Below are positions 1 to 11,154 of a stretch of DNA of 11,154 nt, piece after piece. A program made the position numbers and the translations under genes. The notes below the pieces were generated by a model. That model ran no database searches, was not told the origin of the DNA, and saw only the letters and a list, made by a program, of their open reading frames with translations. Origin of the DNA: Bacillota bacterium (GTDB lineage: Bacteria > Bacillota_C > Negativicutes > Sporomusales > Sporomusaceae); contig JAEZQV010000025.1 in the NCBI GenBank assembly GCA_023441125.1, forward strand, positions 1 to 11,154. Direction: 5' to 3'. Numbering within the stretch: position 1 is the first letter of the stretch; each line of letters starts with the position of its first letter.

Positions 1-415
1 CCAGACTGGTTGGGGCCATTTGACCGCCTGTCATGCCATAAATGGCATTATTAACAAAAATAGTGGTGATTTTTTCGCCTCTGGCCGCGGCATGCACGAT
101 TTCTGCGCAGCCGATAGCGGCCAAGTCGCCATCACCCTGATAGGTGAAGACTACGGCGTCGGGATGAACCCGTTTTACGCCGGTGGCGACAGCCGGCGCG
201 CGGCCGTGGGCAGCCTCAAACGCATCGAAATTGAAATATTCATAAGCCAGCACGGAACCGCCTACCGGCGCAACCCCGATGGCCTTATCCCGGACATCAA
301 GTTCGTCAAGCACTTCGGCAACCAGACGGTGGATGATTCCATGGTGACAACCCGGGCAATAGTGAAAAGCAACATCCTTTAAACCCTTCGGCCGGGAAAA
401 GATTTTCTCTGTCAT
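1..415 (-). CDS. vorA: 2-oxoacid:ferredoxin oxidoreductase beta subunit (TPP-binding), partial
   Basis: My own reading of the minus strand from ATG 415 stays open to the window edge and gives 138 residues of the thiamine-pyrophosphate subunit; the C-terminal part lies outside. The subunit carries TPP/Mg and works with the alpha subunit to decarboxylate a branched-chain or other 2-oxoacid to acyl-CoA while reducing ferredoxin. Visible are CPGC (residues 20-23), the TPP/Mg stretch GDGD (94-97) and [11 protein letters not shown] (122-132), in the order normal for the family. The CPGC is followed by HHG where I would expect GHG. A GGAGG lies 9 bases before the ATG, and only one base separates it from the vorB stop, so the two are co-translated. 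Family assignment is firm. The substrate (2-oxoisovalerate versus 2-oxoglutarate) is not decided by the sequence. Confidence 0.9.
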
Positions 416-416
416 C

Positions 417-1484
417 TCATCGGCCCTCCTTGCCGTGAAAGATACCGGTAATCTGTTCATAGACCGCTTTGGGGCTGGGCATCATACCGCCGGCGCGTCC
501 ATAAAAATATACCGGTTTTGCGCCATTAACAGCCAGGCGTACATCTTCGATCATCTGACCAGCGCTTAATTCGAGGGTTAAAAAAGCCTTGGCGGTATTT
601 GCCAGAGCGGCAAGTGGTTTCTCCGGAAAGGGCCATAAGGTTATGGGGCGCAGCATGCCTACCTTTAGCCCCTGGCTTCTGGCCTTTTCCATGGCTGAGC
701 GGGCTATCCGGGAGGTAATGCCGTAGGCTACCAATACCAGTTCCGCATCAGCCGTGTAGAGCTCTTCATAACGCACTTCCTGGGCGCTAACCTGCGCGTA
801 CTTCTTTTGCAGATGAATATTATGCTGCTCCAGCTTTTCCGGCTGTAAATGCAGTGAATTGATGATATTAGACTCGGTACGGCCTCGCAGGCCGGTAGCG
901 GCCCAGGGTTTGTGAACCGGCTGGGCAGCGCTGGTACTGAATTCAACCGGTTCCATCATTTGTCCCAGGGCGCCGTCGCCTAAGATCATAACCGGATTGC
1001 GGTATTTATCGGCCAGGTCGAAAGCCAAAACGGTGGTATTTACCATCTCCTGTACCGAATTGGGCGCCAGGACGATGTTGCGGTAGTCACCGTGGCCACC
1101 GCCTTTAGTAGCCTGAAAATAATCGGATTGCGCCGGTTGAATGCCGCCTAAGCCGGGACCGCCGCGGACAATATTGACAATAACACAGGGAAGCTCGGCG
1201 CCGGCGATATAGGAAATCCCTTCCATCTTTAAACTGATTCCCGGACTTGAGGACGAGGTCATTACTCTGGCGCCGGCGCCGGCTGCACCGTAAACCATGT
1301 TAATGGCAGCCACTTCACTTTCTGCTTGCAGAAATACGCCATCAATCTGCGGCATCCGTTTGGCCATATATTCAGTCAGCTCTGTTTGCGGCGTTATCGG
1401 ATAGCCAAAGTAATGACGGCAGCCGGCAACAATTGCAGCTTCTCCAATGGCCTCATTGCCTTTCATTAAAATTTTTTCAGCCAC
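417..1484 (-). CDS. vorB: 2-oxoacid:ferredoxin oxidoreductase alpha subunit (VorB type)
   Basis: Alpha subunit of a multi-subunit 2-oxoacid:ferredoxin oxidoreductase, closest to 3-methyl-2-oxobutanoate (ketoisovalerate) oxidoreductase VorB; cytoplasmic, oxygen-sensitive complex. I take the GTG at 1484 as start (355 aa): GGGGAG sits 8 bases upstream and the protein then begins [17 protein letters not shown], as relatives do. An ATG two codons earlier is only 2 bases from that Shine-Dalgarno. Family landmarks are GYPITP (27-32), the conserved Glu57 in [23 protein letters not shown] (76-82) and the glycine-rich RGGPGLGG (about 107-114). Length is typical for the 3/4-subunit enzymes. It lies 5 bases after the ferredoxin gene and 1 base before the beta gene. 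Paralogues using 2-oxoglutarate (KorA) look similar, so the substrate is inferred. Confidence 0.9.
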
Positions 1485-1489
1485 GTACA

Positions 1490-1705
1490 TCACTCCCCTT
1501 TGTCTTTATGAATCTCAATAACCACGTCCGGACAGGTTTTGGCGCAGAGCGCACACCCTACACATTTGGCTTCATCAATGCAGGTAGCCGGCCGGTAGCC
1601 TTTACTGTTAAACCGGTCGGCAAGTACAACAATTTTATGCGGGCATGCTACCGTACAGAGTTCACAGCCTTTGCAGCGTTCTTCGTTGAATACGGGTTTT
1701 GGCAT
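1490..1705 (-). CDS. 2-oxoacid:ferredoxin oxidoreductase delta subunit, 2x[4Fe-4S] ferredoxin
   Basis: A 71-residue bacterial-type ferredoxin with two Cys-x2-Cys-x2-Cys-x3-Cys-Pro sets (Cys 11, 14, 17, 21 and 48, 51, 54, 58), each expected to bind a [4Fe-4S] cluster; Cys42 is extra. It would pass electrons from the TPP site to free ferredoxin. The ATG at 1705 is chosen because GGGAGGGA lies just upstream; the open frame continues 25 codons further, but those residues do not resemble ferredoxin. As first gene of the delta-alpha-beta set it matches the VorD/KorD arrangement. A weak promoter (TACAAT at 1748-1743) could serve it. The gene name depends on the substrate of the complex, so none is given. 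Confidence 0.88.
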   Translation of the reverse strand: MPKPVFNEERCKGCELCTVACPHKIVVLADRFNSKGYRPATCIDEAKCVGCALCAKTCPDVVIEIHKDKGE

Positions 1706-1742
1706 ACGGTTCCCTCCCTTTGTTTTCAATTCATTCAGGAAC

Positions 1743-1768
1743 ATTGTATCCAGTACACAACTATAATA
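1743..1768 (-). promoter_or_regulatory. possible promoter of the vor operon
   Basis: On the minus strand TACAAT (1748-1743) matches the -10 consensus at 5 of 6 positions. The best -35 is a poor TTGATT, with a spacer near 19 bases. It lies after the pduL terminator and about 38 bases before the ferredoxin ATG, where a promoter is needed. Sequence support alone is weak. Confidence 0.3.
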
Positions 1769-1771
1769 ATC

Positions 1772-1804
1772 AAACCCCATGTCGTTCTGTACAACACGGG
1801 GTTT
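1772..1804 (-). terminator. rho-independent-like terminator after pduL
   Basis: The arms 1772-1782 and 1794-1804 form an 11-base-pair stem (AAACCCC core, one G-U pair) around an 11-base loop, starting 19 bases after the pduL stop. On the minus strand it is followed by a moderately T-rich stretch (TTTGATTATTAT). The plus strand also has T-rich sequence after the stem (TTTAAATTT), so it could work in both directions. It separates the aminotransferase-ASCH-pduL unit from the vor operon. Confidence 0.6.
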
Positions 1805-1823
1805 AAATTTACCAGAGCTATTC

Positions 1824-2396
1824 CTATTTTACGAGTTCAACCGTGTCGCCGGTATTGACCTTAGCCGCATTGCCTTCATCTGTGTCAAGATGACATTCCA
1901 GCTTGAAACTGTCACTGACTCTTGCTAAAACATTGTCAAATATCAGACCGCGCTCACCGCCACAGCGAACTTTGACAACATCCTTGTCTTTCAGTCCGAG
2001 GTCAGCAGCATCGGCAATCGTCATATGAATATGACGACAGGCGGCAATAACGCCATCTTCGATTTTGACTTCGCCTTTAGGTCCGACAATGGTAATTCCG
2101 GGAGAGCCTTTTAAATCACCGGAATCACGGACCGGCGGTTTGACCCCGAGCTTGAGGGCATCGGTAAGGGCAATTTCGATCTGCGTTTGTTTACGTTCCG
2201 GACCCAGAATACGAACCTTTTTGAAAGAACCTTTTTCTGTGACTAAATCTACCTGCTCTTCACAGGCAAATTGGCCAGGCTGGGACAGGTCTTTTTTTAC
2301 AGTCAGCTGATATCCTTCACCAAACAGGATATCAAGATGCTCACGCGACACATGCACGTGACGGGCGGAAATACCTACCGGAATTGCTTTAGACAT
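1824..2396 (-). CDS. pduL: phosphate propanoyltransferase (PduL-type phosphotransacylase)
   Basis: PduL enzymes move an acyl group between CoA and phosphate (acyl-CoA + Pi to acyl-phosphate + CoA). They are unrelated to classical Pta. The 190-residue protein has the two-barrel layout: RHVH at 12-15, RHIHM at 121-125 and a C-terminal His169, the His pairs that bind two zinc ions in the family. It begins directly with MSKAIPVGISARHVH, so the N-terminal encapsulation peptide of microcompartment PduL is absent; a cytosolic, housekeeping role is inferred, as in acetogens. The ATG at 2396 has AAGGAG 11 bases upstream; an in-frame GTG at 2408 directly abuts that Shine-Dalgarno and is unlikely. It is the last gene before the terminator at 1772-1804. 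The vor operon downstream could supply its acyl-CoA. Confidence 0.92.
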   Translation of the reverse strand: MSKAIPVGISARHVHVSREHLDILFGEGYQLTVKKDLSQPGQFACEEQVDLVTEKGSFKKVRILGPERKQTQIEIALTDALKLGVKPPVRDSGDLKGSPGITIVGPKGEVKIEDGVIAACRHIHMTIADAADLGLKDKDVVKVRCGGERGLIFDNVLARVSDSFKLECHLDTDEGNAAKVNTGDTVELVK

Positions 2397-2414
2397 GAAA
2401 ATATGCACTCCTTT

Positions 2415-2435
2415 ATTATATTAAATTATATTATA
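2415..2435 (-). promoter_or_regulatory. possible -10 cluster upstream of pduL
   Basis: The 43-base gap before pduL contains three perfect TATAAT hexamers on the minus strand (2435-2430, 2430-2425, 2420-2415). No good -35 is seen: the hexamer 17 bases upstream of the first is TTCCGA, 3 of 6. This may be an internal promoter for pduL or just AT-rich spacer. Confidence 0.3.
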
Positions 2436-2439
2436 CCAG

Positions 2440-2787
2440 CTACTCAATGATCTCGGAAAAATACACCACAGTTACGATATCACTTGCGGTAAGGGTTTTA
2501 TCATAAATGGACTGCAAAAAAGCCAGTAAATCATCGATGCTGGTAAGATCCGGGTTCTCCCCTTGCAAATCATCCATGGTCAGCTGGGATATTGGTTTTA
2601 CTAATACGCGGTCAATGGCAGCGGTAAATATTCTTTTCTTTTGGGAAAAGCGTTTGCCGACAGTAACCCATACTATGTCGCCTTCAGAATATTTGTTGGT
2701 CTTGTCGCCAAGCCTTATGGTGCATATTTTACGGCGGCAAACCAACTGGCTGTGATAATTGGACGAATAAAAATTCAATGCCCTCAT
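2440..2787 (-). CDS. small ASCH/PUA-like domain protein
   Basis: A 115-residue protein that looks like a stand-alone ASCH domain, a PUA-like beta-barrel fold thought to bind RNA or nucleotides. Seen: an early CRRKICTIRLGDK segment (17-29) followed by KYSEGDIVWVTVGKR (32-46), the K-x-x-T-I-R ... G-D-x-V pattern of the fold. A polar middle with LTMDDL (69-74) and PDLTSIDDLLAFLQSIY (79-95) follows, then a strand-like end DIVTVVYFSEI. No signal peptide or membrane segment. The ATG has AGGAGG 8 bases upstream. It follows the aminotransferase by 19 bases and is probably co-transcribed. No catalytic function or RNA target can be read from the sequence; the fold call is by pattern only. Confidence 0.65.
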   Translation of the reverse strand: MRALNFYSSNYHSQLVCRRKICTIRLGDKTNKYSEGDIVWVTVGKRFSQKKRIFTAAIDRVLVKPISQLTMDDLQGENPDLTSIDDLLAFLQSIYDKTLTASDIVTVVYFSEIIE

Positions 2788-2806
2788 CCCAAAATCCTCC
2801 TATTCG

Positions 2807-3973
2807 CTAAGGTTTTATCCATTTTTTTATTCTGCGTACAGCTTCTGCCAGCCGTTCTTCGGGCTGCACCAGGGCTATGCGTACATACCCTTCGCCGCAA
2901 TTGCCAAAAGCACTGCCAGGGATAACAGCAACGCCGGCATTCTTTAACAATGACACAGTGAAGTCAAAAGATGACTGCTGGGTGGGTACCGGCGCCCACA
3001 CATACATGGAAGCTTTCGGCCGGTCTACCCGCCAGCCCAGCTCATTAAAGCCGTCGACAATGATATCCCGGCGCGCCTGATATTTTTTGGCGGTGATAGT
3101 GACGCAGTCCTGAGAGCCGGTCAGAGCAGCAATCGCTGCTTGTTGAAGCGGATAAAATATTCCGTAGTCAAAATTGGATTTTAAGCGTCCCAACAGGGAA
3201 ATTACTTTGGCATTGCCTACCACATAGCCAACCCTGCAGCCGGCCATATTGTAGGTTTTGGACAGGGAATTAAACTCAATAGCGATATCTTTGGCCCCGG
3301 GGATGGATAAAAAGCTATCCGGCCGATAGCCGTCAAATACCAGATCGCTGTACGCGAAATCATAGCATACCAAAATATGGTGCCGTTTGGCAAAGGCAAC
3401 CACCTGCTCTAAGAAGCTGCGCGGCGCTGTGGCCGCCAGTGGATTATTGGGATAATTTAAAATCATAATCTTGGCCCGCTTAAGCACTGTTTCGTCAATG
3501 GCGGCCAAGTCCGGCAGATAGCTATTTGCCGGACTTAGCGGCATACGATAGAGTTCGGCGCCGGCGATGAGCGGACCGGCGCTGAAAATTGGATAGCCAG
3601 GGTCTGGGACAAGGACTATATCCCCCGGATTAACCAGGCATAAAGCTATATGGGCCAGGCCCTCCTGTGAGCCAATGAGGGAATGAATTTCCGTTTCGGG
3701 ATCAAGGTCAACGCCGAATTTACTGTGATACCAGTGGGCAATGGCGTTTAACAGCTCGGGTTGCCCTTTGGATAACGTATAACCATAATTAAAACAGCAA
3801 TCGGCAGCATCCTTTAATGCCTCTACAATGTGTGGTGCTGGTGCCATATCCGGACTGCCAATACTCAAGGTAATAACATCTTTACCAGCGGCAACTTCGG
3901 CTTTGCGCATATCATCCACTTGGGTAAAAATGGCTGAAGTTAATGCCTGCATACGGTTGGCTTGCTCAAACAT
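2807..3973 (-). CDS. class I/II PLP-dependent aminotransferase (DapL/AlaC-like)
   Basis: Fold-type I aminotransferase of 388 residues, near the length of the shorter LL-diaminopimelate aminotransferase group. The PLP lysine is Lys239 in SLSKTYNMAG; Asp205 (CYDFAYSD) should contact the pyridine nitrogen; Asn177 lies in YPNNP. The stretch after YPNNP reads LAATA rather than the usual TGA. Other landmarks are SIGSPD (38-42), GSQEGLAH (101-108) and PDPGYP (124-128). The ATG at 3973 has GGAGGGG 5 bases upstream; an earlier in-frame ATG 7 codons back spans that site. Candidate reactions are LL-diaminopimelate synthesis (lysine/peptidoglycan) or, from its place beside MTA salvage genes, the last transamination of methionine salvage. 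The sequence does not choose. It likely has its own promoter (4031-4059) and leads into the ASCH gene. Confidence 0.82.
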   Translation of the reverse strand: MFEQANRMQALTSAIFTQVDDMRKAEVAAGKDVITLSIGSPDMAPAPHIVEALKDAADCCFNYGYTLSKGQPELLNAIAHWYHSKFGVDLDPETEIHSLIGSQEGLAHIALCLVNPGDIVLVPDPGYPIFSAGPLIAGAELYRMPLSPANSYLPDLAAIDETVLKRAKIMILNYPNNPLAATAPRSFLEQVVAFAKRHHILVCYDFAYSDLVFDGYRPDSFLSIPGAKDIAIEFNSLSKTYNMAGCRVGYVVGNAKVISLLGRLKSNFDYGIFYPLQQAAIAALTGSQDCVTITAKKYQARRDIIVDGFNELGWRVDRPKASMYVWAPVPTQQSSFDFTVSLLKNAGVAVIPGSAFGNCGEGYVRIALVQPEERLAEAVRRIKKWIKP

Positions 3974-4030
3974 GGTTGCCCCTCCAATAGACACGGTATA
4001 GAGTAAGTTACAAGTTAAACGTAGTTATAT

Positions 4031-4059
4031 AGTATTAGTATTCAATACTTTCATGGCAA
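4031..4059 (-). promoter_or_regulatory. likely promoter with palindromic operator-like site
   Basis: Minus strand: TTGCCA (4059-4054, 5 of 6 to the -35 consensus), a 17-base spacer and AATACT (4036-4031, 4 of 6 to the -10). A perfect 13-base palindrome AGTATTCAATACT (4037-4049) fills the spacer, and AGTATT is repeated in tandem at 4031-4036. A repressor bound there would block RNA polymerase. It lies in the 117-base gap between mtaD and the aminotransferase, where no terminator hairpin was seen, so some readthrough from mtaD remains possible. Confidence 0.4.
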
Positions 4060-4090
4060 ATCCTGTCTTACGATACCTGAAAATATAATT

Positions 4091-5380
4091 TTATTTAGTG
4101 TTGGCGCCAGTAACCAAACGCAGGCCCCGGCGGTTAACCTCCGCCAGCAGGCGTTCTTCATCGATGGTAGTAAGGTTGTAATTATCCAGCAGAATTTTAC
4201 CGTCGACAATTACCGTATGCACGTCCCGGGCATTGGCTGCGTAGGTTAACAGGGATAAGGCGTCGTGACGGGGATACCAGTACGGTTGTTGCATATCAAA
4301 AATTGTAATGTCAGCCTTATAAGCAGTAGCCAGCCGGCCGGTAACCTGACCCAGACCCAGCGCGCCGGCTCCCTGCACGGTAGCCATGGTGACGGCTGTA
4401 TTGGCCGGAACAGCCAATGGGTCCAGGCGATGAACCTTATGCAGCATGGCGGCCAGCCGGAGTTCTTCGAGCATATCCAAATTGTTGTTGCTGGCAGCAC
4501 CGTCGGTACCCAGCCCCACACAGAGGCCGGCATGAAGCATATCGGGAACAGGCGCCACGCCGCTGGCCAGTTTCATATTGCTGCCCGGATTGTGGGCTAC
4601 CCGGACTTGCTTTTCTTGCATGAGGGCGATATCTTCCGGCGACACATGGACACAATGGGCCGCCAGTACACCGTGGTCAAGGACGTCAAGCTCCGCCATC
4701 AAAGCCATTGGCGATTTGCCGTATTGCTTTTTACAATCGGCTACTTCCTGGGCTGTTTCTGCCAGGTGAATATGAATTTCTGCGCCTAACTTTCCGGCCA
4801 GGGCAGTGACTTTTTTCAGATAATCGGGTGGACAGGTATAGGGGGCATGGGGCCCGAGCATGACCGTAATTTTTCCATCGGCCCCATTATGCCATTCTTT
4901 ATAGAAATTTTCGCTTTCGGCAAGTGCCTGACTGGCCGTGGGGGCCACTCCGGCCATGCCTCTGGCTAAAACGGCGCGAATACCGCTTTCCGCAACGGCC
5001 CTGGCCACTTCGGGCATAAAAAAGTACATGTCGGCAAAACAGGTTGTGCCTGACTTTACCATTTCTGCTATCGCCAACTGTGTTCCCCAGTATACATCTT
5101 CGGCGGTCAGGTTTTCTTCGGCCGGCCAGATTTTGGTTTGCAGCCAGTCCATCAGCAGCATGTCGTCGGCAAAACTGCGAAACAGCGTCATGGCGGCATG
5201 GGTATGGGTGTTGATAAATCCGGGTATTATCAGTTTATTGTGGCAGTCAATGCTTCGCTCTGCCGCCTCTGTGACCGTTCCTAGCTGGGCAATCACCGAG
5301 CCGCGGACAGCCACGTCGGTTTGGCGCACCTGGCCGTCGGCGCATAAGACATTACCGCCCTTAAGTACAAGGTTTAGCAT
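4091..5380 (-). CDS. mtaD: 5-methylthioadenosine/S-adenosylhomocysteine deaminase
   Basis: Amidohydrolase-superfamily deaminase that converts MTA to methylthioinosine and SAH to S-inosylhomocysteine, releasing ammonia; cytoplasmic. At 429 residues it has the family length. Metal ligands are visible: His59 and His61 in THTHAAM, His205 in HIHLAET and Asp293 in GTDGAASNNNLDM. Glu208 of HLAET is the likely proton shuttle, with His178 (GPHAPYTC) and His242 near the substrate. The ATG has GGAGG 6 bases upstream and lies 27 bases after the AhcY-family stop, as last gene of the salvage operon. Relatives include guanine deaminase and other amidohydrolases, but the THTHAAMTLFRS and SNNNLDM signatures fit MTA/SAH deaminase well. 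It is the key partner for the Asn-type phosphorylase and the HxExK hydrolase upstream. Confidence 0.92.
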   Translation of the reverse strand: MLNLVLKGGNVLCADGQVRQTDVAVRGSVIAQLGTVTEAAERSIDCHNKLIIPGFINTHTHAAMTLFRSFADDMLLMDWLQTKIWPAEENLTAEDVYWGTQLAIAEMVKSGTTCFADMYFFMPEVARAVAESGIRAVLARGMAGVAPTASQALAESENFYKEWHNGADGKITVMLGPHAPYTCPPDYLKKVTALAGKLGAEIHIHLAETAQEVADCKKQYGKSPMALMAELDVLDHGVLAAHCVHVSPEDIALMQEKQVRVAHNPGSNMKLASGVAPVPDMLHAGLCVGLGTDGAASNNNLDMLEELRLAAMLHKVHRLDPLAVPANTAVTMATVQGAGALGLGQVTGRLATAYKADITIFDMQQPYWYPRHDALSLLTYAANARDVHTVIVDGKILLDNYNLTTIDEERLLAEVNRRGLRLVTGANTK

Positions 5381-5407
5381 AGCGGGGCCTCCTTTAGCCT
5401 CTTTATA

Positions 5408-6649
5408 TTAAGCGTTACGCAGATATTCCTCCTGAGCGGGGCTAAGCCGGTCAATGCTGAAGCCCATGGCATTGAGTTTAAGGGCTGCGATCCGGTTGTC
5501 CATTTCAGCCGTAACGGTATGTACTTTATTTTCCATGGCGCCATGATTTTGGGCAATGTGCAGCACAGCCAGGGTTTGCATGGCGAACGACAAATCCATG
5601 ATTTCGGTGGGATGACCGTCACCGGCGGCAAGATTGACTAACCGCCCTTCGGCGAGAAGATACAGTTTGCGTCCGTCGGCCAGCAAAAATTCTTCAATAT
5701 TTTTCCGTACCACCCGTCTGGTCTTAGCCAAAGCCGCTAACTCTTCCTTATTGATTTCCACATCAAAGTGCCCGGCGTTGGCCATGATGGCGCCCGGCTT
5801 CATAACCTCCATATGTTCCCGGCGGATAACATCCTTGCAGCCTGTCAGGGTTACGAAGATATCGCCTCTGGCGGCTGCCGCCTGCATCGGCAGGACGGTG
5901 AACCCGTCAAATACGGCTTCAATGGCCTTGATGGGGTCGATTTCGGTAACAATTACATTGGCGCCCAGGCCCTTGGCCCGCATGGCCACGCCTTTACCGC
6001 ACCAGCCATAACCGGCAACCACCACTGTTTAGCCGGTTACTGTCAGGTTGGTAGTCAGCATGATTCCATCCCAGGTAGACTGGCCGGTACCATAGCGGTT
6101 ATCAAATAAATATTTGCAATAGGCGTCATTGACCGCAATCATGGGGAACTTTAAGCGTCCGGCATCCGCTAAGGCCCTTAACCGGATGACCCCGGTTGTC
6201 GTCTCTTCCGAACCGCCCAGAATGTTGCCAAGCAGTTCGCTGCGCCGGCCGTGGAGTAAAGATACCAAATCGCCGCCGTCGTCCACAATGATATCTGGCT
6301 TGGTATCCAGGGCCTTATGCAGAAACTCTTCATACTCCTCGGCTGTCGTGTTGTACCAGGCAAATACCTTGACCCCCTGGGAAGCTAAGGCGGCGGCCAC
6401 ATCATCCTGGGTGGAAAGCGGATTGCTGCCGGTTACCGCCACATTGGCGCCGGCGTTTTTCAGCACCAGGGCGAGATACGCCGTTTTCGCTTCCAGATGC
6501 ATGGTAATTACCAGGTTTTTTCCGGCTAACGGCTTGGTTTGTGATAGCTCGTCATTCAGAATATTAAGGACAGGCATAAATTCCCTGACCCAGTTTATCT
6601 TATCCATTCCCTGCGGGGCTAAGTTAATGTCACGAATCATTGATTCCAT
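5408..6649 (-). pseudogene. ahcY: S-adenosyl/S-inosyl-homocysteine hydrolase interrupted by in-frame TAA
   Basis: NAD-dependent AhcY-family enzyme that splits SAH (or SIH) to homocysteine plus nucleoside. From ATG 6649 (AAGGAG 8 bases upstream) the frame gives 206 residues, a TAA at 6031-6029, then 206 more in the same frame. Before the stop: HLEAK (51-55), VDDGGD (122-127), SEETTTG (147-153), and [13 protein letters not shown] with the expected catalytic Lys179, Asp183 and Asn184. After it: VVVAGYGWCGKG, the NAD Rossmann motif, then AGHFDVE and LLAEGRLVNLAAGDGHP. The stop replaces a position that is normally Lys (G-K-x-V-V-V), so AAA to TAA explains it; no frameshift is seen. The form is the short Thermotoga/archaeal one without the C-terminal Lys-Tyr tail. 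Either a true nonsense mutation, a sequence error, or two separately made halves (GTG at 6025, no ribosome-binding site). mtaD follows. Confidence 0.85.
6029..6031 (-). other. in-frame TAA stop within ahcY
   Basis: TAA occupies codon 207 of the AhcY frame, directly before the NAD-binding GYGWCGKG motif. Homology continues without a gap on both sides. One base change (A to T in a Lys AAA codon) would account for it. TAA is not a selenocysteine or pyrrolysine codon, so recoding is not expected. Confidence 0.9.
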
Positions 6650-6665
6650 GCGTAAAACTCCTTCC

Positions 6666-7709
6666 TTACTTGCACAATATTGATAATTGCTGTATGGCTT
6701 GGTCATAGGGCGCGCGCAACAGCCCGTGCTCGGTGATAATGGCGGTTATTAACGCCTGGGGAGTCACATCGAACGCGGGATTAAACACCTGTACGCCTTG
6801 CGGGGCCACACAGTTTCCCCCGAACGAGGTAACTTCGTCAGCCGACCGTTCTTCAATCGGTATATCGGCACCACTGGCAATGCAAAAATCAAAGGTGGAT
6901 GCCGGGGCTGCGACATAAAACGGGATACCGTGTTCTTTAGCCAGGACGGCGACGCTGTAAGTGCCGATTTTATTGGCTACATCGCCGTTGGCGGCAATGC
7001 GGTCCGCGCCGACAATAACTGCCTGCACCTGTTTGTTTTTCATCACCCAGCCGGCCATATTGTCGGTAATCAGGGTTACGGGAATGCCAGCCTGCATCAG
7101 CTCCCAGGCGGTAAGCCTGGCCCCCTGCAGGAGCGGCCTGGTTTCGTCGGCAAAAACTCTTGTAACATTGCCTTGCGCCCAGGCTTTGCGGATGACGCCG
7201 AGCGCAGTGCCAATATCTACCGTAGCCAGTGCGCCGGCGTTGCAATGGGTAAGAATGGAGGTTGGTTGTGTAAACAGGCTGGCGCCATAGGTTGCCATTC
7301 TGTCATTAACCGCTTTATCTTCCGCCGCAATGGCGATGGCTTCCTCTTCCAGCGCCGCGATGGCGGCCGCTGTGGCAGAACCTTCCGGTAAACGGTCCAG
7401 TACGGCCAGCATGCGGTCAATGGCCCAGAACAGATTAACCGCCGTCGGTCTGGTCTGACGCAGCGCCATAGCCGTTTGGGCTAATTGACACTTGAATTCG
7501 GGCAAGGCAAGTGCCGCCTGTTCGCGGGCCCCCAGTACCAGGGCGAAGGCCGCGGCCGCGCCGATAGCTGGCGCGCCGCGCACTTCCAGCCGGCGGATGG
7601 CTTCGGCTGCCCGCCGCCAGTCGTGACAGGTAATCGTCTCGACGCGATTTGGCAATAATGTCTGATTTAGCAAGGTAAGACAGTCATTCGACCATTCCAG
7701 TGTCCGCAT
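6666..7709 (-). CDS. mtnA: S-methyl-5-thioribose-1-phosphate isomerase
   Basis: Isomerises the aldose methylthioribose-1-phosphate to the ketose methylthioribulose-1-phosphate, the step after nucleoside phosphorolysis in methionine salvage. The 347-residue protein has the family's landmarks: VRGAPAIG (43-50), [13 protein letters not shown] (87-99), the catalytic Cys156 in [19 protein letters not shown] (215-223) and the catalytic Asp236 in [19 protein letters not shown]. These match Cys160 and Asp240 of the Bacillus enzyme allowing for an offset. The ATG at 7709 follows a GGGGGT about 10 bases upstream and lies 15 bases after the phosphorylase stop. The fold is shared with eIF2B subunits and 5-deoxyribose-1-phosphate isomerases, and such enzymes may also take 5-deoxyribose-1-phosphate. 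The later salvage genes (mtnB, mtnW/X or mtnC, mtnD) are not in this window. Confidence 0.93.
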
Positions 7710-7724
7710 TAGTAGTCTTACCCC

Positions 7725-8516
7725 CTATAATTTAAACCCGCCGTATTCGGCTAAGGCGTGCTGGCAGGCACAGTCCGTATCCGGCGCCAGGCGCTCAATG
7801 GCTGCCAGGATAAGCTGTTTTATATTTTCGGTGTTGGCTTGCATGGTCTCCAGAACTTCGTGATGCGTTAACGGCTGCGGTGATATGCCGGCAGCAAAGT
7901 TAGTTACCATTGAAATAGTGGCATAGCACATTTCGGCTTCCCGGGCCAGTATGACCTCCGGCACGTTGGTCATGCCGACAACATCGCCGCCAAACTTGGC
8001 AAACATCTTGATTTCCGCCGGCGTTTCAAAGCGCGGGCCTTCGGTGCAGACATAGGTCCCCGCTTGGTGCATGGTTATACCCAGTTTAGCAGCCGTTTCG
8101 GCCACTACAGCCCGGATGGACGGACAATAAGGAGTTGTTACGTCAACATGTACAACTCCCCTGGCGCCCCCTTCGTAAAACGTGGTCGTTCTGTTTTTAA
8201 TAAAATCAAGAAACTGATCAATGAGTACAAAATTACCCGGTTTCATAGCCAGATTCAGTGAGCCAACCGCGGTCGTGGCGATGATATTTTTTACGCCCAG
8301 TTTTTTCATAGCCCAAATATTGGCCCGGTAGTTGATGAGATGAGGCGGAATGGAATGTTTGCTGCCATGACGGGGAATAAAGGCGATTTCCTTGCCAGCA
8401 TATTCCCCGCTCATAAACCGGACCACGCCGTATGGGGTTGGAATTACCTGCTCGCGCACATTATTGAGAATCTTCGGATCATACACGCCTGTTCCGCCAA
8501 TAATTGCGATGTTCAT
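7725..8516 (-). CDS. mtnP: MTAP-family phosphorylase, probably methylthioinosine-type
   Basis: Purine nucleoside phosphorylase of the MTAP branch, cleaving a 5'-methylthio-nucleoside with phosphate to free base and methylthioribose-1-phosphate. At 263 residues it is full length. Seen: the phosphate-site RHG (49-51), TTAVGSL (81-87), CTEGPRFETPAE (157-168) and GMTN (181-184). At the base-specificity loop it reads Asn206-Phe-Ala208, whereas human MTAP has Asp-x-Asp there; Asn is typical of 6-oxopurine enzymes, and the Asn-x-Ala pattern is, as I recall, that of the Pseudomonas methylthioinosine phosphorylase. With mtaD in the same operon, methylthioinosine is the likely substrate, though annotation pipelines will say MTA phosphorylase. 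ATG at 8516 with AGGGGGAT upstream; 17 bases after the HAD gene and 15 before mtnA. Confidence 0.9.
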   Translation of the reverse strand: MNIAIIGGTGVYDPKILNNVREQVIPTPYGVVRFMSGEYAGKEIAFIPRHGSKHSIPPHLINYRANIWAMKKLGVKNIIATTAVGSLNLAMKPGNFVLIDQFLDFIKNRTTTFYEGGARGVVHVDVTTPYCPSIRAVVAETAAKLGITMHQAGTYVCTEGPRFETPAEIKMFAKFGGDVVGMTNVPEVILAREAEMCYATISMVTNFAAGISPQPLTHHEVLETMQANTENIKQLILAAIERLAPDTDCACQHALAEYGGFKL

Positions 8517-8533
8517 TATCTATCCCCCTAGCT

Positions 8534-9178
8534 TTATAGTTCTAACTCGCAGATTGCAAGCAAATCTTCTATCGTATTCAGGATATAGTCAGGCTGTTCG
8601 GCTAACAGGTTGTCCCAGGCAATCTGAGTCCAGCGGACCGCAGCCGTTTTTACGCCGGCGGCCCGGGCGCTGGCTAAATCGAAGGGACTGTCACCGACCA
8701 TTAGGCAGTCAGCCGGCGCAAGCTTTATGGCGGCAAGGGCCTTATATACCGGTTCGGGATCAGGCTTGTGCTTCCTGCACTCTTCATGGCCAATAACCGC
8801 CGCAAAGCACTGATCCATATGAAACAGTCTGAGTCCCCGCAGGGCTGTACCGCGGCTCTTGGAAGTTACTATCGCCATTAGTATGCCCGCATTGTAAATT
8901 TTCCGGATGGTTTCCGGTACGCCCGCAAAGCCGGTGGTTAGCTGGTCATGGTGAGCAAGGTTAAATTCACGGTAGGTGTTTATAAGTTCATCCACTTTAT
9001 CCGGACCGTAATGCTCCATGGCGGCCTTGAGCGGCTTGCCGAAAAAGGCATACACCTCTGCCGCCGTAAGCGGACGGCCGTAATGCCGCGTAAAAGTATG
9101 CTGAAAGGAACGGATAATCAGGTTGGATGTATCAATGAGCGTGCCGTCAAGATCAAATAAGATGCCTTTAAATTTCAA
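8534..9178 (-). CDS. HAD-family phosphatase (PpaX/Gph-like)
   Basis: Haloacid-dehalogenase-type hydrolase of 214 residues, the length of pyrophosphatase PpaX and phosphoglycolate phosphatases. All four HAD motifs are present: FDLDGT with nucleophile Asp9 and acid/base Asp11, TSKS (105-108), Lys138 in KHKPDPEP and VGDSPFD (161-167, Asp163). A helical cap lies between motifs I and II (about 17-85), including FFGKPL. I choose the TTG at 9178 because GGGGAGGT sits 6 bases upstream and the protein then starts MKFKGILFDLDGT; the open frame extends 14 codons further through the Shine-Dalgarno. It is the first gene of the salvage operon, 17 bases before mtnP. The substrate is not readable: pyrophosphate, phosphoglycolate or a salvage intermediate are all possible. 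Confidence 0.85.
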   Translation of the reverse strand: MKFKGILFDLDGTLIDTSNLIIRSFQHTFTRHYGRPLTAAEVYAFFGKPLKAAMEHYGPDKVDELINTYREFNLAHHDQLTTGFAGVPETIRKIYNAGILMAIVTSKSRGTALRGLRLFHMDQCFAAVIGHEECRKHKPDPEPVYKALAAIKLAPADCLMVGDSPFDLASARAAGVKTAAVRWTQIAWDNLLAEQPDYILNTIEDLLAICELEL

Positions 9179-9184
9179 TTGCTG

Positions 9185-9192
9185 ACCTCCCC
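9185..9192 (-). promoter_or_regulatory. ribosome-binding site deciding the TTG start of the HAD gene
   Basis: GGGGAGGT on the minus strand, 6 bases before TTG 9178. It lies inside the longer open frame and so rules out the upstream extension. Confidence 0.8.
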
Positions 9193-9248
9193 TGGAGTGT
9201 TGCCTGTTATAAACCGGCAAACAGGAGCCTGTGGAAGGCCTCTGTCAG

Positions 9249-9303
9249 CATAAAGTAAGCCGACATTCAGGGTTGTCCCCCAAAAAGTAAGCAAAAAGTC
9301 CGC
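9249..9303 (-). repeat. three 12-base direct repeats upstream of the salvage operon
   Basis: On the plus strand the copies are CATAAAGTAAGC (9249-9260), CAAAAAGTAAGC (9281-9292) and CAAAAAGTCCGC (9292-9303). Start-to-start distances are 32 and 11 bases, close to three and one DNA turns, so all copies face the same side of the helix. This layout suits cooperative binding of a regulator about 70-125 bases before the HAD start codon. Regulator unknown. Confidence 0.5.
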
Positions 9304-9412
9304 AATACATTTAGAATTATCTAGCGGCTATTGCTCTGGGAACATATTCCACAGTCACCTTAGTAAAAAATTCAAGATTGGATTGCTAATCCCTGCTGGC
9401 CAATTGCCGTAT

Positions 9413-9829
9413 TTACAAATTAACGCCAATAAACCCGCCAAGCGCACCTGCTAAGCTGCCGGCAGCGAATTTATTGCCAAGCATGAGCCAGGACACTTGT
9501 TCCTGACCTAATTCCAGACCCACGCCAACGGAAAACATTACATAGATTATGCCGACAGTACAGCCGATAAAGAGGCCTTTGGCTGCCGTTTGTTTGGTCG
9601 CATACACACTGCCGATAAAAATACTGATCATCGTTACGGCCACCATTATGTACTCAATATAGTTATCGATAAATTTGCTGTCCGATATTAGGCTTATCAA
9701 GGAAAGACATACGGCGCAAATGAGCGAGACAGTTATGCTGAGCGCAACCCCTTTGAAAATTGCCAGCGGTATATTGGTATTTTGCGGAGTTGGAGGATGG
9801 TTTCTTGTCCGGCGGGAAACTTTGGCCAT
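9413..9829 (-). CDS. small four-helix membrane protein, TIGR04086-like
   Basis: Integral membrane protein of 138 residues with a basic, polar N-terminus (MAKVSRRTRN), which should stay in the cytoplasm. Four hydrophobic segments follow at about 22-48, 58-77, 83-105 and 117-137. The last is rich in Gly and Ala (FAAGSLAGALGGFIG). Size, helix number and the G-rich last helix resemble the TIGR04086/YrzE family of Bacillota, whose function is unknown. ATG 9829 is chosen because GGAGGGAG lies 4-7 bases upstream; 14 more open codons precede it and encode that site. It sits 76 bases after surE and may be transcribed with it or from its own weak promoter. No transporter or enzyme motif was found. Confidence 0.75.
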   Translation of the reverse strand: MAKVSRRTRNHPPTPQNTNIPLAIFKGVALSITVSLICAVCLSLISLISDSKFIDNYIEYIMVAVTMISIFIGSVYATKQTAAKGLFIGCTVGIIYVMFSVGVGLELGQEQVSWLMLGNKFAAGSLAGALGGFIGVNL

Positions 9830-9833
9830 AATA

Positions 9834-9841
9834 CTCCCTCC
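9834..9841 (-). promoter_or_regulatory. ribosome-binding site deciding the membrane-protein start
   Basis: GGAGGGAG on the minus strand just before ATG 9829. It lies within the longer open frame that begins at 9871, so the shorter start is preferred. Confidence 0.8.
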
Positions 9842-9905
9842 TGAAAGATATTTTACTGTAAATTTATGCAAATAACTGCCAAATATGCCGGGCTGGAGAA
9901 TTTCT

Positions 9906-10670
9906 TTATAATTCTAACTCCCAACTTTCCAGGAGGTGCATGATGCCGTAGTTGGTTAAATCAAAGTGAATTGGCGTAACGGAAACTTTTCCGGTTTTTA
10001 CAGCAATAATGTCGCTGTCGGGATCGTTTTCAGTTTCCGTGATATGGCCGCTCATCCAGTAATAAGTGCGTCCCCGGGGGTCCAGGCGACGCTCGAACGT
10101 ATTTTCGTAGTTGCGGACCCCCAGCTTGGTAATCGCCATTCCCTGCAGGTCAGTTGCCGGTAAGGCCGGTACGTTAACATTAAGAAGGGTGTTTGGCGGC
10201 AACGCTTTGTTAATCATTGTCTGGATAATTTTCCTGGCCGCTTTGGCTGACGGCGCAAAATCAAAAGGCTGCCAGCAGTCCAAAGACATGGCAATAGCCG
10301 GCAGGCCGTGCAATGCTCCCTCAATGGCGGCGCTGACGGTGCCGGAATATAACACATCGGTTCCCAGATTGGAACCCTGATTGATGCCTGATACGACAAT
10401 ATCCGGCTGATCATCGGTGAGCAGAGCCTCCAGCGCAACTTTTACACAATCGGTGGGCGTGCCGCCAACCCGCCAGGCGGAGATATTTTGGTCAGCCATA
10501 GGATGCTTATCTACCCAGATCGGATGATGGACGGTGATAGCCTGACTGGAGGCGCTTTTTTCGCTGTCAGGCGCTACTACGGTAATTCTGGCGATTTGCG
10601 ACAACTCCTGCCACAAAGCGTTTATTCCCGGCGCTTGTATGCCATCGTCGTTGGTTAAAAGGATATGCAA
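9906..10670 (-). CDS. surE: 5'/3'-nucleotidase SurE
   Basis: Metal-dependent survival protein SurE, which dephosphorylates nucleoside 5'- and 3'-monophosphates and can act on short polyphosphates in characterised members; cytoplasmic. The 254-residue protein shows the family's active site: TNDDG with Asp8 and Asp9, Ser39 in DSEKSASSQAIT and Asn97 in SGINQGSNLGTDVLYSGTVSAAIEGA. RVGGTPTDCVKVAL (67-80) and the C-terminal TPIHFDLTNYG are also typical. Start is the TTG at 10670, with GGGGAGG 8 bases upstream. It lies 19 bases after the QueE-like gene. The nucleotidase may feed nucleosides to salvage, but no sequence link to the mtn operon is seen. Confidence 0.95.
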   Translation of the reverse strand: MHILLTNDDGIQAPGINALWQELSQIARITVVAPDSEKSASSQAITVHHPIWVDKHPMADQNISAWRVGGTPTDCVKVALEALLTDDQPDIVVSGINQGSNLGTDVLYSGTVSAAIEGALHGLPAIAMSLDCWQPFDFAPSAKAARKIIQTMINKALPPNTLLNVNVPALPATDLQGMAITKLGVRNYENTFERRLDPRGRTYYWMSGHITETENDPDSDIIAVKTGKVSVTPIHFDLTNYGIMHLLESWELEL

Positions 10671-10678
10671 AAAACCAA

Positions 10679-10685
10679 CCTCCCC
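10679..10685 (-). promoter_or_regulatory. ribosome-binding site for the surE TTG start
   Basis: GGGGAGG on the minus strand, 8 bases before TTG 10670, in the short gap after the QueE-like stop. Confidence 0.8.
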
Positions 10686-10689
10686 AGTG

Positions 10690-11154
10690 TTATAGTTGAC
10701 CCATAAACTTATGGGTCTGTGGAATTACCCGAACGTCGGCAAGCAAGCCCAGGGCCTGCTCCTGACAGGCCAGCATGACTTCAGGCGAAACAGGCTTACA
10801 GTTATTAACCGGGGTAACCGGCTGTAAAATCACGGGAATATTGGCGTCAACAGCTGCTACCAGGGCGAAAGCCTTGTGTAATTCAGCAGCTTTACTCTGC
10901 CCGGTCACGACAATTTTGACAAAAGTTTTTTTGTTCACTGCCAGCCGCAAAAATTCATCATGCTCCCGCCAGTACTCTTGGCCGGTAATTTCGGGAAGTT
11001 TTATATCCATACTGATAATATCAATATATGGCAGAACACCGGCAAGCTGTTCATACAAAACACCGTTGGTTTCAAGATACACGGGCGCCAGTAATTTTGG
11101 CGCCAATTGGGCGATTGCCTGTGCCTGGCAGAGCGGTTCCCCGCCGGTGAAACT
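10690..11154 (-). CDS. QueE-like radical SAM enzyme, C-terminal part
   Basis: The frame is open to the window edge. It begins in SFTGGEPL, the GGEP motif that binds SAM in radical SAM enzymes; the cluster-binding CxxxCxxC part lies outside. About 154 residues are visible. YLETNG, ISMDIKLP, FVKIVVTG, VILQPVTP and the ending VRVIPQTHKFMGQL resemble 7-carboxy-7-deazaguanine synthase (QueE), which makes the deazapurine precursor of queuosine from carboxytetrahydropterin. A TTG at 11106 is not the start, because homology continues upstream of it. surE follows after 19 bases. No other queuosine gene is visible, so a related radical SAM activating enzyme cannot be excluded. Confidence 0.75.
   Translation of the reverse strand, partial: SFTGGEPLCQAQAIAQLAPKLLAPVYLETNGVLYEQLAGVLPYIDIISMDIKLPEITGQEYWREHDEFLRLAVNKKTFVKIVVTGQSKAAELHKAFALVAAVDANIPVILQPVTPVNNCKPVSPEVMLACQEQALGLLADVRVIPQTHKFMGQL

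Follow-up and report, generated by a model that had tools for sequence, protein, structure and literature searches.

Results

A tight cluster of mtnP, mtnA, ahcY and mtaD

The window, by which we mean the whole stretch of 11,154 nucleotides analysed here, carries mtnP, mtnA, ahcY and mtaD on its minus strand, with intergenic gaps of 15 bp (mtnP-mtnA), 16 bp (mtnA-ahcY) and 27 bp (ahcY-mtaD). With a shared strand and gaps of this size, the picture drawn in an earlier note on this DNA, of mtaD, an Asn-Phe-Ala MTAP-family enzyme, mtnA and an HxExK AhcY in one tight operon, holds. The mtnP gene (7725..8516) encodes a 263 aa MTAP-family phosphorylase of the 6-oxopurine (methylthioinosine, MTI) type, and mtnA (6666..7709) a 347 aa methylthioribose-1-phosphate isomerase (TIGR00512 score 443, cut-off 279). 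The ahcY gene (5408..6649), an S-adenosyl/S-inosylhomocysteine hydrolase gene of the HxExK type, has 413 codons plus a stop and is interrupted at codon 207; its start, the ATG at 6649, was picked against 413-aa orthologues. Finally, mtaD (4091..5380) encodes a 429 aa amidohydrolase-family protein (Pfam PF01979), a predicted deaminase of MTA and SAH (EC 3.5.4.28/31) and probably also of 5'-deoxyadenosine. A gene for a PpaX-like HAD phosphatase (8534..9220, minus strand; PRK13288 score 236.7, cut-off 218) lies 17 bp upstream of mtnP and is probably on the same transcript; several related loci likewise carry a homologue upstream of mtnP. A search for riboswitches in the window and in related loci L001, L003, L005 and L012 gave no gathering-score match to the 4227 families of Rfam, and a defence link for the ASCH and DUF3792 proteins was dropped after PADLOC gave no match.

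Substrate-type residues of MtnP and MtaD

MtnP scores above the cut-offs of both the general MTAP model (TIGR01694, 319.5 against 274.85) and the NCBIfam methylthioinosine phosphorylase model (PRK09136, 256.5 against 223). The threshold of the latter (PRK09136/NF006599) was passed by all four Asn-type proteins scanned, that of the window included, whereas the sole Asp-type (adenine-type) control scanned reached 195.6. The Asn-Phe-Ala loop occupies residues 206-208. Where the five best-matching solved MTAP chains, human MTAP included, have Ser, Asp and Asp, the window protein has Glu164, Asn206 and Ala208 (codons 8027-8025, 7901-7899 and 7895-7893, minus strand). We take Glu and Asn to be the base residues of 6-oxopurine enzymes, as against the Ser/Asp/Asp of adenine-type enzymes. 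In a residue alignment of 141 rows, comprising 140 of 150 typed MtnP matches and the window protein, Glu164 and Asn206 occur in 97/97 Asn-type rows (the window's among them) and Ser/Asp/Asp in 24/24 Asp-type rows, the other 20 rows being in the wrong frame or unclear. The window MtnP is thus of the 6-oxopurine type by its residues and is predicted to prefer MTI over MTA. Two further markers were discarded: His218, considered as a sign of inosine use, is equally common in adenine-type proteins (21/24, against 85/97), and a Sporomusa-type genome (L356) has a second PNP-family protein that was too divergent to serve as a PNP yardstick.

MtaD matches models for 5'-deoxyadenosine and MTA/SAH deaminases, and none of the 25 listed models (52 matched) reached its curated cut-off: the top model among those listed, PRK06038, which is named N-ethylammeline chlorohydrolase, scored 509.9 against 609, PRK07228 scored 366 against 522 and PRK15493 scored 314 against 779. 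Its nearest solved relatives include 4f0r, which is named MTA/SAH deaminase, and TM0936 (1p1m/2plm), in which Arg136 and Arg148 presumably contact the SAH carboxylate. Arg136 corresponds to Arg140 of the window protein (codon 4963-4961, minus strand), which is kept in 76 of 80 relatives, and the position of Arg148 is taken by Ala152.

The HLEAK motif of AhcY and an internal stop

The window ahcY carries the HxExK fingerprint of S-inosylhomocysteine (SIH) hydrolase (EC 3.13.1.9) as HLEAK (6485..6499, minus strand), a nucleobase-binding motif whose meaning we take from the sections of PMC10978960 used here. There, the enzymes that prefer SIH in assays, that of Thermotoga maritima included, carry HxExK and retain some SAH activity; the earlier note had named this preference for archaeal enzymes, and the printed record agrees and extends it to this bacterium. 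From the motif of the assayed enzymes, the window AhcY type is predicted to prefer SIH over SAH. Its reading frame is not intact, which the earlier note had only hinted at by asking for an intact AhcY orthologue: an in-frame TAA (6029..6031, minus strand) at codon 207 of 413 breaks the SAH branch in the window copy. The codons on both sides are still in frame and conserved, the two halves score 321 and 328 against 275 with PRK05476.2-3, and dN, the only distance used as synonymous distances were mostly saturated, is low in both. Recoding was rejected because the stop is TAA rather than TAG or TGA, so that neither pyrrolysine nor selenocysteine is expected.

Conservation of the cluster in related loci

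We compared the best 80 of 575 MtaD loci, a choice that favours close relatives. Among these 80, ahcY is present in 65, mtnP in 46, mtnA in 42 and all four genes in 36, of which 35 hold them within 6.5 kb on one strand; with this recurrence, the arrangement is not due to chance. Wherever the residues could be read in these 80 loci, the MtnP loop has Asn (43/43, of 46 MtnP) and the linked AhcY is HLEAK and full length (63/63). The signature is clustered in records named Sporomusa, Pelosinus, Megasphaera, Phascolarctobacterium, Desulfoscipio and others. Partial arrangements also occur: Acidaminococcus-type loci (L029, L032, L042 and L066) have mtnP-mtaD without ahcY, and Selenomonadales loci such as L045, L050 and L055 have ahcY-mtaD without nearby mtnP or mtnA. 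A class II aldolase gene lies just upstream of mtaD in 28 of the best 80 of 575 loci. It is absent from the window cluster, where the ahcY-mtaD gap is only 27 bp, and in the four nearest genomes (G001-G004) the best aldolase matches are 41-42% identical and lie outside the cluster.

Co-variation across genomes

The earlier note held that its reading would fail if the three variants did not co-occur across genomes; among 199 genomes sampled from the phylum, HxExK AhcY, Asn-type MtnP and strong MtaD are found together in at least 84. MtaD is present in 114/115 genomes with Lys-type AhcY (107 strong and 7 weak matches, weak ones being counted from E 1e-60) and in 0/4 with HxTxE AhcY; Fisher p-values for this co-occurrence ignore kinship. 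The MtnP search gave 177 matches in 151 genomes, of which 150 matches in 138 genomes were typed, and Asn-type MtnP was found in 105/106 strong-MtaD genomes with typed MtnP among the matches listed, in which an extra adenine-type copy may be missed; G020 and G187 have an adenine-type copy besides the Asn-type. The exceptions are G130 (HxExK AhcY without MtaD), G150, G176 and G201 (HxExK with weak MtaD and, among the matches listed, only Asp-type MtnP) and G030 (MtaD present and only Asp-type MtnP among the matches listed). LuxS was found in none of the 120 AhcY genomes and MtnN in 9. On the AhcY tree, which holds 122 of 124 rows, two changes suffice for the HxExK rows.

The clade with HxTxE AhcY was then enlarged, counting only strong MtaD, unlike in the 199-genome survey; motifs were read for 30 loci, and four of the 35 nearest genomes (G274, G252, G286 and G394) are untyped. 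All 15 HxTxE genomes have adenine-type MTAP and no strong MtaD, whereas the 16 HxS/TxK genomes include 15 with strong MtaD and none with adenine-type MTAP. The exception, G242, has a HISAK AhcY and neither MtaD nor MtnP. One HxTxE genome, G343, has MtaD matches that are 34-35% identical (down to 1.3e-75) and would count as weak under the rule of the 199-genome survey. In G115, which has no mtaD, a cluster joins an HVTTE AhcY with apt and adenine-type MTAP. On a 64-row tree, for which 33 HxExK rows were chosen by hand, HxS/TxK is nested (99/97) inside a paraphyletic HxTxE; therefore, the O6-contacting Lys of AhcY was probably gained a second time, together with MtaD. Six HxS/TxK genomes (G034, G075, G112, G143, G170 and G195) were compared by place: in five, which are drafts, ahcY is on another contig, and in the sixth about 183 kb separate it from mtnP-mtaD. 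There are 1-3 independent contrasts for AhcY type against MtaD, and the sign test is not significant; significance would take six or more independent gains or losses.

Discussion

From the gene identities, linkage, residue patterns and co-variation observed, we infer each reaction of the following route in this organism. MtaD would take the 6-amino group off MTA, SAH and probably also 5'-deoxyadenosine. MtnP would then phosphorolyse MTI, and probably 5'-deoxyinosine and inosine too, to hypoxanthine and (methylthio)ribose-1-phosphate, with MtnA isomerising methylthioribose-1-phosphate, and the HxExK AhcY would hydrolyse SIH to inosine and homocysteine. The aldolase gene in 28 of the best 80 of 575 loci suggests a DHAP-shunt-like end for methylthioribulose-1-phosphate. 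Such a deaminate-first treatment of both MTA and SAH, as proposed in the earlier note, is supported by linkage, residue patterns and co-variation across genomes, and we consider it probable that the cluster is a deaminate-first salvage operon for SAM by-products.

An alternative that we judge unlikely, but to which we give some weight, is dual or parallel use, in which AhcY cleaves SAH as well as SIH, MtaD serves mainly for MTA, 5'-deoxyadenosine or adenosine, and the SAH branch is only partly deaminate-first. The absence of one of the two presumed carboxylate arginines from the window MtaD and the HxExK genome without MtaD (G130) are consistent with such use; however, the conservation of Arg140 and the seeming gain of the Lys with MtaD in a second lineage, while MtaD-less relatives are missing it, argue for the full deaminate-first route, as does the preference for SIH of assayed HxExK enzymes in the sections of PMC10978960 used here. 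It seems very improbable that only the MTA branch is deaminate-first, with ahcY a mere neighbour that was lost in this organism. The stop in the window ahcY would fit, as would the Acidaminococcus-type mtnP-mtaD loci, but both halves of ahcY show low dN, every readable linked AhcY is HLEAK, AhcY type tracks the presence of MtaD, and the Selenomonadales loci retain ahcY-mtaD with neither mtnP nor mtnA close by.

Similarly, there is very little probability that descent or linkage unites the three variants and that no match of substrates lies behind them. The apparent second gain of Lys within the HxTxE clade and the distribution of adenine-type MTAP (15/15 HxTxE against 0/16 HxS/TxK genomes) both point away from shared ancestry alone, and as ahcY is remote from mtnP-mtaD in the six HxS/TxK genomes compared by place, tight linkage is no explanation there. 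On the other side, the HxExK rows amount to only two changes on the tree, and with 1-3 independent pairs a sign test cannot reach significance. The match between AhcY and deaminase is not strict outside this phylum, judging from the printed account: in the part of PMC10978960 drawn on here, Koeppl et al. describe a deaminase homologue in all Euryarchaeota examined, yet four of their enzymes prefer SAH, and two of the organisms concerned own a second isoform; Pseudomonas aeruginosa likewise joins MTA deamination to an SAH-preferring SAHH. HxTxK is already named there as an extremophile motif.

More broadly, we lean slightly towards the view that AhcY-bearing anaerobic Bacillota switch the base chemistry of SAM by-products as one module, with the Lys gained at least twice and the route common in anaerobes. 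The module with MtaD would have 6-oxopurine-type enzymes downstream (Asn/Glu MtnP and Lys AhcY), and that without MtaD would combine HxTxE AhcY with an adenine-type MTAP, which in some cases has apt as a neighbour. As the Lys was apparently gained at least twice with the deaminase, deaminate-first salvage may therefore be common among anaerobes, beyond thermophiles and archaea. If this is true, the AhcY motif becomes a genome-readable predictor of the nucleoside, adenosine or inosine, made from SAH and MTA, and the HxS/TxK form is predicted to prefer SIH as well.

Comparison with known systems

The SAHH of Pseudomonas aeruginosa has the motif HxTxQ, and the MTI phosphorylase structure from this organism (3ozb) is among the matches of the window MtnP. 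Like the predicted route, P. aeruginosa converts MTA to MTI and then to MTR-1-P and hypoxanthine (PMC6302742, in the part used here); however, its SAHH prefers SAH (PMC10978960, likewise in part), and only the MTA half is shared. Methanocaldococcus jannaschii (DadD, SIHH and MTIP) deaminates SAH and hydrolyses SIH (sections of PMC10978960), and its 5'-deoxyadenosine deaminase is accompanied by a phosphorylase that accepts both MTI and 5'-deoxyinosine (sections of PMC6302742), although, unlike the window organism, it is an archaeal hyperthermophile. Thermotoga maritima has the MTA/SAH deaminase TM0936, which aligns with the window MtaD, and an SIH-preferring HxExK enzyme, TmSAHH (sections of PMC10978960), but differs as a thermophile with an MTAN homologue, again according to the portion of the source used. 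The DHAP shunt (MtnP or MtnN/MtnK, MtnA and Ald2) shares MtnP-MtnA with the window and the class II aldolase gene with 28 of the best 80 of 575 loci near mtaD, but the sections of PMC8102628 drawn on here describe it for MTA and 5'-deoxyadenosine without a deaminase step, and the window cluster is without the aldolase. Thus, the earlier note's view that a combined bacterial route is little described is fair for bacteria, although the principle itself was already known: deaminate-first salvage had been described in a few thermophilic microbes and in a soil bacterium. What is new is its probable placement in one operon in anaerobic Bacillota, together with the apparent matched enzyme switch.

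Results

Gene order and locus variants

The source of the window is a Sporomusa relative; the top match to its MtaD (MTA/SAH deaminase), among the named genomes of the best 80 of 575 MtaD loci, is that of Sporomusa acidovorans (84% identity). The window genes, all on the minus strand, are transcribed in the order queE-like, surE (both presumed names), DUF3792, HAD phosphatase, mtnP, mtnA, ahcY, mtaD. A block at 2-3994 follows, with an aminotransferase, an ASCH-domain protein, pduL and a 2-oxoacid:ferredoxin oxidoreductase, to which the pieces other than 417-1493 presumably belong. Gaps from the HAD phosphatase through mtaD are only 15-27 bp on one strand, bearing out the earlier note's claim that mtaD, mtnP, mtnA and ahcY form one tight operon. 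The 2-3994 block, whole or partial, also adjoins mtaD in relatives (for example loci L008, L012, L015 and L016) and could be a candidate for degrading or remaking a methylthio 2-oxoacid.

Clusters with HLEAK-type AhcY occur in records named Sporomusa, Pelosinus, Lucifera, Pectinatus, Selenomonas, Mitsuokella, Megasphaera, Phascolarctobacterium, Thermincola and Desulfoscipio, most of them mesophiles. Locus content varies. S. acidovorans (L001) has mtnP-ahcY-mtaD without mtnA, the only mtnA-like gene of the genome (47% identical) lying elsewhere; Acidaminococcus-type loci (L029, L032, L042, L066) have HAD-mtnP (Asn-Met/Leu-Gly loop)-mtaD in a stretch without ahcY or mtnA; and Selenomonadales-type loci (L020, L022-L027, L045, L050, L055) have only ahcY-mtaD beside surE, with mtnP and mtnA absent nearby. 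In 28 of the 80 loci (L034, L052, L063, L064, L075 and others), mtaD is preceded by a class II aldolase gene whose start lies no more than about 0.8 kb upstream, hinting at a DHAP-shunt-like end.

The interrupted ahcY

The most likely start of ahcY (5408-6649, minus strand) is the ATG at 6649, because many relatives are 413 aa long; a plausible ribosome site lies upstream. Codon 207 is an in-frame TAA (6031-6029), beyond which the frame continues unchanged to the normal end. AhcY is full-length in all 63 relatives with a readable motif (65 ahcY-bearing loci among the best 80 of 575). Against S. acidovorans, dN is 0.046 and 0.097 for the two ahcY halves, 0.106 for mtaD and 0.110 for mtnP. Since dN is low in both ahcY halves, the stop would be either a real recent loss or a sequencing error.

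Residue patterns

In the window MtnP, Glu164, Asn206 and Ala208 align with Ser, Asp and Asp in the five best solved MTAP chains, including human MTAP. In PNP, Glu and Asn (Glu201 and Asn243 in humans) contact the 6-oxopurine. Among 121 cleanly typed MtnP rows, all 97 Asn-type rows, the window's included, carry Glu and Asn, and all 24 Asp-type rows carry Ser, Asp and Asp. The NCBIfam methylthioinosine phosphorylase cut-off was passed by 4/4 scanned Asn-type proteins and not by one scanned Asp-type protein, in agreement with the residue-based typing. In the window MtaD, alignment places Ala at one Arg position of TM0936, an Arg that we assume binds SAH.

The window AhcY motif, HLEAK, is of the HxExK type. 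According to Koeppl et al. (2024; PMC10978960), HxExK enzymes prefer S-inosylhomocysteine (SIH) and HxTxE(Q) enzymes SAH, the Lys of HxExK can bond O6 of hypoxanthine, and the Thermotoga maritima enzyme belongs to the HxExK group; the SIH preference that the earlier note ascribed to archaeal HxExK enzymes is thereby confirmed in print.

Survey of 199 genomes

Genomes from the phylum of S. acidovorans (n=199) were searched for AhcY, MtaD and MtnP, and motifs were read from the loci. The 124 clear AhcY matches, in 120 genomes, comprised HxExK (107), HISAK (5), HVTTE (4), HVTAK (2), HVTSK (2), HVTPK (1), HVSAK (1), HIEAT (1) and one cut off. MtaD was strong (E <= 1e-100) in 142 genomes, weak (weaker, to 1e-60) in 17 and absent from 40. 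AhcY type and MtaD co-occurred as the earlier note's proposal would have it: 114 of 115 genomes with Lys-type AhcY had MtaD (107 strong, 7 weak, one none), and 0/4 genomes with HxTxE AhcY did. Among the matches listed, MtnP loops were readable for 138 of the 151 genomes that gave a match; on that basis, 105 of 106 strong-MtaD genomes had Asn-type and 6 had Asp-type MtnP. Of 22 no-MtaD genomes with typed MtnP, 13 had Asn-type and 17 had Asp-type; the 17 include G020 and G187, each with an extra copy that emerged in a further search (15 in the first count). LuxS occurred in 0/120 AhcY genomes versus 35/79 others, and MtnN in 9/120 versus 35/79. Exceptions to the pairing, in this survey and in the enlarged clade described below, were G130 (HxExK without MtaD), G242 (HISAK without MtaD or MtnP), G150, G176 and G201 (HxExK, weak MtaD, only Asp-type MtnP typed) and G030 (MtaD, only Asp-type typed).

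A probable second gain of Lys

In the AhcY tree (122 rows), a single clade unites HxTxE with HxS/TxK. It was enlarged with 30 loci, all typed, to which the HxTxE AhcY from genome G115 led in a search of 398 genomes, and with G187 of the first set, giving 15 HxTxE and 16 HxS/TxK genomes. Strong MtaD was present in 15/16 HxS/TxK and 0/15 HxTxE genomes; 13 of the latter lacked any match at 1e-40, and the matches in G343 and G212 were only 34-35% identical (best 1.3e-75 and 1.1e-57). Adenine-type MTAP occurred in 15/15 HxTxE versus 0/16 HxS/TxK genomes; of the 16, 11 had only Asn-type MtnP matches and 5 had none. In a further tree (64 rows, 33 of them hand-picked HxExK rows) rooted on HxExK, the HxS/TxK clade (99/97) is nested inside a paraphyletic HxTxE, and a branch separating HxTxE from all other rows occurred in only 4% of bootstrap trees. 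From this nesting, Lys was most likely gained a second time in AhcY, in step with MtaD.

The G115 cluster (L262), without mtaD, has the gene order Asn-type mtnP, mtnA, aldolase, ahcY (HVTTE), apt, an isochorismatase-like gene and Asp-type mtnP, the names apt and isochorismatase-like being our own presumption from the sequence. The apt homologue also adjoins the Asp-type mtnP of G277 (2/15 such loci, about 1.5 kb each side) and was found in 0/80 mtaD loci (best 80 of 575).

Discussion

The simplest account of these gene and residue patterns would be a deaminate-first route for both MTA and SAH, in which MtaD would deaminate MTA, SAH and probably 5'-deoxyadenosine, and both downstream cleaving enzymes, MtnP and AhcY, would be fitted to hypoxanthine nucleosides. 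Of the two halves, the one for MTA stands on firmer ground and quite probably proceeds in this way; the one for SAH, interrupted in the window copy by the ahcY stop, is more likely than not to do so. Counted against the route are the few independent contrasts in the AhcY trees, the Ala at the TM0936 Arg position and the exception genomes.

PMC10978960 also reports that HxExK enzymes keep some SAH activity and that all Euryarchaeota examined have a deaminase homologue, yet four of their SAHHs prefer SAH. Pseudomonas aeruginosa likewise pairs an MTA deaminase (PMC6302742) with an SAH-preferring SAHH (PMC10978960), so a match between deaminase and AhcY is not universal.

Literature searches combining S-inosyl-L-homocysteine, methylthioinosine and deaminase, or mtaD, ahcY and mtnA, found no paper with all three terms of either set, and a search for the route in Negativicutes or Sporomusa found only PMC10978960, which names neither taxon; with subscription papers mostly uncovered, this is weak evidence of absence. 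The same scheme is in print for Methanocaldococcus jannaschii, with deaminase and SIH hydrolase (PMC10978960) and methylthioinosine phosphorylase (PMC6302742), and parts of it are in print for T. maritima and P. aeruginosa.
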